In this document: in pieces, positions 1-64,000 of the stretch
How positions within the stretch are numbered: the first letter of the stretch is position 1
How the letters are laid out: the number at the start of each line of letters is the position of its first letter
Assembly: GCA_014762625.1 (NCBI GenBank)
Contig: JABURQ010000035.1
Location: 1 to 64,000, forward strand
Length of the DNA: 64,000 nt
Origin: Planctomycetaceae bacterium
Lineage (GTDB): Bacteria; Planctomycetota; Planctomycetia; Planctomycetales; Planctomycetaceae
Direction: 5' to 3'
The notes under the pieces: generated by a model
The model's database searches: none
The model's input: the letters and a program-made list of their open reading frames with translations, nothing else
What the model was told of the DNA's origin: nothing
Program-made: the position numbers and the translations under genes

Positions 1-189
1 TCAATTTGCCTAAAAGAGTTGCGTCATTTCTAAGTGCCATTCGTGAAGGACACCTGAGCGGCGAAGCGGATCTCGCTAACTGTCACAGGTGAAATACACC
101 GACGCGCGCAACGGGGACTCAAAATGAGCCTCAATTCCGCCCTCATCAAAGGATTTACGTCTCACCACGTACCGTAAAATATTACGGGA
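1..189. other. Gene-free left edge of the integrated element
   Basis: No convincing reading frame is seen here. Positions 19-29 carry one copy of TTGCGTCATTT, the motif that is iterated at 7171-7195. Positions 172-187 carry a palindrome (CCGTAA-AATA-TTACGG) found again at 6962-6977. The stretch lies just beyond the stop codon of the minus-strand gene that ends at 190. Confidence 0.4.
172..187. repeat. 16-bp palindrome, copy 1
   Basis: CCGTAAAATATTACGG has six-base arms around AATA. It starts three bases beyond the stop of the gene at 190-966. A second copy with one base changed is at 6962-6977, so the two copies bracket the visible accessory genes of the element. It could be a binding site for an element-encoded regulator. 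There is no T-run that would make it a good terminator. Confidence 0.55.
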
Positions 190-966
190 TCAGTCACCTC
201 CTCCCTCAACCTGTTCGATCTGGGCGACGGTCATCAGCGCTTCGCGGTGTCGCTTGCGAGCGCGCTGCACACGCCCTTCTAAACAGTTCCGCGCTGTTTT
301 GCTCAAACCGGGCTGAGACGCCAGCAGCACCTGATAATGGACGTCCAGCCAAGTAATCAGGACCTGCTCCACGGCCATTCTACGGATCGGAGAGACCGAC
401 TCTCCGTTCAACTCCTCTCTCATCTCTTCCATCTGTCGCTTTAACCCTTCCCGTGCCATCACATTATTGCCCACGGTCACGTCCAGCAGTTGGCGGATCA
501 CAACCTGGGACAGATCCCCGAACGGTTGCCACAGACTCCCGTTTCCGTCCATCAGCAGCTGTAACTGACGGAGGGCCTCGTCGTCACCAGCTTCAGCCTG
601 TTTGATCAGCAATCTCAAATCAGGGTATTTCATGACCGGCTTTCGTCTCTGGCGTTGTCGGAGGCGCCAGATCCCGTCGTGACACTCCCGATACCCCCGG
701 TGTTCCCGCCAACTCTCCAGTAACGGCTTGGCCTGACGGCGATACTGTTCGATCTGGGCTTCGATACCGGACGCAAGAGTCGCTTCCTCATCGGCTGCCT
801 CCTCGTAAGCCTCCTGAGTGGCCTGGACGAGCCGTTTTTTGCGATAGAGTAACGCGACGTGGGGGTCGGAGAGCGGTCCCACATAATGACGACGGACCTG
901 ATCGCCGTTTCGGACCGATCGGTAGTAATAACGTGGAGGTATGGAAGAGTTTTGTTTGGATTTCAT
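190..966 (-). CDS. Hypothetical planctomycete mobile-element protein
   Basis: A 258-residue basic protein. Its N-terminus (residues 12-32) contains a YYYRSVRNG pattern followed by a YVG motif, which I recall from hypothetical proteins on planctomycete integrative elements. Two long charged helical stretches follow (about residues 40-90 and 170-255), and there is no signal peptide or membrane segment. No function can be assigned. It lies at the left of an island with an integrase, primase and ATPase, so it is probably cargo or maintenance. The ATG at 966 has no clear ribosome binding site. The gene next upstream on this strand, at 1043-1903, is 76 bp away. Confidence 0.6.
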   Translation of the reverse strand: MKSKQNSSIPPRYYYRSVRNGDQVRRHYVGPLSDPHVALLYRKKRLVQATQEAYEEAADEEATLASGIEAQIEQYRRQAKPLLESWREHRGYRECHDGIWRLRQRQRRKPVMKYPDLRLLIKQAEAGDDEALRQLQLLMDGNGSLWQPFGDLSQVVIRQLLDVTVGNNVMAREGLKRQMEEMREELNGESVSPIRRMAVEQVLITWLDVHYQVLLASQPGLSKTARNCLEGRVQRARKRHREALMTVAQIEQVEGGGD

Positions 967-1042
967 GGAACTGTACTACAACGGAGCCAAAAGCCCGTAA
1001 TCGGGAAGACAAACAGTTTGTGGAGGAAAAGTCGGACATGGT

Positions 1043-1903
1043 TCAGGCGGTCTGCGGGACCTGGAGTTCGGGAGTCGGCGCAGGGAACGGGACGACATCG
1101 GAGAATTCTTCAATTTCAGGCGGTTGTTCCCGCAGCAGGGCCTGAGTGTGATCACGGACGATCGTGGCCACCGAACGAGGAATGGGAGACGAGGAAAAGT
1201 GTGTCTGGATTTCGTCCAGATATGGAATCGCTGAGTGATCGGGATCTGGAGTTCGTAACAGAGACTCCGCCGTCAGGAACTGCGCCATCGATTCCCGTTG
1301 TCGTCCGCTCTCAGTCGTCAGGTCATGATGTTCCAGTCGGTGAGGGAGATAATCGAGCCAGGCGGGGATCGTGGTGGGGCCGTTCCGGTAGGCGGTTAGC
1401 CGGGCATACGCTTCGATCGGAGAGGGACCGGTGAGTGACATCCCGATGACATGCAGCATCAGGTGATCGCTTTCTTGATCGAGTTCGTCTCGAACATCGA
1501 AGAAGAGATCTTCGTAACATGTTACGGCGGTCGGTTCGGTATCGAGTTCATAGGCAATCTCGGCAGGACTCTGGCAGGCGAGAATTCGGCATTGTAACTG
1601 GAGATGGCGGAGTGGTTCGGAGCGGTGAAGTTTCATCGTCTCCAGCATGGTTGGGTCGGTCTGCGAGAGTTCCTGGAGCGGGGACGGATCTGGAGACTGA
1701 GCGGCATGGAGATAGCGGATTGCCCGGACTACTTGCGGTCCGTGAGCTTCCCAGTTGAGGCGTGTGCCGGTCTTCCAGATGTGGCGTGCTTGCTGCCACC
1801 GGGCATCGGGAGCGGAGGCCTGGCAGAGTTGATTTCCCCGACAGCGGGTAACGGTGTCGGTCGTTTCGAGAATAGTCTGTATGGGTCGAAGGGAGTCGTG
1901 CAT
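1043..1903 (-). CDS. Hypothetical protein of the integrated element
   Basis: A 286-residue protein from the ATG at 1903. A longer form from a GTG at 1975 is possible but less likely. It is rich in His, Glu, Pro and Leu with helical character and no membrane segment. Four cysteines lie in its N-terminal half (for example CRGNQLC and CRILAC) and could bind metal, but no known motif is complete. The C-terminal 20 residues are proline-rich. It runs in the same direction as the other element genes. I do not recognise the family. Reading-frame length and position support a real gene. Confidence 0.5.
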   Translation of the reverse strand: MHDSLRPIQTILETTDTVTRCRGNQLCQASAPDARWQQARHIWKTGTRLNWEAHGPQVVRAIRYLHAAQSPDPSPLQELSQTDPTMLETMKLHRSEPLRHLQLQCRILACQSPAEIAYELDTEPTAVTCYEDLFFDVRDELDQESDHLMLHVIGMSLTGPSPIEAYARLTAYRNGPTTIPAWLDYLPHRLEHHDLTTESGRQRESMAQFLTAESLLRTPDPDHSAIPYLDEIQTHFSSSPIPRSVATIVRDHTQALLREQPPEIEEFSDVVPFPAPTPELQVPQTA

Positions 1904-2014
1904 CCCTCGATTATCGCAAATTCCAGGGGCCAGCGCAAGTTTTTTGAAAGAGATGAAAGAGCGGTAATATATCACGCTTCTTGACGGCTGCGATCGGATG
2001 AGTCAACGCAAAAA

Positions 2015-2037
2015 CCGGGGGCTCAGAAAGCCCCCGG
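2015..2037 (-). terminator. Rho-independent terminator for the ATPase gene
   Basis: A 9-bp GC-rich stem (CCGGGGGCT / AGCCCCCGG) with a 5-base loop. On the minus strand it is followed by TTTTTG. It lies 25 bp beyond the stop codon of the minus-strand ATPase gene (2062-3921), so it probably ends the AlpA-primase-ATPase transcript. Confidence 0.85.
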
Positions 2038-2061
2038 CTTGTAATTCACCAGAAGGGAGAA

Positions 2062-3921
2062 TCACTGCGAACTGGTAGTCTCGACATGATCAGCAATCGA
2101 TTCATTGACTTCTCGTCGTCTTTCACGGGACCTTGGCTGTCGTCTCATGATTGATGGAGAAGTAAAGTTCTCATGTTCGGCTTCAACAATCGTAATCGTA
2201 CGCTCTGATGCAGTCCGATCAAAATCGACAACGATACCTACCTTCCTCAGATTCGGTGCCAATCTGCGAAGGGTGGATGAAATACCACGCGGAGTTCTGG
2301 GCCAAGCTGATCGATCTCCAGTAGTACCTGAGGCTCTCAACCTAAGTGCCGAAAGCAGATCCGTAGCGGTTCCAGACCATCTTCGCCTCCTGTCAGCTTC
2401 GAGAAGCGAACGTACTGCGGACGGGATCGGAGAGGCGTCCAAAGCCATCTGAGCGATCCGTCTGCGGTTCTCCTGATATTGGCGAAGAAATGCCCCTTGC
2501 GAGACCCCCATCGCTGGTTCCGCAGCGACCGCCAGCTTGGCAAAATCAGCCATTCGGGGTAAATCTTCCAATTCGACCTCGTCAATTCGACGTAATGCCT
2601 GGGAGATTGCGTCATAGATTGCTCCCTGCAGTTTGGAACGCGCTTGATCGAATTCAGCCCAGAATTCCGATTCGGCCCGTCTTTTCGATTCTGGAATTTG
2701 TTCCAATGTGAGGACGACCGATCGGTCGAGGAGATCACTACGATTGGCGATATCATCAATGCTATTGAGGATAATCGGCCTCCGAGCATCGAAAATCTGC
2801 TCTTCGTCGTCAGTGTAAAGCTTCCTTGTGGCGAAGCCTCCTCCTGTCGCCAGTCGACACAACGCATCCGATAGTTCTGGGGGGATGTGACTCAGATTGT
2901 CATAGGTCAGAACGGCATTATTTTCGGCTGCGATTGACAAATCGCGTTCTGTTTTAGGCGCCGAACGCAATATCGATTGATGGGGATCGATCAACGACCT
3001 GATCTGGCGCGTGGCGGTGCTTTTGGCTGTTCCCTGTTCGCCGATGAGAATGAGCGGCGGGATTGCTCCCGTACCGGCGATTGCTGATATCAACCAGCCA
3101 TACAAGAGAACCCGGTCTTCTGGAGGAACATTCATAAAATTAGCAAGATCCGAAAGTCTCGCGCCCGGGCTGGGTGTTGGTAGATGCCGCATCCCACGCG
3201 TTCGACGAAACTTGACCGGACAGTTCTCTAAGAGTTTCCAACCCTCTCGGTTAATTTCAACAACTTCCCATTTATCGTTAGCCAGATCGATGTATACGGA
3301 ATCGTTTTCCACCGCCTGCCGTAAGTGAACAGCGAGTTGCTCTCCCTGTTCTGAGGCCAGAGCATCGATTTGTAACACCGCGTCACGGAGGGATGCGGCG
3401 GTTGCGATCCGTCCATGGCGACGCTGGAATTGCGTTCTGAGGTACCTTTCAAACTGTTGACTCCCAATTTGGTGTGATTCGGCGTGCCCATCACGATGAA
3501 TCGACACATACCCAACACCATCTTGGTTGCAGAACAATTCCATCTCCTGGCTCAGCTGTACGATCAGATCTGCCTGTGAAGTGTTGTCACCCGACGCTGG
3601 AGCCGTACTTGCCATAAACGCATCGGCATCGTCGGCTTGGCTGATCAGTTCTCTTTCAATCTCATCCAAAACCTCAGCGGGTTCCTCTGTTTTTTGGGCG
3701 ACAGTGTTCAACAATCGCTGTCGCTGTGTTGCCTCATCGGAATTGATCATGTCACGGTGAACTTCTTCAGCCCCTCGTGTGACGATTACCAGGCGTCGAC
3801 GTCCTTCACGCGGGCCGACTTGGACCTGTAATTCTGACGGTTTCATCGAATTCTCCTCATTTTCTCTGGTATGTTTTTCGGGTTCAAATAAATCGATAGC
3901 GAAGTTTTCTTGATTACTCAT
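2062..3921 (-). CDS. P-loop ATPase of the primase module (phage/plasmid helicase-like)
   Basis: A 619-residue protein. The ATPase core lies at about residues 270-410: Walker A GEQGTAKST (294-302), a Walker B-like hydrophobic run ending in YDN (D341), and a sensor-like ILNS (383-386) followed by a DLLDRS arginine region. This layout fits the phage/plasmid replicative helicase-like ATPases that partner primases, and the preceding gene is a primase. Its ATG overlaps the primase stop in an ATGA arrangement, with AGAGGA before it. A second good start is the ATG at 3846, preceded by GAGGAGA, which would give a form 25 residues shorter. The N-terminal half (30-260) is charged and unrecognised. It probably acts in replication of the element. 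No SF3 C-terminal signature was confirmed. Confidence 0.7.
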   Translation of the reverse strand: MSNQENFAIDLFEPEKHTRENEENSMKPSELQVQVGPREGRRRLVIVTRGAEEVHRDMINSDEATQRQRLLNTVAQKTEEPAEVLDEIERELISQADDADAFMASTAPASGDNTSQADLIVQLSQEMELFCNQDGVGYVSIHRDGHAESHQIGSQQFERYLRTQFQRRHGRIATAASLRDAVLQIDALASEQGEQLAVHLRQAVENDSVYIDLANDKWEVVEINREGWKLLENCPVKFRRTRGMRHLPTPSPGARLSDLANFMNVPPEDRVLLYGWLISAIAGTGAIPPLILIGEQGTAKSTATRQIRSLIDPHQSILRSAPKTERDLSIAAENNAVLTYDNLSHIPPELSDALCRLATGGGFATRKLYTDDEEQIFDARRPIILNSIDDIANRSDLLDRSVVLTLEQIPESKRRAESEFWAEFDQARSKLQGAIYDAISQALRRIDEVELEDLPRMADFAKLAVAAEPAMGVSQGAFLRQYQENRRRIAQMALDASPIPSAVRSLLEADRRRRWSGTATDLLSALRLRASGTTGDRSAWPRTPRGISSTLRRLAPNLRKVGIVVDFDRTASERTITIVEAEHENFTSPSIMRRQPRSRERRREVNESIADHVETTSSQ

Positions 3922-5042
3922 CGTTTGGTCCTCTTTTGATTGGCCGCCCGGCGGAATGCTGCTTGGATTGCCGGTGAAGTGTTCGAAGGTGTGGCGAACT
4001 CCTGCCCTGATGTTGGTTTGGGCGACTCGAACATTTGTCGCAATTCATCCCACCCGCGCCCCTGACAGCTTTCATGATGGCAACGTGCAATCACATTCCC
4101 GTTTGGGAATTGCGCGACGAATGCCGACCCGTTGGTGTGGGCGGAATTCCACGGACAGGCTTCAAGCACCCAAAGGGTTCCCCCCTTCCACGGTTTCTCG
4201 GAGCGGACTTCCAAATCATGCGAGTCGAGCCATTGCGGCACATCGAGAGCGTTTACAGCTCTGGGAACTCGCTGAAGATCCTCGCGGCGATCGGGACGCA
4301 ACAATGCCGCCATCTCCCGTAGTTGCCGGTGACTGACCGGCAAATAACTGTTGGGGACGTATTGGAGCTCTGCGAAACGATGGGGGCGTTCGTCGGTTGG
4401 ATCTCCTTTACAGGCCATCGTCCCATAAAGCCGTATCAATCGAGAAGGGTTTCCGACCGAAGTGTCGAGATGAACTTTGTCGTCGCTAAAACAGTCGGAG
4501 AGGGCCTGCAACACATTCGTCACTAGGCCAGCATCATCTGTCGGAAGATCGATACGATAGAGCAAGTGGATCCCATTCCCGGACAGAGCGATGGCCGGAT
4601 CCGGCCACTCTTGTCCGTCGAGAAAGGCCAGAACCTCTTCGGCCTTATTCGCCGCGTCGACCACTTCGTCATCACTCGCGGATATACCACTAGGCCGTAC
4701 CGGATCCAGATCGATTACCAAGAATCTCCGCGAGGAGACATCGGAATCACCGGTCGAACCACCGCTCTTTGCGTCCTGAATTCGATTCTCAGAACGTGAG
4801 AGCAATCGAGGATCAATCGGATTCAGTGTAAAATAGATACCATCGTAATGAGGGTATTTTGCGAGTTCCTCAATCAGAGGCGTCTGATCATTGAAATACC
4901 CCGACATGGTGTTTCCTCGGGCGTTCTCAAAGAGTCTGGCTCCGAGTATGCGAACTTCGATGACTTGGTCCGGTTCCAAGAATCTCATCCATACCTGTCG
5001 AATCATGTCGCGAACTATGCTACTGTGCTCCGCCTCACTCAT
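3918..5042 (-). CDS. Archaeo-eukaryotic-type primase-polymerase
   Basis: A 374-residue protein with the three hallmark motifs of AEP/prim-pol enzymes. Motif I is VIDLDP with metal-binding D111 and D113. Motif II is SGNGIH with H159. Motif III is around HLD (D193), followed by PSRLIRLYGT. A Cys/His-containing segment near residues 290-335 (CPWNSAH, CHHESC) may be a small zinc-binding domain. Such enzymes make primers for plasmids, phages and satellites. The start overlaps the AlpA-like gene by 8 bp, and the stop overlaps the ATPase start, so the three genes are translationally coupled. This is a replication module separate from the chromosomal DnaG system. Confidence 0.82.
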   Translation of the reverse strand: MSEAEHSSIVRDMIRQVWMRFLEPDQVIEVRILGARLFENARGNTMSGYFNDQTPLIEELAKYPHYDGIYFTLNPIDPRLLSRSENRIQDAKSGGSTGDSDVSSRRFLVIDLDPVRPSGISASDDEVVDAANKAEEVLAFLDGQEWPDPAIALSGNGIHLLYRIDLPTDDAGLVTNVLQALSDCFSDDKVHLDTSVGNPSRLIRLYGTMACKGDPTDERPHRFAELQYVPNSYLPVSHRQLREMAALLRPDRREDLQRVPRAVNALDVPQWLDSHDLEVRSEKPWKGGTLWVLEACPWNSAHTNGSAFVAQFPNGNVIARCHHESCQGRGWDELRQMFESPKPTSGQEFATPSNTSPAIQAAFRRAANQKRTKR

Positions 5043-5301
5043 CTGAAGCCTCCCCTTTTATGAGTACCCATTCGTCTCGTTTCGGGCAGCCTGCGTTCAC
5101 CCACTGCTCCAACTCACTACGACTCCACATTGTCGTGCGGCCGAAGCGAATGGGGCTTGGGATGTAACCCAGAGAATCCCAGGTGCGCCAGGTTCTTGTG
5201 GATCTCCCACACGCTGCTGCCGCCTCTCTAGCAGTCAGCAAGAATTGCGGCGGAGTGAGGGATCGAGTTGTCGAGCCGCTTCGGCTCCCAGCAGAAGTCA
5301 T
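5035..5301 (-). CDS. AlpA/excisionase-like helix-turn-helix protein
   Basis: A small 88-residue protein with a MerR-type winged helix-turn-helix: FLLTAREAAAACGRSTRTW for the helix-turn-helix, then PSPIRFGRTTMWSRSELEQW for the wing. This is the standard form of AlpA regulators and excisionases of integrative elements. The ATG has a good GGAGA 7 bp upstream. It heads the operon with the primase and ATPase. By family it may control excision or switch on the replication genes. The upstream stretch holds repeated GCGCATA motifs that it could bind. Confidence 0.8.
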   Translation of the reverse strand: MTSAGSRSGSTTRSLTPPQFLLTAREAAAACGRSTRTWRTWDSLGYIPSPIRFGRTTMWSRSELEQWVNAGCPKRDEWVLIKGEASDE

Positions 5302-5688
5302 ATCATTTCTCCAAAATTCAGGATTGAATACAGGGGAAAATTCTTCCCCGTTCTACCCGTAGCTGGCGCATATTCATTTGAGAGCGCGCATACCGAACGC
5401 ATATGCCTGTCAGAAATGGACTTAGAGCGCGCATAGCTTTTTCTGAAACACGCACGTATGTCCAGAGTAAGAAGTTGATAAAAGCGATTTCAAAAATCGC
5501 GAAGCGGGAAGATTTGGAGGTTCAGTCGCCGGTAGCGAAGCGACTCTTAAAGAGCGAATGTTGAAGTAGGGAAAGTCCACATCTGTTTGGAACCGCGCGA
5601 CTCAATCATAACAAAGATCGAATTAACTCCTCAGAAGTGATTATGGCGACGGTCTCGCGGAGAGTTATAGACTGCATCTCCTTTTAAC
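5302..5688. other. Gene-free control region with repeated GCGCATA motifs
   Basis: A 387-bp stretch between two minus-strand genes without a convincing reading frame. It has GCGCATA at 5366-5372, 5386-5392 and 5429-5435, and ACGCATA at 5397-5403. Two of the copies are part of a 12-bp repeat, AGAGCGCGCATA. Small hairpins lie at 5484-5500 (GCGATT/AATCGC) and 5524-5545 (AGTCGC/GCGACT). It is the obvious promoter/operator region of the AlpA-primase-ATPase operon and could include an origin. Confidence 0.5.
5381..5435. repeat. Direct repeat AGAGCGCGCATA, two copies
   Basis: Identical 12-mers occupy 5381-5392 and 5424-5435, 43 bp apart start to start, with shorter GCGCATA-like copies at 5366 and 5397. 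They lie 80-135 bp upstream of the AlpA-like gene, consistent with operator or iteron sites. The sequence shows only the repetition; the role is inferred. Confidence 0.6.
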
Positions 5689-6750
5689 TCAATTTTTTGA
5701 AGTGCGTCCGTCCAATCGAGGACCTTTTTCGAGTAGGAAAGGGGACATCGTGACCATATCTGGAGTCGGCTGCTGCTCTGGAGACAGAATCCCATTGTGA
5801 TCTGCGGCGAATTCTAAAAGCTTCTCCACCTTGTTGACCGCTCGAGAGACTTGGCCTTGGCAATATTTCCGCTTTTGCGTTTCCTCTATTTTGTGAGCAA
5901 CTGCGGTCTGTGTTCCATGTCCGGAATGATATAAAACGAAAGCCAGCCACTCGATTTGGCTACATTTTATTGGTGGAGTAATCTGTTGTCTCCTCGCCAC
6001 ATCACCCGACTCTTTCTGTTCCCATTCATTCTTTTGCGACAACTGCGACAACCTTGAAAATTCTTCGGGCAGGTGTTGTTGAAGTTTTTCGATCCTCTCG
6101 AAGTAATATAAATCCCTGAATGCTCTCCGAGATCCCATCTCGGCTGTTATTCCTTCAAAAACATTGTGTTTTTGTTTCAAGCGATCCAATTCGGACCGGA
6201 GAGTCACAAAAGGAAATTTGTCCCCCAAGTATTCGGGATGCTCCTGCGTCTCGGGATCGGAACGAAGGGCCTGCATCATTAACTGGCCCACCCGAAAACA
6301 GAGAGTGAGCTCCGAATGCGAGTCATTGGTCATAGCGTTCATCACATCCAGAAGTTCCTGAAACTTATCCAAACTCATCGGGGAATGATCGCGAAACCAA
6401 TCCGCATCACAGAGACCTTCGGGAGAAAATTCGTCGTGTTCTTTGACTGCCTGCTTGTGTCGCTCCGATAGCCAAAATTTGGCAAGACGATCCCGCGCCG
6501 CTTCCGCTTTCTCCACCGAATCTTTGACCGTCATCAGGAACTTTTCATCAGCAGAAGTCTCTTTCAAATTTTTTTGTTGTGTCTGAATTTCATGAATGAT
6601 TCGGTTGATTGAAGACGGAAGAGGAGTGTCGGACGGATCCCCACAAGGGTTCGCGTTTAAACAGATCGTCTCCGCCTGTTCGACCAGATGCTGAATCGCA
6701 TATCCGAGTAGGTAACTGTGTCTGTGTGCTGTTGGTCTCGCATCGCGCAT
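5689..6750 (-). CDS. Hypothetical protein of the integrated element
   Basis: A 353-residue, highly charged, helix-rich protein with no membrane segment. The C-terminal third (about residues 265-325) contains a stretch resembling a helix-turn-helix (WLAFVLYHSGHG, then TAVAHKIEE and CQGQVSRAVNKVEKLL), so DNA binding is possible. The middle part is rich in Glu, Lys and Gln. The ATG at 6750 has GAGGGAA 6 bp upstream, which supports the start. It is separated from the primase operon by a gene-free control region and may have its own promoter. I do not recognise the family. By position it could be a replication initiator or regulator, but nothing visible proves this. Confidence 0.6.
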   Translation of the reverse strand: MRDARPTAHRHSYLLGYAIQHLVEQAETICLNANPCGDPSDTPLPSSINRIIHEIQTQQKNLKETSADEKFLMTVKDSVEKAEAARDRLAKFWLSERHKQAVKEHDEFSPEGLCDADWFRDHSPMSLDKFQELLDVMNAMTNDSHSELTLCFRVGQLMMQALRSDPETQEHPEYLGDKFPFVTLRSELDRLKQKHNVFEGITAEMGSRRAFRDLYYFERIEKLQQHLPEEFSRLSQLSQKNEWEQKESGDVARRQQITPPIKCSQIEWLAFVLYHSGHGTQTAVAHKIEETQKRKYCQGQVSRAVNKVEKLLEFAADHNGILSPEQQPTPDMVTMSPFLLEKGPRLDGRTSKN

Positions 6751-6840
6751 GGTGTTCCCTCACATATTCGGGTGAATGATGATTCCTTCATATTCAAAAA
6801 ATCCCAAATTACACAATATATAGACCTTAAACCAGAGTCC

Positions 6841-6861
6841 ACACCAATATGTGGTGTTTTT
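6841..6861 (+). terminator. Weak terminator-like hairpin
   Basis: ACACCA and TGGTGT arms around a 5-base loop, followed by a short T-run on the plus strand. The stem is short and AT-poor only in part. There is no plus-strand gene just before it, so its role is doubtful. Confidence 0.3.
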
Positions 6862-6961
6862 CATTGATTTCAGAAATCCATTACAGCGATCGGTTTGATC
6901 GGGTAGGGATTCGTGGTCACTGCCCCTCCCAATCGCGGCGATCGCTCGCTTTTAACGGGCT

Positions 6962-6977
6962 CCGTAAAATGTTACGG
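6962..6977. repeat. 16-bp palindrome, copy 2
   Basis: CCGTAAAATGTTACGG is identical to the site at 172-187 except for one central base, and keeps both six-base arms. It lies 212 bp upstream of the minus-strand gene starting at 6750. Confidence 0.55.
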
Positions 6978-7048
6978 GGACGCGACCAAGCCTTCGGGGA
7001 TCGATTGAGTCACTCCCTGGAAAAAAATACGGGACGTAGCAGGCGTAA

Positions 7049-7195
7049 ATGACGCAATGACGCAAATGACGCAAAAGTTCTCTTTTTAAGAGAGAGAGAG
7101 AGAAGCAGAGGGGGAGAGCGCTGAAAAAAAGCATGGGTGTGTTGAACGCATTAAAAAACTCTCACACGGTTGCGTCATTTGCGTCATCGCGTCAT
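7049..7195. repeat. Iteron-like cluster: three ATGACGCA and three inverted TGCGTCAT copies
   Basis: ATGACGCA occurs at 7049, 7058 and 7067, a strict 9-bp period. The reverse orientation occurs at 7171-7178 and 7180-7187, with a one-base variant at 7188-7195. About 96 bp lie between the arms, including an (AG)7 tract and A-runs. A further copy of the motif is at 19-29. The layout resembles iterons flanking a melting region, or a large cruciform. Confidence 0.65.
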
Positions 7196-7462
7196 CCCTA
7201 CTCTGGTGTTGGTTGATTTCGCAGAAGACGCCCGCTCCGAGGGGGACTCCGCGCAGCTGGATACTGAATCCAGACTGAATGCGGATGCTCTCAGAGGCTT
7301 TCTCCGCCAGGCTGCGTTAAACTCGTTTGAAGTCAGTCTAATTGCCTGCGATCGGATTGTTCCCTGAATGACGCTTTAAAGGGCAGATCGATCAGCAGTC
7401 TCGGAGCTTTGATGAAATTATTTTGGAATTTCTCGAATAAAATTTCCTGATCTCCCTTACGC

Positions 7463-7491
7463 CATTCAATGCGAACAGAACGCATTGAATG
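7463..7491. repeat. Perfect 11-bp inverted repeat upstream of the integrase
   Basis: CATTCAATGCG, a 7-base loop, then CGCATTGAATG. It lies about 150 bp upstream of the integrase ATG. There is no T-run, so it is more likely an operator or recombination-protein site than a terminator. Confidence 0.65.
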
Positions 7492-7638
7492 CAGACAGGT
7501 TCTCTCATCCAGTAAGCCGCACGCTGGCAGTCATCGAGCTGGCAACATCGCGGTTGACTGTTCGTCCGTTCGATCAAAAATGGATCAACGACCAACAATA
7601 TTTCTGTACCTGAATCCCGAAACTGAAACGAGAGTCTG

Positions 7639-9282
<1,644 letters not shown>

Positions 9283-9484
9283 ATGTCTGATTTTCCTGTT
9301 TGGCGGCGGGCAAACGCCGTCACACTGCCGAACAGGTAAGGTAGCTTTCCCAGGCCTCAGTTTCAAGTTGACGCAGACTGAAAAAAGAGGTCTCTCACGC
9401 TTTCCAACGCCATTGCCGTATGATCGCTGCGATCGGCAAGTTTCCCCGTTTCCTCCGACAACGCGGTTGAGATTGAGGTTCGCG

Positions 9485-10267
9485 CTACGCTTCGCCGTCG
9501 TACCAGCGATTCAGAATGAGATTTCCAATCAAACTGACCAGCGCAAAGATCGTCAGACCGAGGATCGTCGAGGCGATTACCGTGGCGAACAGTTTGTCGG
9601 TTTTCAGTTGGGGAGCTGTTTGCAGAATCAGATATCCAAGCCCTTTGCGTGAGACATAACCGGCAAAAAATTCTCCCACAATCGCCCCGATGACGGCGAC
9701 ACCACTCGCGATTCGTGCCCCCGTGATGATCGAGGGGACGGCACTCGGCAAACGAAGTTTGAGTAAAGTCTGCCAGCGCGTCGCATTATTCAATCGAAAC
9801 AGATCGAGAAGATCGGGATCGACTTGCAGCAGTCCCGCCGTCGCATTGGTGATGATCGGAAACAGGCTGATAATAAACGAGACCAGCACGACGCTTTGAA
9901 ATCCGGTCCCGAACCAGATGACGATCAACGGGGCGATCGCCACGATGGGAACCGTTTGCAGAAAAATGGCATAAGGAAAGAGACTGCGACGGATGACGGG
10001 GGATTGTGAGAACAGACACGCCACCAACGTTCCCACACACAGGCTCGCCGCAAAGCCGACAATCGCTTCGGCTCCCGTCATCAGAAATCCGTTCCAGAGT
10101 TCACCAAGATTTTTGACGCCGGCTTCCGCCACGAGAAGAGGGCCCGGCAGGATGTATCGTTTGATGTCAAATATCACGGTGGCAAAATGCCAGAGAATCA
10201 CAACAGTGAAAAACGCACCGAGGGGGGGCAGAATGTACGTCACAAACCAGCGGAACAGAGTTCTCAT
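9485..10267 (-). CDS. ABC transporter permease (SsuC/TauC/ThiX type)
   Basis: A 260-residue inner-membrane protein with about six hydrophobic segments. The EAA-type loop (about residues 160-190, NNATRWQTLLKLRLPSAVP) is the site where the ATPase docks. This layout is typical of the BPD_transp_1 permeases for taurine, sulfonates, nitrate or thiamine precursors. Its start overlaps the stop of the ATPase gene by four bases (ATGA), so the two subunits are coupled. The usual periplasmic binding protein is not next to it, so the substrate cannot be told. Confidence 0.85.
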   Translation of the reverse strand: MRTLFRWFVTYILPPLGAFFTVVILWHFATVIFDIKRYILPGPLLVAEAGVKNLGELWNGFLMTGAEAIVGFAASLCVGTLVACLFSQSPVIRRSLFPYAIFLQTVPIVAIAPLIVIWFGTGFQSVVLVSFIISLFPIITNATAGLLQVDPDLLDLFRLNNATRWQTLLKLRLPSAVPSIITGARIASGVAVIGAIVGEFFAGYVSRKGLGYLILQTAPQLKTDKLFATVIASTILGLTIFALVSLIGNLILNRWYDGEA

Positions 10268-11046
10268 TCGACCGTCCTCCGCAATTCATGACTGACTTGA
10301 CCGATCAGTTCGGCGAACTCCGCGGTGGCACGAAGATCGGAGGTGCGGGGATAGGCAAATGGAATTTCCAGATCGGCGGCGATCCGTCCCGGTCTGGGGT
10401 GCATCACGAGAACCCGTTGCGAGAGAAAGACCGCTTCGGAAACGTTGTGCGTGATGAAGACCGCGGTCCATTTCTGATCCGACCAGATACGGAGAATCTC
10501 TTCGTTCAACTGTTGCCGCAGGATATCATCGAGGGGAGCGAACGGCTCGTCCATCAGCATCAGGTCGGGATTGGTGACGAGGGCTCGTGCGAGGGAAGCC
10601 CTCATCCTCATCCCACCCGAGAGTTCTCTGGGGCGTTTGTCGGCATCATGTTCCGTCAAGCCGACCAGGTCGATGGTTTCCCGGACGTGATTCCGGTATT
10701 CCGCCGGCGGACGGTCTCGCAATTCAAAAGGGAGCGAGACGTTACTGCGGACGGTTCGCCAGGGAAGTAACGTCGGATCCTGAAAGACGAACGCGGATCT
10801 CAAATTGTTTTCCCGCGCATTACCGGGAGAGCGGCCATCGAGGAGGATTTGCCCCGCAGTGGCGGTCTGGAGTCCGGACATCACTCGCAACAAGGACGAT
10901 TTTCCACACCCCGACGGACCAACGATAGAGACGAACTGTCCCTTCGGAATATCGAAGTTGACACCCGCCAGCACATCGGGTGCTCCCGGAAATGAGAGCC
11001 CGACTTGATCGGCGTGAATGAAGGCGGTGTCTGTGGAGATCATCAT
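10264..11046 (-). CDS. ABC transporter ATP-binding protein (SsuB/TauB type)
   Basis: A 260-residue ATPase from the ATG at 11046. A TTG at 11067 would add seven residues. It has Walker A GPSGCGKSS, the Q-loop in FVFQDPTLLPWR, the signature LSGGMRMR, Walker B LMLMDEP, and the switch His in FITHN. It energises the permease encoded directly downstream. The FQDPTLLPW form and the accompanying permease place it in the nitrate/sulfonate/taurine family. Just upstream lies a dispersed repeat (11125-11232) that separates it from the divergent hydrolase gene. Confidence 0.88.
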   Translation of the reverse strand: MMISTDTAFIHADQVGLSFPGAPDVLAGVNFDIPKGQFVSIVGPSGCGKSSLLRVMSGLQTATAGQILLDGRSPGNARENNLRSAFVFQDPTLLPWRTVRSNVSLPFELRDRPPAEYRNHVRETIDLVGLTEHDADKRPRELSGGMRMRASLARALVTNPDLMLMDEPFAPLDDILRQQLNEEILRIWSDQKWTAVFITHNVSEAVFLSQRVLVMHPRPGRIAADLEIPFAYPRTSDLRATAEFAELIGQVSHELRRTVE

Positions 11047-11124
11047 GATGCAGAGGTTGAGAATCAAAGAATCAGAACGTTTCCAGCATATCAGCCGATT
11101 GACCTGTGCCGAAAGTGTCGGCGA

Positions 11125-11232
11125 CTAGCAGCTCGTTGAAAAACTTAATATTGCGGCGAATGGATTTTTGATCTGAATCAGATCGTCAAATATCTCATTC
11201 TCGAGGACGAATCCGTTTCTCAACACGCTGCC
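11125..11232 (-). repeat. Dispersed inverted-repeat element, copy D (shortened)
   Basis: Read on the minus strand it begins GGCAGCGTGTTGAGAAAC and ends TTTTTCAACGAGCTGCTAG, matching the ends of the copy at 61170-61335. About 60 bp of the middle is missing. An internal hairpin (GATCTGATTCAGATC) marks the join. It lies in the gap between two divergent genes. Confidence 0.75.
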
Positions 11233-11320
11233 GGGGACTTGCCAATTTCTTTCCAGCCACTTGAATGTCATACTGCATCCACTTTTGATTCATACGACCT
11301 GATTTCTGACCGAACAACTC

Positions 11321-12247
11321 ATGTCGATATTTTACACCGATGTTTTCGTGCTGCCATTGCCCGAGACGCACAAATTCCCGATGTCAAAATACGCATTGCT
11401 TCGAGAGCGGGTCAGTACGCACGAAGCGATCTCCGCAACGGATCTCAAAATCCCTCCCGCCGCCACCGACGAACAAATCCTGAGAGCGCATTCACGAGAT
11501 TACCTGGAGCGGGTGAAATCGGGAGAATTAAGCTACAAAGAGTTACGGCGAATCGGGTTCCCCTGGTCTCCTCAAATGGTCGAACGATCCCGACGCTCGA
11601 CCGGAGCCACGATCGCCGCGATTGGGTCGGCATTGTTCTGTGGTTTGGGAATCAATCTTGCCGGGGGCACGCACCATGCCTTTCGCGATCAGGGAGAGGG
11701 GTATTGTGTGTTCAATGATAGTGTCGTCGCCGCTCGGCACTGGCAAGCGGAAGGGCATGTGAACCGGGTGTTGATCGTCGATGCCGACGTCCATCAGGGA
11801 AACGGAACCGCTTCCATCACAGCGGATGATGACTCGATTTTTACGTTTTCGATTCACGGCGAAAAAAACTTTCCGTATTACAAAGAGAAAAGCGATCTGG
11901 ACATCGCCTTGCCGGATGAGATCGGCGACGAGGCGTATCTGGAATCGCTGGACGACGGGCTGGAGCGAGCGTTTGAGAAAAGTCGCCCGGATCTCGTGAT
12001 GTATCTGGCGGGAGCGGATCCTTACGAACTGGATCGTTTCGGTCGGCTGAAACTCACCAAGGACGGGCTCGCGGAACGCGACCGAATTGTGATCGAACGC
12101 TGTCGATCGGAGGGATTACCCCTGACAATTTCTATGGCGGGCGGGTATGCTCCTGATGTGCACGACACGGTCGAGATCCACTTTGCCACGGTTTGCCAGG
12201 CATGGGAGCTGTTCGGGCTGGCGCATCGCACTCTCTACAATCCCTGA
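11321..12247 (+). CDS. Histone-deacetylase-family hydrolase
   Basis: A 308-residue protein of the arginase/deacetylase fold. It shows the GGTHHAF active-site loop (H118, H119), the zinc ligands in DADVHQGNGT (D156, H158) and D233 in LAGADPYELD, and GYCVFND. Bacterial members remove acetyl or other acyl groups from polyamines, acetoin-related compounds or protein lysine; the substrate cannot be told here. The DUF1499 gene follows after 20 bp, so the two are probably co-transcribed. Confidence 0.9.
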   Translation: MSIFYTDVFVLPLPETHKFPMSKYALLRERVSTHEAISATDLKIPPAATDEQILRAHSRDYLERVKSGELSYKELRRIGFPWSPQMVERSRRSTGATIAAIGSALFCGLGINLAGGTHHAFRDQGEGYCVFNDSVVAARHWQAEGHVNRVLIVDADVHQGNGTASITADDDSIFTFSIHGEKNFPYYKEKSDLDIALPDEIGDEAYLESLDDGLERAFEKSRPDLVMYLAGADPYELDRFGRLKLTKDGLAERDRIVIERCRSEGLPLTISMAGGYAPDVHDTVEIHFATVCQAWELFGLAHRTLYNP

Positions 12248-12267
12248 TTTCACAGCCAGAACCTTCC

Positions 12268-12753
12268 ATGAACGCTCAACGTCGTAAGCTCGTCCTCAGC
12301 GGACTGATTCTCCTGCCCGTCCTTTTGATTTCGGGATTACTCGTTATGTCCCTGTTCAGCCATCGACCGGATGACCTCGGCATTACAAACGGTCAGCTCA
12401 AAAAGTGTCCTTCCACACCGAATTGCGTCGGCTCTTGGGAAAGCCCTGACGACGGGGAGCATTTCATCGCTCCCTTGAGCGTTCCTTCGAGCCTCGAAAA
12501 ACCGATGGCCAAGCTGCGCGAGGTCCTGAATTCTCTCCCGCGGACGACCATCGTCTCAGACACGGACGACTATCTGCATGTGGAATTCACGACGGCTCTG
12601 ATGCGGTTTGTGGATGACGTCGAGTTTCAGTGGCTCCCTTCGGAACAGGTGATTCACGTGCGGTCTGCGTCGAGAATCGGCCGGTCGGATTTGGGGACGA
12701 ATCGAACTCGCGTCGAGAAGATTCGGAAATTGTGGGAATCCGCTCTCAACTGA
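12268..12753 (+). CDS. DUF1499 domain membrane-anchored protein
   Basis: A 161-residue protein from the ATG at 12268. A longer frame upstream overlaps the hydrolase gene and is unlikely. An N-terminal hydrophobic segment (about residues 8-30) should anchor it in the membrane. It is followed by the DUF1499 signature: CPSTPNCVGS near residue 45 and a C-terminal SRIGRSDLGTNRTRVE-type motif. The function of DUF1499 is unknown. It lies directly behind the deacetylase-family gene on the same strand. Confidence 0.85.
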   Translation: MNAQRRKLVLSGLILLPVLLISGLLVMSLFSHRPDDLGITNGQLKKCPSTPNCVGSWESPDDGEHFIAPLSVPSSLEKPMAKLREVLNSLPRTTIVSDTDDYLHVEFTTALMRFVDDVEFQWLPSEQVIHVRSASRIGRSDLGTNRTRVEKIRKLWESALN

Positions 12754-12843
12754 ATTTGTTTCCGTCTTCTCGGTTTGCCTGACCCGTGACTCTCATTACA
12801 ATCGGTGCGTTCGTTACCCGACCTCCAGATTCAAGGAAGTGCA

Positions 12844-13593
12844 ATGTCCGGCTCCGACCCGTCGCAGCTCGCTTATCAACGTGTTTTGCTCAAGGTGAGC
12901 GGCAACAGTTTCTGTCGACCGGGCGAATCCGGAATCAGTATGTCGGAGGTTGCCCAGCTTTCCGAACAGATCAAACGGGTTCACGAAACTGGTGTGGAAC
13001 TGGCGATCGTCTGCGGAGGAGGAAACATTCTCCGTGGAAAACAGTTCGCCGCCGTCAGTGCGGCGATCAACGCCCCCACTGCTCACTACATGGGGATGCT
13101 GGCGACCGTTATTAACGGACTCGCTTTACAGGATGCTCTCGAAAATATCGGTGTCCCGACTCGCTTGTTATCGGCGATCCGGATGGAGGGAGTCGCCGAA
13201 ACATTCATCCGGCGTCGTTGTGTTCGACATCTTGAAAAAGGCCGCGTCGTGATTCTCGCTGCCGGTACGGGAAGTCCCTTTGTGACGACCGATACCGCTG
13301 CTGCTTTAAGAGCTCGCGAGATCAAAGCCGACATCGTCATGAAAGGAACGCGGGTGGACGGTGTCTATTCGGAAGACCCCGAAATCAATCCGCACGCTGT
13401 CCTGTATCCCGAAGTGACCTTTGCAGAAGTGCTCAGCAAGGATCTCGGCGTGATGGATGCTCAAGCCGTCCATCACTGCATGGAAGCCCAGATTCCGATC
13501 CTGGTGTTCAATTACCAGCGGGTCGGAAATATCGAGAAGGCGATCGCCGGTGAATCGATTGGGACGCGGGTGGTTTCCGCAAAATCTGAATAG
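12844..13593 (+). CDS. pyrH: UMP kinase (divergent PyrH)
   Basis: A 249-residue amino-acid-kinase-family protein that phosphorylates UMP to UDP. Diagnostic parts are the N-terminal [15 protein letters not shown] (57-65), [32 protein letters not shown] (141-153) and the late [14 protein letters not shown]. Compared with common PyrH, the LSGEAL motif is VSGNSF and GTGNP is GTGSP. The segment after VMD also differs. The ATG at 12844 has AAGGA upstream. It is not in the usual rpsB-tsf-pyrH-frr setting, so a second diverged copy elsewhere in the genome is possible. Confidence 0.85.
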
Positions 13594-13845
13594 TCTGAAT
13601 TCGGTGACAACTCACTGAAATCAAATCACTTGCAGTTCTCTATGCAGGTTAGGCGTGCGCTTTGTGAGTGAGTTTCTGGTCGGCATGACGCCTGTGAAAT
13701 AGCACTTCTCAATCAGTCTATTTCCCGGAAATTGCGTCTCGCACGTCGACTTTTCATCCCGCCTGAACCGTTTATTCATCACAAAGGAATACGGTTTTCA
13801 CGACGATTCTGTCGATGCGCAAGGATGCACAGAAAGGTTGTCACG

Positions 13846-14988
13846 ATGGCACACCGAATTTTTTATGGAGTCGCCGGAGAAGGTCTGGGGCACGCCAGTC
13901 GCGTGCTCTCTCTGATCGGTCATCTTCCCGATTGTGAGATTCATGTCTTCACCTTCGGAAAGGCTTACGACTTCTTCAAATCGCTCGACTACCCCCATCT
14001 CCATCGCATCGACGGACTGATGTTCGCCTATTGCAACGGCGTCGTGAATTACCGCAAGACGCTCTCAAACGCCGTCAATTATTACTTCTCGGGTTTGACC
14101 CAGAATCTCGATTACATCGAGCAGCAGGCGGAAGAATTGCAGCCCGCGCTGTTCGTGACCGATTTTGAACCGTCCGTCATTCGCGCCGCACATCTGATGG
14201 GACAGCCGGTTCTCTCGATCGACAACCAGCACAAGTTTGTCGATTGCCGAGCTCCCTCACTTCCGGCGTCTCTTCAACTGTATGCGATGATGACGAGTCC
14301 GACCGTGCGGACGATGGTTCCCTCGCCGACACATTCTGTCGTGGCGACCTTTCACGCCGACCGTCTCGAAGCGATTCACAGCGATGTCACCCTGACCGGG
14401 GGAATTCTCAGACAGGAAGTCGAGTCGCACCCGGTGACGAATGAGGGATTCATTCTGACGTACTTGCGTCATAGTGTTGCCGAGCAAATCCTGTCCGCGT
14501 TGGCGGGTTGCGGTCGCGAAGTTCGTGTTTACGGAGCCTCCCCGGAACAGCGGTTAATGTATCGTGGACAGTTTCGGTTTTTCGACCTGTCACCCGATTT
14601 CGTTCACGATCTGGCGAGTTGCGACCGCGTCATTGCTCCCGCCGGCAATCAACTCATCAGCGAATGCCGATACTTTCAAAAACCGATTCTGGCGATTCCC
14701 GAGCCGGGTCAGTACGAACAGGCCATCAATGCTCATTTTGCCGAAGAAATTGGTTTGGGAACCTCTTGCGAGGTCTCCGAACTTACCACAGAGATCCTAA
14801 ACACCTTTATTTCCAGATTTTCATGCCGATCGAACCGGATTCCCAATGGGGTTCATGACGTAATTCGTGTGATCCGAACCTATCTTCCGAACGTATTCGG
14901 CGTTGAATCGTACGGCGATTCAGGCGAAGATAGGATCATGAAACTGGGGAATCATTTTCTGGATGATCCCCCTCTGAAAATGGCGTAA
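13846..14988 (+). CDS. GT28/MurG-like glycosyltransferase
   Basis: A 380-residue protein from the ATG at 13846 (an ATG at 13825 is also possible). The N-terminal GVAGEGLGHASRV is the glycine-rich acceptor-side loop of GT-B enzymes. Near residue 290 a donor-side motif reads APAGNQLISE...PEPGQYEQAINA. It belongs to the UDP-glycosyltransferase/MurG-like group known from archaeal and bacterial glycolipid genes. The next gene, an LpxH-like phosphoesterase, starts 12 bp later, so the two probably modify the same lipid or cell-envelope glycan. Confidence 0.75.
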   Translation: MAHRIFYGVAGEGLGHASRVLSLIGHLPDCEIHVFTFGKAYDFFKSLDYPHLHRIDGLMFAYCNGVVNYRKTLSNAVNYYFSGLTQNLDYIEQQAEELQPALFVTDFEPSVIRAAHLMGQPVLSIDNQHKFVDCRAPSLPASLQLYAMMTSPTVRTMVPSPTHSVVATFHADRLEAIHSDVTLTGGILRQEVESHPVTNEGFILTYLRHSVAEQILSALAGCGREVRVYGASPEQRLMYRGQFRFFDLSPDFVHDLASCDRVIAPAGNQLISECRYFQKPILAIPEPGQYEQAINAHFAEEIGLGTSCEVSELTTEILNTFISRFSCRSNRIPNGVHDVIRVIRTYLPNVFGVESYGDSGEDRIMKLGNHFLDDPPLKMA

Positions 14989-15000
14989 GTGGGGACTGAA

Positions 15001-15879
15001 ATGCAGGATGTGAAAACCCTGTTTTTGTCGGACGTCCATCTGGGCAGCCGACATTCACAAACAAAAGCCTTGCTGGAATTTCTGACGGATGTCGAGGAGC
15101 ATTCTCTACCAGAGAAGCTCTACATTATCGGAGATTTTATTGACGGTTGGAAACTGAAGCGGAAATGGAAATGGAACAATGAATCCAATCTCATTCTCCG
15201 CAAGATCCTTTCCTTCGCTTCGCAGGGGACCGAGGTCTATTACGTCGCCGGAAACCACGACGACTTCCTGAGAACCTTCATGTACGAGTTCCAGATCGTC
15301 GAATTCGGAAATATCCACGTCGGCGACGAATATATTCATGAGACTGCAGACGGGAAGAAACTGCTCGTTCTGCACGGCGACCAATTCGACCTGGTGACTC
15401 GATATGCGCGCTGGGTCAGTAAAGTGGGGGACGTCGGGTACGAATTCCTGCTCAAATTAAATACCTACGTGAATGCCATTCGATCCATCTTTACCGATCA
15501 AAAATGGTCTCTCGCCAAAGCCGTCAAAGGCAAAGTCAAAAAAGCGGTCAATTTCGTGGGTGACTTCGAAAAATACCTAACGAAACACTCCCGCGAAAAA
15601 GGCTGCGATGGTTGTGTCTGCGGACACATTCACACGCCGGAAATGAAAGCCTGGCAAGATGGCTTCCTGTACTGCAATACGGGTGACTGGGTCGAATCGT
15701 GTACCGCGATCATCGAGGATTCGACCGGGAGATTGACGCTTTACAAACATTACGACTACGTCCATCTGCGCAAGGAACACCTCGACGCGGAAAAATTCGC
15801 CGATGTGTTCGTCGAGCAGATGCCCAGCTATCACTTCTCCGATCCGGAACTGGTTCCCGCCGTCGAAGATGATGTCTGA
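15001..15879 (+). CDS. UDP-2,3-diacylglucosamine diphosphatase-like metallophosphoesterase
   Basis: A 292-residue calcineurin-type phosphoesterase. The metal-binding motifs appear in order: SDVHLG, GDFIDGW, GNHDD, HGDQFD and CGHIHTP. This is the LpxH/LpxI-like layout, but the protein is longer than E. coli LpxH (about 240) and has a C-terminal extension. The ATG at 15001 has GGGGA 5 bp upstream; a GTG at 14989 directly after the previous stop is the alternative. It is coupled to the glycosyltransferase gene. In planctomycetes such proteins may act on lipid A-like or other nucleotide-linked lipids. Confidence 0.8.
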   Translation: MQDVKTLFLSDVHLGSRHSQTKALLEFLTDVEEHSLPEKLYIIGDFIDGWKLKRKWKWNNESNLILRKILSFASQGTEVYYVAGNHDDFLRTFMYEFQIVEFGNIHVGDEYIHETADGKKLLVLHGDQFDLVTRYARWVSKVGDVGYEFLLKLNTYVNAIRSIFTDQKWSLAKAVKGKVKKAVNFVGDFEKYLTKHSREKGCDGCVCGHIHTPEMKAWQDGFLYCNTGDWVESCTAIIEDSTGRLTLYKHYDYVHLRKEHLDAEKFADVFVEQMPSYHFSDPELVPAVEDDV

Positions 15880-16722
15880 TTACGGCTTTTCCGCCACGAT
15901 CAAACCGTAACGCATGCAGCCGGTTTTAAACGCTTTATTCAAGCGGAAGAGTGTCCGTAGAAAGACGCGATTTTTCTGACGTACATCGAGCAGGAACTTC
16001 CAGTACCGCGGTGTGACCAGAATTCGCCCCACGGCCCGGCGGACACAAATTCTCCAGGTTTTCGCCACGTTGTCGGAGAGGTCCCGCTGCTCGATAATTC
16101 GAAAGCCGGTGGAGGCCACCATGTTGGCACCTTCTGAGGGCGTCGGCATATGGGTCAGTCGCCCTTCGGAAATAATCGGATCGAGAAGCTGTTCACGCTG
16201 CCGGGGAGTCGGATCTTCGGATGTCATCCAGACACACAGGACCATACGACCGCCCGGCTTGAGGACTCGATAGGCCTCCGAGAGAAACTTTGCCTGATCG
16301 GGCATATGCGTGAAACATTCGATGCCGAGAAGCGCGTCGAATCGTGCCTCCTCAAATTCATTCTCCATCCAGTCCGTCAGCATGATCCGCGGATTGTCGC
16401 CGGGTGATTGAGACTGTGCGTAGTCGAACTGCTTTTCGGAGACCGTGACCCCCGTAACGCGGCTGTTGTATTCCGCCGCCAGAACGCGAGATGTTCCCCC
16501 GTACCCACAACCGACATCGCACACTTCCGCGTCTCGTACGCGAGCCTGTTCCGCGACCAGATCGATCAGGTTCCGGACCGCTTCGGAGACCGATTCCCGT
16601 CCCGTCTTCCAGTAGCCGTGATGCAGATGCTCGCCCCACAGAGCCCGGTAATATTCGTCGAGATCGTTGTAGTGATCGGCGACGTCCATCGGGGTGGCGG
16701 GCATTTTCAGAGTTTGATTCAT
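15880..16722 (-). CDS. SAM-dependent methyltransferase
   Basis: A 280-residue class I methyltransferase. Motif I is VCDVGCGYGGTSR (about 68-80), motif II is ALLGIECFTHM, and motif III is LKPGGRMVLCVW. The N-terminal HYNDLDEYYRALWGEHLHHGYW resembles the tocopherol/sarcosine-dimethylglycine and cyclopropane-fatty-acid-like group, whose acceptor is a small molecule or lipid. The ATG has GAGGAA 8 bp upstream. It is convergent with the phosphoesterase gene, with adjacent stop codons and no gap. Confidence 0.8.
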   Translation of the reverse strand: MNQTLKMPATPMDVADHYNDLDEYYRALWGEHLHHGYWKTGRESVSEAVRNLIDLVAEQARVRDAEVCDVGCGYGGTSRVLAAEYNSRVTGVTVSEKQFDYAQSQSPGDNPRIMLTDWMENEFEEARFDALLGIECFTHMPDQAKFLSEAYRVLKPGGRMVLCVWMTSEDPTPRQREQLLDPIISEGRLTHMPTPSEGANMVASTGFRIIEQRDLSDNVAKTWRICVRRAVGRILVTPRYWKFLLDVRQKNRVFLRTLFRLNKAFKTGCMRYGLIVAEKP

Positions 16723-16909
16723 GATGAAATTCCTCGTGGCTGATCAAATTGTACCAGCCTAGAGAGACATTCCCCACGCAGTCGGCTTGAATTTGAGTCC
16801 GATCTCGTTCTGAAGGCTGGAATCCCCGTTCCCATTCGGGCAAGATAGGCTCTTCAAACTGATTCTTTACCGCGACGGCTCTGTCCGTTCGCGCTCAACT
16901 GATGAGGAT

Positions 16910-18571
16910 ATGATGAGTCTGGTCAAAATCGCCGGCGGTACGGTTTACGATCCGAAGAACGGCATCGATGGCGACGTGAAAGATATCTGGATTCAGGATG
17001 GTCGGATAATCGACACTCCCGCCGATCCCTCCACCAAACCGAATCGGGAAATCGACGCCCGCAGCATGGTCGTGATGCCGGGGGGAGTCGATATGCATTG
17101 TCATATCGCCGGCCCTAAGGTGAATACGGCTCGCAAGATGATGCCCGACAACAAACGAACCGCAAAACCCGTCATGAAGACGCCGTTCACGCGTTCGGGA
17201 ACCACCGGAGCCGTCCCGAGTACATTTGCCACCGGCTACCTCTACGCGGGACTCGGCTACACGACCGCTTTTGACGCCGCCGTTCCGCCTCTCACCGCGC
17301 GTCACGCTCACGAAGAACTCCAGGACACCCCCGTCCTCGATAAAGGGTTCTACGTGATGATGGGTAACAATCATTTTCTCATGAAAAAGATTGCCGCCGA
17401 AGAACACGCGGTCGCCAAAGCGTACGTCGCCTGGTTGTTGGGAGCCGCCAAAGGGTACGCCGCCAAGATCGTCAATCCGGGCGGCGTGGAAGTCTGGAAA
17501 TCGACCGGAGGCAACGCTAAAGGGTTCAACGACAAGATCGATTACTTCAACATCTCGCCCCGCGAGATCGTACAGAACATCGCCCGCTACACCAACGAGC
17601 TCGGCTTGCCGCATCCGGTTCACATTCACTGCAACAATCTCGGCATCCCCGGCAACTGGGAAACCACTCTGGAAACCATGAAGGCGCTGGATGGTTCGAA
17701 AGGTCACCTGACCCACATCCAGTTCCACAGTTACGGCGGGAATCCCGACGATCAGGCGACCTTCTGTTCCGAAGTTCCTCAACTGGTGGAGTACGTCAAC
17801 TCGCACCCGAATCTGACCGTCGATGTCGGACAGGTCATGTTCGGCGAAACGACCTCCATGACGGGTGACGGACCGCTCGGTTACTTCCTGCATAAAGTGA
17901 CTGGACGCAAATGGTTCAGCGGCGACACCGAAATGGAAGCGGGTTGCGGTATCGTTCCGATCACCTACAAAGACAAATCGATGGTCCACGGCCTGCAATG
18001 GGCCATCGGTCTCGAATGGTATCTGCTGATGGATGATCCCTGGCGTGTCGCGATGAGCACTGACCATCCGAACGGCGGTTCGTTCATGGCCTATCCCGAA
18101 ATTATTTCGCTCCTGATGAGTAAAGCGAAGCGGGAGGAAGTTTTGAATCGCGTCCCGCACCGTGTCCGCGAACGATGCACGCTGGGAGACATCGATCGCG
18201 AATACACGATGAATGAAATCGCCATCATCACCCGCGCCGCGCCGGCAAAAATGCTCGGACTCAAAAATAAAGGACACCTGGGAGCAGGAGCAGATGGAGA
18301 CGTTACGATCTACAACCCCAGCGACGACATTCAGGCCATGTTCGAACTTCCTCGCTACGTCATCAGCAAAGGGGACATCATCGTCGAAGATACCGAACTC
18401 CGCCTCGATACGCGCGGCAAAACGCTACACGTGGAACCGACGTTCGATGAGGAAACCTTACCAACGATTAAGGAATGGTTCGAAGAGTTCTACACCATCC
18501 GCTTCCGCAATTACCCGGTCGACGCGCACTACATGCAAAATCCGGAACTCGTGGAGTGCGAACCGGAATAA
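16910..18571 (+). CDS. fhcA: Formylmethanofuran dehydrogenase subunit A (FhcA type)
   Basis: A 553-residue amidohydrolase-fold protein. GGVDMHCHIAGPK carries the metal-binding HxH (H63, H65), and a second HIH occurs in PVHIHCNNLG. It is the subunit of the formyltransferase/hydrolase complex that handles the formyl group in the tetrahydromethanopterin C1 pathway, which is known in planctomycetes, methylotrophs and methanogens. Length and internal motifs (DFGx-free; KMMPDNKR near 75, YAAKIVNPGG near 185) fit FhcA/FwdA. The ATGs at 16910 and 16913 both follow GAGGA. The B, C and D subunit genes are not in this window. Confidence 0.88.
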   Translation: MMSLVKIAGGTVYDPKNGIDGDVKDIWIQDGRIIDTPADPSTKPNREIDARSMVVMPGGVDMHCHIAGPKVNTARKMMPDNKRTAKPVMKTPFTRSGTTGAVPSTFATGYLYAGLGYTTAFDAAVPPLTARHAHEELQDTPVLDKGFYVMMGNNHFLMKKIAAEEHAVAKAYVAWLLGAAKGYAAKIVNPGGVEVWKSTGGNAKGFNDKIDYFNISPREIVQNIARYTNELGLPHPVHIHCNNLGIPGNWETTLETMKALDGSKGHLTHIQFHSYGGNPDDQATFCSEVPQLVEYVNSHPNLTVDVGQVMFGETTSMTGDGPLGYFLHKVTGRKWFSGDTEMEAGCGIVPITYKDKSMVHGLQWAIGLEWYLLMDDPWRVAMSTDHPNGGSFMAYPEIISLLMSKAKREEVLNRVPHRVRERCTLGDIDREYTMNEIAIITRAAPAKMLGLKNKGHLGAGADGDVTIYNPSDDIQAMFELPRYVISKGDIIVEDTELRLDTRGKTLHVEPTFDEETLPTIKEWFEEFYTIRFRNYPVDAHYMQNPELVECEPE

Positions 18572-18612
18572 GTGTTCGTCGATCCCGATTCGAACGAGTC
18601 GGAACAAACATC

Positions 18613-20091
18613 TCACGCGATCAGATCGTGAATGACATGACCGTGAACGTCGGTCAGTCGGCGGTCGATACCGTTGTTGCGAACGGTCAGCCTTTCGTGT
18701 TCGATACCGAGCAGATGCAGCATCGTGGCGTGAATGTCGTAAACCTGAGTCGGACGATCGCGATCGAGCGGTTTATAACCCCACTGGTCGCTCGGCCCGT
18801 AGGTCACTCCTCCCTTAATACCTCCGCCGCAGAGCCAGTTGGTGAAGCAGTACGGATTGTGATCGCGTCCTTTGGATCCTTGTGTGGAAGGCATACGTCC
18901 GAATTCGGTCGTCCAGAGGATGATTGTATCGTCGAGCAGTCCGCGTTGTTTCAGATCGCGAATCAGAGCCGACGCCCCCACCGCCATCCCTTTCGCCAAC
19001 GGCCCGTGATCGCGTTGGATATCTTCGTGCGAGTCCCAGTTACGTCGCGGAAAACCGTTATCGTTCCCCGACCAGATTTGAACGAAACGGACGCCCCGTT
19101 CAATCAGGCGACGGGCGACAAGACATTTCCGACCGAAGTAAACCGTCTCTTCGCGCGAATTGATGCTGTTACTGAAGGAAGTCGGCACATCGTCGAGGCC
19201 GTACATTTTGAGCGTCGCCTCGGTCTCGCCGCTGATGTCGAGTGCTTCGGGGGCTGCTAACTGCATGCGAGCCGCCAGTTCGTAACTTTGAATACGGGCG
19301 TCGAGTCGGGAGTCGCCGTTCCTCTGTTTGGCGTGTTGGCGATTGAATTGTCCGAGCAGGTCGAGCGTCTGTTTTTCGCTCCGGGAAGTGATTCCGGTGT
19401 TCTCCGGCGGGAAGAGATCGGCGATCGGATTCTCCCGTCCGGGAAAAATGGCCGTCCCCTGGTGTGAAGCAGGGAGAAACGCCGCCGACCAGTTTTTCGG
19501 TCCGTTGGAAGCGTAACCGCGTTGATCGGGTAAGACGACGAACGTGGGCAGGTTTTCGTTCATACTCCCGAGACCGTAACTGACCCAGCAACCCGCGCCG
19601 GGAAATCCGGGCGTCTGAAAACCGGTTGCCTGCAAGTAGGTCGCCGCGCTATGAACCCCGGTCTTTCCGACGAGATTGTGAACGAACGCCATGTCGTCGA
19701 CGACCGGCCCAAAATCGTTCACCACATCGCTGAGATACTTTCCCGACTCTCCGTAAGGCTGGAATTTGAAGGGAGATTTCATCCACGGGCCGAGGCCGTT
19801 CTGAAATGCCTCAACGTGCTCGCCGAAATCCGACGGCTCGCCGTGGTGCTTTTCCAACATCGGCTTGTGATCGAACAAATCGATGTGGCTGGCCGCTCCC
19901 GCCATGAAGAGCTGAATCACACGTTTGGCTTTGGGGGGATGATGCGGCTGTTTCAGGACCCCGCCGTGACCGATATTACCGGTGTCCGCGGCGAGTAAAC
20001 CCTGTTCCTGAAGCATGGCGACCAGCGCGATACCGCCCAGCCCACCGCCGGACTGCCAGAGAAAATTTCGACGAGAAAGCAAATCAAACAT
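18613..20091 (-). CDS. DUF1501 protein, Tat-exported
   Basis: A 492-residue protein with a twin-arginine signal (SRRNFL at residues 6-11, then a hydrophobic run). It has the conserved DUF1501 blocks: MAGAASHIDLFDHKP, GSKGRDHNPYCFTNWLCGGG and the C-terminal RRLTDVHGHVI. DUF1501 proteins are sulfatase/alkaline-phosphatase-like and very numerous in planctomycetes; their substrates are unknown. Usually they are paired with a PSD1 protein, but this one stands alone. It is convergent with fhcA. Confidence 0.9.
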   Translation of the reverse strand: MFDLLSRRNFLWQSGGGLGGIALVAMLQEQGLLAADTGNIGHGGVLKQPHHPPKAKRVIQLFMAGAASHIDLFDHKPMLEKHHGEPSDFGEHVEAFQNGLGPWMKSPFKFQPYGESGKYLSDVVNDFGPVVDDMAFVHNLVGKTGVHSAATYLQATGFQTPGFPGAGCWVSYGLGSMNENLPTFVVLPDQRGYASNGPKNWSAAFLPASHQGTAIFPGRENPIADLFPPENTGITSRSEKQTLDLLGQFNRQHAKQRNGDSRLDARIQSYELAARMQLAAPEALDISGETEATLKMYGLDDVPTSFSNSINSREETVYFGRKCLVARRLIERGVRFVQIWSGNDNGFPRRNWDSHEDIQRDHGPLAKGMAVGASALIRDLKQRGLLDDTIILWTTEFGRMPSTQGSKGRDHNPYCFTNWLCGGGIKGGVTYGPSDQWGYKPLDRDRPTQVYDIHATMLHLLGIEHERLTVRNNGIDRRLTDVHGHVIHDLIA

Positions 20092-20190
20092 GAGCCAACG
20101 GTCTTCAGAAACAGGGGATGGTCTTCACTCAGTTTAACACATCGGGAGATTCTCCGGCGAGAAAATTCCGATACTGGCATTTGCAGACCA

Positions 20191-21618
20191 TCACCCGAAC
20201 TGGATCCCGCCCGACGAGATTTGCCGATTGATTCGATTGGCGGCATATAAACCGTGCAAGATAAATTCCCCCACCGCCACTAGCAGTTCGTCTTTCTCAG
20301 GACTCTGGAAGATCTCCGGTTCCAATTCCTCAGCAACCGTTTCGAGCTGTTGCCGGAACTGGGGAATCTGCTCGAAAGATGACAACGCTTCTGACGTCGA
20401 TTGTCGATCGCTCAAATCGAGAGTGTTCCCTGTGTCGAGATATTCGACGACATTGCGGAATTGCTTGGGGCTCAGGCTGGCTCCGAAAATGACGCTGATT
20501 GCTTCATCCATGATCCGCCGCACCAGTTCGTCCTCTTCGCCCGGCTCCTCGCTCATCGTCAGTTCCATCTTCCCTCGCGCGCTGGAGGTAAGATAGGAAA
20601 GGTCGGCGGGACGAGCAACGGTGGCCGATTGTCCCTGCACGGCCGCCCGACGCTCTCCGTTCGAGAGCATGTTTTCATAGTTCGCAATCGACATACGCAC
20701 GCTGACGCCGGAGGCCTGATTGACGTGTGGCGAAGTCCGCGCGAGGCGGGCAATTTCTTCGACAATTTCCTGCATGAATTTCGGCACGCGTACGTCGATT
20801 TCCGCATCGCGATCGGTCCACGCATTGTCCTGGGTGATCTGTATCCCGAGTTCCCGAGTGAGCGGGTAATGGGTCCGCACCACGGAACCGATCCGGTCCT
20901 TGAGAGGCGTGACGATACGTCCCCGGTTGGTGTAATCTTCAGGGTTGGCACTGAAGACCAGGCAAAGGTCGAGTTCCAGGCGAATCGGAAATCCGCGAAT
21001 CTGGATGTCACGCTCTTCGAGTACGTTGAAGAGACCGACCTGAATCTTGGGACTGAGGTCGGGAAGTTCGTTCATGCAGAAAATGCCCCGATGACTACGG
21101 GGGATCAAGCCGAAATGCATCACGTCCTCGCTCGCCAGATGGCGACCTTCCGCGTGCTTGATCAGATCGACTTCCCCGATGAGGTCGGCGATCGTCACAT
21201 CAGGAGTCGCAAGTTTTTCATAATAACGGTCGTCCCGTCCGACCCAGTCGATCGGTGTGTCGTCACCTTTGTCGACGATCAGGTCGCGACCGTATTTGGA
21301 AAGCGGATTCAGAGGGTCGTCGTGAATCTCCGAACCGGCCACAACGGGCATCCATTCGTCCAGAAGATTCACGAGCTGCCGAAGCATGCGCGTTTTTCCC
21401 TGTCCTCGCAGACCGAGAAACAACATATCGTGTTGTGACAAAATCCCGTTGTAGACCTGGGGGAGTACGGTTTCTTCGTAACCGAGGATGCCGGTAAACG
21501 GCGTTTTGCCCTCGCGCAGAAATTGCAGCAGATTGGTCCGCATCTCTTGTTTGACGGTACGAGACTGATATCCCGATTCTTTTAATTCTCGAAGCGTCTG
21601 GGGGCGGTCGGCTGTCAT
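20191..21618 (-). CDS. MoxR/magnesium-chelatase-like AAA+ ATPase
   Basis: A 475-residue cytoplasmic protein. The AAA+ core contains Walker A GLRGQGKTR (about 69-77), a Walker B-like GIFCMNELPDL near 185, sensor LVFSANPEDYTNRGR near 230, and LKDRIGS. This is the magnesium-chelatase ChlI/MoxR fold. Such ATPases usually remodel or load metal into a partner that carries a VWA domain, but no VWA gene is next to it here. The C-terminal region (350-475) is acidic and helical. Planctomycete copies are often labelled sigma-54 interacting, but no GAFTGA loop is present. Confidence 0.8.
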   Translation of the reverse strand: MTADRPQTLRELKESGYQSRTVKQEMRTNLLQFLREGKTPFTGILGYEETVLPQVYNGILSQHDMLFLGLRGQGKTRMLRQLVNLLDEWMPVVAGSEIHDDPLNPLSKYGRDLIVDKGDDTPIDWVGRDDRYYEKLATPDVTIADLIGEVDLIKHAEGRHLASEDVMHFGLIPRSHRGIFCMNELPDLSPKIQVGLFNVLEERDIQIRGFPIRLELDLCLVFSANPEDYTNRGRIVTPLKDRIGSVVRTHYPLTRELGIQITQDNAWTDRDAEIDVRVPKFMQEIVEEIARLARTSPHVNQASGVSVRMSIANYENMLSNGERRAAVQGQSATVARPADLSYLTSSARGKMELTMSEEPGEEDELVRRIMDEAISVIFGASLSPKQFRNVVEYLDTGNTLDLSDRQSTSEALSSFEQIPQFRQQLETVAEELEPEIFQSPEKDELLVAVGEFILHGLYAANRINRQISSGGIQFG

Positions 21619-21842
21619 ATATCTGGAAACCTTTATGAATTCAGTCTTTGCGGTGAACTGTTACTGCGATTATAGGTGTCGAGGCACGAGGGTCAACGAG
21701 TGGAGAAAATGGGAACTCTGGGGGCTGCGGGAGCAGGGATTCTGCCGTTCTGTCTTTTCACCAGACGCTGTCCTGTTAGAATCTGACGATACTATTCTCT
21801 GAGTGCTCCTCTGACAAAAGTCCCGCAACGCGGTTTGATCAT

Positions 21843-22718
21843 ATGAAGAATCAGTCCTCAAGATCTCTGGCCTGCCTGTTTTCCCTTGTTGTTGCTTGGG
21901 GAATGATGGCAATGATATGGCCTTCTCCGGCAATCGCCCAATCGACCGGCCCGGTCGCGGAAGAGGGAACGGCGCTCGATGAAGCAGGACCAGTGGCCGC
22001 CGAATCGGAAGCTCCCCAAACCAACGAACAGAAACCCTCGATCCCCCGTAATCCCAAGGAAATTCTGGAAGCGCTCGGCTGGCCGTTTCTGGTTCCGTTT
22101 CTGGCGGCGTCGTTCATCTCCTTATGGTTCGGTCTCGAACGTCTCGTCGTTCTCAGACGAGGTCGCGTGATTCCGCGAGCCTTCGTCGAACGTTTCATCA
22201 AACATCTCGAACAGGGAAAACTCGAACCGCAACAGGCGCTCGACCTCTGTGAAGATAACGGTAGTCCGACGGCGGTCGTGTTTGCACACGGCGTTCGAAA
22301 ATGGGGACGTCCGAGCGTCGAGGTCGAACAAGCCATTCTGGACGGCGGCGAACGACAGGTCAGTCTGTTGCGAAAACACCTACGGGTACTCAACGGTGTG
22401 GCGACCGTGACGCCGTTGATTGGCCTGTTGGGAACCGTGATCGGAATGATCCGCTCCTTCAACGAGATCGCCGGGGCAGACGCCATGGGGAAAGCGACTC
22501 AGCTTGCCTCCGGAATCGCGCTCGCATTGTTGACTACCGCGGCGGGACTGATCATCGCGATTCCTTCGCTGATTCTGTACATGTACCTCGCCGGGAAAGT
22601 GGACTCCGTGGTGATGGATATGGACCGTCATGCCCAGCGCGTGGTGGAACTCATCTCGAGCGAAGGGCTCTCGGCGCGGGGACACGAGACCCCGACCGTC
22701 AGCAAACGCGCTTCCTGA
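21843..22718 (+). CDS. MotA/TolQ/ExbB-type proton channel protein
   Basis: A 291-residue protein with a cleavable signal peptide (about residues 1-32, ending near AIAQS), an acidic linker, and three membrane segments at about 77-97, 180-205 and 225-250. The ExbB/TolQ core is seen in [23 protein letters not shown] and [20 protein letters not shown]. Such proteins use the proton gradient to drive energy-coupled transport or envelope work with an ExbD/TolR partner. No ExbD gene follows; the next gene encodes an unrelated secreted protein. Confidence 0.88.
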
Positions 22719-22809
22719 ATTGCTTCTCCTGAAAAAACCGATTGATTCGCGACGACTGACCAGTCAGGATGAGACCGTTCGTTCCATCCCGCAGAAGCTG
22801 GAGTTCGTT

Positions 22810-24195
22810 ATGCGATGCTTATCCGTTTGGTGGCTGCTTTGTCTGAGTGCATTCCTGTTCCCGGAATCTGTGATCGCGGAAGAACCGATCGAAATCGGTT
22901 CCCGCAGGGAATTGTTTGTCGATAATTTTCTGATCCAGTCCCTCGACGGCGACGCGAAGCAGGTCCTGCAGCAACCGACACCTCACGAAGTCGTATTGGT
23001 CACAGACAAACCCTGGGAAGGGAATACCTGTGCGTATTATTCGATCTTCCAGGACTGCGATCTGTACCGCATGTATTATCGCGGCAGCCATTGGGATACT
23101 GAGAAAAAAAGAGCCACTCATCCCGAAGTGGTTTGTTACGCGGAGAGCCGTGACGGCATCCACTGGACCAAACCGGAATTGGGGCTCGTCGAATTCGACG
23201 GTTCCAAAGCCAACAACATCGTCTTCAACGGTATCGGCAGTCATTGCTTCACACCGTTCATTGATACGAACCCCGATTGTCCCCCCGCCGCCCGCTACAA
23301 AGCGATCGGACGCGGTCGTCCTACGGCCAAAAAAGGTCTGTACGTATTCCAGTCGGCAGACGGTCTGCACTGGTCGTTGATGCACGACGAGCCGGTCATC
23401 ACGCAGGGAGCCTTCGATTCCCAGAATCTGGCGTTCTGGGACCCGATCATCAAAAAGTATCGTTGTTACTATCGCGATTTCCGCAAGGTGCGCGATATCA
23501 AGTGGTGTGTCTCGGATGATTTCATTCACTGGAGCGAACCTGCCTTTCTCACTTATCCCGATCAACCTCTCGAACACCTCTATACCAACGCCATTCGGAA
23601 CGATCCGCGAGCCCCCCATATTCTGATCGGATTTCCGACACGCTATTTGCCGAATGAAGGTCAACGCGTCGAACCGACCTTCATGAGCAGCCGTGACGGC
23701 CACACTTTCCATCGCTGGCTCAAGCCGGTGATCCCTGAGTCGGCCCCGAAAGACCGCTCGGGAAATCGCAGCAACTACATGACCTGGGGCTTGCTGGAGC
23801 TTCCCAGTAAACCGAACGAATATTCGGTCTACGCGACCGAAGCCTACTACACCGGCCCCGACAGTCGCGTCCGTCGCTTCACTTATCGCAAAGACGGTTA
23901 TGTCGCCGTAACGGGAGAGCAGAAAGGCAGCCTGCTCACCAAGCCGATCGTTTATCAGGGAGACAAACTCTCGGTGAACGCGAAAGTCGCCGACGGCGGA
24001 CGTCTCATGGTGGAACTACTGACGTCCGACGGTCCGGTCTGGGTCTCCGATCCGGTGACGGGGGACTCCATCGATCACCAGATCACCTGGCCCGCGAAAA
24101 GCCCACTCGCCAAGCAGGCGGGAAAACCGGTTCAGATTCGCTTTCATCTGAAAAACGCGGAACTGTATTCGTTCCAGTTTCAGAAAGACGAATAG
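22810..24195 (+). CDS. Secreted glycosyl-hydrolase-like beta-propeller protein
   Basis: A 461-residue protein from the ATG at 22810, which has GGAG 8 bp upstream; the longer frame overlaps the ExbB gene. An N-terminal signal peptide ends near VIAEEP. Repeated blade-like strands (SRDGIHW, SADGLHW, SDDFIHW, SRDGHTF at about 95-300) point to a five-bladed propeller as in GH32/GH43 enzymes, and the start SRRELFVDNFLI is common among planctomycete members. The catalytic residues cannot be named by eye, so an active glycosidase is not certain. Confidence 0.7.
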   Translation: MRCLSVWWLLCLSAFLFPESVIAEEPIEIGSRRELFVDNFLIQSLDGDAKQVLQQPTPHEVVLVTDKPWEGNTCAYYSIFQDCDLYRMYYRGSHWDTEKKRATHPEVVCYAESRDGIHWTKPELGLVEFDGSKANNIVFNGIGSHCFTPFIDTNPDCPPAARYKAIGRGRPTAKKGLYVFQSADGLHWSLMHDEPVITQGAFDSQNLAFWDPIIKKYRCYYRDFRKVRDIKWCVSDDFIHWSEPAFLTYPDQPLEHLYTNAIRNDPRAPHILIGFPTRYLPNEGQRVEPTFMSSRDGHTFHRWLKPVIPESAPKDRSGNRSNYMTWGLLELPSKPNEYSVYATEAYYTGPDSRVRRFTYRKDGYVAVTGEQKGSLLTKPIVYQGDKLSVNAKVADGGRLMVELLTSDGPVWVSDPVTGDSIDHQITWPAKSPLAKQAGKPVQIRFHLKNAELYSFQFQKDE

Positions 24196-24205
24196 CGCAA
24201 ACAGA

Positions 24206-24236
24206 GAGGGGAGCGTGCCTCATGCACGTCCCCCTC
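24206..24236. terminator. Hairpin between convergent genes
   Basis: GAGGGGAGCGTGC and GCACGTCCCCCTC pair with one bulge around a 5-base loop. It lies between the stop codons of the propeller gene (24195) and the convergent DUF1501 gene (24270). A T-run is lacking on both strands, so termination efficiency is uncertain. Confidence 0.55.
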
Positions 24237-24269
24237 AGGACACGTCTTCATTGTCTGTTGGCCGTCGCG

Positions 24270-25646
24270 TTACGCGATCACCTCATCGATTACGCGACCG
24301 TGAACGTCGGTCAGGCGGAAGTCACGCCCCGCATAGCGATAGGTGAGCTGGGTGTGGTCGAGCCCCATCAGGTGCAAGATCGTCGCATGGAGATCGTGCG
24401 TGTGGGTTCGTCCTTCGACGGCGGCATAGCCGAGTTCATCGGTGGCACCGTATTGAGTTCCCCCTTTGACGCCGCCGCCAGCCATCCACATCGTGTAGCC
24501 GTTGGCGTTGTGATCGCGTCCATCCAAATCCTTGCGGGCGGTATCGGGGGTCCGTCCGAATTCTCCGCCCCACAAAACCAAAGTATCTTTCAGTAAACCC
24601 CGTTGCTTCAAATCGGTCAGCAACGCTCCGATTCCCTGGTCGGTGGCGGCGGCGCGTGCTGCGTGGCCTTTCTTCAAACCGCCGTGCTGGTCCCAGAATT
24701 CGTCGCAAAGTTCGACATAGCGGACGCCCGACTCCACCATGCGGCGGGCCAGTAGACACTGACGCCCGAAATTGTCGCTCGGCTTCTTGTCTCCGATGCC
24801 GTACATTTCCAGGGTCGATTGCGTCTCCTGAGACAAATCCATCACCTCAGGCAGCTCCGATTGCATCCGAAACGCCAGCTCGTACGATTCAATCACACCG
24901 TCAATCTGGGAATCGGCGGGATCCTGCTGGGCAACCCGTTCGTTGAGCGACTGCACCAGATCGAGTTGCTTGCGTTGCAGGTTCGCCGACAATCGCGGAT
25001 TGGCGATGTTCCCGATTCGAGCGTTTTTCACCGGTGTTTTGATATCACCGACCGCCGTCCCCTGATAAACAGCCGGCAGAAACGCCGAGCCGTAATTTTT
25101 CGTCCCGCCGTTAATGAGCGGGGGAGAGATGCTGATAAAGCCGGGAAGGTTCTGATTCTCGGTTCCAAGGCCGTACATCATCCAGGCGCCCATCGAGGGA
25201 CGTGTAAAGGCGAAACTTCCCGTGTGCAGATACAACATCGCGGGGGTATGGTTGGCGATATCGGTATGCATTCCGGAGAGGACACAAAGATCGTCGGCGT
25301 GCTGGGCCTGATGTTTCACCAGATCGGACACCCACAGACCGCTTTCGCCGCGTTGACTCCAGTTCCACCGCGTTCCGACGAGTTTCCGTTTTTTGGATTT
25401 CGCCGGTTGGCCGTCCATCGAATTCAATTTCGGCTTGTACTCGAAGGTCTCCATGTGAGACGGACCGCCTCGCATGTGCAAGAAGATGAAGTTTTTCGCC
25501 TTCGGCTCGTGATGCGGCGACTTCGGAGCCAGCGGACTGCGATAGTCGGCTTGCGCCTGTTGCGCGCAGAGATCGGCGAAGGCCAGGTAACCCAAGCCAC
25601 AAGTCGTCGCTTTCAAGGCGTCGCGTCGTGAAATAGGAAATGTCAT
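24270..25646 (-). CDS. DUF1501 protein, Tat-exported
   Basis: A 458-residue protein with a Tat signal (SRRDAL at 6-11). The DUF1501 blocks are MRGGPSHMETFEYKPK, WGGEFGRTPD, GRDHNANGYTMWMAGGG and the C-terminal DFRLTDVHGRV. It follows a PSD1 gene on the same strand 58 bp downstream, the arrangement seen throughout planctomycetes. The two products are thought to work together in degrading or modifying sulfated polymers, but this is inference from co-occurrence. Confidence 0.92.
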   Translation of the reverse strand: MTFPISRRDALKATTCGLGYLAFADLCAQQAQADYRSPLAPKSPHHEPKAKNFIFLHMRGGPSHMETFEYKPKLNSMDGQPAKSKKRKLVGTRWNWSQRGESGLWVSDLVKHQAQHADDLCVLSGMHTDIANHTPAMLYLHTGSFAFTRPSMGAWMMYGLGTENQNLPGFISISPPLINGGTKNYGSAFLPAVYQGTAVGDIKTPVKNARIGNIANPRLSANLQRKQLDLVQSLNERVAQQDPADSQIDGVIESYELAFRMQSELPEVMDLSQETQSTLEMYGIGDKKPSDNFGRQCLLARRMVESGVRYVELCDEFWDQHGGLKKGHAARAAATDQGIGALLTDLKQRGLLKDTLVLWGGEFGRTPDTARKDLDGRDHNANGYTMWMAGGGVKGGTQYGATDELGYAAVEGRTHTHDLHATILHLMGLDHTQLTYRYAGRDFRLTDVHGRVIDEVIA

Positions 25647-25689
25647 ATCAGAACCTCTTGAAGGTTTGTGCTTCCAGGTTGTGTTGTTG

Positions 25690-25708
25690 TTTTCAACGGG
25701 CTATTTAG
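25690..25708 (+). repeat. Possible end remnant of the dispersed repeat
   Basis: TTTTCAACGGGCTATTTAG matches the right end of the repeat family (TTTTTCAACGGGCTGTTA) with two changes, and it overlaps the stop codon of the PSD1 gene at 25705. Only about 19 bp match and no left end is seen nearby, so it could be chance. Confidence 0.45.
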
Positions 25709-28296
25709 GGGAGGAATCGAAATTCGGCACTCGCAAACAAGGCTTGCACCAGCGACGACCAGGCCGCTTGTTCCGCCGACTGTTTCTCATCATCGTTCTT
25801 TGCCATTTGCGGCTGTAAATCGGCAATAAACTCACGGGCCACCTGCACCTCATCGGGTGTGGGACTCCGCGTGAAACAGAGTCGATACACGAGTTCGATC
25901 CGTTCGTCGTTGTTGCTGGAGGCCGCGATTAACCGCGTCGCGGTGGCGTCCGACTGTTCGAGGACGAACGGACTGTTCATCAAAAACAGCGATTGTGAGG
26001 GAACGTTCGTCGTATCCCGGTCTCCCTGAGGGTTCGACGGTTCCGGAAGATCGAACAGTTTCAGAAACTCCGGAACGATGCCCCGTAAGATCGGAAGATA
26101 GACCGAACGATGCGGGAACGGCTCGGTCAGATATTCGGTTTTGATGCCGCGTCCCACTTCACCTTCTCCCACTTTGGTCACGAGAGAGGCTTCCGGACGA
26201 TTGAGATCGAGCTGACCGCTGACAGCGAGAATTGCATCGCGGAACGGTTCCGCTTCCAAACGACGACGACTCATTCGCCACAAGTACGTGTTTGCCGGAT
26301 CGATGGTGTCATTCTGTGCGTGGTAATCGGACGAGAGCTGATAAGTTCGAGTCAGAACCAGTTCGCGGATCAGACTCTTCAGCGACCACTTGTGATGATG
26401 GACGAAGCGATGCGCGAGGTAATCGAGCAGTTCGGGATGTGACGGAGGCAAACCGTTCACGCCAAAATTATCGACGGTCTCGACAATTCCTTTCCCAAAC
26501 AGATGCTGCCACACGCGGTTCACCGCCACTCTCGGCGTCAGCGGATGATCGGGTTGGGTAATCCATTGGGCCAGTTCTCGGCGTCCGCTTTCCTGATCGG
26601 TGATTTCGGGGACGTTTTCGACCGAGACGCAGGAGAGAAATCCGCGCGGCACGATCTCTCCCGCTTTATTCTTCTCACCTCGAATCTGGATCGGATAGTC
26701 CATGATTTTCTTATCGTCTTGGACGGCCAGCGCAAATTCGATCTCGGGAAGTTGCTCCTGGCGCAGTTTTTTCAGTTCGGCGTTCAGTTGTTGGACTTGT
26801 TCCTGAGCGGAGACCAGTTTTTCCATCTGAGCCAGTTGCTTCTGCTCTTTCTCGTCCAGTTGCTCGCGAGGGCTGGTGGAGGCATCCTCCTCTTTGGAGG
26901 TGGACTCGATAGTCTCCAGTTTGGTTTTGATTGCGGCGAGTTGTTCTTTCCAATCCTTGGGAAGTTTTTTCGTCAGCGTTTTGATCTCTTTATTCAGATT
27001 TGTTTGTTTCTTCGTCAGTTCATTCACTTCTTTTTCGTGAGCCCGCAGTTGGGCCAGTTTCTTATCCGCATCTTTTCCCAGGGGAAGGGCATCTTTCGCT
27101 TTTTCGAGATCATCTTTCGGACGCCGCGTTCCGCCGCCGTAATAAGTTTTCGTGCTGCGGAAAATACCGACCAGACCGTAATAGTCGGCGGTGGGGATCG
27201 GGTCGAACTTGTGATCGTGGCAGCGTGCGCAACTCACGGTGAGACCCAGCATCGACTTACCGATCACATCGATCTGGTCATCGGGAATATCGAGAGCCAG
27301 ATTGCCGCCGTTGAGTGACTTCGAACCGATCGCCAGCATGCCGGTGGCGATTGACAAGCGGTCCTGCTCGGCAGGATTCTCGGCGCTAAGTAAATCTCCC
27401 GCAATCTGCTCGGTGACGAAACGATCGTACGGTATGTCAGCGTTGAAGGAATCGATCACGTAGTCTCGATAACGCCAGGCATCGGGCATCAGGACATCGC
27501 GACTGTTTCCGGTCGATTCCGCATAGCGAACCACATCGAGCCAGTGTCGTCCCCAACGCTCTCCAAATTGAGGAGAGGCCAGCATTTCATCGGTGAAATG
27601 CGCGATCGCCTGCCGGGGATCGCGGTCGTACGCTTTCAGAAACTGATCCTGCTGTTCGAGTGTCGGCGGTAAACCGACCAGATCGAACGACAACCGACGC
27701 AGTAAATCGAGCGGGTCGGCATCGGACACCGGCTCGAGTTGATGTTGCTGAAGTTTCCGGAAGACGAACTTGTCGATGTCGTGTCGGGGCCAGTTTGAGT
27801 TAACTTGCGGCGGTTGGGGATTCTGAACCGGTTGAAGCGACCAGAGTTCGGTCGTTTGTTGTGCTGGGGATTCGTCGCCGTGTTCCGCCATTTCCATTTT
27901 CCCGTCACGAGGATCGGGAGCCCCCATCTGAATCCATTTGCGAAAGTCGGCAATGATGTTCTCAGGGAGCTTCTTGTCCGGCGGCATCTCGTAAGTTTCG
28001 TATTCGAGCGCCTCGATCAGAACACTTTCGTCGGCATTTTTGGGAACGATAGCGGGGCCGGATTCGCCTCCCACGATCAACCCCTCACGCAAATCGACGC
28101 GGAGGCCACCGCCGAGTTCGTCACTTTTCTCGGAGTGACATTCGTAGCATTGCTGTACCAGAACCGGACGAATCTTCTTCTCAAAGAAATCGAGTTGAGC
28201 CTGTGATGGTTGATCTGCGTCGGAGCGCGTCGTCGCGCAGCCGATCAGAATCAACATGACCACAATTGATTGATTGAAGAAGTTTCGAGAACGCAT
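25705..28296 (-). CDS. PSD1 protein with planctomycete cytochrome C domain (DUF1549/DUF1553)
   Basis: An 863-residue exported protein with an N-terminal lipoprotein-like signal (LILIGC at about 16-21). The PSCyt1 domain has the heme motif CYECH (near 50) and a distal methionine in YEMPPDKK. DUF1549 (about 155-375) and DUF1553 (about 590-830) follow. Between them lies a Glu/Lys/Gln-rich coiled-coil region (about 395-520) that includes repeated KKLTQLRA-type heptads. It is upstream of its DUF1501 partner. It is probably a redox-linked surface protein; the substrate is unknown. The stop overlaps a repeat-like sequence. Confidence 0.9.
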   Translation of the reverse strand: MRSRNFFNQSIVVMLILIGCATTRSDADQPSQAQLDFFEKKIRPVLVQQCYECHSEKSDELGGGLRVDLREGLIVGGESGPAIVPKNADESVLIEALEYETYEMPPDKKLPENIIADFRKWIQMGAPDPRDGKMEMAEHGDESPAQQTTELWSLQPVQNPQPPQVNSNWPRHDIDKFVFRKLQQHQLEPVSDADPLDLLRRLSFDLVGLPPTLEQQDQFLKAYDRDPRQAIAHFTDEMLASPQFGERWGRHWLDVVRYAESTGNSRDVLMPDAWRYRDYVIDSFNADIPYDRFVTEQIAGDLLSAENPAEQDRLSIATGMLAIGSKSLNGGNLALDIPDDQIDVIGKSMLGLTVSCARCHDHKFDPIPTADYYGLVGIFRSTKTYYGGGTRRPKDDLEKAKDALPLGKDADKKLAQLRAHEKEVNELTKKQTNLNKEIKTLTKKLPKDWKEQLAAIKTKLETIESTSKEEDASTSPREQLDEKEQKQLAQMEKLVSAQEQVQQLNAELKKLRQEQLPEIEFALAVQDDKKIMDYPIQIRGEKNKAGEIVPRGFLSCVSVENVPEITDQESGRRELAQWITQPDHPLTPRVAVNRVWQHLFGKGIVETVDNFGVNGLPPSHPELLDYLAHRFVHHHKWSLKSLIRELVLTRTYQLSSDYHAQNDTIDPANTYLWRMSRRRLEAEPFRDAILAVSGQLDLNRPEASLVTKVGEGEVGRGIKTEYLTEPFPHRSVYLPILRGIVPEFLKLFDLPEPSNPQGDRDTTNVPSQSLFLMNSPFVLEQSDATATRLIAASSNNDERIELVYRLCFTRSPTPDEVQVAREFIADLQPQMAKNDDEKQSAEQAAWSSLVQALFASAEFRFLP

Positions 28297-28496
28297 GAGG
28301 TCTCCCGTTAATCAGGCAGGCGGGATGAGGTGGGCTTAAAAGGTGGGCAAGGCGGGATTCTCTTAAGAAGGATCGGAGAAATCTGCGCCAAACTCCATTA
28401 TAAGCGGTAAAAGTCGGGTTATGCAAGAATTGCCTAGTAGCAACAGACGTAACGTCATTTACTGCAATGACATACGACGAATGGCGCAAGAAAAAA

Positions 28497-28522
28497 CCGC
28501 CGACCTGAACATAGATCGGCGG
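28497..28522 (-). terminator. Rho-independent terminator for the lipoprotein pair
   Basis: A 7-bp GC-rich stem (CCGCCGA / TCGGCGG) followed on the minus strand by TTTTTT. It is 29 bp beyond the stop codon of the lipoprotein gene at 28551, so it ends the two-gene lipoprotein transcript. Nothing else is seen in the 254-bp gap up to the PSD1 gene. Confidence 0.85.
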
Positions 28523-28550
28523 CAGAAATTCGAATTCAGGCGGAAGATCC

Positions 28551-29225
28551 TCAAGTACGGTCGGAAATATCATCCGAGGCATAATATTCGAAGAAGTGCT
28601 TGCCGATGTCGTAACTCAGACGGAACAGATACTCCTTCTTGAACTGTTCCAGAGACGATTCCTGCGACGAGCGCGGCACGGTGAGCGGATATTTGGAGGA
28701 GATTTCCTTGGAGTAGATGATCTCCGCTTCGTCGTCGGCCGCCATATCCCAGACATTCACTTCGCAACGTGAATTGCCGCGATAGAGTGTGTGGGAGTTC
28801 TGCTCGTACAGCGAGTAATCGGTCATATCGACGTGAATGACGTAAGTGACGTCGAAGTATTCGCCAATTTCCGATGCGGATGCCCAATCCGGATTTTTGT
28901 CGAGCCAGGCTCGCACCTGATCCGGGTAAATCACTTTGATTTTCTTCTGAGCCAACTGCATCGTGATCGCTTCGGCGACCAGATTATCAATTTCGTCGTA
29001 ACTCCATTTGAGAGAAGGCGGGGCAGTACAAACGACCGCCACGGTCACGCCGTAATCTTTCATATCCTTGCCGGTCTGAGCGGCAAAGTCAGGCTCGATG
29101 CTCGGCGGTCCCCCGATCATGTATCCGAGAATGACGCCGTAATTGCACCCGGTCAGCAGCAGGCAGGGCACAAGCGCCAGAATCAGGAGACAGAATTTCT
29201 GAGCCGTCTGATGTTTGAGGGACAT
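28551..29225 (-). CDS. Hypothetical lipoprotein, paralogue 1
   Basis: A 224-residue lipoprotein with a clear signal and lipobox LLTGC (about residues 23-27). The mature part resembles the next gene upstream in length, order and short motifs: YxxDQVRAWLDKNP versus NKVANWLDDNG, then YVIHVDMTDYSL versus YIIHLDIDSMTL, and a late YRGNSRCEVNVW versus YEGRVSGTIYGY. The family is unknown to me. It is the second gene of a tandem pair separated by 48 bp and followed by a terminator. Confidence 0.75.
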   Translation of the reverse strand: MSLKHQTAQKFCLLILALVPCLLLTGCNYGVILGYMIGGPPSIEPDFAAQTGKDMKDYGVTVAVVCTAPPSLKWSYDEIDNLVAEAITMQLAQKKIKVIYPDQVRAWLDKNPDWASASEIGEYFDVTYVIHVDMTDYSLYEQNSHTLYRGNSRCEVNVWDMAADDEAEIIYSKEISSKYPLTVPRSSQESSLEQFKKEYLFRLSYDIGKHFFEYYASDDISDRT

Positions 29226-29273
29226 GTCAGCATCCTTGCTCGATGTCTTGAGGAGTAAAGTTTCTGCAATAAA

Positions 29274-29951
29274 TCAATAAAACTCGTCACTGGGACGGTG
29301 ATTGTATAACTGTTGGGCCATCGCCCGGCAGATATGTTCCATCAGCTCGCTATGAAATTCTTCCCGGCTGAGTCGATCCGCCAGTTGCGGATAACCGTCC
29401 GGGTATTTTCGCGTGAAGTTCTGATTGAAGATCCGATGGGCGGTTTTTTCCTTTCGCCCCTGGCGGACTTCGTAGCCGTAGATGGTGCCGGAAACACGCC
29501 CTTCGTACATATCGGGGCTGTTGGGCTCCTGGAGAGTCATGCTGTCGATATCGAGGTGAATGATGTACTCCGTCTCGAAAGCATTCGCCAACTCATCCAC
29601 ATCGGACCAATAACCGCCGTTATCATCCAACCAGTTGGCCACTTTGTTGTAGCTGACGACATTCACACCATTCGCTTTGAGATTTCGGGAGACTTGCTCG
29701 ATCATCTCGATCGTGGTGGACGGGAATTCGCTCTGAATCGTTTGCGGCGTTGAAGCCACGATCACCACACGATGTTCACCCTTCGTGAGATCCACGCTGG
29801 CGGCATGTGAAAAGGGAGCCGTCATCACGGGGTCACCAAACAGGGATTTACCCGCCATCACAAACAGCGAGCAACCGGTCGTCGAGCAGAGAAAAGCCGT
29901 CGCCAACAGGCTACAGAGGAATTGTGAGAATATCCGTGAGTTCAATGTCAT
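29274..29951 (-). CDS. Hypothetical lipoprotein, paralogue 2
   Basis: A 225-residue lipoprotein with a signal peptide and lipobox STTGC (about 23-27). It is a diverged paralogue of the gene downstream, sharing the WLD-N and Y-I-I-H-D core. Such pairs may come from a local duplication. There is no enzyme motif. It is the first gene of the pair, and 73 bp separate it from the DUF2752 gene, so the three may share a promoter. Confidence 0.75.
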   Translation of the reverse strand: MTLNSRIFSQFLCSLLATAFLCSTTGCSLFVMAGKSLFGDPVMTAPFSHAASVDLTKGEHRVVIVASTPQTIQSEFPSTTIEMIEQVSRNLKANGVNVVSYNKVANWLDDNGGYWSDVDELANAFETEYIIHLDIDSMTLQEPNSPDMYEGRVSGTIYGYEVRQGRKEKTAHRIFNQNFTRKYPDGYPQLADRLSREEFHSELMEHICRAMAQQLYNHRPSDEFY

Positions 29952-30024
29952 GATCCAGCCTCAATCGAAATCGATGAGGTTCGAGGAAGTTGTTGATGAT
30001 TGGAATGCTGTGAGACGGAACGTC

Positions 30025-30498
30025 TCAGGATGGGAGGAAATTCCGCCAACCCCATTCGAGGAACATCAAGATCAACCAACCCGGCAGCAGGCAGGCGATG
30101 ATGGTGTCGATCCGTCGAAACAGCCAGATACGGCCGAGGGTCACGGAAACCATACTCCAGGGAAGAAACAGCAAACATCCGCATGCGAGTAAAAACCCGG
30201 AGGTATTCACTCGGGCGGACGACGCCCATTCTCCTCTGACGAAATGGCTGAAACTGGTTGTCATCCCACAAGTGGGACAGGGAATTCGGGTCAGTGAAAG
30301 GATGGAACAGGGTGGAAGGCCGAGTTGCCGATGTGTTCCATGACCCGTTGAAGAGGGAGTCAGAGACGACGCCACTCCAAAACCGGCCAGCACCAGCAGG
30401 GCCATCACCGCCAAAACTCCCCGCGAGACGGGACGTAATGACGGTCCGAGCATTGAGTGATCTCGCAACTCGGGGTGTTGGTCGGGATTGATAGTCAT
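30025..30498 (-). CDS. DUF2752 membrane protein
   Basis: A 157-residue protein with three hydrophobic segments (about 27-47, 95-115, 130-150) and the family signature CPTCGMTTSF (about 75-84) after ILSLTRIP. DUF2752 proteins are small inner-membrane proteins of unknown function, frequent in planctomycetes and Bacteroidota. It runs the same way as the lipoprotein pair downstream. Confidence 0.88.
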   Translation of the reverse strand: MTINPDQHPELRDHSMLGPSLRPVSRGVLAVMALLVLAGFGVASSLTPSSTGHGTHRQLGLPPCSILSLTRIPCPTCGMTTSFSHFVRGEWASSARVNTSGFLLACGCLLFLPWSMVSVTLGRIWLFRRIDTIIACLLPGWLILMFLEWGWRNFLPS

Positions 30499-30675
30499 TT
30501 CACAAGTTTACTGCAAGCGGGACTGGTCTGTGGAGAGTTTCCTGACCGTGCTGGCCTCGGGCGACAGCGTCGCCAATGGCGAAAAACCTTGCGAAACCGG
30601 CGTTTACAACAATCTTTGCGGCGGAAGAGATTTTTCCCGTGCTTCACCGAAGTCCGCTTTCGTCACTCAAAATCA

Positions 30676-31854
30676 TCACGCGGGTTTGAACGTTTTACAA
30701 AACTGATAGTACACCTCCGCCGCCTGTTCGAGTTGTTGAATGTCAATCCATTCATCTTTGGTATGGGCCTGCGCGATATTCCCCGGTCCGAACACAACGG
30801 AAGGAATCCCGATTCTCGCGGTACGTGAAGCATGCGTCCCAAACGCCACGCCGATGCTCTCGCGATCTCCCGCGACCGATTCGATACAGCGCATCAACTG
30901 AGCGGCCAGAGGACCGTTCTCATCATCGGGCAACGGCGCACTCGTCAACCAGGGAGGGTGATGAATCACCTCGAATGGGAGCGATTTGAGTTCTTCGATG
31001 ACGGCGGCTTGAGCTTCTTCGGCGGTCTCTCCGGGAATCAATCGACGATCCACCTCGATCCAGCACGAATCGGGAACGATATTGACGCTCGATCCTCCCC
31101 CGATTCGACCAACGCTGAGCGTAGACGGTCCGCATTTTGGATGCGCCGGTTTTTGCGTCGGTAAGGACTCCGCATACGCTTCCAGACGCGTCACGACATG
31201 TCCCATGCGATAGATCGCGTTTTCTCCCAATTCAGGCGTTGATGAATGACACGCCGTCCCCGATGTTTCAATCTTCCACCGAACCACTCCGCGATGCGTG
31301 ACGATGATGTCGAGTTCGGTCGGCTCGGCGATGATCGCCGCGACCGGACGTTCGCCGGGAAGTTCCCCCGCTGCGAGCGACTCCGTCAGCCTGTTGATGC
31401 CGGTGGTGGTCGCTTCCTCATCGACCGTGCAGGACATCATCACGGACGGCCCATCGGTCGGCGACTCCCTTACGATCCGGGCAAACGCCGACAACATCGC
31501 CGCCATACCTCCCTTCACATCGCACGCCCCGCGACCGTACATTCTGCCGTTTTCGATCGTAGGCAGAAAAGGCTCCACCGTCATCCCCGCGACGGGAACG
31601 GTATCCTGATGCGCATCGAGAAGGACGATCTCGGCGTCGGGCCGTTGCGGATTCGTCCATAACAATATGACATTCGACTGCTGGTCGCTGACGGTTTGAA
31701 GAATCGGGTCGATGCCGAGTTCCCGACTCCAGTCGCACAAAAACTGCGTCACCCGATGTTCGAGACAGATCGCCGGATCGACGTCGCCTCCCATCGGATT
31801 GACGGACGGCAGAGAAATCAGCTTTTCCAGGAGTTCGATGGGAGAGTTTAACAT
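30676..31854 (-). CDS. M20 family peptidase (ArgE/DapE type)
   Basis: A 392-residue zinc hydrolase. It has the metal motifs LDAHQDTVPV (His and Asp), GRGACDVKGGMAAM with the bridging Asp, the catalytic DEEATT, and a C-terminal HTKDEWI. The dimerisation domain lies at about 180-290. Members remove N-acetyl or N-succinyl groups from amino acids (ornithine, diaminopimelate) or cleave small peptides; the exact substrate is not clear. It is transcribed away from the NuoLMN-like operon that starts at 32074. Confidence 0.88.
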   Translation of the reverse strand: MLNSPIELLEKLISLPSVNPMGGDVDPAICLEHRVTQFLCDWSRELGIDPILQTVSDQQSNVILLWTNPQRPDAEIVLLDAHQDTVPVAGMTVEPFLPTIENGRMYGRGACDVKGGMAAMLSAFARIVRESPTDGPSVMMSCTVDEEATTTGINRLTESLAAGELPGERPVAAIIAEPTELDIIVTHRGVVRWKIETSGTACHSSTPELGENAIYRMGHVVTRLEAYAESLPTQKPAHPKCGPSTLSVGRIGGGSSVNIVPDSCWIEVDRRLIPGETAEEAQAAVIEELKSLPFEVIHHPPWLTSAPLPDDENGPLAAQLMRCIESVAGDRESIGVAFGTHASRTARIGIPSVVFGPGNIAQAHTKDEWIDIQQLEQAAEVYYQFCKTFKPA

Positions 31855-31970
31855 ATCACCTTTTTCAGAGAGTCATCACGTTCGAAAAGTCTGGTACGAG
31901 TCTGCCCAACCCTTTCGCGGAACACAAGAGGGAGTCTTGCTTGCGTGGCGAGGTTGTCGTACTCTCAAAT

Positions 31971-32030
31971 GGCAGCGTGTTGAGAAACAGACTTGTCCGC
32001 GAGAATGCGAGTTTTTCAACGGGCTGCTAG
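31971..32030 (+). repeat. Dispersed inverted-repeat element, copy B (minimal)
   Basis: About 60 bp beginning GGCAGCGTGTTGAGAAAC and ending TTTTTCAACGGGCTGCTAG, so only the two ends of the 166-bp copies remain. It lies just upstream of the ATG at 32074. The open frame to its left runs through it, which makes a false N-terminal extension. Confidence 0.75.
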
Positions 32031-32073
32031 CCTATTCAAGGACGATTCTTCTTCCAGATCCGGTACCAAACTC

Positions 32074-33729
32074 ATGGCTGCAATTCCTGGTTGGCTGTTG
32101 CCAGTCCTGCTCTGCGGCACTTTTGGGGGGCCGATCCTGGCGACGTGGAAACCTGACCGGGAAGATTCGCACTGGCGGTGGGGGATCGGCGGGATGTTGA
32201 CTCTGCTGACTCTCGGAGTTGTGATCGATGGGGGAGCTTCCTGGTATGGCCCCCCCCTGTTTCGACTCGATTCCTTTCACGAAATTCGGCTGTATCTCGA
32301 TCTCTCGCTGTTCGGATTAGCGCTGCTCTGGGCGATCTGGTGGTTTCAAATTCACTCCTTACTCGTAGAGGAGAGGTCTCAAAACCGATTCGCGATTCCT
32401 CTCCTGATTTTACTGATCCTCAGCCGCGATCTCTGGCTGAGTCTCGCGGCGTTGATCGGATTCACGCTGATTCAGGAATCATGGAAGGCGCAGAGGCGAG
32501 ATGACTCTTTACGGACGAGAGTTCTTCGCGGCTCTCACAGGTGTGGAGTCCTGCTGCTGTTGCTGTCGATGGCGATTCTCGGCTTTGATTTCGAGTTTTC
32601 AAACTATGCGCATCTGGCGGAGGAAGTTCGCGTCTGGGACCAATTTTCCTCCGTCCAACAAGCCGACTTGCGACTGGCGGCGCTGCTGGCTTCTGTGGGA
32701 GTGTTGTTGATGGCCGGAGTCTTTCCCGTCTCCTCTCTTTGGATCGACCGGGAAACGACCTCCTCGACGGATCTCCTCGGGATCATGGCGGCGGTGGTGT
32801 TTGCCGATCGTCTGTTGCCGCTGTTCACCGCTACTCAGATGACGTCTCTTTTCTTGATGCTTCTGCTCTGGACCGTCGCCTCAGCGATGGTGGTCAGTCT
32901 GGCAATCTCCAGCCGAATCAAGAGACGGCAGGGGATCGCACTCGCGTTATTGATGCTTGGCTTCCTGGCACTCTATACCTCGGAGGGAGGGGACTCTTTC
33001 ACAACCTTGAGATACCTGGGGATCGAACAATGCCTTTTGAGTCTGGTCTTATGGCGACGCTGGCAGCGACCTGCCTCGTCCGACCGATTTGATTCCTGGC
33101 TGCAAATCGCACTGACCGGCTGGTTGATTCTGGATCTCTCAGGCTGGGCCACCGCGATTCAGGATGCCGTCAACACATTCGGACCTTTTTCGTCTCTGGT
33201 TCCGGCACTGATCTCGACGGGGCTCGCCTACAGTACCTCACACGTGTTTCGCGAACACAGGGAAACGATCTCTCCAAAGAATGGCAAATCCGCCGCGCAG
33301 CTTGACTGGATCGTCGTCGTGGCGATCATCTTTACGATACGCTTCTCATTGTGGAAAGCGGGCCTGAACTGGTTCGTTCTGCCCTCCTGGGAAGTTGTCT
33401 TGGGAGCAGCAATCGGGGCAAGCTTGGCCTGGGCTCTCCTGAAACGGCTATCAGAATCCCGCCAGCCGGGACGTCTCTCCCACACATTCCAACAACTGGC
33501 GGAATCTCACTTCCACACGCTCGACCTCTGGGACGGCTTAATGCAGATTCCCGCTGCCTGTCTCGGAGCACTCCTCAATTTCATCGAAGTGTGGCAATTC
33601 CGCCGACAACGTGGAACCGGACGTTGGGAGGAGGACGACGACTCGCAAATATCTTTCAGGTGGGAACTCGCATTAGGCGGAGCGAGTTTGCTCGTGCTGT
33701 CCGGACTGTTTCTCTGGATGAAAGGTTGA
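32074..33729 (+). CDS. NuoL-like membrane protein (degenerate complex I antiporter subunit)
   Basis: A 551-residue protein of mostly hydrophobic segments (about 14-15). Two features suggest the NuoL/Mrp antiporter family. The first is a segment reading LLASVGVLLMAGVFP (cf. the antiporter TM7/8 loop). The second is a C-terminal stretch around HTLDLWDGLMQIPAACLG. The TM5 glutamate typical of these subunits is not found (aligned position is Ile in my hand alignment). It is the first of three co-directional genes with 7-bp and overlapping spacing. The ATG at 32074 is chosen because the longer frame runs through the dispersed repeat. It may form a proton or ion channel with the next two proteins, but this is inference. 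Confidence 0.6.
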   Translation: MAAIPGWLLPVLLCGTFGGPILATWKPDREDSHWRWGIGGMLTLLTLGVVIDGGASWYGPPLFRLDSFHEIRLYLDLSLFGLALLWAIWWFQIHSLLVEERSQNRFAIPLLILLILSRDLWLSLAALIGFTLIQESWKAQRRDDSLRTRVLRGSHRCGVLLLLLSMAILGFDFEFSNYAHLAEEVRVWDQFSSVQQADLRLAALLASVGVLLMAGVFPVSSLWIDRETTSSTDLLGIMAAVVFADRLLPLFTATQMTSLFLMLLLWTVASAMVVSLAISSRIKRRQGIALALLMLGFLALYTSEGGDSFTTLRYLGIEQCLLSLVLWRRWQRPASSDRFDSWLQIALTGWLILDLSGWATAIQDAVNTFGPFSSLVPALISTGLAYSTSHVFREHRETISPKNGKSAAQLDWIVVVAIIFTIRFSLWKAGLNWFVLPSWEVVLGAAIGASLAWALLKRLSESRQPGRLSHTFQQLAESHFHTLDLWDGLMQIPAACLGALLNFIEVWQFRRQRGTGRWEEDDDSQISFRWELALGGASLLVLSGLFLWMKG

Positions 33730-33736
33730 TCCGGAG

Positions 33737-35530
33737 ATGTCTGTACTGATCAGTCTGTTTCAACAACTCCCGATGTTGCTGATGGCGGTCCCGCTATGCG
33801 GAATAACGAGTGTGTGCCTGGCGACTCGCTGGGGAGACCGGTTGATTCGTCGCAGCTTTCTGGTCAACGGAGTATTATCGCTCGTCTGCGTGCTGTTGAT
33901 GGTACTGTTTTTCACCCAGGGCCCGAAACGAACCGGCTTATCATCGTCGGAAAGTTTTCAGCAGGTTAATCTGCTACTAACTGATGTCGAAGCGAAAGCC
34001 GGTTACCGATTCGGAGTCGACGGCTGCACGTTGTGGCTGGTCGTGCTGACGGCGGCCTTCCCGTTAGCGGCGGGATGGGAGAATTCGCTCTCTCGAGACC
34101 GATCGAACATCAATTCCCAGCGAGTTTCGCCTCCTCTCAACGGAAAAATCACAATCGGGCTGCTGGGACTGCAATTCGGTGTGCTGGCGTTTCTGCTCTC
34201 ACTCGATCGCCGCGTCCAGATCGTGATGCTACTGTTATTGGCGTTCGTCGTTCATTACCTGCTGGCGGTTACCGTTTCTGCTCCTTGTCGCCGTTTGCTC
34301 ATCCGTCGCCTGAGACAGATGTTATTGAGCGACTTCCTGATCATCGCCGGATTTCTCTGCGCGACAACTCCTCTCCTCCGTCATACGAATATCGGAAACG
34401 ATCCTGCAGAACTGTTCGACGTGATTCGGATGCTTGCCGAAATCGAAGAACGCCGTTTTGAAGACATCACATCCTACGAACGCCTGATGCAATCGAGGAC
34501 CCCTTCGATGTGTGTGATGCTGTTGGGGTGTGTCTTGCGATTCGGAACATTTCCCTATACCACCGAGAGCCGAAAGATCTGGCGCGAGACCTCTCCGCTG
34601 GTGAGGGGAGTCTGGATGTTGTATGGACCTGTGATCGGCCTGTCGGTCATCTGGCGGGAACTTCAGTTATTCCCCGAGTTCGGCTTTCAACTCTTTGCAG
34701 TTATCAGCTATTTCGGGGTCGTTGGATTGGTATGGCTCTCCATACAGTCCCTTTTACAGCCGTCCCCGGACGACGATTCTCTCTCGATGGTCTTTTATTC
34801 GACTCTACTTGTCATGGTTTCCGGCGGCTCGAATACCACATCCCTCGCCGGAGCGTTGTTGATTTTGACGGCGTTAGTGGGACGCGCTGTGTGGCCTCAC
34901 TCCCAGGACACCCCACAGGATTCTTTCGTGGGACTGATCGGGTGGGCGACTCGTTTTCTGCTGACCGCCGGATCGACGTTGGCCGTTCTTGGGCTCTGGC
35001 AATCGTCGGGGCGCGGGGCGAGAGAATTGGGACTGGCCTTCTTCACCGGTCTATCTCTGGTGTTGATGGCGACCAGGCTCCGTGAAGGCAAGCCGGAGAC
35101 TTCTCGTACTCTCCACCTGGTGAGTGTGCCATCAGCGATTGGAAGATCCACATCAGGAGAACAACCGGTCTGGAACCTGTCCCCCGTTTCGGTTCCGGAA
35201 GCCGAACGATCCGCTCGAGTTCGGACGATCGCCGCGATCGTTCTGACGCTGCTGTTGTTGTTGATGCCTCAGTGGATCTGGCAACAGGTTCGCTGGGACT
35301 TTCAGAAACTGGAATTTCCTCAATCCGCGAACGGGTTCTCAGAGTTTGTCTTCGAATTCGCTTTTCGAGGCGAGAATGAGCAAACTGTTACCCGATTGAG
35401 GCGGTCGAAACAGTCGAATCCCCCAGATTCGACGATGCAGACCAACGAAAAGCGGGTGACTGGCTTGCCATTCGTAGCCAAAATGGAATTTGAAGACAGG
35501 CTCTTCGGTCAGGAGGAGACTCAGCCATGA
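33737..35530 (+). CDS. NuoM-like membrane protein (degenerate complex I antiporter subunit)
   Basis: A 597-residue, multi-spanning protein. The N-terminal half holds the strongest family sign: YRFGVDGCTLWLVVLTAAF (about 91-110), which matches the GVDGLSLxLVLLT block of NuoM/NuoL. A later block, LGCVLRFGTFPYTTESRKIW, resembles the GxxxKxGxxPFHxWLP loop. In the aligned TM5 the usual FWE is replaced by hydrophobic residues. It overlaps the next gene by 4 bp and follows the previous one by 7 bp. An acidic/charged C-terminal tail (about 555-597) lies outside the membrane. It is either a non-enzymatic relative or a modified ion channel subunit. Confidence 0.65.
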   Translation: MSVLISLFQQLPMLLMAVPLCGITSVCLATRWGDRLIRRSFLVNGVLSLVCVLLMVLFFTQGPKRTGLSSSESFQQVNLLLTDVEAKAGYRFGVDGCTLWLVVLTAAFPLAAGWENSLSRDRSNINSQRVSPPLNGKITIGLLGLQFGVLAFLLSLDRRVQIVMLLLLAFVVHYLLAVTVSAPCRRLLIRRLRQMLLSDFLIIAGFLCATTPLLRHTNIGNDPAELFDVIRMLAEIEERRFEDITSYERLMQSRTPSMCVMLLGCVLRFGTFPYTTESRKIWRETSPLVRGVWMLYGPVIGLSVIWRELQLFPEFGFQLFAVISYFGVVGLVWLSIQSLLQPSPDDDSLSMVFYSTLLVMVSGGSNTTSLAGALLILTALVGRAVWPHSQDTPQDSFVGLIGWATRFLLTAGSTLAVLGLWQSSGRGARELGLAFFTGLSLVLMATRLREGKPETSRTLHLVSVPSAIGRSTSGEQPVWNLSPVSVPEAERSARVRTIAAIVLTLLLLLMPQWIWQQVRWDFQKLEFPQSANGFSEFVFEFAFRGENEQTVTRLRRSKQSNPPDSTMQTNEKRVTGLPFVAKMEFEDRLFGQEETQP

Positions 35531-36936
35531 TCGAATCGAGCCTCATTTTGACATTGTTACTGAACTTTTTCCTCACGGGATGCCTCTGTTCTCTCCTGAT
35601 CCGAAGCTCGAAGTGGGCTGAGATCACGCGCCCTTTCACACAAGCCTCTCTCATTTTTGGACTAGGGACCTGGTTTCTTTATCGCCACGAACTCGTCGAC
35701 CTGGAGATCGATCTGTTCGCGATCAAATTGGTCCCGTGGCTGATTATGATGCAGCTCGGGATGAGTCTGCTGATGAGAAAGCAGTCGGACGGCACCTACT
35801 CGCTTCATCCGGGAGTGATTTTGTTTTCCACGTTCAGCTTATGTGGATTGTGTCTTTCGGATCATCTCGGGTTCCTGTTCCTGTTTGGAGAAGCTCTCGC
35901 CGTCAGTTTGTGGCTGATCGCCGCGAAAGATCAACGACGCAAGACCATATTCCGGACGCTGGTGACCTCTGTGCTGATCGGACTGGGAACAAATCTGACC
36001 CTTTCGGAAATCCAGGTCGATTTGACCGCTCCCACGTCGCTTTCCAACGCCTCTGACCAGAGCGAAATTGCTCGCTTTGCGGAACAGGATCCAGAGCTGG
36101 GACCGCGCTGCCGAGTCGGTTTGTTGTGCTTTATGCTGGGGATCTCCTGGCGGGTGGGATTCTTCCCGTTTCCACGCGATCGGGCAGGCGAAGATTCCAT
36201 CGTCTGGTTTCAGAGAGACGTTTCCCTGTTATCGGCGAGCGTCTTGGTCCCGCTGATATTTCTTCCCCGGCTGGAGGGAGGGGAACAGCTCGGACAAATG
36301 CTGATTTTTACCTTTGCCGTTCCGACGATGATTCGGGAAACGCTCCAGTGCGGCTGGCGCGATAGTTTGTTTGAGCGGATCCAATGCTGGTTCGTCGCGT
36401 CGGCGATCCTGATGTGGATGGGCATTTCGCAGGAGCTGTTCAATCTCGATCGCGGAGAACAATGGGGGCTCTGGCTGCCGATGGGACGCGAGATGGTTCG
36501 CTTGGAACTACTGAGTAGCCTGGCGGGGTTCCTGCTGGCTGTGGGCATTCTGCGTGAACTGAGCCATTCCCGAGTCCCCTGCCCTACGAGAGAGGACCTA
36601 TCCGGTTTGCTGTGGACTCATCCGCTTCCCGCCGCGCTTCTCAGTCTTGCGTTATTGAGTTGGGTGGGACTTCCCGGACTGGCGGGATTCCAACCGCGGT
36701 TTGGAGTTCTGGCGGGAGCGTTTGAGATCGCCGGTCTGGAACTGGATGTTTCGACAGGCTACGCTCTCGTCGGCGTCATCATGACGGTCTGTCAGATGAT
36801 CCTGTTTTTTCTGGTCCTGCTGACCGTGCAATCTCTCTCGGAGTCGCCAGCCTGGCATCGACACACTCGCGGCAAGCTGACGTGGCGTCTCTGCGTGTTT
36901 GCGTTGTTGCTGCTGGGTCTCTTCCTGAGCCTGTGA
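35527..36936 (+). CDS. NuoN-like membrane protein (complex I antiporter subunit relative)
   Basis: A 469-residue protein with about 12 hydrophobic segments. The block LFLFGEALAVSLWLIAAKD (E122) keeps the TM5 glutamate and its neighbourhood as in NuoN/NuoM, where FWE is typical. LLCFMLGISWRVGFFPFPRD resembles the proton-channel loop near TM7-8, and GLPGLAGFQPRFGVL near the C-terminus resembles the SLAGIPPLAGF motif of NuoN. The gene starts inside the previous one (ATGA overlap). It retains more key residues than the two upstream proteins, so it may be the ion-conducting part. Confidence 0.68.
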   Translation: MIESSLILTLLLNFFLTGCLCSLLIRSSKWAEITRPFTQASLIFGLGTWFLYRHELVDLEIDLFAIKLVPWLIMMQLGMSLLMRKQSDGTYSLHPGVILFSTFSLCGLCLSDHLGFLFLFGEALAVSLWLIAAKDQRRKTIFRTLVTSVLIGLGTNLTLSEIQVDLTAPTSLSNASDQSEIARFAEQDPELGPRCRVGLLCFMLGISWRVGFFPFPRDRAGEDSIVWFQRDVSLLSASVLVPLIFLPRLEGGEQLGQMLIFTFAVPTMIRETLQCGWRDSLFERIQCWFVASAILMWMGISQELFNLDRGEQWGLWLPMGREMVRLELLSSLAGFLLAVGILRELSHSRVPCPTREDLSGLLWTHPLPAALLSLALLSWVGLPGLAGFQPRFGVLAGAFEIAGLELDVSTGYALVGVIMTVCQMILFFLVLLTVQSLSESPAWHRHTRGKLTWRLCVFALLLLGLFLSL

Positions 36937-36962
36937 CAATCTGTCAAACGACCCGCAAAACT

Positions 36963-38369
36963 CTATTTCAGCAACAGCTCTCCATCGACCGGTTCGCTGA
37001 TCTGATCTTTTTGTTCCACAACTCCCGCTTCATCGATTGCGAACGAAGGCTGGATTTCGACGGTCACATCGGAGTCAACATCGATCCCGGCTGCCGACAG
37101 CCACGAACGCCAGATTGATTGCAACGCCGCCTGACAGGTGGCCGGAGAGTCGCTTCCCTCGGCATTTTTGACCGGATTGAACTCCCGTTCGCGGGAAGTT
37201 TCCACGACCAGCGCCACATCCGCATTCGGCAACGCGTCGAAGATGAACTTTTCAAACTTAAACGCATTCGGTGATTCGGGACTCTGCGGCGTTCCACTTT
37301 CGTCGAGGTGCGGAACTTTTTTGTGCGCTTTGTGGAACGGGAGTGCCGTCGAAGACTCGGCGAGCGACTTCAGAAAATCGAGGGAAAAAGCATGGCAGGC
37401 AGTGTTCCCGGCCCAGAAACGAAGCTGATCGTCGTCGGTCGTCTGTTCGGCCATGTCAGAGGGGAAGTCGGAATATTCGATGATCTGAGTTTTCCCATCG
37501 ATATCGACCAGCAGTCCCATTTTTTCTTCGGGAGCCACTTTGCGCACGACTTTCGTGGACATCTCGGAATCCGTCTGTCGATGGAGTCCCAGAAACTCCG
37601 GATCGCAAATCTTCACACAAGGGTTATCGACCTGGTGATAGTAAACCACTTCCAGACCGCGGGCTTCCATATCCTCTAAAACGCCTTCCCGGTCGAGCGC
37701 GGCGATCATTCCGCCGTGACCGTCGGGACTGAGGGCGAGTGAATGTTTCTCGGCGAGCAACAGTTTCCCCGTCTCCGCATGAACAGCCGGCATGTGTCCC
37801 TGTTTGAAAAACATCACCTGATTGGGGCTCAAACCAAACCAGTTGTGCTCTTGGAACGCCCGAGTCACTTCGTCGTGAGTGGCATCGCTGGTCATGATGT
37901 AGTACGGAATATCGACTTGATACCGTTTCGTCAGAGCGGCGATTTGTCCGCAGAGAAAATCGAACAGGGTCGCACCGGAAATCGGACCGATCGGATACAG
38001 CCCCTTCGCATGCTCGAACCCGAGCCGACTTCCCTGACCGCCGGCGACAACGATCGCCCCCACTTTTCCATGCTTCAAAAGCGTTTCGCCACGCTCGTGA
38101 AGATCGGATCGATTCTGATCCGACCAGACCGGATCGTCGAGTCCCACCAGCGTTTCCGGCGGTACTGCTTTCTGCGCGCGGGCCGCCTGATCTTCGGCGT
38201 TATCAGTTTCCACACTCTCCAGGAGGTACTTCAGTTCCTCCCATTCGATCGATTCCAGTTGGTCGATTAGCGAGGCTTGCTGAGTCTCATCGAGATCGTC
38301 CCACCACTGGATCAGATGTAATTGTTGTTGGTTGTCGAGCGTTTGTTTGAGTGAGTCCGGAATGTTCAT
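36963..38369 (-). CDS. UDP-sugar pyrophosphorylase (UDPGP type 1 family)
   Basis: A 468-residue protein of the eukaryote-like UDP-GlcNAc/UDP-glucose pyrophosphorylase family. The nucleotide-binding loop reads VAGGQGSRLGFEHAKGLYPIG (about 113-133), and later HGGMIAAL (about 240) and VYYHQVDNP (about 263) match the uridine and sugar-binding parts. It joins UTP with a sugar 1-phosphate to make an activated sugar for envelope glycans. An 18-19-bp perfect palindrome lies 10 bp upstream of the ATG (38379-38397). Confidence 0.85.
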   Translation of the reverse strand: MNIPDSLKQTLDNQQQLHLIQWWDDLDETQQASLIDQLESIEWEELKYLLESVETDNAEDQAARAQKAVPPETLVGLDDPVWSDQNRSDLHERGETLLKHGKVGAIVVAGGQGSRLGFEHAKGLYPIGPISGATLFDFLCGQIAALTKRYQVDIPYYIMTSDATHDEVTRAFQEHNWFGLSPNQVMFFKQGHMPAVHAETGKLLLAEKHSLALSPDGHGGMIAALDREGVLEDMEARGLEVVYYHQVDNPCVKICDPEFLGLHRQTDSEMSTKVVRKVAPEEKMGLLVDIDGKTQIIEYSDFPSDMAEQTTDDDQLRFWAGNTACHAFSLDFLKSLAESSTALPFHKAHKKVPHLDESGTPQSPESPNAFKFEKFIFDALPNADVALVVETSREREFNPVKNAEGSDSPATCQAALQSIWRSWLSAAGIDVDSDVTVEIQPSFAIDEAGVVEQKDQISEPVDGELLLK

Positions 38370-38378
38370 TCGACTGAA

Positions 38379-38397
38379 CGGACTCGGTCCGAGTCCG
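38379..38397. promoter_or_regulatory. Perfect palindrome just upstream of the pyrophosphorylase gene
   Basis: CGGACTCGG-T-CCGAGTCCG, two 9-bp arms with one base between. It lies in the 5' leader of the minus-strand gene starting at 38369, 10 bp before the ATG and covering where a ribosome binding site would be. It may be a repressor site or an RNA hairpin affecting translation. Confidence 0.55.
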
Positions 38398-38486
38398 CGT
38401 GATCCTTCCTGTTCGTTGAAATCTCGTGGATTTGCAGATCTCCTATCGTAAGCAACATCCGGGGCAACAACCAGTCGAGTCCGGTT

Positions 38487-38834
38487 TCAGCCCAGTTTTG
38501 CCCCGTCCGGCACCGGCTGATCCGGGACCGCAAGAAGAACGCTCCCATCCTCGCGATAGAATCCGGTCACTAGACATTCAGAACGAACGGGACCGATTTG
38601 CTTGGAGGGAAAATTAACGACGGCGATTATTTGTCGTCCGAGGAGCGAATCACGATCGTAATGTTCGGTAATTTGAGCCGACGATTTTCGCGTGCCAATC
38701 TCAGGACCGAAGTCGATCGTCAATTTCCACGCCGGTTTGCGGGCTTCGGGAAATTCTTCGACGTTTGTCACCGTCCCGACGCGCAATTCGACTTTTTCAA
38801 AGTCGATCCAGTCAATCTGCTCGAAGTCCGTCAC
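38487..38834 (-). CDS. CsaA-like tRNA-binding-domain protein
   Basis: A 115-residue OB-fold protein with the EMAP/CsaA core: [11 protein letters not shown] near the start, then [18 protein letters not shown] and the end [13 protein letters not shown]. CsaA-type proteins bind tRNA or act as export-related chaperones. The GTG at 38834 is chosen because it has GGAGA 8 bp upstream and gives the usual CsaA length. The longer open frame up to 38966 runs into the dispersed repeat and is probably not translated. Confidence 0.8.
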
Positions 38835-38849
38835 AAGAGGCTCTCCGTG

Positions 38850-39015
38850 AACAGCATGTTGAGAAACGGATTCGTTGGTGAGAACAAAAAATTTGAGGTG
38901 TGAACGAGAAACAAGCCCGCAGGCGAATCTACTGATCCGTCGAGGGATTGTGACGAAGTTTCTCAACTCAAAGAGCTGTTCGAAACAGGATTAAGTTTTT
39001 TAAACGGGTTGTTAG
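38850..39015 (+). repeat. Dispersed inverted-repeat element, copy C (full length)
   Basis: 166 bp, the same length as the copy at 61170-61335, with similar sequence throughout (start AACAGCATGTTGAGAAACGG, end TTTTTTAAACGGGTTGTTAG). The right end overlaps the stop codon of the prenyl synthase gene at 39012. The left end is just upstream of the CsaA-like gene. Confidence 0.75.
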
Positions 39016-40877
39016 GGACGGGGAGGAGCCGTCAATTGCAACTCGACAGTGGGAGGATCCTGAGGCGTTTGCTCTTCGTGGGCCAGCACAGAATCGACCA
39101 GGAAATACAGTAACTGTCGCAGGTCTTCGTTTTCGACGTCGTCCGCCAACGCTTCCGCACGTGCCTGAGATTTGTCGACGAGCGCTTCCGCCGTCTCGAA
39201 CGCTCCCAACTCGGTGTAAAGCGTTTTGAGTTCCCGCAATCGTTGATCGGCGGGACGCTCCGAGTCAAACAGTTCTTTCAGTTGTGCTTTCTGTTCGTCG
39301 TTCGCTTCCTGCATGGCAATCGCCAGCAACACCGTCGGACGGAACGAAAGGGCATCCTGACCGGCGACCAGTTTGTTGTTGTCGTCTCCCTGCCAGTCTT
39401 TCAGGTCGTTCAGAATCTGGAAGCCGACGCCGATATGCCGACAGAACGCAGAGATCATTTCCTCGTACGGTTTTACGTCCCCCGCCATGCGAATCCCGGA
39501 ATAGAGGGCCGCTTCAAACGCGGGAGAGGTTTTGAGCGCGTAAATCTGTAAGGCGTCGATCGGCTTGAGGTTCCAGTCGCGGGATTCACTCCACGACATC
39601 TCAGCCCCTTGTCCTTCGCACAACTTGATGTGCGCGGCCGACATCTGTTGCAGTACGTCGGCGGTCACTTCGGCTCCCAGACTTCCGGCTGCCGAAGAGA
39701 TTAATTTGTAACCGACGCCAATCAGGTAGTCACCGATGTTGATCGCCTGCCCGGTGCCGTGTTTTCGATGCAGTGTCTCGCGACCATATCGATAGAGGTC
39801 ACTGTCTTGGATATCGTCGTGGACCAGAGAGGCTTTATGGAATGCTTCGATTGCCATTGCAATCCGACACACATCCGCCTCGAACTGGTACGCCTGAGTG
39901 CGGTCACCCGAAGAATCACGCGAGGAATTCGCGGCGGTCGCTCCCGTTAAGGCGTCGTAAGCCGCCAAAGTGATGAAGGGTCGAAACCTCTTCCCTCCCT
40001 TAGCGAGCCAGTCGTAAGCGACTTCTTCGGTAAAAGCGATCGGAGAATTTTCAGACTCCGAGGACCCGCTTCGAACCGCCGGCAATAATTCTTCCAACCG
40101 TTTTTCGAACATCTCGTTCGAAGCCCGCATAATCGGCAGGTAACTGGACGTTTGCGGTTCGGGAAGCGGTTCATACTTGTCGAGAACGTCCCAGACCCAC
40201 GATTCGTCCAGCGACGTATTTTTGCAATCGCCCGAGTGCAGCGGAACGGCGTAAGACGGTACGCCGGCGATTAGCACTTTATCGATCGCTTTTTCCAGGA
40301 CGTTCAAGCAGGCGACTCCCAGGATCCCTTCGACATATCCCGAGACGATGATCTTGAGAACCACAGGTGACCCCTCAGCCACCAGCACCTTGTAACCGAG
40401 TTGCTCCGCGCGAACTTTGTAATCCGCAATCGAACAGGCCCCGCAAGACTCGCAATCGAGTCCGAACTGATCGTATTCCGCGGGACAGCCTTCCGCGTGT
40501 TTCAAACAGTGAGGCAGCAGCAACATGCGTTTTTCAAACGGGATCGCCAGAAACTGACGCTTCCAGAAAAAATTCCCGATCAACACCATCACGAATCCGA
40601 GATACTTTTCGGGCAGATCCTGTTGTTTCAAGAATTCGCGACCGTGCTGCTCCAGTTCCCCCTTGTTGAAAGGTCGGGTCTTATCGAGCGGTTCGGCGTA
40701 TTTCTCGGCCGCATCACGGATCGTTTCCCGCTGCGCAAGAGTCTCCGGCACAGCCTTCAGATGGCTGGTGCTGCGACGCTTCTTTTTTCGTTTCACGGGA
40801 CGTTCGATATCACCGCTCTCCACATCAGCAGAGCGTTGTGATTCAGTCTCGGAAGAATTCAGTGGGGCGATCGACAC
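39012..40877 (-). CDS. DUF116-polyprenyl diphosphate synthase fusion
   Basis: A 621-residue protein with two parts. Residues about 75-265 match DUF116, with a Cys-rich cluster at C124, C131, C142, C145 and C148 that could bind a metal or Fe-S cluster. Residues 290-600 are a trans-isoprenyl diphosphate synthase with GGKRFRP (294-300), the first Asp-rich motif DDIQDSD (354-360), and the second DLKDWQGDD. It joins IPP with allylic diphosphates to make C15-C40 chains. Its start is GTG (40877) with GAGAGG upstream. It is the last of four co-directional genes. The stop lies in a dispersed repeat. Confidence 0.85.
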
Positions 40878-40952
40878 ATCGACCTCTCTTTATGGACTAG
40901 CGAATGAGACGGAAACAGCTCGTCTCACACGTAACTCATTAATAAAAAACCC

Positions 40953-42809
40953 TTACCGCGCTCCTTCACTCGAGGAGGCGAGTTCCGGGCCCGATGTTGA
41001 GGCGGACTTATTGTAGTCACTTCGACTCGCGGAATGCAGGGCCGAAACGGTAAAAATCAAAGGATATAAGTCCTCGTAGTACCACAGTTTGGCAAAATAA
41101 AACCCAATCGGTTGCGGATTTTCCACCGCTCCCGATTCGACCGCCGAGATCAACCAGTTGACTCCCAGCTCCAGATGGCTCCCTCGACGACCGCAACTCA
41201 GAAGCGTTTCGAGGGCCAGCGCCGACTCTTCCACGCTGCCCGGCGTATCGGAGCCTCCCCCCCAACTCCCATCCGCGTTTTGATTCGCTTCGAGCCAGTC
41301 GAGACCGCGCCGAACTTCCGGTTCCTCCAGTCGCCCGCAGTCGCGATACGCGGTAAGAACTTTCGAAGTCCCATAGGTCGGATTCTCATCATCGGGAGCG
41401 CGCTGATTGCCGAACCAGAGAGGCAACCACGAGCCATCGACACGATGAGAAAACTTGAGATAGCGAAATCCGCGTTCGACCGCTGCAGCGGCACGAGCGG
41501 AGAGGGGGGAGTCCGTCTGACTCCCTCTCCATAACACAATCGCTCGCAAGGCGTGAGCGGTAATGTCGTTCGAGCTACGATCGAACGGCAACGTCCCCCA
41601 GCCTTTACAGAACGTCGGCCAACCGCCATCCCGGTTCTGCAAGTCGAGTAACCACTTCACACCGTTCGTCATCGCCGCATCGATGCGGGACTGGGTCTCT
41701 TCCGGGCAGCGATCGCGAAGTTCCGCCAGTGCCAGAATCGCCCCCGGCGTATCGTCGGCATCGGGGACACCTCCCGAAAGATCGGTCCACGCCCAGCCGC
41801 CGGGATCGGCGTTCGTGTAGGGATGGACTTCCTGATATTGCTGATTCAGTAACCAGTCGGCAATCGGTTCGGCGCGTCCTTCCGGAAGAGAGTCTCCCAG
41901 TGCATTCGTGGACAGCGTCGTCACCCAGGTCGCTAAATTGGTATCGATGGGCCAACTGCCGTCATCGCGGACGGAATCGACGAGAAATTGAATACCGCGT
42001 CGCAAGACGGGATGATCGAGCAATCCCATCCCTGCCAAACTCATCGAGACAAAACTGGTCAGCGGCGTCGCTTCGAGGAACCCGCCCGATTCCGGCTGTA
42101 TCCGTTCCAACACCCGCAAGCTCGGTTTCCGAGCGAGATTTCGCACCCATCGCCACGGCAGGAACCAAGTCGGTTCCTGATGATGTTTTACCTGTCCGAT
42201 GGCAATCAACGCGGGCAATGCGTAACTGACCACCGGCAATTTTACGGTCTTATAAAAGTTCGCCGGGAGGCAGGCGAGTTCAAACGGCAGCGAAGACACT
42301 TCCGACCACTCTACTTGACCCGACAAAGCGCAGTGAGTCAGGATTGGAATCGAAAACGTTTTGTCCTTGCCGTACCGCTTCAATAATGCCGGGATGCCTC
42401 CCGCTTTGTCGATATACGTTTTCGCCGCACAGACACATTCCGAGAAACGGTCGGTCTGCTTGGTCGCATAGAAAGCGGCGTGACACAACATCGTGGTGGA
42501 AATATTGCTGAGACTTTTGTCGGTATCCCCCCAGCCGCCGTCCACATTCTGTTCCGCTTCCAGATACGCCAAACCGCCTTCGATCAAATCTCGGAGTCGC
42601 TGTTCGTCGTAGGACTCTGTGGGAGGTTGTTCCGAGGATTTTGAAAGCACGGTTTGCAACGCCACGACTGCCGTGGCGGTCGAGAGGGCAGAAGACGAGA
42701 GCCGTCCGAACCAGTGACCGGCTGCTCGATCGAACTGTTCGAGAAGTGACTGCGTGACCCGATCGCGGGCGGTGTGCAGTCGGTCTTGATCGATTCCGGG
42801 AAATTCCAT
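40953..42809 (-). CDS. Squalene-hopene-cyclase-like terpene cyclase
   Basis: A 618-residue alpha/alpha-barrel protein with repeated QNxDGGW-type QW motifs (for example about residues 87-94, 283-286, 400-406, 500-506) and the class II cyclase acid motif DADDT (D350, D352, D353). It probably cyclises squalene or another polyprene to a hopanoid-like or tetraprenyl product in the membrane. The ATG at 42809 lacks a good ribosome site. A TTG at 42839, overlapping the stop of the previous gene, would add ten residues. The prenyl synthase that could supply substrate follows after 75 bp. Confidence 0.8.
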   Translation of the reverse strand: MEFPGIDQDRLHTARDRVTQSLLEQFDRAAGHWFGRLSSSALSTATAVVALQTVLSKSSEQPPTESYDEQRLRDLIEGGLAYLEAEQNVDGGWGDTDKSLSNISTTMLCHAAFYATKQTDRFSECVCAAKTYIDKAGGIPALLKRYGKDKTFSIPILTHCALSGQVEWSEVSSLPFELACLPANFYKTVKLPVVSYALPALIAIGQVKHHQEPTWFLPWRWVRNLARKPSLRVLERIQPESGGFLEATPLTSFVSMSLAGMGLLDHPVLRRGIQFLVDSVRDDGSWPIDTNLATWVTTLSTNALGDSLPEGRAEPIADWLLNQQYQEVHPYTNADPGGWAWTDLSGGVPDADDTPGAILALAELRDRCPEETQSRIDAAMTNGVKWLLDLQNRDGGWPTFCKGWGTLPFDRSSNDITAHALRAIVLWRGSQTDSPLSARAAAAVERGFRYLKFSHRVDGSWLPLWFGNQRAPDDENPTYGTSKVLTAYRDCGRLEEPEVRRGLDWLEANQNADGSWGGGSDTPGSVEESALALETLLSCGRRGSHLELGVNWLISAVESGAVENPQPIGFYFAKLWYYEDLYPLIFTVSALHSASRSDYNKSASTSGPELASSSEGAR

Positions 42810-42835
42810 AAGCGGCAAACACACTCTTGAGAAGG

Positions 42836-43927
42836 TCAAAGCCCCAGGTTGTCCAGATCGTCCAGCATGTCATCGAGTTCGTCGCGTTCGGCATTCTCTT
42901 CGGTTTGACGTTTCGGAATCCCGACGCTCAGGCCGACCGCTTCGCGCCCGTCGGCGACGAGTTCGGTATCGCGTTCCTGAGCCGCCAGTTCGATCGCGGT
43001 CGGAGCACCAAACAGCTGCGACAGGTCAATTTTCAGATTGCCGACTTCTCCGGGAGCTCCCGCAATTTGTGCGGATTTGTGCTGCGGAAAAATGATGGCG
43101 TTTTCCGGACAGACGCGACTGCACGCCGGACATCCTTTCTTACAGTTGTCCTGTTCTTCCACCAGAATGCGGTCGAGCGTATCGACGCCGTACACGCCGA
43201 ACAGGCAGAAATCGATGCACTCCATGCAGTTCGTGCAGCGGGAATAATCGATCACCGGATACCACCGACGCGTCACCTTTTCGGAAGCCCCATTCGTCTC
43301 GGCAGGACTCGCTCCATTTGGGGAGGAGCCGTTCTGTTGAGGGTTCTGAGCGGAACCGTTGTTGGTCGGTTGACCGTTGCCGTTATTCACAATTGGCAAC
43401 GGATTGAGATACCGCTCCATCTGCTCCTGTTTTGGATTTCCCTGAATGAACGACATCAGATCGACCGTCTGCGTACTGGCCTCCGAGACGAGGCGACGGA
43501 TCTCATCGAGATACGGTTCCGCATCGCCGAAGGAACGCAAATCGAGACAATAAATCTTCCGCGGAGGAGCATCGACCGAGCCGATCCCTTTGCTGGCCTG
43601 TTCCTGCTGTTCTGCGCTCAGTTCCTCCTCATCCTCCTCATCGTGCAGCGTCGTAATGCCTTCATGACCGCGGATTCCGGCCCGATCGAGCGTCCAGAAG
43701 GCCGCCCGCGGATAAAGCCACGACGCGAATACGATATCCCCCGGGATCCCCTTCAAAAACAACATGCCACTGTGATCGTGCGACATATCGTAAAGATGGG
43801 GAACCAGAGAAACCTCGACGTCGCCGGACATCATCAGTTCGGCGGCGAGCGTCTCTTCGAGTTCGCGATGCGCAGGATTCTTGCTCTGCGACTGCGAGAT
43901 CACGACGGTCAGTTTTTTGCCGGCCAT
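42836..43927 (-). CDS. Two-cluster [4Fe-4S] protein of the cyclase operon
   Basis: A 363-residue protein. Residues 1-165 form a globular domain of unknown family. Residues 181-216 are a linker rich in Asn, Gly and Pro. From about 220 follows a ferredoxin-like domain with cysteines at 231, 234, 237 and 241, and again 262, 266, 269 and 273 (the second with an extra residue, CKKGC). The C-terminal tail is acidic. It most likely moves electrons. It lies between the lipoyl-protein gene (40 bp upstream) and the cyclase gene, so it may serve a reaction on an isoprenoid. Confidence 0.75.
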
Positions 43928-43967
43928 AATGTTTTCCGAGAAGCTCTAAGGGTCAGGTCACAAACTG

Positions 43968-44423
43968 TTACGATTCGTTGATTTGCCCTTTGATGACGCG
44001 CTGGGTTTTTTCCCAGACGCTGTCGAGCAATTCCACGTATTGTTCGGCGGTCATCAGGTCGGCGTCCGTCTGAAAGACGTACAACCAGCCCTTGCCGTAT
44101 CCGTCCGAATTGATGAGCGAGGGGTCGTCCATCAACGCGGGATTAAACATTTGAATCAGTCCATCATAAGGAGCGAACAAATCCGACAACGCTTTGGAAG
44201 ATTCGATCTCTCCAATTTCCTGTTTTTTCCGGACGGTTGTACCGGCTTCGATATCCCAACTGAGAAAATAAACATCCTGCAACAGTCGCACCGAATAGGC
44301 GGTAAACCCGACCCGGTAATGATCTCCGTCTGGCTTGAGCCACAGGTGATTTTCGGAATAGAGGCGATCGGTGGGGATCCGGGCCTCATATTGGCCCATG
44401 GCGAAGGTTAATTCGGACGACAT
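43968..44423 (-). CDS. GcvH-like lipoyl carrier protein
   Basis: A 151-residue protein from the ATG at 44423. It has the glycine-cleavage H fold: [19 protein letters not shown], a conserved lipoyl-lysine K77 in [10 protein letters not shown], and APYDG. The rest differs from the housekeeping GcvH, and no gcvT or gcvP gene is near. The next genes encode an Fe-S protein, a terpene cyclase and a prenyl synthase, which suggests a lipoyl-linked redox task apart from glycine cleavage, comparable to the lipoate-binding proteins of sHdr sulfur pathways. A TTG at 44495 is possible but unlikely. Confidence 0.8.
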
Positions 44424-44614
44424 GGAGGCAGGGGGCACTTTCGCGCGGAGGGAACTCGAAATCGGATCAAGCTGCCCGCAGGCCGCTTTTCTCAATTCTC
44501 ACAGGGAAAAATGTCTCTGTTAAAATAGTAAAAAGGAGTTTGCCCGCGGATGCAAGTTGATTTCGGGGTCAGATCCCCTGGATTCCGCGAACAAATCCCT
44601 TGAGGAGTCATCGT

Positions 44615-46060
44615 TTACGGAGTTTTTGATTCTTCGGTGGGAAGATAAACGCTGTCGCCTACGGACCGACACCATCGCCGAAGTTCTGTCTCCAGTTCGC
44701 TTTCCACATTCCCCCAACGATCTTCACCGCTGAGATTCCGTAACTCGTAAGGGTCATTCTCCAGATCGAACAACTGCCGTTTGTGGAGCTGCGGATATTC
44801 CACAAGTTTCCAGCGATCCGAACGGATCATCCGCTGTTTGTCGCGAAAATAACCGATCACATAAGGATGTATCGCGTCCCGTTCGCCACGCAGAATTGGA
44901 GCGAATGATTTTGCCGTCACAGTTTCCGGTATCGGAATTCCGCATAGCTCACACACCGTGGGATACAAGTCGCGCAGATAAACTTGGGCCGAGGTCCGCT
45001 CATTTTGAGGGAGTCCCGGACCGGCGACGATTAACGGAACGTTGATCGTATGCTCGTACATGCTCTGCTTCCCGCGGAGACCGTGTCGCCCCACTCCCAA
45101 GCCATGATCGCTGCTGAAAATGATGATGGTGTTCTCGTAGTCGCCCGTTTCCTTGAGGGCGTGTAGAATTCTTCCGATTTCACGATCCAGATGCGAAATG
45201 ACCGCGTAGTAGACCGCGATCGTCTGTTTCACAATTTCCGGCGAGCGGGGGAACGGGAGTAATACTTCGTCTCGCCCGTCGAAGTTTCCGTGGTCGAACG
45301 GATGCTGCGGATAGTAATTCACCGGCAACGGAATCTTCTCCGGATCGTACATCTCCTCAAAACCCGGCGGCAGAAACAGCGGATCGTGCGGAGCGGTGAA
45401 GTTCACCTGTAAAAAGAACGGTTTCTCCCGTTTTTCCTTCAGGAAACCAATCGCCGCGTCGGCAAACTTTTCGCTGATATCGGGCGTCAGTCCGACACCT
45501 CGTTCCGGATACTTTTCCTGGCCGTCTCCGCTCTGGAAGATCCAGCCGCGGTATCCGGTAACCGTCATCCCTTTCCAGTCAGTTTGCGGTTCATACCATT
45601 TGCCTCCACCGCCGGAATAGAGACCGGGCGTTTTTTCAAAGCCGCGATCGATGGGCCGTCCGTCATTGTGCCATTTCCCCACATATCCGGTTTCGTAGCC
45701 GGCGTTCTGCATCGCCTGCGGCCAGAGCGTCAAATCGGGATCGATCCGGCGACCGAAATCGACGACGCCGCTCGTGAAGCCGTCGCAGCCGGAAAGAATC
45801 TCCGCCCGGCTCGGCGTACAGATCGGATTGGCACAGATCGCTTTGGAGAAACTGGTCCCCACACGGGTCAGCTCATCAAGGTGAGGCGTCTGGGTGATTT
45901 CGTTTCCCAAGGCGTGAATGGTGTCCGGTTGCTGATCGTCGCTAAGTAGGAAGAGAACGTTGGGGCGATCGTCGGCAGACAGCCAAGAAGAGGAGAGAAC
46001 GATCAGGACCAGCGCCCGGCAGGCCACGCCGAAAGATCGAACAACGGTGGGAGAATTCAT
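44615..46060 (-). CDS. Sulfatase (formylglycine type), exported
   Basis: A 481-residue protein with a signal peptide (about residues 1-29, ending near SADDRPN). The mature part has the formylglycine motif CTPSR followed by AEILSG, the metal motif FLLSDDQQPD at the start, and SSDHGLGVGRHGLRGKQ near the middle. It cleaves sulfate esters from glycans; the cysteine must be oxidised by a sulfatase-modifying enzyme elsewhere. The ATG at 46060 is chosen; a TTG- or ATG-started form 14 residues longer is possible. It stands alone, upstream of the lipoyl/cyclase genes on the same strand. Confidence 0.88.
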   Translation of the reverse strand: MNSPTVVRSFGVACRALVLIVLSSSWLSADDRPNVLFLLSDDQQPDTIHALGNEITQTPHLDELTRVGTSFSKAICANPICTPSRAEILSGCDGFTSGVVDFGRRIDPDLTLWPQAMQNAGYETGYVGKWHNDGRPIDRGFEKTPGLYSGGGGKWYEPQTDWKGMTVTGYRGWIFQSGDGQEKYPERGVGLTPDISEKFADAAIGFLKEKREKPFFLQVNFTAPHDPLFLPPGFEEMYDPEKIPLPVNYYPQHPFDHGNFDGRDEVLLPFPRSPEIVKQTIAVYYAVISHLDREIGRILHALKETGDYENTIIIFSSDHGLGVGRHGLRGKQSMYEHTINVPLIVAGPGLPQNERTSAQVYLRDLYPTVCELCGIPIPETVTAKSFAPILRGERDAIHPYVIGYFRDKQRMIRSDRWKLVEYPQLHKRQLFDLENDPYELRNLSGEDRWGNVESELETELRRWCRSVGDSVYLPTEESKTP

Positions 46061-46274
46061 GGTATTTCTTCTCTGTGTTAAGAACGAAAGCGAACGACTC
46101 ATCGAGTTTAACAGAACCGCCGTCGGAACTTCGAACCAATTTTCGAGCGATGTGCCGCAAGAAGAATCGGAACAATCGACATTTTTTCTCCGGTTGCCCC
46201 GACCCGGTCACGTTCCAGCCGTTACAGACGTCACGACTGACGGTTCTCTTCCTGATATCGGCAACAATTGCCGG

Positions 46275-46309
46275 TTGACACCTCTCTAATCGACTTTCAT
46301 CGATTAGAG
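46275..46309 (+). promoter_or_regulatory. Candidate csrA promoter with 10-bp palindrome
   Basis: TTGACA at 46275-46280 matches a -35 box. Right behind it is CTCTAATCGA / TCGATTAGAG (46284-46293 and 46300-46309) with a 6-base loop. No good -10 box is seen at 17-bp spacing. The palindrome would cover the promoter spacer, which fits an operator for a dimeric repressor. It lies 52 bp upstream of the csrA ATG. Confidence 0.5.
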
Positions 46310-46361
46310 TTGGTTGTCGTATGAAACCCGTATCATGACTTTTGCATTGCAGGGATTGGCC

Positions 46362-46577
46362 ATGCTCGTACTTAGCCGCAAGAAGGACGAAAAAATCGTC
46401 ATCGGCGACCAGATTACACTGATGGTGATTGACATCCGAGGAGACAAAGTTCGACTCGGTATCGAAGCGCCCAAGGATGTGGCCGTTCACAGACAGGAAG
46501 TCTACGAAGCGATTCAAAAAGAGATGGAAATGGAAGCCGAGTCCACGAATGAGTTAAAAGACTCATCCGTGAGCTAA
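46362..46577 (+). CDS. csrA: Carbon storage regulator CsrA
   Basis: A 71-residue RNA-binding protein that begins [16 protein letters not shown], the standard CsrA/RsmA start, and has the [18 protein letters not shown] core. It blocks or helps translation by binding GGA motifs in mRNA leaders and often controls motility and carbon flow. The ATG at 46362 has AGGGA upstream. A longer frame from 46314 would add 16 residues not seen in the family. No fliW or flagellar gene is near. The C-terminal tail is acidic. Confidence 0.93.
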
Positions 46578-46743
46578 ACTGCTCGGAACCAGACTCTCAA
46601 AAAACTCGAACGTTCGCTGAAGGCTGCCAGCCAGTCTTCCCCGCGGACGTTTTTTTTCTGCGCGGTGATCTGTGACGAGGGCTGCTGATTCTGCGGTTTC
46701 TGGATATAGTGGAAACCCCAAACACCGGCCCCCAGAGCATCTC

Positions 46744-47607
46744 ATGTGGCAACAGTTCCAACAATTCCTTTCCCTCATCCGCTTCAGTCATACGCTGTTC
46801 GCGCTGCCGTTCGCGCTCCTCTCGGCAGTCCTCGCCTGGCGGACCGCCGAGTTTCGCTGGCAGGAATTGCTGGGCATACTGCTCTGCATGGTCTTTGCCC
46901 GTTCGGCGGCGATGGCGTTTAACCGACTCGCCGACCGCAAGTTGGACGCCGATAATCCTCGGACTGCCAGTCGACACATTCCGGCGGGATTGATGTCCGC
47001 AAAAACCGTTGCCCTCTTTACGTTCATTTCGAGCGCTGGGTTCATCGCGTCCACCTTGTTGTTTCTCCCCAAGACCTGGCCCGTCATTCTCTCGGTCCCC
47101 GTTCTGCTGTTTCTGCTCGGCTATTCCTACGCCAAGCGATTTACTTCGCTGTGTCATTACTGGTTGTCGGCCGCGCTCATGCTGTCGCCGATTGCCGCCT
47201 GGCTGGCGATAACAGATAGTCTCGCACTCACACCGTTCCTGCTGGCTGCGGTGATCTTCTTCTGGGTGGGCGGCTTCGACATCATTTACGCCTGCCAGGA
47301 CAGCGATTACGACCGCAAGGTCGGTCTGAACTCCATACCCGCCCGCTTCGGAAACAAAACGGCGTTAAGGATCGCTTTCGTCAGTCACTTGATCACGATC
47401 GGCTGTCTCTTCGCCCTCTGGCATTACGGCGATCTGGGACCCATCTTTCTCGGGGGAATCAGCCTCGTCTCGCTGCTGCTGATCTACGAGCATTCGGTCG
47501 TCAGTGCCGACAACCTGAGCCGCGTCAACCTCGCCTTCTTCCGTATTAACGCGGTGATTTCAGTGGGACTCTTCTGTGTCGGTTTTGTGGATGTGCTGGT
47601 GAATTGA
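46744..47607 (+). CDS. UbiA-family prenyltransferase (4-hydroxybenzoate/menaquinone type)
   Basis: A 287-residue integral membrane protein with about eight hydrophobic segments. The two Asp-rich motifs are visible: NRLADRKLDADNP (about 60-72) and the loop around DIIYACQDSDYDR. It attaches a polyprenyl chain to an aromatic ring in quinone synthesis. The motifs resemble MqnP/UbiA-like enzymes of the futalosine menaquinone route. The ATG at 46744 is chosen; the frame starting upstream would add 24 residues. No other quinone gene is near. Confidence 0.88.
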   Translation: MWQQFQQFLSLIRFSHTLFALPFALLSAVLAWRTAEFRWQELLGILLCMVFARSAAMAFNRLADRKLDADNPRTASRHIPAGLMSAKTVALFTFISSAGFIASTLLFLPKTWPVILSVPVLLFLLGYSYAKRFTSLCHYWLSAALMLSPIAAWLAITDSLALTPFLLAAVIFFWVGGFDIIYACQDSDYDRKVGLNSIPARFGNKTALRIAFVSHLITIGCLFALWHYGDLGPIFLGGISLVSLLLIYEHSVVSADNLSRVNLAFFRINAVISVGLFCVGFVDVLVN

Positions 47608-47638
47608 GCGATCACACGAAATTCCGCGCAGCAAAAAA

Positions 47639-47665
47639 CCGGAGGTGATTGCACATCACCTCCGG
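47639..47665 (-). terminator. Rho-independent terminator
   Basis: An 11-bp stem (CCGGAGGTGAT / ATCACCTCCGG) with a 5-base loop, followed on the minus strand by TTTTTTG. It ends the transcript of the His-rich gene (stop at 47689) and could also stop the convergent prenyltransferase transcript. Confidence 0.88.
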
Positions 47666-47688
47666 TCGCTTGCGATGTATTCTTGAGA

Positions 47689-48276
47689 TTAGCGAATCCG
47701 GAATCCGATAGAGAAGCCGCCACGGCCGAAACTGATGTAGCTGGGGCGACGTCCACGATAACGACCGTGATCGTGGTGATCGTGGCGAGGACCGCGAACG
47801 ACTGGGCCTCGATTGTGCCGATCGCGATCGTGATCGTGATGCGCGTGTCGATCGATATCCTTCAATGAGTGGCGCAAAGCCTTCGCGATCGACTCGGCAT
47901 TTTTCACGGTTTTGATCACGTGGCGATCATCGTGATAGCGATGGTCGTCGCAAAGATCGTCGATGTCATCTTCCAGATCGTCGAGCATATCTTCCAGCTT
48001 GTCCGCCTGGCGAATGGTGGCATGCAAATCGTGACGATGCAGCACATCGTGACGTGTCGAATCAGCCAGACGGCAGATAATCGCCGCTCGATGATTCAAG
48101 CCGCGAGCGTGCGGAAAATGAATCTCAATGTCCTGAGCCACGTGATGAGCCTCTTTCGCCAACAGGCTGGCGAGACGACCGGGGTCGTTTCTGTCTCGCT
48201 CATGGTCGGCGTGGGCAGTCGGCAGCAGGCTCAGTGACAGTAACGTGGCAGCGATAAAGGTGAATGAAGTTTTCAT
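47689..48276 (-). CDS. Secreted His/Asp-rich protein
   Basis: A 195-residue protein with a signal peptide (cut near AHA, residue 23). The mature part is very rich in His, Asp and Arg. The middle (about 75-145) is helical with heptad-like spacing, and the segment at about 142-180 is a run of DHDRDRH and HDHHDHG groups. The C-terminus ends in Gly/Arg/Phe. Such proteins can bind Ni, Zn or Cu in the periplasm, but no known family is recognised. Confidence 0.7.
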   Translation of the reverse strand: MKTSFTFIAATLLSLSLLPTAHADHERDRNDPGRLASLLAKEAHHVAQDIEIHFPHARGLNHRAAIICRLADSTRHDVLHRHDLHATIRQADKLEDMLDDLEDDIDDLCDDHRYHDDRHVIKTVKNAESIAKALRHSLKDIDRHAHHDHDRDRHNRGPVVRGPRHDHHDHGRYRGRRPSYISFGRGGFSIGFRIR

Positions 48277-48720
48277 ACTGGTGTCCCTTTCGTAGGTCGT
48301 CGGAGTGAATCCTCGTGATTCGAGTGTTCCTGACGCCTAAGAAAAGCAGCCAAGATGCCAAAGCTGGCGAAGCGGGCACAAATAACTGCGTATCCCTTTT
48401 GATATCAGTGCGATACGACGAACAAAAAGAAGGACAATCAATCGAAGATGACAACCATGAAGTGTGATAGATATGATGGCGCCCTGTGTTGGATTGATGA
48501 CTACTTCCTGCCGTACCATTCCGGCGTGCCGAACCAGTCGTGCATTTCCTTCTCGAACGGAGCGACGATTTCCGCCGGTTCGGAACAGGTTCGCAGTTCC
48601 TTGGAATTCGAGCAGTTCAATTCTGGCAACTGGACAGCCGGTTCGATATCCTTTTGCGTCCGCGAAATCAGTTTCAACAACCGCCACTAATCGATTGTTT
48701 TTTCAAGCAAGTACCCAGGA
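48277..48720. other. Gene-poor stretch before the broken P-loop gene
   Basis: A 444-bp stretch with no convincing gene. Both strands carry open frames of about 80-116 codons (for example 48337-48687 minus and 48448-48690 plus), but none has a clear start or known motif. Part of the minus strand near 48500-48590 reads as a plausible protein end (EKEMHDWFGTPEW), so it may be a gene remnant. Confidence 0.35.
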
Positions 48721-49292
48721 ATGCCTGTTCTGACGATATTGACCGGATTGCCGGGTTCCGGAAAATCCTTCCATCTCGAAAAATATCACCCGAAGCATTG
48801 GAGCGACTTTACGCTGCCGAAGTATCGTTATGGCAAAGGGGGGTTGCCGGAAGTGGTCGCGGAATTGATGTCGGGGCGGAATTGATGTCGGGGCGGAATG
48901 TCGTGGCGGAAGATGCTTACTACTGCATCAGACGACATCGCAGGAAACTGGAAAGATGGCTCAGGTCTTATGTCGATGATTTGGAGGTGCATTGGAGATT
49001 CTTTGAAAATGCTCCCGAAACCTCCCTGCGGAATATCGTCGGAGACTTCCTCCGAGGTTTCCGTGACGTTCAGGAAGATTATGGGAGAGTCGAGGCATTC
49101 TATTACCTCCACCAAGTCTACAAGGTGGACTCCGGCGAGCTCCTCGCCGTCCACGATACCTATGCGCGAGAAGACGATATCCGGCAAACCGCGACCCTGA
49201 TTTTCAACGAGCTCCAAAAGCTCCGTCGCGAGAAAAAATCCAGGCAAGCGATCGACTGGCCGGAGAAGTGTCGGCAATGGTTGGAGATATAA
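48721..49292 (+). pseudogene. P-loop NTPase/kinase-like gene broken by a 17-bp tandem duplication
   Basis: From the ATG at 48721 the frame starts MPVLTILTGLPGSGKS, a Walker A-type P-loop, and stops at a TGA at 48883-48885. GCGGAATTGATGTCGGG occurs twice in tandem (48859-48875, 48876-48892). Leaving out one copy makes the frame run from 48721 to 49292, giving a 184-residue protein. In it AELMSGRN is followed directly by VVAEDAYYC, and a C-terminal Arg/Lys-rich part follows. As it stands only a 54-residue stub or a later restart could be made. Sequencing error and phase variation are alternatives. Confidence 0.75.
48859..48892. repeat. 17-bp tandem duplication
   Basis: Two perfect 17-bp units side by side, followed by a 7-bp partial third (GCGGAAT). 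The unit length is not a multiple of three, so gain or loss of one copy switches the reading frame of the P-loop gene. Confidence 0.85.
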
Positions 49293-49634
49293 TCTCAGCA
49301 AGTCGAGCACCTGAACAGCCGAAATGAAATGCTTCTACCCTGAATGTGGGTTTTACATTCCGGGGAAAGAACAGGCTTCATTGAGCGTCGTCAGGTCTGA
49401 AAACCATCTCAAGGAGGGGGCTGCAATGGAAAGATACTTTCCATTCGTGCGGATACTTTCTTTCCATATCCAGGACTCTGGCCGCCTCTGTTGAGAAGTC
49501 ACTCCTTTTTCGCCTGTCATTATACCCTGATATCTGCACATTTTCGGGCTGCGAGGATTTCTGGTTGAATTGGAACGCGAACTGCTTTCATCGAGCTATG
49601 GGACATCTTTTTTTCCTATTTCGATGGTTCAAAA
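49293..49634. other. Intergenic region upstream of the RND efflux genes
   Basis: A 342-bp gap. It holds a small inverted repeat, ATGGAAAG-ATA-CTTTCCAT (49426-49444), with a second CTTTCCAT-like sequence about 10 bp later. This could be an operator of the efflux operon. No gene is seen. Confidence 0.45.
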
Positions 49635-51119
49635 ATGAATTCGAATCCACAGGCTTCAAGCTTCAGTAAGATTTGGAGCTTATGCAGCAAAGCGTTTCCA
49701 ACGGTGATTATCATTGCGCTCTTCAGCAGTGGGTGGTACATGCTACATCAGCTGAAATCGGGGCACTCTGAAGCGATGGAAGTCGAAGCGCCGGCGGAAT
49801 CCCAAAGTTCGACTCAACTCGTGCTGCCTGAAGGCAAGATCAAGACGGGAGATTTCCAAAGCGAACCTGTCCAGTCTCGTCAACTACAACACGTGCATGT
49901 GGTGCCGGGAAGAATTCAGTATGACGAATTACACCACGTCGATGTGAAATCGATGATGCAGGGAATTCTGTCTTCTATTCGTGTCAAGCCGGGAGACCAG
50001 GTGGAAGAAGGTGCCTTGCTGGCGACGGTGAATAGTCCCGCGGTTGGAGAAGCACGAGCTGAAATTTTGAAGCGGCAAGCCGAGTTGAGGTTGGCGGAAC
50101 GTAATCTCCGACGAGAATCTGATCTGTCCACAAATCTGAATGCATTTCTCAAACAGCTCGATCAGGGTGTCGGTCTCGATGATCTGGAAAAGAGTTTTCA
50201 GAACCGTCCCCTGGGACATTATCGCGCGATGGTGCAAACCGCCTATTCGCGTTTTCTGCTGTTGGACGGAATGACCGAGAAGATTCGATCTCTCGAACAA
50301 ACCGGAGCCATCGCCAGCCGGGTGATTCGGGAGCGAGAGTCGGAATACCAGATTGCCCGAGCAGAGTATCACGCCGCCTGCGAACAAGCGGCCTTCGACG
50401 CGCAACAGGCCAAACTCGAAGCACAGGCGAAATACGATAATGCGGAGCGACTGCTGAAAATATCCCGACAGCAACTGGAATCGCTGCTCGGATATTCCGA
50501 GTCTGAAGTCTCGATGGAGTCAGACGCTTCGCTCTCTCGCTTTGAGATTCGCGCCCCGTTCGCCGGGACGATTGAATCGAGAATGAAGGCCGAGAATGAG
50601 CGAGTTGATAAGTCGGATACCATTTTGGTGCTGGCGAACACGCAAACGCTCTACGTTGAAGCGGATATTCGTGAGAACGACTGGCCGGCGGTCTCTCTCC
50701 AGACGGGAACCAAAATTCAGGTGATCGCTCCCGCTCTTCAGAATCAGAAATTTGCCGCCAAGGTTCACTATATCGGTCGCGAAGTGAATCCCACCACCAA
50801 CGTGATTTCACTCGTCGCCACCATCGACAACAGCGAAGGTCTCTTACGCCCGGGAATGTTTGTGAAAGTGGCTTTACCTGTTGGTGAGGAGCGGGAATCC
50901 CTCGCCGTACGAACGCAATCCATCGTCCATCAGGAGAACCGTAAATTCGTCTTCGTCGAAATTGACGATCGCACTTTCGAGCCTGTCGATATCGAGACGG
51001 GACTGACAACCGACGACTGGGTCGAGGTCAAGGAGGGCCTGAGAGAAGGTCAACCGGTCGTCAGTCAGGGGGTATTTCTCTTGAAGTCCGAGTTGTTACT
51101 CGAAGGAGAAAGTGAATAA
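49635..51119 (+). CDS. RND efflux periplasmic adaptor (CusB/CzcB type)
   Basis: A 494-residue membrane-fusion protein. A membrane anchor at about residues 20-40 is followed by a barrel-sandwich domain (VKSMMQGILSSIRVKPGDQVEEGALLATV, about 105-135). A long alpha-helical hairpin (about 145-300, rich in Glu, Arg and Ala) comes next, then RAPFAGTIESRM and a late PGMFVKVALPVG. It links the inner-membrane pump to an outer-membrane channel. The pump gene follows after 60 bp. A CzcC/TolC-type channel gene is not adjacent, so a shared one may be used. Confidence 0.9.
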   Translation: MNSNPQASSFSKIWSLCSKAFPTVIIIALFSSGWYMLHQLKSGHSEAMEVEAPAESQSSTQLVLPEGKIKTGDFQSEPVQSRQLQHVHVVPGRIQYDELHHVDVKSMMQGILSSIRVKPGDQVEEGALLATVNSPAVGEARAEILKRQAELRLAERNLRRESDLSTNLNAFLKQLDQGVGLDDLEKSFQNRPLGHYRAMVQTAYSRFLLLDGMTEKIRSLEQTGAIASRVIRERESEYQIARAEYHAACEQAAFDAQQAKLEAQAKYDNAERLLKISRQQLESLLGYSESEVSMESDASLSRFEIRAPFAGTIESRMKAENERVDKSDTILVLANTQTLYVEADIRENDWPAVSLQTGTKIQVIAPALQNQKFAAKVHYIGREVNPTTNVISLVATIDNSEGLLRPGMFVKVALPVGEERESLAVRTQSIVHQENRKFVFVEIDDRTFEPVDIETGLTTDDWVEVKEGLREGQPVVSQGVFLLKSELLLEGESE

Positions 51120-51179
51120 CGCTCCCCATCCCACCCGCCGATGAATTCCTCCCTCCTCTGATCATCTGGATCTCCTCTT

Positions 51180-54308
<3,129 letters not shown>

Positions 54309-54324
54309 AAAACGTTTCCCCTAA

Positions 54325-54360
54325 TGAGGGCGGGGTATTGAGATGAAATACCCGGCCTCA
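54325..54360. terminator. Bidirectional terminator-like stem between convergent genes
   Basis: TGAGGGCGGGGTATT and AATACCCGGCCTCA pair with one bulged G around a 7-base loop. It lies between the RND pump gene (ends 54308) and the response-regulator gene, whose stop codon (54358) is inside the right arm. Poly-T runs are short. Confidence 0.6.
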
Positions 54361-55770
54361 ATGGGAAAAACGATGGACGTTGATGCCCAGCGATCGGATT
54401 TTGTTGCGGAGCGTGACTCGTGAAATGCCCAGGATTTCCGCCGCTCGCGATTGATGACCTTCGGTTTGAGTCAGAACCTGTTCGATCAGCAAGCGTTCCA
54501 CTTGGTTGATGGTTTCGGTGTAGACATTGTGCGAACCGGAATCGACGAGCGATTGGACGTATTCCGAGAGATCGCGATTGAGTTCTGAATTCGGATCCGT
54601 ATGCCCCGAAGAATTCAGCGGAGGTAGAAAATCGGGAAGTAGCACCGTGCCTCTCGCATTGAGCAGCGCCTGTTTGATGACACTCTCCAGTTCTCGCACA
54701 TTCCCCGGCCAGCGATAGTTTTCTAGGAGCTGTATTGTTTCGGGAGCGATGGTCTGAACCTGTTTCCCGAAACGGGGACTGTTCTGTCGCACAAAATGCT
54801 CTGCCAGAAGCTTGATGTCGCCGCCTCGATCGCGGAGAGGGGGAAGCTGAATGGTCACGACGCTGAGTCGAAAATAGAGATCGCTACGAAATCGCCCCTC
54901 CGAGACGAGTTGCTGGAGGTCGTGGTTGGTAGCGGCAATAATTCGGACATCCACCGAGATGGGTTCGTTACTTCCCACTCTTTCGAATGTCTGGTCCTGA
55001 AGCACGCGCAGGAGCTTGGCCTGCGTCATGGGAGACATATCTCCGACTTCATCCAGAAACAACGTTCCCTGATCGCATTGCTCGAGTTTTCCCAACCGTT
55101 TACTTTCCGCCCCGGTAAACGCTCCTCGTTCGTGGCCGAAGATCTCACTCTCCAGCAATGTTTCCGGAATCGCCGCACAGTTGATCGCGCGAAAGGGACG
55201 GGCCGCCCGTGAACTGTGATGATAAATTGCCTGCGCCACCAGTTCCTTACCGGTCCCACTTTCCCCCAGGATCAGGACGTTGACTTTCTGGGGGGCGACA
55301 CGTCCGATCGCTGTATACACTTCCTTCATCGCTTTGCAGCGACCGATGATCGTGCCGAGATCGTGTGCATCTTCCTCTCCGGGTAATGACGGCTGCACCT
55401 TCACCATACGACTCAGTTTGAACGCCTTCTCAAGGAGTTCCTGAATCTCATCCAGTTCCAGAGGCTTGAACAGATAGTCGTAAGCCCCCAGTTTTGTGGC
55501 TTCGATCGCCGCTTCAACCGTCCCGTGACCGGTAATAAAGATGACCGGGACCCGCGCGTCGATTTCGCGCAGTCTCTGGAAGCATTCGAGCCCCGATCGA
55601 TCGGGAAGTTGCAAATCGAGGACGACCACATCCGGTGCAAATCGGCGGAAGGCATCTTCACCCGCTTCGGCGGTGGTCGCCGTACGGACCTCGGTTTCCT
55701 CGTCACCGAACGCTCTCTCGAAGGCTCGACAGATCGCGAGTTCGTCGTCAATCACCAGGAGTGTTTGCAT
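54358..55770 (-). CDS. Sigma-54-dependent response regulator (NtrC/AtoC type)
   Basis: A 470-residue regulator with three parts. The receiver domain is at 1-125, with phospho-acceptor D52 in VVLDLQLPD. The AAA+ domain (about 145-385) has GESGTGKE and the sigma-54 contact loop GAFTGA. A Fis-type helix-turn-helix ends the protein (RAAEILGISRVTLRNKI). It would activate sigma-54 promoters once phosphorylated by the histidine kinase, whose stop overlaps its start by one base. The targets are unknown. Confidence 0.92.
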   Translation of the reverse strand: MQTLLVIDDELAICRAFERAFGDEETEVRTATTAEAGEDAFRRFAPDVVVLDLQLPDRSGLECFQRLREIDARVPVIFITGHGTVEAAIEATKLGAYDYLFKPLELDEIQELLEKAFKLSRMVKVQPSLPGEEDAHDLGTIIGRCKAMKEVYTAIGRVAPQKVNVLILGESGTGKELVAQAIYHHSSRAARPFRAINCAAIPETLLESEIFGHERGAFTGAESKRLGKLEQCDQGTLFLDEVGDMSPMTQAKLLRVLQDQTFERVGSNEPISVDVRIIAATNHDLQQLVSEGRFRSDLYFRLSVVTIQLPPLRDRGGDIKLLAEHFVRQNSPRFGKQVQTIAPETIQLLENYRWPGNVRELESVIKQALLNARGTVLLPDFLPPLNSSGHTDPNSELNRDLSEYVQSLVDSGSHNVYTETINQVERLLIEQVLTQTEGHQSRAAEILGISRVTLRNKIRSLGINVHRFSH

Positions 55771-57065
55771 CAGTCTTGTTCTCGAAGTTCAGAGTGTTCG
55801 GCGTCGGGAAGAATCAACTCAAAACAGGCGCCGCCTTCGGCGAGATTTCTCCCCGTTAGAGAGCCGTGATGGGCTTCGGCGATTCGGCGGCAGATTCCGA
55901 GCCCCAAACCGATGCCGTTCGGCTTCGAGGTGACGAATGGAGAAAAGAGCTTGTCAATAATCTCGGGAGCAATTCCCGAACCGCTGTCAGAAACCTGTAG
56001 ATGAATTTCCCCCTCGCTAACAGTCGATTCCAGAGACAGCTTCCCTCCGTCCTGCATGGCATCGAGTGCGTTCAGACATAAATTCAACAGCAGTTGCTGA
56101 AGCTGAACCGGATCGCCGTAGAGAGTCGCCGGCGGTTCCGAAAAATCGGTTTGAATCGTCACCCCCGCCTCCTCGCAACGTCCCCGGATCAGTCGCAATG
56201 TTTTCTGCAAAACTTCATCCAGAGAAAAGTCTCTGAACTCTCCCTGCTCCGGGCGACCGTATTCCAACAGCCCATTCACCGAACGTTCCATGCGGTAAAT
56301 CTCCTGCTCGACAAGGTCGAGATCTTCGGTTGGCAGGCCTTGTTCGGCGAATCGATCGCGATTGATTTGAATGAGCATTTTGATGGAGGTCAGCGGATTT
56401 CTGATTTCGTGGGCCACCCCGGTCGCCAGTTGCGCCAACGTCGCCATTTGTTGTCCTTTAAGGGCTTCGCGCTCCCGAGCAGCCTGGACTCTTTCCTCTT
56501 GCAGCCGTTGATGTTCGGTCAGGTCTCTGACGATGGCAATCGTGTCCACATCGGATTTCGAAGGGGATTGACTGATCGAAACCATTAACGGGAAAGACTC
56601 ACGGTTCGGTCTCAACCCCTCCAGGGTAAGTTCTCCTCCTTGGGTGATGTTGTCGAATGTTAGTTCGGGAATCAAAGACCGAATCTCGACGCCGATAATT
56701 TCCTCCACTGGCAGCTCAAAGAGCTTCTTGGCTGCACGATTCGCCGAAGTGATCGTGCCGGATCGGTCGATCGTCAGAATCCCTTCGCCGGCATTGGCGA
56801 CGATCGTTTCAGAGCGGGCGATTTCCTGAGCGGCGATGCGACGCAAAGGTCCCACGATTAACCACCACAGGACCGGAGCACAGACGACCGTCAGCAAGCC
56901 CGCATCGAGTAACGCTCGAATGAGGGGATTCATCGACTGAGGGGTGAGATAAGGTAGCGCCAGCATCACCACCAGTTCGATTCCAAACACGACCAACAGC
57001 ATCATAGCGAGGATCTGAAGCGGAGACTGTAAAAAATTGGTGAGCAGGCGTGTCGCTTTTGACAT
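55770..57065 (-). CDS. PAS-domain sensor histidine kinase
   Basis: A 431-residue membrane kinase. Two hydrophobic segments (about 13-35 and 48-70) with almost no periplasmic loop are followed by a PAS domain (about 85-195). A HisKA box comes next (VAHEIRNPLTSIKML, phospho-His near 215), then HATPase motifs NLCLNALDAM, DSGSGIAPE and GIGLGLGICRRIAE. It phosphorylates the response regulator encoded downstream. The short periplasmic part suggests it senses an intracellular or membrane signal. Confidence 0.9.
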   Translation of the reverse strand: MSKATRLLTNFLQSPLQILAMMLLVVFGIELVVMLALPYLTPQSMNPLIRALLDAGLLTVVCAPVLWWLIVGPLRRIAAQEIARSETIVANAGEGILTIDRSGTITSANRAAKKLFELPVEEIIGVEIRSLIPELTFDNITQGGELTLEGLRPNRESFPLMVSISQSPSKSDVDTIAIVRDLTEHQRLQEERVQAAREREALKGQQMATLAQLATGVAHEIRNPLTSIKMLIQINRDRFAEQGLPTEDLDLVEQEIYRMERSVNGLLEYGRPEQGEFRDFSLDEVLQKTLRLIRGRCEEAGVTIQTDFSEPPATLYGDPVQLQQLLLNLCLNALDAMQDGGKLSLESTVSEGEIHLQVSDSGSGIAPEIIDKLFSPFVTSKPNGIGLGLGICRRIAEAHHGSLTGRNLAEGGACFELILPDAEHSELREQD

Positions 57066-57214
57066 TCTGAGAGGCTGAAACAGTATTTTGAGTGGTGTTC
57101 AACGGGTTTCGCAATCAATCATAACACCCGATCGAGCGAATGGCGCATCCAATCCCCGCAGGAACACGCCAGGCGACAAGAGCTTTTCTTCCTAATCCGC
57201 TTTTTTAAGGGTGA

Positions 57215-58909
57215 CTACTCGGCGATCAGGCTTTCGGCGAACGGAGTGATACTGGGAATGCGTTCGCTACGATAAACCGACCAGCCAAGCCCTTTTTCAA
57301 TCGGGCTCTCGATCCGTACTTCCCAGACGCGCTCGGCAGGGGTTTCGTGCGTGATTTCCAGAATCCGCGCCCACTGATGGTCGGATGGTATCTTGTCCGA
57401 CGGAATATCACCCTCCAGTTCGATGTGGCCACCGTCGGTGATCAGAATATTCCCTGTTTGAGGGAGCTGGTCGGCTTCTCCATAAAATGGTGTGTAAAAC
57501 GGTTCGTGATTCTCGCCCCGGTATTCCCAAACCTTCGCGACTGTCATCGCCTCCTCATCTACCTTCAATTCCAGCACGCGGCTGAAATTGTCCGGGGCGG
57601 CTGTTCCGTCGTCGGGAAGAATCGAACGGTAGTTACCGTTGTCGTACATCAGTAGAGTTCCCCGCGAGGTTAATTGCGGCCCGTGTTGATGATACGGCCA
57701 GATCCATTCTCCCTTTTGTCGAAGGAGCTTTTCTTTCCACGGACTTTTCCATTCTGCCGGATCTCCCAGGATCCAGCGAATTTCCCCGGTCGGAAAATGG
57801 ATTTTGACCAGACAATCCTGATGTCTCAACGAAAGAATGATCCAGTCTTCTTCGTCCGTAGGAATGATGGCATTCGCGTGGCTCCAGTCTTCCGTATTTT
57901 TGACCCCGGTTTCTGTGTATTTGTTGTTCCAGAAATTTCCGAAGGCTCCGTGACTGATGCGGGTGTGGTCGAGGTGTTCGAACAAATCGAGACGACGAAG
58001 AACTTTTCCATCCACGCCAAACTCCACAATTTCATCTCCCACGACATCCGCCTGATTGTTCTTTCTCAAATTCGGAAGATCGGGATAGTAATCATCGAGT
58101 TGACGCATCGTCGTGGAAAGGGCCAGAAACTTGCCGTCCGGCATCGGCAGAATTTCATGATGTAGCGTATCGCAATCGATCGGGATCGAATCGGGATTCG
58201 GCGGCGGACCAACATTGGCGGCATGCCATTCTCGCACCACCTCCCCTAATAGGTTGATCTCGATCATCCGACGGTAGCCGGCATGATTGTAAAGAAGGTG
58301 CCCGTTTTCCAGGATCTCGATGCTGGCGGTCCGATGGTCTGATTTGTAATACCAGATCACCTCTCCCTCGGCATCGACCATCATCATGTACCCATAATCC
58401 ATCAGGTCCACATCCCGATCCCAGATGTTGACCGCGAAGAGCGTCACTCCCGGTTCCATCTTCTCCGGTTGGCTGATCGTGGTATTAAGCGGAGGAAACC
58501 ACTTCGGCAAAGGAGGCGTGACGAATTCCAAAGGATCGCTCTTCTCATACTCGCCGCTTTCCGTCTCCGCTCGCACTACAATTTGATGGGTTCGCTCGGG
58601 TCGCATTCCCAGCAACGGAATTTTCAGCGATTTCGCAGGCAGCATTTTGGGACGATAACTCCACTGTCGCTCTCCATCATCCACTTCCAACGCCACGACA
58701 ACGTCTTCAGTCGCCTCAACCGTGATGATCGCGGCTAAAGGGGCGGCTTCGTTGGGATTCGGCTCGACGATGGGGGGGCTTGTCAAAAGAGTCCCCTGCT
58801 GCATCCCCTCGGTCGATTCCTGAGCGGGAATCGGTCTGGCGGAGGGCGGTTCGCGATCGCAACCGGCCAACAGACACAGAAATGCGGTGAGCGCAATCGC
58901 GTGCTTCAT
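57215..58909 (-). CDS. Arylsulfotransferase-like lipoprotein
   Basis: A 564-residue lipoprotein with a signal and lipobox LLAGC (about 13-17). A beta-rich domain comes first (about 55-130), then a six-bladed-propeller-type body with WYYKSDHRTASIEILENGHLL, HHEILPMPDGKFLAL (about 240-255), DWSHANAI (about 345) and HQHGPQL (about 405). These are blocks of the arylsulfate sulfotransferase (ASST) family, which in Gram-negatives moves sulfate between phenols in the periplasm. The active-site His cannot be fixed by eye. Confidence 0.8.
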   Translation of the reverse strand: MKHAIALTAFLCLLAGCDREPPSARPIPAQESTEGMQQGTLLTSPPIVEPNPNEAAPLAAIITVEATEDVVVALEVDDGERQWSYRPKMLPAKSLKIPLLGMRPERTHQIVVRAETESGEYEKSDPLEFVTPPLPKWFPPLNTTISQPEKMEPGVTLFAVNIWDRDVDLMDYGYMMMVDAEGEVIWYYKSDHRTASIEILENGHLLYNHAGYRRMIEINLLGEVVREWHAANVGPPPNPDSIPIDCDTLHHEILPMPDGKFLALSTTMRQLDDYYPDLPNLRKNNQADVVGDEIVEFGVDGKVLRRLDLFEHLDHTRISHGAFGNFWNNKYTETGVKNTEDWSHANAIIPTDEEDWIILSLRHQDCLVKIHFPTGEIRWILGDPAEWKSPWKEKLLRQKGEWIWPYHQHGPQLTSRGTLLMYDNGNYRSILPDDGTAAPDNFSRVLELKVDEEAMTVAKVWEYRGENHEPFYTPFYGEADQLPQTGNILITDGGHIELEGDIPSDKIPSDHQWARILEITHETPAERVWEVRIESPIEKGLGWSVYRSERIPSITPFAESLIAE

Positions 58910-58940
58910 GACAGCTCGCTTGTCGAGATGGATGGGAATT

Positions 58941-60401
58941 TTATTCGACGGGGTGTCGCTGCCGAACCCAGGATTTCATGCCGGTCATCGACGACCAGTC
59001 AGGTTCGAAAGCAACACCGAAACCGGGACATTGCAGACTTGCACAATTCACTCTACCGTCCCGAATCTTCAAAAACCATTCCCCATTTTTTTCGACGTAC
59101 AAATCGCGGTGTAAACGCGAGATTTGCTGTTTTTCCGGCTCGGAAAGCATCGAGAGCCCAAAGTTATAATGATGACCGTTCCGTTCGCAATGAGAGAGAT
59201 TCAACATCCCCAGCGTGACGAAATCCTGATGTAACGGAACGACGGGGAGATTCTGTAAGTCCTCGCCACTCAGAAACGCCGACTGACCTTGCTGCTGATA
59301 ATGATCGACCAGGGCGAGGTTCAAGAGTGACTTATAAACCCCTTTGCAGTTTTTGTGAGACGTTCCCGCGTAGCCGATCGCGTGTGCCTGGTAAAAGGCT
59401 CCCAGTTTTCCATCCGCCTCGTCGATGAGTAACGGTTTCCGCTCGGAAAGCCTACGGATGATCGGCGAAGTGTGACGGTCGAGCGTCAGCTTCCGATTGA
59501 GCGGTTGTTCGATGTAGGCAACATGCTGGAACATCCCGGTCAACTCGTTTTCAAAACGATCGAGAAATCGAGCGAACGTTTCCAGATCGGTAAACGCTTC
59601 GTTGGCATCCAGCGTTATCACCGGCTCTTCCGCGCGGACGATCACTTCCCAAATACGCGACAGACGTTTCAGATCGGCCTCGGGATCTCCCGTCACTTTG
59701 ATTTTGAAATATCGGACCCCATCTTCGCGAACGTACTCTGCCAGAGTTTCCGGGAGTCCGTCGTGCATACGCCGGTCTTCCGGCAAATCCTCAGCCGTCA
59801 ACGGATCGGAAGCCCCAATGGTATGCCGTATGAAAAACTGAGACCGAGGCTGATTGGGAAGTAAACCGGATAAGTCGGTTCCCTGTAGTTCCCGATAGAT
59901 GTCTCCCGGAACGATTCCCAAACGATTCTCCTTCACCATCTCGAAGACAGGTCGTCGAGACAGCCGCGCAACCCCATCGATGACAGCCCGCTCCATCAGC
60001 GAGGCGGCGAACGCCGTCGTGAGGTCTTCCTGATTCGTGGCTCTTCCGGCACGTAAGATCTCGCCGTAAGTCTTTCGCCATAACTCGAACGGTGTCTCAA
60101 ATTCCGCTTGAGCCAGCAGAATGTCTTTGGCCGCGTGAATCAGATCGACCAACTCGCGCCGTTTCAGGTCCTGAGAGCGTCCGGGACGTTTATCGAGCCA
60201 GCGAACCGAGAGCCGATCCGCCGAACAGCCGTACGTCTCATTGCCCTCCGAGTCTTTGAGGATGAGCCGCACGTGTCCGAGCGGATTGAGGAGTCCCTTT
60301 TGGACGTCACCGGTCCCGCCCTTCTTTCCAAGCGAAAATGCCATCCGCCCCGGTTTGGTTTCGCGGACGTAGAGTTCGATGGATTCGATGCGATAGCTCA
60401 T
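58941..60401 (-). CDS. Enolase-superfamily enzyme (mandelate-racemase-like)
   Basis: A 486-residue protein with an enolase-type barrel. KIK (K233, K235) follows YF; metal ligands are D265 in LDANEAF, E298 in YIEQPL and the DE at 327-328. A late K350 and K353 in SHKNCKG could act as general base. It is longer than usual (about 370-400) because of an N-terminal extension and a long C-terminal tail. The substrate is likely a carboxylated sugar or acid. The next gene upstream (60434-61129) encodes a pirin. Confidence 0.8.
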   Translation of the reverse strand: MSYRIESIELYVRETKPGRMAFSLGKKGGTGDVQKGLLNPLGHVRLILKDSEGNETYGCSADRLSVRWLDKRPGRSQDLKRRELVDLIHAAKDILLAQAEFETPFELWRKTYGEILRAGRATNQEDLTTAFAASLMERAVIDGVARLSRRPVFEMVKENRLGIVPGDIYRELQGTDLSGLLPNQPRSQFFIRHTIGASDPLTAEDLPEDRRMHDGLPETLAEYVREDGVRYFKIKVTGDPEADLKRLSRIWEVIVRAEEPVITLDANEAFTDLETFARFLDRFENELTGMFQHVAYIEQPLNRKLTLDRHTSPIIRRLSERKPLLIDEADGKLGAFYQAHAIGYAGTSHKNCKGVYKSLLNLALVDHYQQQGQSAFLSGEDLQNLPVVPLHQDFVTLGMLNLSHCERNGHHYNFGLSMLSEPEKQQISRLHRDLYVEKNGEWFLKIRDGRVNCASLQCPGFGVAFEPDWSSMTGMKSWVRQRHPVE

Positions 60402-60433
60402 GGATTGAGAGGGTTCCGAATGGAGATCGACTG

Positions 60434-61129
60434 TTAGGGAAGGTCAAACAGCATTATCTCCGCATCGGCTGTCGCAGCAACCGTTAATTTGGATTCTTCG
60501 CTGACAGCCGCGCCGTCGCTCGTTTTGAGATCGGTTCCATTGAGCGTCACCGAGCCTCGCAACACCTGCAACCAGGCATGGCGACCTTCCGCGATTTCCA
60601 CGTCAACCGTCTTGCCGTTCGAGAGACGCGAAAGGTAAATCCTCGCATCCTGATGAATGGTCAAGGAGCCGTCCGCCCCATCGGGAGACGCTACCAGCCG
60701 CAACTGATTCTCCAACTGATCGTCGAAACGCTTTTGCTCGTAACTCGGCTCGATCCCTTCCTCCCCGGGCAATAACCAGATTTGATACAGATGGGTCGGT
60801 TCGTCCGCGGATGGATTGAATTCGCTGTGGCGGATGCCGGTTCCTGCGGACATCCGCTGAAATTCACCCGGCGTTAGGACTTCCCCATTACCCATGGAAT
60901 CTTTGTGTTCCAGAGCACCTTCCAGCACATAGGTTACGATTTCCATATTATCGTGCGGATGGGTTCCGAACCCCTTTCCCGGTGCCACGCGATCTTCATT
61001 CATCACACGCAACACGCGGAATCCCATGTGGTCTGAGTCGTAATAGGAAGCAAATGAAAACGTATGAGCCGCTTTCAGCCAACCGTGATCGGCATGCCCG
61101 CGATCCCCGGCTTTTCGAACAGTGATCAT
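60434..61129 (-). CDS. Pirin family protein (YhhW-like)
   Basis: A 231-residue bicupin that begins [17 protein letters not shown], the typical pirin start, with [16 protein letters not shown] and [11 protein letters not shown] carrying the metal-binding His and Glu. E. coli YhhW is a quercetinase. The ATG at 61129 is chosen on this match; a GTG at 61138 would add three residues. It lies between a dispersed repeat and the enolase-superfamily gene. Confidence 0.9.
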
Positions 61130-61169
61130 CTCTGCCACCTTTTAATGAAGAAGTTTTCAAGCAACCGCT

Positions 61170-61335
61170 TAGCAGCGTGTTGAGAAACGGATTTGTCCGC
61201 GAGAATGAGAGTTTTGAGCTGAGCACAAGGAAGAAATTCGCAGGTGAATCCCATGATCCATCGAGAATTTATGACGAGGTGATTCAGCTCAAAAATCCAT
61301 TCGCAGTAAAATCGAGTTTTTCAACGGGCTGTTAA
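61170..61335 (+). repeat. Dispersed inverted-repeat element, copy A (full length)
   Basis: 166 bp with imperfect terminal inverted repeats: TTAGCAGCGTGTTGAGAAAC against TTAACAGCCCGTTGAAAAAC (16 of 20 match). A second inverted pair inside is TTTTGAGCTGA / TCAGCTCAAAA. No gene is encoded. The right end supplies the stop codon (TTA on plus) of the DUF1501 gene at 61332. It fits a MITE-like or REP-like family. Confidence 0.8.
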
Positions 61336-62810
61336 CTCAAGATCCCTTTAACCACCTTGCCGTGAACGTCGGTGAGACGATAGTCGCGTCCCTGAAATCG
61401 ATACGTCAAGCGCTCGTGATTCATTCCCAACAAATGCATGATGGTGGCGTTCAAATCATGGACGTGGACGCCCTGCCGGTCCCGATCGACGATGTTGTAA
61501 CAGAAGTCGTCCGTTTCGCCGTAGGAAGTTCCCCCCTTGACTCCGCCTCCCGCCATCCAGATGGAAAAGCAGCGAGGATGATGGTCGCGACCGTAGTTGT
61601 CTCCTTTGCCTTGTTTGTAAACCGTCCGTCCGAATTCTCCGCCCCAGATAACGAGCGTATCCTTCAGCAAACCGCGCTGCTTCAAATCCTGAATCAGAGC
61701 CGAGGAGCCCTGATCGACTTCCTTGGCGATTTTGGGATGACGCGTCGGCAAGCCGCCGTGATGATCCCAGCCGCGATGATAAATTTGCACGAAGCGGACT
61801 CCTCGTTCGCTCAAGCGTCTTGCGAGTAGACAGTTCGCCGCATGTGTGCCGGGAGTCTTTGCATCTTCGCCGTACAAGTCAAAAGTACTCTGTGGTTCGT
61901 CAGAGGTATCGGTGAGTTCGGGGACCGACATCTGCATCCGATACGCCATTTCATAGGCGGCGATGCGGGTCTGGATTTCCGGGTCGCCCACTTCCTGTTG
62001 CCGAATCTCGTTCAGCCTGGATAACGAATCGAGTAGCTCTCGCTTATCCTCCAGAGAGGCTTTCGTCGGATCGTTCAGGTACAGCACGGGATCGCCGACC
62101 GAGCGGAGTTTCACGCCCTGATGATTCGACGGCAGGAACCCGCTCCCCCACAGTCGCGAATAGAGAGGTTGCGCTTGCGGATCGGAATTCTTATCGAGCA
62201 GAACCGCATAAGCCGGCAGGTTCTCACTTTCGCTACCGAGCCCATAACTGACCCAGGAGCCGAGACTCGGACGTCCCGGTTGTTGGTGGCCGGTCTGGAA
62301 GAAAGTAATCGCCGGGTCGTGATTGATGGCTTCCGTGTACATCGATTTGATGATGCAGATGTCGTCCGCGATGTTGTGATGATGCGGCAACAGGTCGCTG
62401 ATCCATTGTCCCGACTCGCCATGCTGGTGGAACGGCATAAAGGATTTCGCCACCGGGAAGGAATTCTGGCCGGCGGTCATTCCGGTCAATCGTTGCCCCA
62501 TCCGCACGGAGGCGGGTAATTCCTGACCATCGAGTTTTTCCAGAGCCGGCTTGTAATCGAAGGTGTCGATATGCGACGGCGCGCCCGACTGGCAAAGATA
62601 GATCACCCGTTTCACTTTCGGCGGAAAGTGAGTCGGACCGGTGAGTCCCGGTTCGTAACCGGGACCGTTATTGACGGCCAATGACGATGGCTGAGCATTG
62701 GCCTCACGGGAGAGCAAGTTCGCCAAAGCCGCGACACCAATTCCGGTCGCGGAGCGACCGAAAAAGTGGCGCCGGTTGATCATCAAGTCGTGTTCGGTGA
62801 TCGGTGTCAT
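61332..62810 (-). CDS. DUF1501 protein, Tat-exported
   Basis: A 492-residue protein with a twin-arginine signal (NRRHFF, about 12-17; an ATG at 62783 would shorten it by nine residues). The DUF1501 blocks are CQSGAPSHIDTFDYKP, WGGEFGRT, GRDHHPRCFSIWMAGGG and the C-terminal DYRLTDVHGKVV. It is the second gene after a PSD1 gene that enters from the right edge, as for the pair at 24.3-28.3 kb. Its stop codon lies inside a dispersed repeat. Confidence 0.92.
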   Translation of the reverse strand: MTPITEHDLMINRRHFFGRSATGIGVAALANLLSREANAQPSSLAVNNGPGYEPGLTGPTHFPPKVKRVIYLCQSGAPSHIDTFDYKPALEKLDGQELPASVRMGQRLTGMTAGQNSFPVAKSFMPFHQHGESGQWISDLLPHHHNIADDICIIKSMYTEAINHDPAITFFQTGHQQPGRPSLGSWVSYGLGSESENLPAYAVLLDKNSDPQAQPLYSRLWGSGFLPSNHQGVKLRSVGDPVLYLNDPTKASLEDKRELLDSLSRLNEIRQQEVGDPEIQTRIAAYEMAYRMQMSVPELTDTSDEPQSTFDLYGEDAKTPGTHAANCLLARRLSERGVRFVQIYHRGWDHHGGLPTRHPKIAKEVDQGSSALIQDLKQRGLLKDTLVIWGGEFGRTVYKQGKGDNYGRDHHPRCFSIWMAGGGVKGGTSYGETDDFCYNIVDRDRQGVHVHDLNATIMHLLGMNHERLTYRFQGRDYRLTDVHGKVVKGILS

Positions 62811-62953
62811 GATATTGCTTCATGTTTCAAGTTACGAATCTTGGAGCCGACGACGGAAGTCGGCAGGGGAATCCTATTCATCATTGAGAGTTTCTCGCTG
62901 TCTCCACTTCATTTATCGTCCCCTGCGTGCTTGCGCACGCGGCTCAAACACCG

Positions 62954-64000
62954 CTAGTTCAGGGTCACAAACTCGCTCAGGTTCAACATCAATCGCGCGA
63001 GACTCGTCATGGCAGCGTGCTGTGCGAGATCGAGAGATTCATCGCGTGGTGAGTCACCGACCGATAACAACTCGGTCGCCAGTTCCGGTTGCTGCTGATA
63101 TTTCTTCAGTCGTTGTTGGTACGTTTCTTTCAGCACCTGCTTTTCTCGCTCGCTCGGCAATCGGGAAGTGACCAATTCAACGCCGTGACTGATTTGCTCA
63201 TCGAGAGAGCCGTCCACTTCGGTCAGCATGCGCGTCGCCAGTTTTCGGGCAGCTTCCACAAACTGCGGATCGTGTAACAGCACGAACGCCTGTAACGGTG
63301 TATTCGTTCGCGAACGACGCACAACGCAAAACTCGCGTTCCGGAGCATCGAAGGTCGCCATCGACGGAGGAGGCACGGTACGTTTCCAGAAGGTGTAGAG
63401 GCTGCGTCGATACAGTTTGTCGCCGCTGTCCTGTTGATAGGTCCGCGAATAACCCGGACGGTTATTGATCTCCTGCCACAGGCCTTCGGGGTGATAGGGA
63501 AAGACACTTGGACCACCCAGTTTTTCAACCAGGAGTCCGCTGGCGAGGAGAGCCGAGTCGCGGACCACTTCCGCATCGAGACGTCGTCTCGGGCCGCGCG
63601 CCAACAATCGGTTTTCGGGATCGTTTACCTTTTGTTCCGGGGTGACGCGCGAAGACTGTCGATAAGTGTTCGACATCACGATCAGCTTATGCAGTCCCTT
63701 GATATCCCAACCCGAGTCGACGAACTCCACCGCCAGCCAGTCGAGCAATTCAGGATGACTGGGCCATTCTCCCTGCGATCCGAAGTCCTCACTCGTTTTT
63801 ACGATTCCCACACCAAACAGGCGTTGCCAGGTTCGATTGACAAACACGCGCGAGGTGAGCGGGTGATCGGGTTGCACCAACCATTCCGCCAGGGCGAGTC
63901 GGTTATTGGGGACTCCCTCCGGCAACGCCGGAAGAGCGTCGGGAACTCCCGAATCGACCTCTTCCCGCGGCTTGTCATATTCGCCGCGATACAAAACGTG
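62954..64000 (-). CDS. PSD1 (DUF1553) protein, partial at window edge
   Basis: The C-terminal 348 residues of a protein that continues beyond the right edge. The DUF1553 block begins with [24 protein letters not shown] and continues with the late [20 protein letters not shown]. The N-terminal cytochrome-like and DUF1549 parts must lie outside the window. It pairs with the DUF1501 gene downstream. An internal TTG near 63994 is not a real start. Confidence 0.88.

Follow-up and report, generated by a model that had tools for sequence, protein, structure and literature searches.

The stretch of DNA analysed here, which we call the window, comprises 64,000 nucleotides of contig JABURQ010000035.1 from a Planctomycetaceae bacterium. 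Between an M20 peptidase gene and a UDPGP gene it carries three adjacent genes on the plus strand: a NuoL-type gene, P0001 (32074 to 33729; 551 amino acids), a NuoM-type gene, P0002 (33737 to 35530; 597 amino acids), and a NuoN-type gene, P0003 (35527 to 36936; 469 amino acids). A 7-bp gap separates the first two genes, and the last two share a 4-bp ATGA overlap. An earlier note on this DNA had described three adjacent NuoL/NuoM/NuoN-like reading frames with this spacing, a NuoM block in the second protein and a TM5-type Glu in the third. All of this was confirmed: the block, GVDGCTLWLVVLT, occupies residues 93 to 105 of P0002, and E122, within the FGEAL motif of P0003, falls at the TM5 Glu place by alignment. 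Near the 3' end of the P0002 gene lies a 164-bp dispersed repeat (35341 to 35504, plus strand) with 25-nt imperfect inverted ends, which has 48 full or partial matches across the genome, the P0002 copy included. Its insertion keeps the P0002 frame and adds an in-frame segment near the C terminus; the repeat is missing at the corresponding position in both congeners.

Neither P0001 nor P0002 had a Pfam match at an E value of 1 or better, nor did P0001 have an NCBIfam match at that level; P0003 passed the Pfam PF00361 cut-off (E = 1.7e-6). The remaining NCBIfam matches, all far under their cut-offs, linked NuoM to the N terminus of P0002, and NuoN, NuoM and related antiporter subunits to the C terminus of P0003. 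In hhalign comparisons, the trio L protein matched L proteins of the diverged sets described below at an E value of 5e-6 over 520 columns (regular M, 0.0099; regular L, 0.41), the trio M matched diverged M at 4.3e-13 versus 6.5e-9 for regular M, and the trio N matched diverged N at 3.9e-13 versus 4.8e-11 for regular N. In the reverse direction, diverged L recovered the trio L only weakly (E = 0.0023, probability 12), while the M and N matches held. Identity to regular subunits over the hhalign-aligned columns was 14 to 20% overall and 14 to 17% for M and N. In trees, regular M rows grouped on one side (support 98/96), and the diverged and trio N rows split from regular N and M rows (94/98); both trees were flagged for long branches, and neither resolved the diverged sets as a single clade. 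Searches of PDB sequences with the P0002 sequence and with the A1 and A2 profiles gave no relevant match, and the A3 profile found one NuoN chain (E = 2.3e-5). By computation, the trio consists of NuoL-, NuoM- and NuoN-type proteins in that order. The L assignment is the weakest of the three. By profile score, regular complex I is further from the trio than are the diverged sets that other genera carry.

Structure prediction gave the antiporter fold, on which the reading in the earlier note depended, for both proteins modelled (P0001 and P0002), and no other fold. The AlphaFold model of P0001, for which the input held orthologues and diverged L proteins only, had a pLDDT of 58.5 and a pTM of 0.55. 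It matched 26 PDB chains at an E value of 0.001 or better, all of them chains L, l, F or 5 of complex I/NDH-1 entries, which we take to be L-type subunits; the TM-scores against these chains were modest (0.40 to 0.53), and with VIA-align the Z score was about 25, equal among M-type, L-type and Mrp chains. The P0002 model (pLDDT, 72.1; pTM, 0.76) was built on an alignment of diverged and regular M proteins. Its best matches were M chains (E = 2.9e-9; Z = 31.3, rmsd 3.7 over 445 residues), which were favoured because regular M rows were present in the modelling alignment. Mrp chains were also among the PDB matches of the models.

We scanned 14 flanking proteins, from 24.3 to 47.6 kb of the window, against Pfam, leaving out small or antisense ORFs at 28181 to 28582, 42827 to 43981 and 45942 to 46517. 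As the earlier note had maintained, none of the 14 is a complex I subunit; none is a NiFe hydrogenase subunit of the group 4 hydrogenase kind or a DabA partner (PF10070). Peripheral-arm subunit genes and DabA neighbours, the latter proposed in the note as possible partners in relatives, were likewise absent from both sides of the trio in the congener G001 and from the visible side in G002. The note would have yielded to a full complex I set directly beside the trio in related genomes; within the genus, no such set was found. Besides P0003, a PF00361 search of the same genome gave hits on two contigs, with three regular antiporter-type subunits on C28 and one on C40; NuoH lies on C28 and NuoD (PF00346) on contig C58. 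We take the C28 cluster to run H-J-K-L-M-N, with a profile match backing the name of NuoH, and the C40 locus (L043) to be a DabB-DabA-like pair; its DabA-like gene resembles the Pfam-confirmed DabA of locus L118. Since regular antiporter subunits, NuoH and NuoD are encoded elsewhere in the genome, the trio is additional to complex I.

The genus includes two further genomes, whose contigs JAQWSQ010000025.1 and JAURQH010000041.1 (planctomycete MAGs) were matched by an A1 profile search; a search of other genomes' contigs with P0003 found no relative. Gene order, the 7-bp gap and the 4-bp overlap are identical in both (L037 and L038). In G001 the trio lies between the M20 peptidase and UDPGP genes, as in the window; in G002, where the contig stops 64 bases before the L gene, the UDPGP side alone is visible. 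Compared with the window copy, the congener proteins are 34% identical for L, 45 to 47% for M and 44 to 45% for N. The corresponding values are 88 to 89% for regular NuoM, 76 to 93% for five flanking genes common to all three genomes and, on the other flank (G001 only), 76% for the peptidase and 65 and 75% for two genes further out. Between G001 and G002, dN/dS was 0.25 for L and 0.16 for both M and N, compared to 0.036 for regular NuoM and 0.015 to 0.12 for three neighbour genes. Full-length open frames at 34 to 47% identity, together with dN/dS values of 0.16 to 0.25, indicate that these genes are more than chance ORFs. Selection therefore acts on the trio, though less tightly than on regular NuoM, and the three genes evolve fast. 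Its fast divergence, the loss of catalytic residues and the repeat inserted in one gene are also what functionless, decaying remnants of a duplicated complex I operon would display; we regard such decay as very improbable, since the frames are open and the operon spacing is exactly the same in all three species, dN/dS is well below 1 and the repeat is inserted in frame.

Relatives outside the genus were sought by position and by profile. Among 20 regions around the UDPGP gene in other genera, BLAST found no ORF matching the trio, although at least three of these regions (L091, L093 and L097) say little because, on the relevant side, their contigs break off roughly 1 kb beyond the gene. An M-type profile run against 170 family genomes gave strong matches in the window's own genus only, plus seven weak ones; an L profile run against 294 phylum genomes, a sample in which the congeners were evidently not included, gave two weak matches besides the copy in the window itself. 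Once read, the weak profile matches proved to be regular NuoM in some cases and diverged sets in others. In all, five further genera of this family carry diverged L-M(-N) sets. L-M-N stands alone in G036 (L114), begins near a contig end in G013 (L115) and follows three small membrane genes in G003 (L112); L-M follows four small membrane genes in G079 (L116) and is cut by a contig end in G015 (L113), where an N-type gene lies on a separate contig (L039). The 23 proteins flanking the sets at L039, L112, L114, L115 and L116, scanned against Pfam, included no complex I subunit beyond the set itself; flanks of the remaining loci of genus g56 were compared by BLAST only. One small gene of G079 is NuoK (PF00420, E = 9.9e-9; g56 group by hhalign, E = 3.7e-9), and the small genes of G003 likely include NuoK as well, judging from a weaker match. 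No partner gene was seen recurring beside the sets across genera, and the neighbourhood therefore offers no functional clue.

With A5, a profile built from five diverged L proteins, matches at an E value of 2.3e-90 or better were obtained in 20 of the 170 family genomes, the next best match being 6.6e-62. The 20 comprise 16 of the 17 genomes of g56 and one each of g35, g12, g2 and g14; five of them supplied rows of the profile and hence match by construction. Across 397 class genomes there were 25 matches at 1e-50 and 18 at 2.3e-90 or better, all of the latter in the same family. Matches of 1e-62 and weaker were counted as regular NuoL, which is what the examples read (L161, L162 and L163) turned out to be. 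The best A5 match in the window's genus is 5e-20, so that sets as worn as the trio would escape this search. Lone L-type genes of genus g31 (L158 to L160), with no M or N adjacent by BLAST, were excluded from the group. For g56, 16 loci matched and 15 were read: 14 consist of four small membrane genes followed by L and M, with no NuoN in the operon, and the fifteenth (L166) is cut by a contig end. The four small genes were detected by tblastn at 14/14 loci, with two of the NuoK matches partial. We do not claim the three genes before NuoK as NuoA, NuoH and NuoJ, names that position alone would give them (hhalign E values, 0.065 for H and 0.063 for J).

NuoD (PF00346), the sole subunit searched for in this comparison, was not found in G013 or in any of five g56 genomes tested, each of them assembled as a single contig; G000, G001, G002, G003, G015 and G036 do have it. 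That NuoD was not found in five genomes having a set indicates that diverged sets can be kept without complex I. This bears on the idea that the trio serves the organism's own complex I as an alternative or accessory membrane end, swapped for the regular L-M-N under some condition. Cyanobacterial NDH-1 swaps its distal subunits, which provides a precedent, and the genome does encode NuoH, NuoD and regular antiporter subunits; with related sets in genomes where NuoD was not detected, and with M and N so distant from their regular counterparts, we consider such an exchange improbable. We read the trio as one very worn member of a wider group of free-standing complex I membrane-arm relatives. The note's view of a set encoded apart from complex I held; what needs adding is that the trio has relatives, the sets in five other genera. 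A literature search on Planctomycetes with NuoL, NuoM and NuoN found no report of such sets, which may still be published.

Charged residues were compared at the positions named for E. coli in PMC3046159 and PMC9271201, with the genome's own regular subunits as alignment reference. The alignments held 13 g56, 5 diverged and 3 trio rows for L, 14, 5 and 3 rows, respectively, for M, and 4 diverged and 3 trio rows for N. In L, the TM5 Glu is present in 0/21 non-regular rows versus 4/4 regular rows; at TM7, relatives have Arg in 18/18 rows and the trio has no charge in 3/3, an alignment gap falling there. In M, the TM5 Glu persists in 1/22 non-regular rows (G036) versus 8/8 regular rows. The TM7 position of the 22 rows holds Lys in 15, Arg in 6 and another residue in 1; in P0002 it is Arg268 (codon 34538 to 34540, plus strand), invariant in 3/3 orthologues. 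The TM8 Lys is kept in 18/22 non-regular rows and lost in the trio, and the g56 M rows retain both TM7 and TM8 Lys (14/14). No non-regular M row has the TM12 Glu (0/22 versus 8/8 regular); the window copy and G013 have Arg at this position, which neither congener does. H173 and D199 of P0002, like R268, are charged or titratable and invariant across the three species.

In N, an acid stands at TM5 in all seven diverged and trio rows (six Glu, one Asp), represented in P0003 by Glu122 (codon 35890 to 35892, plus strand; invariant in 3/3 orthologues). The TM8 Lys remains in 1/7 of these rows versus 13/13 regular ones, with Arg230 of P0003 in a tentative alignment. The TM12 Lys is present in 0/7 versus 13/13, the trio having Arg instead (Arg391 of P0003, codon 36697 to 36699, plus strand, invariant in 3/3 orthologues). 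At TM7, Arg occurs in 6/7 diverged and trio rows (Arg209 in P0003) and also in 8/13 regular NuoN rows, and we therefore rejected Lys-to-Arg at TM7 as a mark of the group for NuoN. In NuoK, the first Glu is absent from 12/12 g56 rows and the second from 10/10 readable g56 rows; both are absent in G003 too, and both are present in 3/3 regular rows. The alignment columns bear out the loss of TM5 Glu from the first two trio proteins and its retention in the third, as read in the earlier note. Its wider statement that charge residues are changed also stands, though part of the change is ordinary, as the Arg of the relatives' regular NuoN illustrates. In E. coli complex I, replacing the TM5 Glu with Ala or Gln kills activity in L or M and has modest effects in N, and altering the TM7 Lys leads to loss of function in any of the three subunits (PMC3046159). 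Keeping this Glu in N and losing it in L and M would be the reverse of what the pump needs.

With complex I (NDH-1) the trio shares the fold, the L-M-N order, the VDG block in M and the TM5 Glu in N; it differs in having no adjacent peripheral-arm genes, no TM5 Glu in L and M and no TM12 Glu in M, and in its fast evolution. The pairing of TM5 Glu with TM7 Lys in each of the three subunits was not found: L has neither, M has Arg without Glu, and N has Glu with Arg. The likeness to the DabA-DabB system is that the same genome encodes an antiporter-type subunit that is not part of complex I, and the difference is that no DabA adjoins the trio, the DabA-DabB-like pair being on another contig. The diverged planctomycete sets resemble it most by profile, have lost the TM5 Glu in L and in all M but one, and stand apart from complex I. 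They differ in the Arg at TM7 of L, which the trio does not have, and those of g56 also in NuoK and three more membrane genes and in the absence of NuoN from the operon. Mrp (CPA3) likewise combines antiporter-type subunits with the absence of a redox arm. The mrp operon has seven subunits, with a long MrpA; here there are three genes, all antiporter-type, no long MrpA (P0001 has 551 amino acids) and no further small membrane genes, and the neighbours belong to other families. By the features tested, the trio is not complex I, Mrp or DAB, and the note's proposal of a cut-down ion channel or a structural relative rather than complex I is supported in part, by fold, separate encoding and changed charge residues.

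It is conceivable that a rebuilt charge set replaces the lost residues and that the trio is an Mrp-kind cation/proton antiporter or a proton leak valve. The predicted fold, Glu122 of P0003 and the invariant H173, D199 and R268 of P0002 would suit this, and isolated regular modules can conduct protons, with Glu-to-Gln at TM5 increasing the leak (PMC11496545), so that loss of the TM5 Glu alone is no proof of silence. We nevertheless hold this rather unlikely, since neither an MrpA-length protein nor more small membrane genes adjoin the trio, the M20 peptidase and UDPGP genes being its neighbours, and since L has no charge at either the TM5 or the TM7 position. Because the trio M has neither the TM8 Lys nor the TM12 Glu, we would not expect it to allow an ordinary leak; ion movement through N could still occur, as N keeps Glu122 and positive residues.

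Our best explanation, to which we assign a probability of roughly 0.55, is that the trio derives from the L-M-N end of a complex I membrane arm and forms a membrane complex that stands on its own and is most likely non-pumping. Its L, M and N would assemble side by side as in complex I. Any unbroken proton wire of the sort known from complex I would be interrupted, as L and M have no TM5 Glu, M has neither TM8 Lys nor TM12 Glu, and Arg replaces Lys in N; nothing known would drive the complex, as no redox arm is encoded beside it. Ions might pass through the N-type subunit alone, by a passive or gated path, or the complex might be a structural or regulatory membrane protein, and we make no firm choice between the two. 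Running counter to this explanation are Glu122 and the positive residues of the trio N, the proton conduction of isolated regular modules, the TM7 and TM8 Lys of M in g56, the TM5 Glu of M in G036, the weak L assignment, the long branches in the trees and the low pLDDT of P0001.

A broader scenario, which we put forward tentatively and at less than even odds, is that in this family a complex I arm became a non-pumping machine, losing its proton-carrying residues stepwise and being kept without complex I, and that the L-M-N trio of the window's genus took on a new role, for example in membrane shaping or gating. The mechanism of proton movement in the membrane arm of complex I, and the residues needed for it, are still debated (PMC11496545). 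A natural series that starts with regular L-M-N, passes through sets devoid of the TM5 Glu and ends in a trio with few of the classic charges would offer a test bed for this question, and would suggest that the largest subunits of complex I can serve without electron transfer.

Complex I of the window's own genome (G000) is divided between two contigs, with an H-J-K-L-M-N cluster on contig C28 (L042:4647-13075) and NuoD on contig C58 (G000:C58:2904-3743). NuoH is backed by a profile match, and the other genes of the C28 cluster are presumably J, K, L, M, and N; H overlaps J, with no genes in between. The NuoL of this complex I is 925 aa long. Among regular planctomycete NuoN rows, that is, those of ordinary complex I in related genomes, residue alignment placed Arg at the key TM7 Lys position in 8 of 13 (L016, L018, L020, L022, L023, L024, L027, and L040).

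P0002, the NuoM-type gene of the window trio, contains a 164-bp MITE-like repeat (window 35341-35504) with 25-nt imperfect inverted ends. The own genome has 48 full or partial matches, the window copy included, and its congeners G001 and G002 have 6 and 2, respectively. Some copies are interrupted by ~90 bp. The window copy carries GAA where 10 of 13 other aligned copies carry TAA, and it is thus translated through as part of the P0002 protein.

Elsewhere in the window, Pfam matches identified a DUF116 domain fused to a polyprenyl synthetase (39012-40877), adjoined by a squalene-hopene cyclase-like gene (40953-42839). Its neighbors also include a GcvH-like gene and one that encodes a 4Fe-4S protein. 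Gene order around the fusion is retained in G001 and G002.

In genus g31, a diverged L-type protein of ~600 aa is encoded after another gene (L158:6503-9733, L159:7211-10441, and L160:3103-6319), which in L158 carries a cyclophilin domain (Pfam); BLAST detected no M or N neighbor at these three loci. In another genome, G019, a cluster at L118:6143-14347 encodes DabA (a PF10070 match in Pfam), followed by one NuoL-like and one NuoM-like antiporter-type subunit (BLAST), and a sulfate permease-type protein carrying a P-II domain. This gene set is a DabA-DabB (DAB) inorganic carbon uptake cluster plus one extra subunit.
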